NCBI GenBank assembly: GCA_946481265.1
Contig: CAMLNE010000205.1
Span: forward strand, 1-7,849
Direction of reading: 5' to 3'
DNA from: an uncultured Panacagrimonas sp.
GTDB lineage: Bacteria > Pseudomonadota > Gammaproteobacteria > Nevskiales > Nevskiaceae
Length of the DNA: 7,849 bases
How positions within the stretch are numbered: the stretch's first letter is position 1; every line of letters starts with the position of its first letter. The notes under the pieces are model-generated. The model did not search any database and was not told where the DNA came from. It was given only the letters and a program-made list of their open reading frames with translations. A program made the translations under genes and the position numbers. Positions 1-7,849 of the stretch are shown here, piece after piece.

Positions 1-60
1 GGTCGCGCCTTGCCTGGCCGGATTTGTGGGGGCAACGCCGCGATCGAAATAGCGTAAACA

Positions 61-72
61 GGCCCTAGGGCC
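61..72. repeat. 12-bp perfect palindrome after the VOC gene
   Basis: GGCCCTAGGGCC is self-complementary and lies about a dozen bases beyond the VOC stop codon on the minus strand. It has no loop-forming spacer and no T-run, so it is a poor terminator. It could be a protein-binding site or chance in GC-rich DNA. Nothing else is recognisable in bases 1-84. Confidence 0.3.
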
Positions 73-84
73 CCCGCGAGCGGC

Positions 85-576
85 TCAGCTCCACGCGACC
101 GCCTGACCCTTGGCGTTCTCCCAGAGCTGGATCATGTTCCCGTCGTGGTCGTAGAACAGGAAGGAGCGGCCCAGGCTGGCGCACTTCCAGACGTACTCCG
201 TCTGCATGCGGTATCCGGCTGCCTTGATCTTCGCGAACCAGCCGTCGATGTCGTCCACGAGCAGGCCCAGTTCATGGAACCCGGTATGCCCGTAGCGAAG
301 GTTCTCTTCCGGCGTCTTCTGGATCTTCGGGGTTTCGCACTCCTGGAGTTCGATCAGCGCGCCCTCGGGGCTGCTGAGCAGTGCCATCCGGGAACGGGCC
401 CCTTTGACCTTGAAGATGTCGTCCAGGAGATCGGGATACATGATGGTGTCCGGGCCCGGCCCCGGACCGTCGGGAATCACCCTGTCGATCGCAAGCTCGA
501 AGCCGAGCACGTCGCGCCAGAGCCGGATGCCCTGGTCCAGGTCGCTGACGAAAACGGCCATGTGATGAAAGCGCAT
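85..576 (-). CDS. VOC-superfamily (glyoxalase / epimerase-like) metalloprotein
   Basis: This encodes a 163-residue protein with two tandem beta-alpha-beta-beta-beta modules, the vicinal-oxygen-chelate fold of glyoxalase I, methylmalonyl-CoA epimerase and extradiol dioxygenases. Module 1 opens at RFHHMAVFVSDLD (residues 2-14) and closes at ALIELQE (73-79). Module 2 opens at GFHELGLLVDDID (99-111) and closes at YDHDGNMIQLWE (142-153). The expected metal ligands are His5, Glu76, His101 and, at the fourth position, Gln150 where Glu is usual. Start choice: two in-frame ATGs lie at 582 and 576 on the minus strand. The GGGAGGG site sits about 7 nt from the inner ATG but only 1-2 nt from the outer one, so 576 is preferred. 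The gene diverges from the epoxide-hydrolase-like gene. Fold assignment is secure. The reaction (isomerase, epimerase, lyase or dioxygenase) is not readable; a role on an intermediate of the neighbouring pathway is inference. Confidence 0.85.
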   Translation of the reverse strand: MRFHHMAVFVSDLDQGIRLWRDVLGFELAIDRVIPDGPGPGPDTIMYPDLLDDIFKVKGARSRMALLSSPEGALIELQECETPKIQKTPEENLRYGHTGFHELGLLVDDIDGWFAKIKAAGYRMQTEYVWKCASLGRSFLFYDHDGNMIQLWENAKGQAVAWS

Positions 577-750
577 GTGCATTCCCTCCCTTGGCAGGCG
601 GCGGAACTGAAACCGGCGGCTTCATGAGCGCCGGTCGGAAGCACGGATAACACGCGCGGTCGGCACCTGGAACGAGGGGCCCGCACCCGGAGCGCGCAGC
701 AGCTCGAGCAAAGACATGGCCCGGTGCAATGTGGCTGGCGCCGATGCGGC

Positions 751-779
751 TTTGCATGCGGGGCGCTTCCTGTTTCAAT
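751..779 (+). promoter_or_regulatory. Candidate sigma-70 promoter for the epoxide-hydrolase-like gene
   Basis: TTTGCA (751-756), a 17-nt spacer and TTCAAT (774-779) give 4/6 matches to each consensus hexamer. A TG one base upstream of the -10 (771-772) makes an extended -10. The start codon is about 50 nt beyond the predicted transcription start. This is pattern matching only, in a GC-rich genome where such matches are weak evidence. Confidence 0.3.
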
Positions 780-822
780 CCGGGTGCGCCGCAGCGCGCG
801 CTCGATCCGAGCCCACAACCAG

Positions 823-827
823 AGGAG
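823..827 (+). promoter_or_regulatory. Ribosome binding site of the epoxide-hydrolase-like gene
   Basis: AGGAG lies 7 nt before the ATG at 835 and decides between this start and open frame further upstream. Confidence 0.8.
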
Positions 828-834
828 AGTGTTC

Positions 835-1218
835 ATGAGCCAGAGTCCCGAAGCCGTCGTGCGTGGCTTCTTCGCCGAGATGGGCCGCAAGGGCTGCCTG
901 GTGTCCTCCGTGCAGAACTGGTGTGCCGATGACTGCCGCTGGGAGAACACCGGGCTGCCGACCGCGGAGAACAAGACCGCGATGCTGGCGATGATGCAGG
1001 GCTTCATCGATGGCTATGGGCTCGACCACATCGCCGTGGAATTCCCGTCCATCGCGGTCAACGGTGACAAGGTGCTGACCGAGCGCGTGGATCACCTCAA
1101 CAAGGCGGACGGCAGCACCGTGGCGTCACTCCCGCTGGCCGGCGTGCTGACCGTGCGCGACGGCAAGGTCGTGCGCTGGTCGGATTACTTCGACCCGCGT
1201 CCGTTCCTGCCGAGCTGA
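835..1218 (+). CDS. Limonene-1,2-epoxide hydrolase family protein (SnoaL/NTF2-like fold)
   Basis: This encodes a 127-residue protein, about the size of a single-domain cone-shaped alpha+beta hydrolase of the limonene-epoxide-hydrolase family. That family opens epoxides to diols with an Asp-Arg-Asp triad activating water. The triad is visible: LTERVDHL (81-88) gives Arg84 and Asp86, and WSDYFD (115-120) gives Asp117. They match the MTERVD and WRDYFD blocks I recall from the Rhodococcus enzyme. Asn38 in WENTGLP matches the water-binding Asn55, while Trp36 sits where that enzyme has Tyr53. The start is fixed by AGGAG 7 nt upstream of the ATG; an in-frame frame open from 724 lacks such a site. 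The gene converges on the Baeyer-Villiger monooxygenase gene. A cytoplasmic location is inferred from the absence of a signal peptide. A non-enzymatic or isomerase SnoaL-like role is possible, but the intact triad favours epoxide hydrolysis. Confidence 0.82.
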   Translation: MSQSPEAVVRGFFAEMGRKGCLVSSVQNWCADDCRWENTGLPTAENKTAMLAMMQGFIDGYGLDHIAVEFPSIAVNGDKVLTERVDHLNKADGSTVASLPLAGVLTVRDGKVVRWSDYFDPRPFLPS

Positions 1219-1229
1219 GGACACGCGAG

Positions 1230-1279
1230 CAGCGCCGGCGCGACGCGGAGCAGACGCCTTCGCGCGCGTCGCGGCGCTG
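1230..1279. terminator. Imperfect GC-rich hairpin just after the epoxide-hydrolase-like gene
   Basis: CAGCGCCG (1230-1237) pairs with 1272-1279 and CGACGCG (1241-1247) pairs with 1265-1271, leaving a 3-nt bulge and a 17-nt loop. It begins 12 nt after the stop codon at 1218. There is no U-tract, so if it terminates it does so as a hairpin-only or Rho-assisted site. Confidence 0.4.
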
Positions 1280-1330
1280 GAGCGCATCAATCCGCCGAGG
1301 AATCGCCACAGGACGCGGCAAGGGTCCGAC

Positions 1331-1352
1331 GGCGGTGCGAAGCCGCACCGCC
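1331..1352. terminator. Perfect 9-bp-stem hairpin, convergent region
   Basis: GGCGGTGCG (1331-1339), a 4-nt loop AAGC and the exact complement CGCACCGCC (1344-1352). A very stable stem-loop on either strand, without a T-run. Probably part of bidirectional termination or mRNA 3'-end protection. Confidence 0.4.
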
Positions 1353-1444
1353 AGCGGCCACTGCCTGGCGGCGGATCATCCGCAATGCGGTCATCGGTCC
1401 GTGGAAGTGGCGTGATGCGGGCGGACATGCGGCCCTGATCGCCG

Positions 1445-1491
1445 CGCGGATCGGTGGGCGCGTGCGCCTGACGCGCCCACCCCGATCCGCG
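1445..1491. terminator. 19-bp-stem hairpin immediately after the first monooxygenase gene
   Basis: Bases 1445-1463 pair with 1471-1479 (9 bp) and 1482-1491 (10 bp), with a 2-nt bulge at 1480-1481 and a 7-nt loop. It lies only 8 nt beyond the minus-strand stop codon at 1500-1502, the classic position of a terminator. It lacks a U-tract on both strands, so the call rests on stem strength and position. Confidence 0.55.
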
Positions 1492-1499
1492 AGCGCTCT

Positions 1500-3116
1500 T
1501 CAGGAGAGCGCGAACCCCCTGTAGCCGGCGGCCGCGACCTCGTCGCACAGCTGCCGGTAGGCGCCGACACCGCCGATGTACGGCGTGAAGATCTTCGGCT
1601 TGCCGGGCACGTTGGCGCCGCTGTACCAGGCGTCGCCGCGCGGCACCAGGGTCGCGTTGGCGACCTCGTTGACATGGGCGACCCACTGCTCCTGTCCTTC
1701 CGGCGTGGCGGCGATCGTCTTCAGGCCCTTCTTCTTCATGTGGCCCAGGCAGCCGGCGATCCACTCCACGTGCTGCTCGATCGACACCAGCACGTTGCTG
1801 AACACCGACGGGCTGCCCGGACCGGTCACGGTGAACAGGTTCGGGAAGCCGGCGATCATCAGGCCCATCATCGTCCTGGCGCCCTCGGCCCAGGAGTCCT
1901 GTAGGCGCACGCCATCGCGGCCGCGGATATCCATCGCCAGCAGCGCGCCGGTCATGGCGTCGTAGCCGGTGGCGAACACCAGGCAGTCGAGCGGCTCGAA
2001 GCCGTCGCGCAGCTGCACGCCGCCGGCGGTGACGCGCTCGATCGGGTTGGTGCGCAGATTGCGCAGCGTCACGTTGGGGCGGTTGAAGGTCTCGTAGTAG
2101 TCGGTGTCGATGCACATCCGCCGCGACCCGACATATTGCTCGGTCGGGATCAGCTGATCCGCCAGCGCCGGGTCCTTGATGCGGGCGCGCAGGCGTTGCT
2201 CGAGATAGTCCTGCACCGTGCGGTTGGAGTTCTCGTCGATCAGGGTGTCGCCGAAGGACACCATCATCGCGAACGGCAGGCCCTTGTCGTAGCAGTTGTC
2301 GTAGATGCGCCGACGCTCGGCGTCGGAGACGTCGAAGGCCGACGGCGCGAACAGGGGCGACGGGATTCCCACCGGGTGCGCGCGCGCCTGGGCGCGCAGG
2401 GCGTCGTAGCCGGCCCGCACGGTCTCGCGATCCGCATCGTCCAGCGGCCGGTTCTTCGCCGGCAGGGTGTAGCTCGGCGTGCGCTGGAACACGGTGAGGT
2501 GTGCGGCCTGCCGGGCGAGGATCGGGATCACCTGGATGCCGGACGATCCCGTGCCGATCACGCCGACGCGCTTGCCGCTGAAATCCACCGGCTGCTCGGG
2601 CCAGCGGGCCGTGTGGTAGACCTCGCCGCCGAAATCGGCGAGGCCCGGGATGTTCACGTCCTTGGGCACGGTCAGGCAGCCGGTGGCCATCACCACGAAG
2701 CGCGCGCGGCAGCTGCCGATGCGGTCCGCGGTGACCTTCCACAGGCCGGCCGTCTCGTCGTAATGCGCCTTGCGCACGCGCGCGTCGAAGTCGATGTCGC
2801 GGCGCAGGTCGTAGCGCTCCGCCACGTGCCTGGCGTACTTCAGGATGTCGGGCTGCGCGGAGTAGCGCTCCGGCCAGTCCCACTCCTTCTGCAGTTCCGG
2901 ATCGAACGAGTACGAGTACTGCATGCTCTCGACGTCGCAACGCAGTCCCGGATAGCGGTTCCAGTACCAGGTACCGCCGACGTCCGACCCCGCCTCGAGG
3001 ACGTGGGCCTTCAGGCCGAGACGCCGGCACTGGATGAGCATGTACATGCCGGCAAAGCCGGCGCCGACGATCAGGACGTCGTAATCGCTGTGCGGAACGG
3101 AAGCGGTGGGCTGCAT
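1500..3116 (-). CDS. Type I Baeyer-Villiger monooxygenase (FAD, NADPH), canonical
   Basis: This encodes a 538-residue flavoprotein expected to insert one oxygen atom next to a ketone, giving an ester or lactone. The FAD-binding GAGFAG is at 18-23, followed by GGTWYWNRYPG (47-57). Asp61 follows, equivalent to the Asp that pairs with the active-site Arg in phenylacetone monooxygenase. The Baeyer-Villiger fingerprint FxGxxxHxxxWP is exact at 162-173 with His168, and the NADP-binding GTGSSG is at 188-193. Arg332-Arg333 stand where Lys-Arg is usual; Arg333 is the expected peroxyflavin-stabilising Arg. The C-terminus keeps the family's NVPGKP and GYRGFALS blocks. The start at 3116 is set by AGGAGG 7 nt upstream; the frame stays open to 3317 without a comparable site. 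The gene converges on the epoxide-hydrolase-like gene and diverges from a second monooxygenase. Family confidence is high. The substrate is unknown; a cyclic terpenoid or alicyclic ketone is inference from context. Confidence 0.93.
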   Translation of the reverse strand: MQPTASVPHSDYDVLIVGAGFAGMYMLIQCRRLGLKAHVLEAGSDVGGTWYWNRYPGLRCDVESMQYSYSFDPELQKEWDWPERYSAQPDILKYARHVAERYDLRRDIDFDARVRKAHYDETAGLWKVTADRIGSCRARFVVMATGCLTVPKDVNIPGLADFGGEVYHTARWPEQPVDFSGKRVGVIGTGSSGIQVIPILARQAAHLTVFQRTPSYTLPAKNRPLDDADRETVRAGYDALRAQARAHPVGIPSPLFAPSAFDVSDAERRRIYDNCYDKGLPFAMMVSFGDTLIDENSNRTVQDYLEQRLRARIKDPALADQLIPTEQYVGSRRMCIDTDYYETFNRPNVTLRNLRTNPIERVTAGGVQLRDGFEPLDCLVFATGYDAMTGALLAMDIRGRDGVRLQDSWAEGARTMMGLMIAGFPNLFTVTGPGSPSVFSNVLVSIEQHVEWIAGCLGHMKKKGLKTIAATPEGQEQWVAHVNEVANATLVPRGDAWYSGANVPGKPKIFTPYIGGVGAYRQLCDEVAAAGYRGFALS

Positions 3117-3123
3117 GACGGAT

Positions 3124-3129
3124 CCTCCT
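3124..3129 (-). promoter_or_regulatory. Ribosome binding site of the first monooxygenase
   Basis: AGGAGG on the minus strand, 7 nt before the ATG at 3116. It is the best Shine-Dalgarno site in the window and excludes the 67-residue upstream extension of the frame. Confidence 0.85.
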
Positions 3130-3181
3130 GCGACCCAAGGGACGGTCGCTTGCAGATCCATTGGGCGCGCAGTCGGCATCG

Positions 3182-3209
3182 CCTCGCATTGACCTCGATC
3201 AATGCGAGG
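3182..3209. promoter_or_regulatory. Perfect 11-bp-arm palindrome, probable operator with FNR-like core
   Basis: CCTCGCATTGA and its exact reverse complement flank a 6-bp centre. The core reads TTGACCTCGATCAA, one mismatch from the FNR/Anr consensus TTGATNNNNATCAA. It ends 66 bp upstream of the minus-strand monooxygenase start, a usual place for an operator or activator site. A CRP/FNR-family regulator, a TetR-type dimer, or a 5' hairpin in a longer transcript are all possible. The exact symmetry is seen; the binder is inference. Confidence 0.55.
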
Positions 3210-3503
3210 GACGATCGGAAGCGCCGCGGTTATGGGGAAACGCACCTCGTCCGTCGGCGGAAACGGCGAGGGGGTGAATGGGGCCAGGGTGAGACGACGC
3301 ATCCGACTCGCGCTCACTGCACCTTCGGACCCGCTTAACTGCCGGTCCGGGCACCGTGCAGGTCAGATCGGTGCATGCGGCCGGCGTGATCGCAGTCCAG
3401 GGACACCGCTCCGGCGGGGCGGCAAGCGCCATGAATTGATGAGCAAAAGATGTAACCGGAACGCCCCAGGGAGCCGATCCGGGGAGGGCGCCAGAGGGGC
3501 TTT

Positions 3504-3547
3504 GGCTGTTGATCGGCAGAAGCGTTCGATGCTGTCGATCAGCGGCC
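3504..3547 (+). other. 16-bp stem-loop, fully paired only as plus-strand RNA
   Basis: Arms 3504-3519 and 3532-3547 pair over 16 positions with a 12-nt loop. Three pairs are G-U wobbles on the plus strand and would be A-C mismatches on the minus strand. No T-run follows. It lies about 60 bp upstream of the candidate promoter of the second monooxygenase, so it is not in that transcript's leader. It could be part of a small RNA, the end of an upstream transcript, or a diverged protein-binding palindrome. Confidence 0.4.
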
Positions 3548-3600
3548 CGCCGCGAGCAAAAACGACGATGCCCAGGGAGTGGTAAATCCGCTCAAAACCG

Positions 3601-3634
3601 TCAAATTGACAAAAATCGAACAACTTGATTAGAT
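3601..3634 (+). promoter_or_regulatory. Candidate promoter of the second monooxygenase
   Basis: A perfect -35 TTGACA (3606-3611), a 17-nt spacer and TTAGAT (3629-3634, 3/6 to consensus) with an extended -10 TG at 3626-3627. The sequence beginning TCAAATTGACA recurs at 6423 before the linalool-dehydratase-like gene (19 of 25 positions identical). The predicted start site near 3641 leaves a leader of about 120 nt. Confidence 0.5.
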
Positions 3635-3642
3635 GCCGTCGA

Positions 3643-3652
3643 GCAGCGCTGC
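3643..3652. promoter_or_regulatory. 10-bp perfect dyad near the predicted +1 (CAGYRCTG site 1)
   Basis: GCAGCGCTGC is self-complementary and lies at about +2 to +11 of the candidate promoter, where a repressor would block transcription. It shares the core CAGYRCTG with two sites downstream of the sister promoter at 6428. A role as a TetR-type half-site or operator is inference. Confidence 0.35.
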
Positions 3653-3752
3653 GGTCCGTCCGACGCTCGCGCGGATGTCAATGTGATCGAACTCCTGCCG
3701 ACCGGCGTATCGAGTCCCTGGGCTCGCTTGGATGGAACGGCAGACCCAAAAG

Positions 3753-3757
3753 AGGAG
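3753..3757 (+). promoter_or_regulatory. Ribosome binding site of the second monooxygenase
   Basis: AGGAG, 7 nt before the ATG at 3765. It rules out the in-frame ATG at 3732, which lacks such a site. Confidence 0.8.
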
Positions 3758-3764
3758 AAGCAGC

Positions 3765-5417
3765 ATGACGCAGCAAGTCGTGGCGGGGCACCAGCCGGAA
3801 TGGACGGATGTGCTCATCATCGGAGCCGGTTTCGGCGGCATGCGCATGCTCCAGGAATGCCGGGAGCTGGGCCTGCAGGCGACGATCCTCGAAGCCGGCA
3901 CGGATCTGGGCGGGACCTGGTACTGGAACCGCTATCCCGGCGCCCGTACGGACACGGAGAGCTGGGCGTATTGCTTCTACTTCTCGGAAAAGCTCAACCA
4001 GAACTACACCTTCAAGGAGCGCTACGCGACCTGGGACAGCTCGCTCGACTACCTCAACTATGCGGCGGACGCACTGGACATGCGCCGTCACATGCGGTTC
4101 GAGCGCCGCGTGACCTCGGCGGTCTACATCCCGTCCGAAAACGTCTGGGAAGCGCATACGGACAAGGGCGAGACCTACCGCTGCCGCTACCTGGTCAGTG
4201 CCAGCGGCGTGCTGTCCGTCGCCTACAAGCCGCCGTTCAGGAATTCGGAAGCCTTCAAGGGCGAGGTCTACCTGACAGCCAACTGGCCCAAGGAGCATGT
4301 CGATTTCGCGGGCAAGCGCGTGGCGGTCATCGGCACCGGCGCCAGCGGCGTGCAGGTCATCCCCATCGTGGCGCATGAGGCGGCTCAGGTAACGGTCTTC
4401 CAGCGCACTCCGAATTACGTCCTGCCGGCACGAAACCATCCGATCACGGACGCCAGGCAGCGGGAGATCCGGCGCAACTTTCACCAGATGGTCGCGCAGT
4501 GCCATAACCAGGTCTTCGCGTTCCCGATGACCGACTCGAAGGTTGCGCTCAAGGACGTTCCGCCCGAACAGCAGCAACGGGTGCTCGAATGGGGCTGGGA
4601 GATCGGCGGGTTCCAGTTCGCGTTCGAAACCTTCAGCGACATCCTGATCGATCGTGAGTCCAACGCCATCGTCGCGGAATTCGTGCGCCGGAAGATCCGC
4701 TCGATCGTCAAGGATCCGAAGACGGCGGAACGGCTCTGTCCGGACTATGCGTTGTTTGCCAAGCGTCCGCCGCTGGGACACTTCTATTTCGAGACATTCA
4801 ACCGGCCGAACGTGAGCCTGGTGGACATCAGCCAGGATCCCATCGAGGCCATGACCGCGACCGGTCTGAAAACCCGCCACCACGAATACGGCGATTTCGA
4901 GACCGTGGTCTACGCCACGGGTTTCGACGGCGGCACCGGGGCGCTGGTCAAGATCGACGTGCGCGGCATCGACAACCAGTCGATCGCGGAGAACTGGCGC
5001 AAGTCGCTTCAGACGCAGTTCGGCATCTGCATGAACGGCTTCCCGAACTTCTTCATGATCTCCGGTCCGCAGGCACCGTTTGCCAACACACCGATGATCG
5101 TGGATCGCGCCGTGACGTGGATCGGCGACTGCATTCGCCACCTCAACGCCACGGGCGCCGCGGTGGTCGAGGCGCGGCCGGAGGCCTGTGAGCGCTGGAC
5201 CCAGCATGTCCAGGAAACCATGAACATGACCGTTCTGGCCGATGGGGCCGGGGTGAATTCCTGGTTCCTGGGGAAGAACATCCCCGGCAAACTGACGGCG
5301 CCGCTCTTCTTCTTCGGTGGTGCGAACAACTACTTCCTGGAACTCAAGAAGGAGTCCGATGGCGGCTTCAAGGGTATGCAGTTCCGGCGAGCTTCGATCG
5401 ATGCCGCGGCCGCCTAA
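3765..5417 (+). CDS. Divergent Baeyer-Villiger-type flavin monooxygenase, fingerprint His replaced by Leu
   Basis: This encodes a 550-residue homologue of the divergent neighbour. The FAD motif GAGFGG is at 20-25, GGTWYWNRYPG at 49-59, Asp63 as the partner of the active-site Arg, and the NADP motif GTGASG at 190-195. Lys333-Arg334 is the usual coenzyme/peroxyflavin pair, followed by FETFNRPNV, and ATGFDGGTGAL is present. The Baeyer-Villiger fingerprint at 164-175 reads F-x-G-x-x-x-L-x-x-x-W-P: residue 170 is Leu (CTG, 4272-4274) where His is expected. The linker before it also lacks the usual Pro-Gly, and the C-terminus (LFFFGG, KKESDGGFKG) departs from the canonical GY-GF ending. The rest of the frame is intact and well spaced, so this looks like a functional enzyme of changed chemistry or an unusual subfamily, not a decaying copy. 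The substrate is unknown. It has its own promoter-like box and a good ribosome site. Confidence 0.9.
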   Translation: MTQQVVAGHQPEWTDVLIIGAGFGGMRMLQECRELGLQATILEAGTDLGGTWYWNRYPGARTDTESWAYCFYFSEKLNQNYTFKERYATWDSSLDYLNYAADALDMRRHMRFERRVTSAVYIPSENVWEAHTDKGETYRCRYLVSASGVLSVAYKPPFRNSEAFKGEVYLTANWPKEHVDFAGKRVAVIGTGASGVQVIPIVAHEAAQVTVFQRTPNYVLPARNHPITDARQREIRRNFHQMVAQCHNQVFAFPMTDSKVALKDVPPEQQQRVLEWGWEIGGFQFAFETFSDILIDRESNAIVAEFVRRKIRSIVKDPKTAERLCPDYALFAKRPPLGHFYFETFNRPNVSLVDISQDPIEAMTATGLKTRHHEYGDFETVVYATGFDGGTGALVKIDVRGIDNQSIAENWRKSLQTQFGICMNGFPNFFMISGPQAPFANTPMIVDRAVTWIGDCIRHLNATGAAVVEARPEACERWTQHVQETMNMTVLADGAGVNSWFLGKNIPGKLTAPLFFFGGANNYFLELKKESDGGFKGMQFRRASIDAAAA

Positions 5418-5668
5418 GTTGTGCGAATCCCCGGAGATGCCGATCGGATGGTCCTGAAGAGCGGCCGATGCGGACCCCGCATGGCGCAGTCCCGGTTACG
5501 ACGATCTGATTCGTTGTGCCCGGCCCGACGCCTCACCATAATCGCGACGTGCTCGTGACAGCGGGATACGAGCGCGACCCCGAGCCGATACCCGCTACGC
5601 CCGGCGGTGGGGACGGACGTCCGCTGCCAAAGCCCCTCAAGACCCGCTCGATCGTTCCGACGCCCGCC
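5418..5668. other. Intergenic region before the TetR-type regulator
   Basis: These 251 bp hold a candidate promoter (5514-5542) and a small 6-bp-stem hairpin (ATGCGG/CCGCAT, 5468-5482). The regulator's frame is open back to a GTG at 5516, so part of this stretch could be coding if an upstream start is used. The residues it would add are Pro/Gly-rich and unlike a TetR N-terminus. Confidence 0.45.
5514..5542 (+). promoter_or_regulatory. Candidate promoter of the TetR-type regulator
   Basis: TTGTGC (5514-5519), a 17-nt spacer and CATAAT (5537-5542, 5/6 to the -10 consensus). If real, transcription starts near 5549, which would exclude the GTG at 5516 as start codon. No CAGYRCTG dyad is present here. 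Confidence 0.35.
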
Positions 5669-6382
5669 ATGAAACAATCTCCCGCCGCGATGAAGGCCCG
5701 AGCCAACCTGCAGCGCCGCAAGGAGATCGGACTCGAACGTCGTGGCCGGACCCGCAGCCGGCTTCTGGCGGCGGCGGCACAGGTGCTGGCCGAGCACGGT
5801 GAGAAGAAGGCAACGATCGACGATTTCATCCAGGCTGCCGGGGTGGCGCGCGGGACCTTCTACAACTACTACCAGACCCGCGGCGAGATCCTCGAGGATC
5901 TATGGGCCGAGATCGGCCGCAATCCATTCCTGGTCATCCAGAAGGCGTGCGCGCCCATCAAGGACCCGGCCGAGCGGCTGGTCACCAAGACCCGGCTGAT
6001 CCTCAAGACCGCGCAGGACAACAGCACGTGGGGTTGGGTGGTTTTCGCGCTGTCGCTCGACATCACGACGGTCAACGCGGATCTGCTGGCATTCCCGAGA
6101 CCCGACCTGGAGGAGGGGCTGCGCAAGGGTCGCTTCAAGTTCGATGACATCCATGCCGCCAAGGACCTGGTCGTGGGCGCATGCCGCACGGCGCTGCATG
6201 CGCTGTTGATCGAAGAACGTTCCAAGGATTATCCGGCGGCGCTCTCCGCCTTGATGCTGCGTTCGCTTGGCGTCTCGGCGACCGAAGCGCAGCTACTGGT
6301 CAAGCGCCCGCTTCCGATCGGGCGTGCAGCGGTGCCAGGAACGGTAAACGGCGCGGCGTTCAGCACCTCTGACGCGCTGTAG
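5669..6382 (+). CDS. TetR/AcrR-family transcriptional regulator
   Basis: This encodes 237 residues if started at the ATG at 5669. The N-terminal helix-turn-helix spans about 28-72: RSRLLAAAAQVLAEHG as helix 1, ATIDDFIQAAGV for helices 2-3, and ARGTFYNYYQTRGEILEDL, the classic TetR recognition helix and helix 4 with F-Y-x-Y-Y. The rest is an alpha-helical ligand-binding and dimerisation domain, diverged as usual. Residues 9-31 are rich in Lys and Arg and may add DNA contacts. The start is uncertain: no Shine-Dalgarno site precedes 5669 or the inner ATG at 5690, and the frame is open to a GTG at 5516. Its position between the second monooxygenase and the linalool-dehydratase-like gene, on the same strand, suggests it controls them as a ligand-responsive repressor. 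That is inference. Confidence 0.85.
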   Translation: MKQSPAAMKARANLQRRKEIGLERRGRTRSRLLAAAAQVLAEHGEKKATIDDFIQAAGVARGTFYNYYQTRGEILEDLWAEIGRNPFLVIQKACAPIKDPAERLVTKTRLILKTAQDNSTWGWVVFALSLDITTVNADLLAFPRPDLEEGLRKGRFKFDDIHAAKDLVVGACRTALHALLIEERSKDYPAALSALMLRSLGVSATEAQLLVKRPLPIGRAAVPGTVNGAAFSTSDAL

Positions 6383-6406
6383 GGTCGCCGGCCCCGTTCA
6401 GCGCGT
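6372..6406 (+). terminator. Possible weak terminator overlapping the regulator's stop codon
   Basis: ACGCGCTG (6372-6379) pairs exactly with CAGCGCGT (6399-6406); within the 19-nt loop a GGG (6382-6384) can pair with CCC (6392-6394). There is no U-tract and the stem includes the last codons, so this is a weak call. Confidence 0.25.
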
Positions 6407-6422
6407 GGATAGCACGGTCCTC

Positions 6423-6456
6423 TCAAATTGACATTATTCGACCAGTTCGGATACGG
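6423..6456 (+). promoter_or_regulatory. Candidate promoter of the linalool-dehydratase-like gene
   Basis: A perfect -35 TTGACA (6428-6433) inside TCAAATTGACA, the same 11 bases as at 3601. The -10 is poor: GATACG or ATACGG around 6450-6456 is the best at 16-17-nt spacing. The weak -10 may mean an activator is needed. The box lies 174 nt before the start codon at 6597; its twin lies 164 nt before the second monooxygenase start. Confidence 0.45.
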
Positions 6457-6457
6457 T

Positions 6458-6498
6458 GGCCAGTACTGGTCCGTGATGGAAACCGGCCAGTGCTGATC
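6458..6498. promoter_or_regulatory. Tandem operator-like repeats (CAGYRCTG sites 2 and 3)
   Basis: GGCCAGTACTGGTC (6458-6471) and GGCCAGTGCTGATC (6485-6498) agree at 12 of 14 positions and are 27 bp apart. The first holds a perfect 10-bp dyad, CCAGTACTGG (6460-6469), at the predicted transcription start. Further upstream GACCAGT (6440-6446) forms an inverted repeat with ACTGGTC (6465-6471) across 18 bp. This is the arrangement expected of a repressor operator. TetR-type binding is inference. Confidence 0.45.
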
Positions 6499-6596
6499 GC
6501 ACGACAAGGAGCCGCGGCGCGTCACCTGCACGACGCGCCCCGGTGCAGCCAAGCGGCCCGTCCGGGGCCGATCATCTACGCGAGCACAGGCAGATC

Positions 6597-7849
6597 ATGA
6601 ACCTTCCGCTGAGTCAGCCTTCCCATGACGCCCGTCCCCGTCATGCGGCCTCCAAGCTCGATGCCAAGCAGATCGGGAGTCTTCGCCAGATCGAGAACAT
6701 CGCCGGCCAACTCGACGGCGAATGGACCTTGATGGGAGGACGCTGCGGGCTTCAGGAGGACTTCGGCGCCTTCCGATATCAGCTCGCCTATGCGGGCCTT
6801 GCACTTGCCCTGGCGCATTACCATCGCCTGCCCAACGCGCCGGGCGTGTTCAAGCCGATCTTCCAGAACCTGATCCGGAAGATGATGCACCCGGGCGTCT
6901 GGATGTACTGGCACTTCGTCAGTCAGGGCGGCGCGCTGACCAACGGACACCTGTGGGGAAAGCTTCCGGCCCTGTGGGACCCGGTGAAGAAGGACAACAT
7001 CATGTTCAGCGCGTACCTGACGCTGCTGCCCATGCTGTACAACTATCTGTTCGACGACGATCGCTACGCCCAACCGGGGGCACTGACGATGTCGATCAAT
7101 CCGCTCACCTTCGGTGACCGGATGGTGTTCGAGTATGACCAGCACACCCTGAGCGACACGATCTACTGGCAGATGGTCCAGAACGGCTACCTGGGCGTCG
7201 CATGTGAGCCCAGCTGCGTGTTCCAAATCTGCAACCAGCCCTCCATCCTGTCGTTCCGCGTCGAGGATTTCATCAAAGGCACGTCGCGCGCCGAGGAGGT
7301 CACCGAGGGCTACCTCAAGGCATGGCAGGAATTCGGAATCCTCGATGCGGGCGACCACTTCATGGTCCATGTCGTGACCGACCTGAAGATGCCGATCCCA
7401 AACGCGCTGCCGTGGCTCTGGTCGGACGCGTGGCTGGCGGCCATGATGCACAGCTGGAATCCCGACTTCGTGCACGAGCATTACCCGCGGATGCTCCAGG
7501 AGTTCCTGATTCCGGGGCCGGATGACACCTGCGCGATCCGGCTGTGGGATCCGGTCGACGTGCGTGGCGTGAAGACCACCGCGGACACCGCCGACTTCGG
7601 GTGGGCGGCCGTGGCGGCGGCCGAACTGGGCGACGAGACCACGCTGCGCGGCTTGCTCGGACATGCCGATCGCTTCATGAATCCGACCTGGCGTGACGGC
7701 GGGCTGCACTACCCGCGCAACGACATGCGCTACGACGAACAAGGCATCCTGCGACTGGTCGAGCCGATCACCTCGAACACCCTGCTGCCGTTTGCGCGGC
7801 TGAACGTGCCCAGCGGTCTGCACACGTTCTACAACCAGCCGTGGTCGCG
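6597..7849 (+). CDS. Linalool dehydratase/isomerase family protein (cut off by window edge)
   Basis: 417 residues are visible and the frame is open at the edge. The protein resembles the alpha/alpha-barrel family founded by Castellaniella linalool dehydratase-isomerase, which converts linalool to myrcene and isomerises geraniol. The best block is GVACEPSCVFQICNQ (200-214), matching the founder's IVCEPDNYFVQCN: Cys203 and Cys212 correspond, nine apart, to its catalytic Cys171 and Cys180. DNIMFSAYL (133-141) matches ENIMYKGHL, placing Tyr140 where the founder has catalytic His129. The founder's Asp39 and Tyr45 cannot be placed with confidence. The founder is exported, but here the N-terminus has no hydrophobic signal segment, so a cytoplasmic protein is likely. 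The start is the first ATG; it has only a weak AGG site, and a GTG at 6543 is an in-frame alternative. Comparison with the founder is from memory, so exact alignment is tentative. Hydratase, dehydratase or isomerase action on an allylic alcohol is plausible; the substrate is unknown. Confidence 0.75.
   Translation, partial: MNLPLSQPSHDARPRHAASKLDAKQIGSLRQIENIAGQLDGEWTLMGGRCGLQEDFGAFRYQLAYAGLALALAHYHRLPNAPGVFKPIFQNLIRKMMHPGVWMYWHFVSQGGALTNGHLWGKLPALWDPVKKDNIMFSAYLTLLPMLYNYLFDDDRYAQPGALTMSINPLTFGDRMVFEYDQHTLSDTIYWQMVQNGYLGVACEPSCVFQICNQPSILSFRVEDFIKGTSRAEEVTEGYLKAWQEFGILDAGDHFMVHVVTDLKMPIPNALPWLWSDAWLAAMMHSWNPDFVHEHYPRMLQEFLIPGPDDTCAIRLWDPVDVRGVKTTADTADFGWAAVAAAELGDETTLRGLLGHADRFMNPTWRDGGLHYPRNDMRYDEQGILRLVEPITSNTLLPFARLNVPSGLHTFYNQPWS

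Follow-up and report, generated by a model that had tools for sequence, protein, structure and literature searches.

Type I Baeyer–Villiger monooxygenases (BVMOs) belong to the class B flavoprotein monooxygenases, and the route by which they usually act has been established for PAMO and CHMO. The histidine of their fingerprint motif, in its canonical form, lies in the linker that joins the two nucleotide-binding domains; its supposed role is to aid the movement of these domains relative to one another, rather than the chemistry. The ester or lactone that is formed is usually opened by a hydrolase encoded after the BVMO. BpfC and BpfD exemplify this pairing of BVMO and hydrolase (PMC12724174); PMC9044951 and PMC3762062 both place the motif on the linker. 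The His motif serves as an entry test for type I BVMOs, in PHI-BLAST patterns, in curation, and as a proposed ‘super-hallmark’. Surveys use it as a requirement or a search pattern (PMC4498894, PMC7570161, PMC9044951); the survey that calls it a ‘super-hallmark’ says, yet, that it can be degenerate (data not shown; PMC9044951), and substitution of H by Q was permitted when nine Aspergillus fumigatus candidates were curated (PMC3762062). Mutating the His lowers the efficiency of CHMO and leaves HAPMO inactive (work of others, cited in PMC3762062), as the original prediction for the present locus had stated. Natural His-less BVMOs are already in print. BVMOAf1, from A. fumigatus, is a type I BVMO with Gln for the fingerprint His; it is active and enantioselective, yields both bicycloheptenone lactones, oxidises sulfides well, accepts 4 of 46 substrates, turns over at a kcat of ~0.5 per second whatever the substrate, and has a KM for NADPH below 5 uM (PMC3762062). 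Some rhodococcal BVMOs, too, are without the full motif (Riebel 2012, cited in PMC3762062).

The DNA analysed here, which we call the window, is a stretch of 7,849 nucleotides from an uncultured Panacagrimonas sp. (Table 1). It encodes two BVMO-like proteins, which we refer to as Q and N. We consider it quite likely that Q works as a type I BVMO, dependent on FAD and NADPH, and belongs to a branch that lost the fingerprint His at its base. Its frame is intact, running for 550 codons from the ATG at 3765 to the stop at 5415–5417, and AAGAGGAGAAGCAGC, 5' of the ATG, is a plausible ribosome-binding sequence; the earliest in-frame ATG is at 3732, and residue numbers counted from there differ by 11. 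The original prediction held that Q has an undisturbed frame, retains both Rossmann motifs, Asp63 and Lys333–Arg334, and has Leu170 (CTG) where the fingerprint has His. Frame, translation and the DNA of 4254–4289 bear this out, as do motif matches and alignment. Both Rossmann motifs fit the published patterns, GGTWYWNRYPGARTD satisfies [A/G]GxWxxxx[F/Y]P[G/M]xxxD, the catalytic Asp and Arg are present as D63 and R334, and the predicted fold is that of a BVMO. The exact fingerprint, FxGxxxHxxxW[P/D], is missed through Leu in place of His. Q also departs from the class B FMO pattern FxGxxxHxxx[Y/F], with its terminal Tyr or Phe, since it reads Trp174–Pro175 there. N, divergent on the opposite strand (1503–3116 within the 1500..3116 of Table 1), carries the exact His motif, FGGEVYHTARWP, just as predicted.

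Table 1. Features of the window and of gene Q (residue numbers count from the ATG at 3765)
Feature	Position	Strand	Basis or remark
Q, His-less type I BVMO-like CDS, 550 aa	3765..5417	+	ORF, FMO-like Pfam match, homologues, AF2 model pLDDT 91
Rossmann motif 1, GAGFGG (FAD), residues 20–25	3822..3839	+	
BVMO motif 1, GGTWYWNRYPGARTD, residues 49–63, including Asp63	3909..3953	+	
Fingerprint, FKGEVYLTANWP, residues 164–175	4254..4289	+	DNA TTCAAGGGCGAGGTCTACCTGACAGCCAACTGGCCC
Leu170 codon, CTG	4272..4274	+	published motif: His
Rossmann motif 2, GTGASG (NADP), residues 190–195	4332..4349	+	
Lys333–Arg334	4761..4766	+	Arg334 aligned with catalytic Arg
N, canonical neighbouring BVMO, 538 aa	1500..3116	-	FGGEVYHTARWP
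TetR-family regulator, start uncertain	5516..6382	+	kept in L001, L002
Linalool dehydratase/isomerase-fold (Ldi) protein	6597..7849, runs past window end	+	PF18566 353 bits, PDB linalool dehydratase/isomerase match

Is the missing His peculiar to Q? Among the nearest homologues of Q (the best 120 of 7995 passing proteins), residue 170 is V in 36, L in 33 (34 counting Q itself), Q in 20, M in 16 and I in 10, and more rarely K (2), S, R or H (one each), so that 119 of the 120 are without His. By comparison, 106 of the 120 nearest relatives of N (the best 120 of 7999) keep it. All 19 sampled relatives that share at least 60% identity with Q are His-less (L 12, I 3, M 2, V 2). That Leu is fixed among near relatives holds in part only: Leu is the commonest residue (12/19), but Met, Ile and Val occur as well. 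Both Panacagrimonas orthologues (L001, L002) have CTG at codon 170, and of the codons that distinguish Q from the L002 orthologue 187 are synonymous and 58 non-synonymous, the pattern that purifying selection would give. A one-off mutation, a decaying gene or a sequencing error, in whose favour there is the departure from the motif and nothing further, is therefore rejected as very improbable; the His-less relatives, the CTG in two other genomes, the selection pattern and the intact frame all stand against it. The original prediction had likewise judged an error unlikely, on the ground, which is correct, that CAC or CAT to CTG takes two base changes, and had raised the possibility of a subfamily mark, for which residue counts and trees now speak. 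Across the wider family, His is absent from 33 of 84 loci: 11/30 in the two Panacagrimonas genomes, 8/25 in their family and 14/29 in their phylum. Because the 84 were chosen as the best matches to Q, which is itself His-less, this is no unbiased rate. At 460 aa, L056 was too short to be included; L033 and L049 duplicate P0014 and P0133 and were removed, and six proteins (P0121–P0126) were excluded from every count.

The substitution marks a conserved subfamily. A FastTree phylogeny of 326 sequences, built after removal of the focal column, places Q among the 126 members of one clade (support 1.0), three of them with His. The clade comprises Q, the 120 proteins nearest to it and five loci; since resemblance to a His-less query governed the sampling, more distant His members may exist. 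By name, its sources are proteobacteria, actinobacteria and some fungi. His and non-His sequences cluster on this tree beyond chance, the state changing 19 times compared with at least 96 times in each of 200 label shuffles. IQ-TREE, applied to 74 sequences including a PAMO and a CHMO chain, recovers the clade (39 representatives, three with His) with 97.5 SH-aLRT and 100 UFBoot support, and places it nested inside the type I BVMOs, with His-bearing sisters. Under a two-state model, the probability of His is 0.94 one node outside the clade and 0.057 at its base, which implies one loss at the base; the few His members inside have regained or retained it. At the root the model's value is a low and tentative 0.086; the early branches include many non-His sequences, and the branch to the outgroup is long. 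His is missing, too, from 44 of the 200 sequences outside the clade, and so loss is not limited to this clade.

In the clade, D63, R334, G166, W174 and P175 each occur in 126 of 126 members, and F164 and K333 each in 124. Position 170 has an entropy of 2.50 bits inside the clade versus 1.42 outside, close to that of the variable motif positions 165 and 173. We considered, and rejected, a conserved new residue taking the place of His: within the clade 170 varies like the ‘x’ positions of the motif, and with no conserved replacement the constraint itself has been lost. The 123 non-His members have marks of their own: R27 (99%), E31 (98%), T62 and W67 (100% each), F287 (100%), G338 (91%) and Q436 (93%). 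The 156 His-bearing outsiders have mainly Y, R/Q/K, C and M/Y/V at 27, 31, 62 and 67, and mainly a gap, D and G at 287, 338 and 436. Strict coupling of His loss to the change of Tyr27 to Arg was rejected, since the in-clade His members in which residue 27 was read (L007, P0046 and L103; L006 was left out) have Arg27. Of the 49 PDB matches, three chains were read at this position (two from PAMO mutants, one from a Rhodococcus CHMO), and each has His. The best PDB match to Q, a PAMO mutant chain, scores 439 bits, less than the 630 bits that even the 120th homologue reaches, from which it appears that no clade member has been solved. A literature search on the motif and on His-less BVMOs, covering mainly papers free of subscription, found no characterised or assayed member.

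The original prediction suggested that the Leu might signal different chemistry, and such a switch, to heteroatom oxygenation, hydroxylation or NADPH oxidase activity with His loss as a part of it, has something to recommend it. The clade differs at 27, 31, 62, 67, 287, 338, 436, 445 and 449 as well, His mutants of CHMO and HAPMO are reported to lose activity, and BVMOAf1 oxidises sulfides well (PMC3762062). We nevertheless regard it as unlikely, because Asp63 and Arg334 are invariant (126/126), no new residue is conserved at 170, some relatives have hydrolase neighbours (6/12 plasmid genes, below), and the His-less BVMOAf1 is a true lactone former. Exchange of His for Leu probably leaves the usual BVMO chemistry intact. 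Q would then, most likely, follow the usual route and turn a ketone into an ester or lactone: FAD would be reduced by NADPH; O2 would give a C4a-peroxyflavin, which NADP+, Arg334 and Asp63 would help to hold; and this peroxyflavin would attack the ketone to form a Criegee intermediate, which would rearrange. The likeliest explanation of the missing His is that it became dispensable on the interdomain linker, where in the Q clade a mostly aliphatic side chain, or Gln, would fill its place, accompanied by the other clade-specific changes (R27, E31, T62, W67 and others). Both the activity of Q and this mechanical role for residue 170 are inferred. Against Q as a functional BVMO can be set the impaired or inactive CHMO and HAPMO His mutants, and the fact that BVMOAf1 has Gln rather than Leu, is slow, and takes few of the substrates offered (4/46; PMC3762062).

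Also unlikely, and slightly less probable than switched chemistry, is that Q is a BVMO of the ordinary kind whose domain movement is tuned by the missing His, altering coupling, rate or NADPH affinity and making the enzyme slower, more uncoupled or narrower in substrate range. The position of the motif on the linker (PMC9044951, PMC3762062) is consistent with this, as are the narrow scope of BVMOAf1 and its kcat of ~0.5 per second with every substrate. The KM of BVMOAf1 for NADPH is low, however (below 5 uM), and no experiment in the parts of PMC3762062 consulted links its slowness to Gln. A broader proposal, to which we give somewhat less than even chances, is that a large type I BVMO branch dropped the His in its common ancestor, rebuilt the interdomain hinge—mostly with an aliphatic residue or Gln at 170, together with Arg27, Glu31, Thr62 and Trp67—and has remained active but missed by motif mining. 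If so, the hinge of this branch would show the His to be a lineage-specific solution, not a requirement.

Hydrolase genes beside members of the clade bear on the reaction. Of 435 plasmid records that matched, we took 12 from among the 17 best (H7 and H9–H12 were left out); they hold 12 non-His clade genes from Rhodococcus and Dietzia, with Q, V, N, S, M or L at 170. A same-strand alpha/beta hydrolase gene directly adjoins six of the 12, versus 12 of 147 other CDS (p = 0.00055, the reference being other CDS of the same stretches alone); the p-value is merely indicative, because there are near-duplicates among the 12 genes and the regions are rich in catabolic functions. The other six genes have no such neighbour, which counts against Q as a usual BVMO; so does the state of two of the six hydrolases, one being short (L102, 139 aa) and one cut by the end of the record (L106). 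In L095, the second BVMO gene, with Gln, overlaps its hydrolase gene by four bases. L103, an in-clade gene with His, also adjoins a hydrolase, and so does a chromosomal Panacagrimonas clade member with Arg170 (L005, in L091), which has an Abhydrolase_3 gene just downstream. The Dietzia plasmid pDK58 (L094, 4535–18435) groups a Val-type clade BVMO with hydrolases, a mycofactocin-coupled SDR, acyl-CoA genes and an AtuA-like acyclic terpene utilisation gene, which hints at terpenoid ketone catabolism.

It further counts against Q as a usual BVMO that a scan of six window genes, and of part of the ORFs in L001 and L002, found no alpha/beta hydrolase. In both of these loci the order is Q, TetR, Ldi, a small ORF, SCO1/SenC and aldehyde dehydrogenase. 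The idea that the clade would share neighbours is upheld for TetR and Ldi, which adjoin Q in both, but not for the His-type BVMO: N has no counterpart there, its matches being the Q gene itself. Class B monooxygenase-like paralogues are numerous in the genomes of L001 and L002 (G001, G002), which give 37 and 39 matches to Q, some of them pieces of one gene. The case for a functional link of Q with Ldi is weak. The Q–TetR–Ldi order is kept in L001 and L002, while TetR–Ldi–SCO occurs without a BVMO on an Agrobacterium vitis plasmid, no Ldi was found near a Nevskia-type Q relative (68%) in the 19.9 kb of L090, and no BVMO near Ldi in three other genomes (L115–L117, 13.7–19.9 kb). The TetR–Ldi–SCO1 module spans 5516–7849 of the window, 9769–13595 of L001 and 8168–11014 of L101; the A. 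vitis plasmid module is 49% (TetR), 50% (Ldi) and 47% (SCO) identical to that of Panacagrimonas. At 10365–13869 of L090 the Nevskia-type relative, with Ile170, is followed by a second BVMO whose motif, YRGIQAYTSQWP, has Tyr for His. Elsewhere in the window, a small SnoaL-like/limonene-epoxide-hydrolase protein (835–1218), beside a VOC-family gene (85–582), precedes N in window order. The substrate of Q is perhaps a terpenoid ketone.

These results correct a working definition; they do not add a new kind of enzyme. The absence of the His motif from 33 of 84 loci, in a sample biased towards Q, means that surveys filtered by it under-count the family. If the His-less enzymes work, then published counts and biocatalyst mining miss part of the family, and the need for His in domain movement could be tested with natural enzymes rather than crippled mutants. 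Set beside the known systems, Q has Leu where PAMO and CHMO have the fingerprint His, and its clade differs from both in R27, E31, T62, W67, F287, G338 and Q436. Q resembles the rhodococcal BVMOs of Riebel 2012, as these are described in the citing paper, in its incomplete motif, and members of its own clade on Rhodococcus plasmids have Q, V, N, S, M or L at 170. Q is like BVMOAf1, by the published description of that natural type I BVMO with proven lactone formation, in lacking the fingerprint His; BVMOAf1 is unlike Q in having Gln rather than Leu, in being fungal, and in its extra C-terminal domain.
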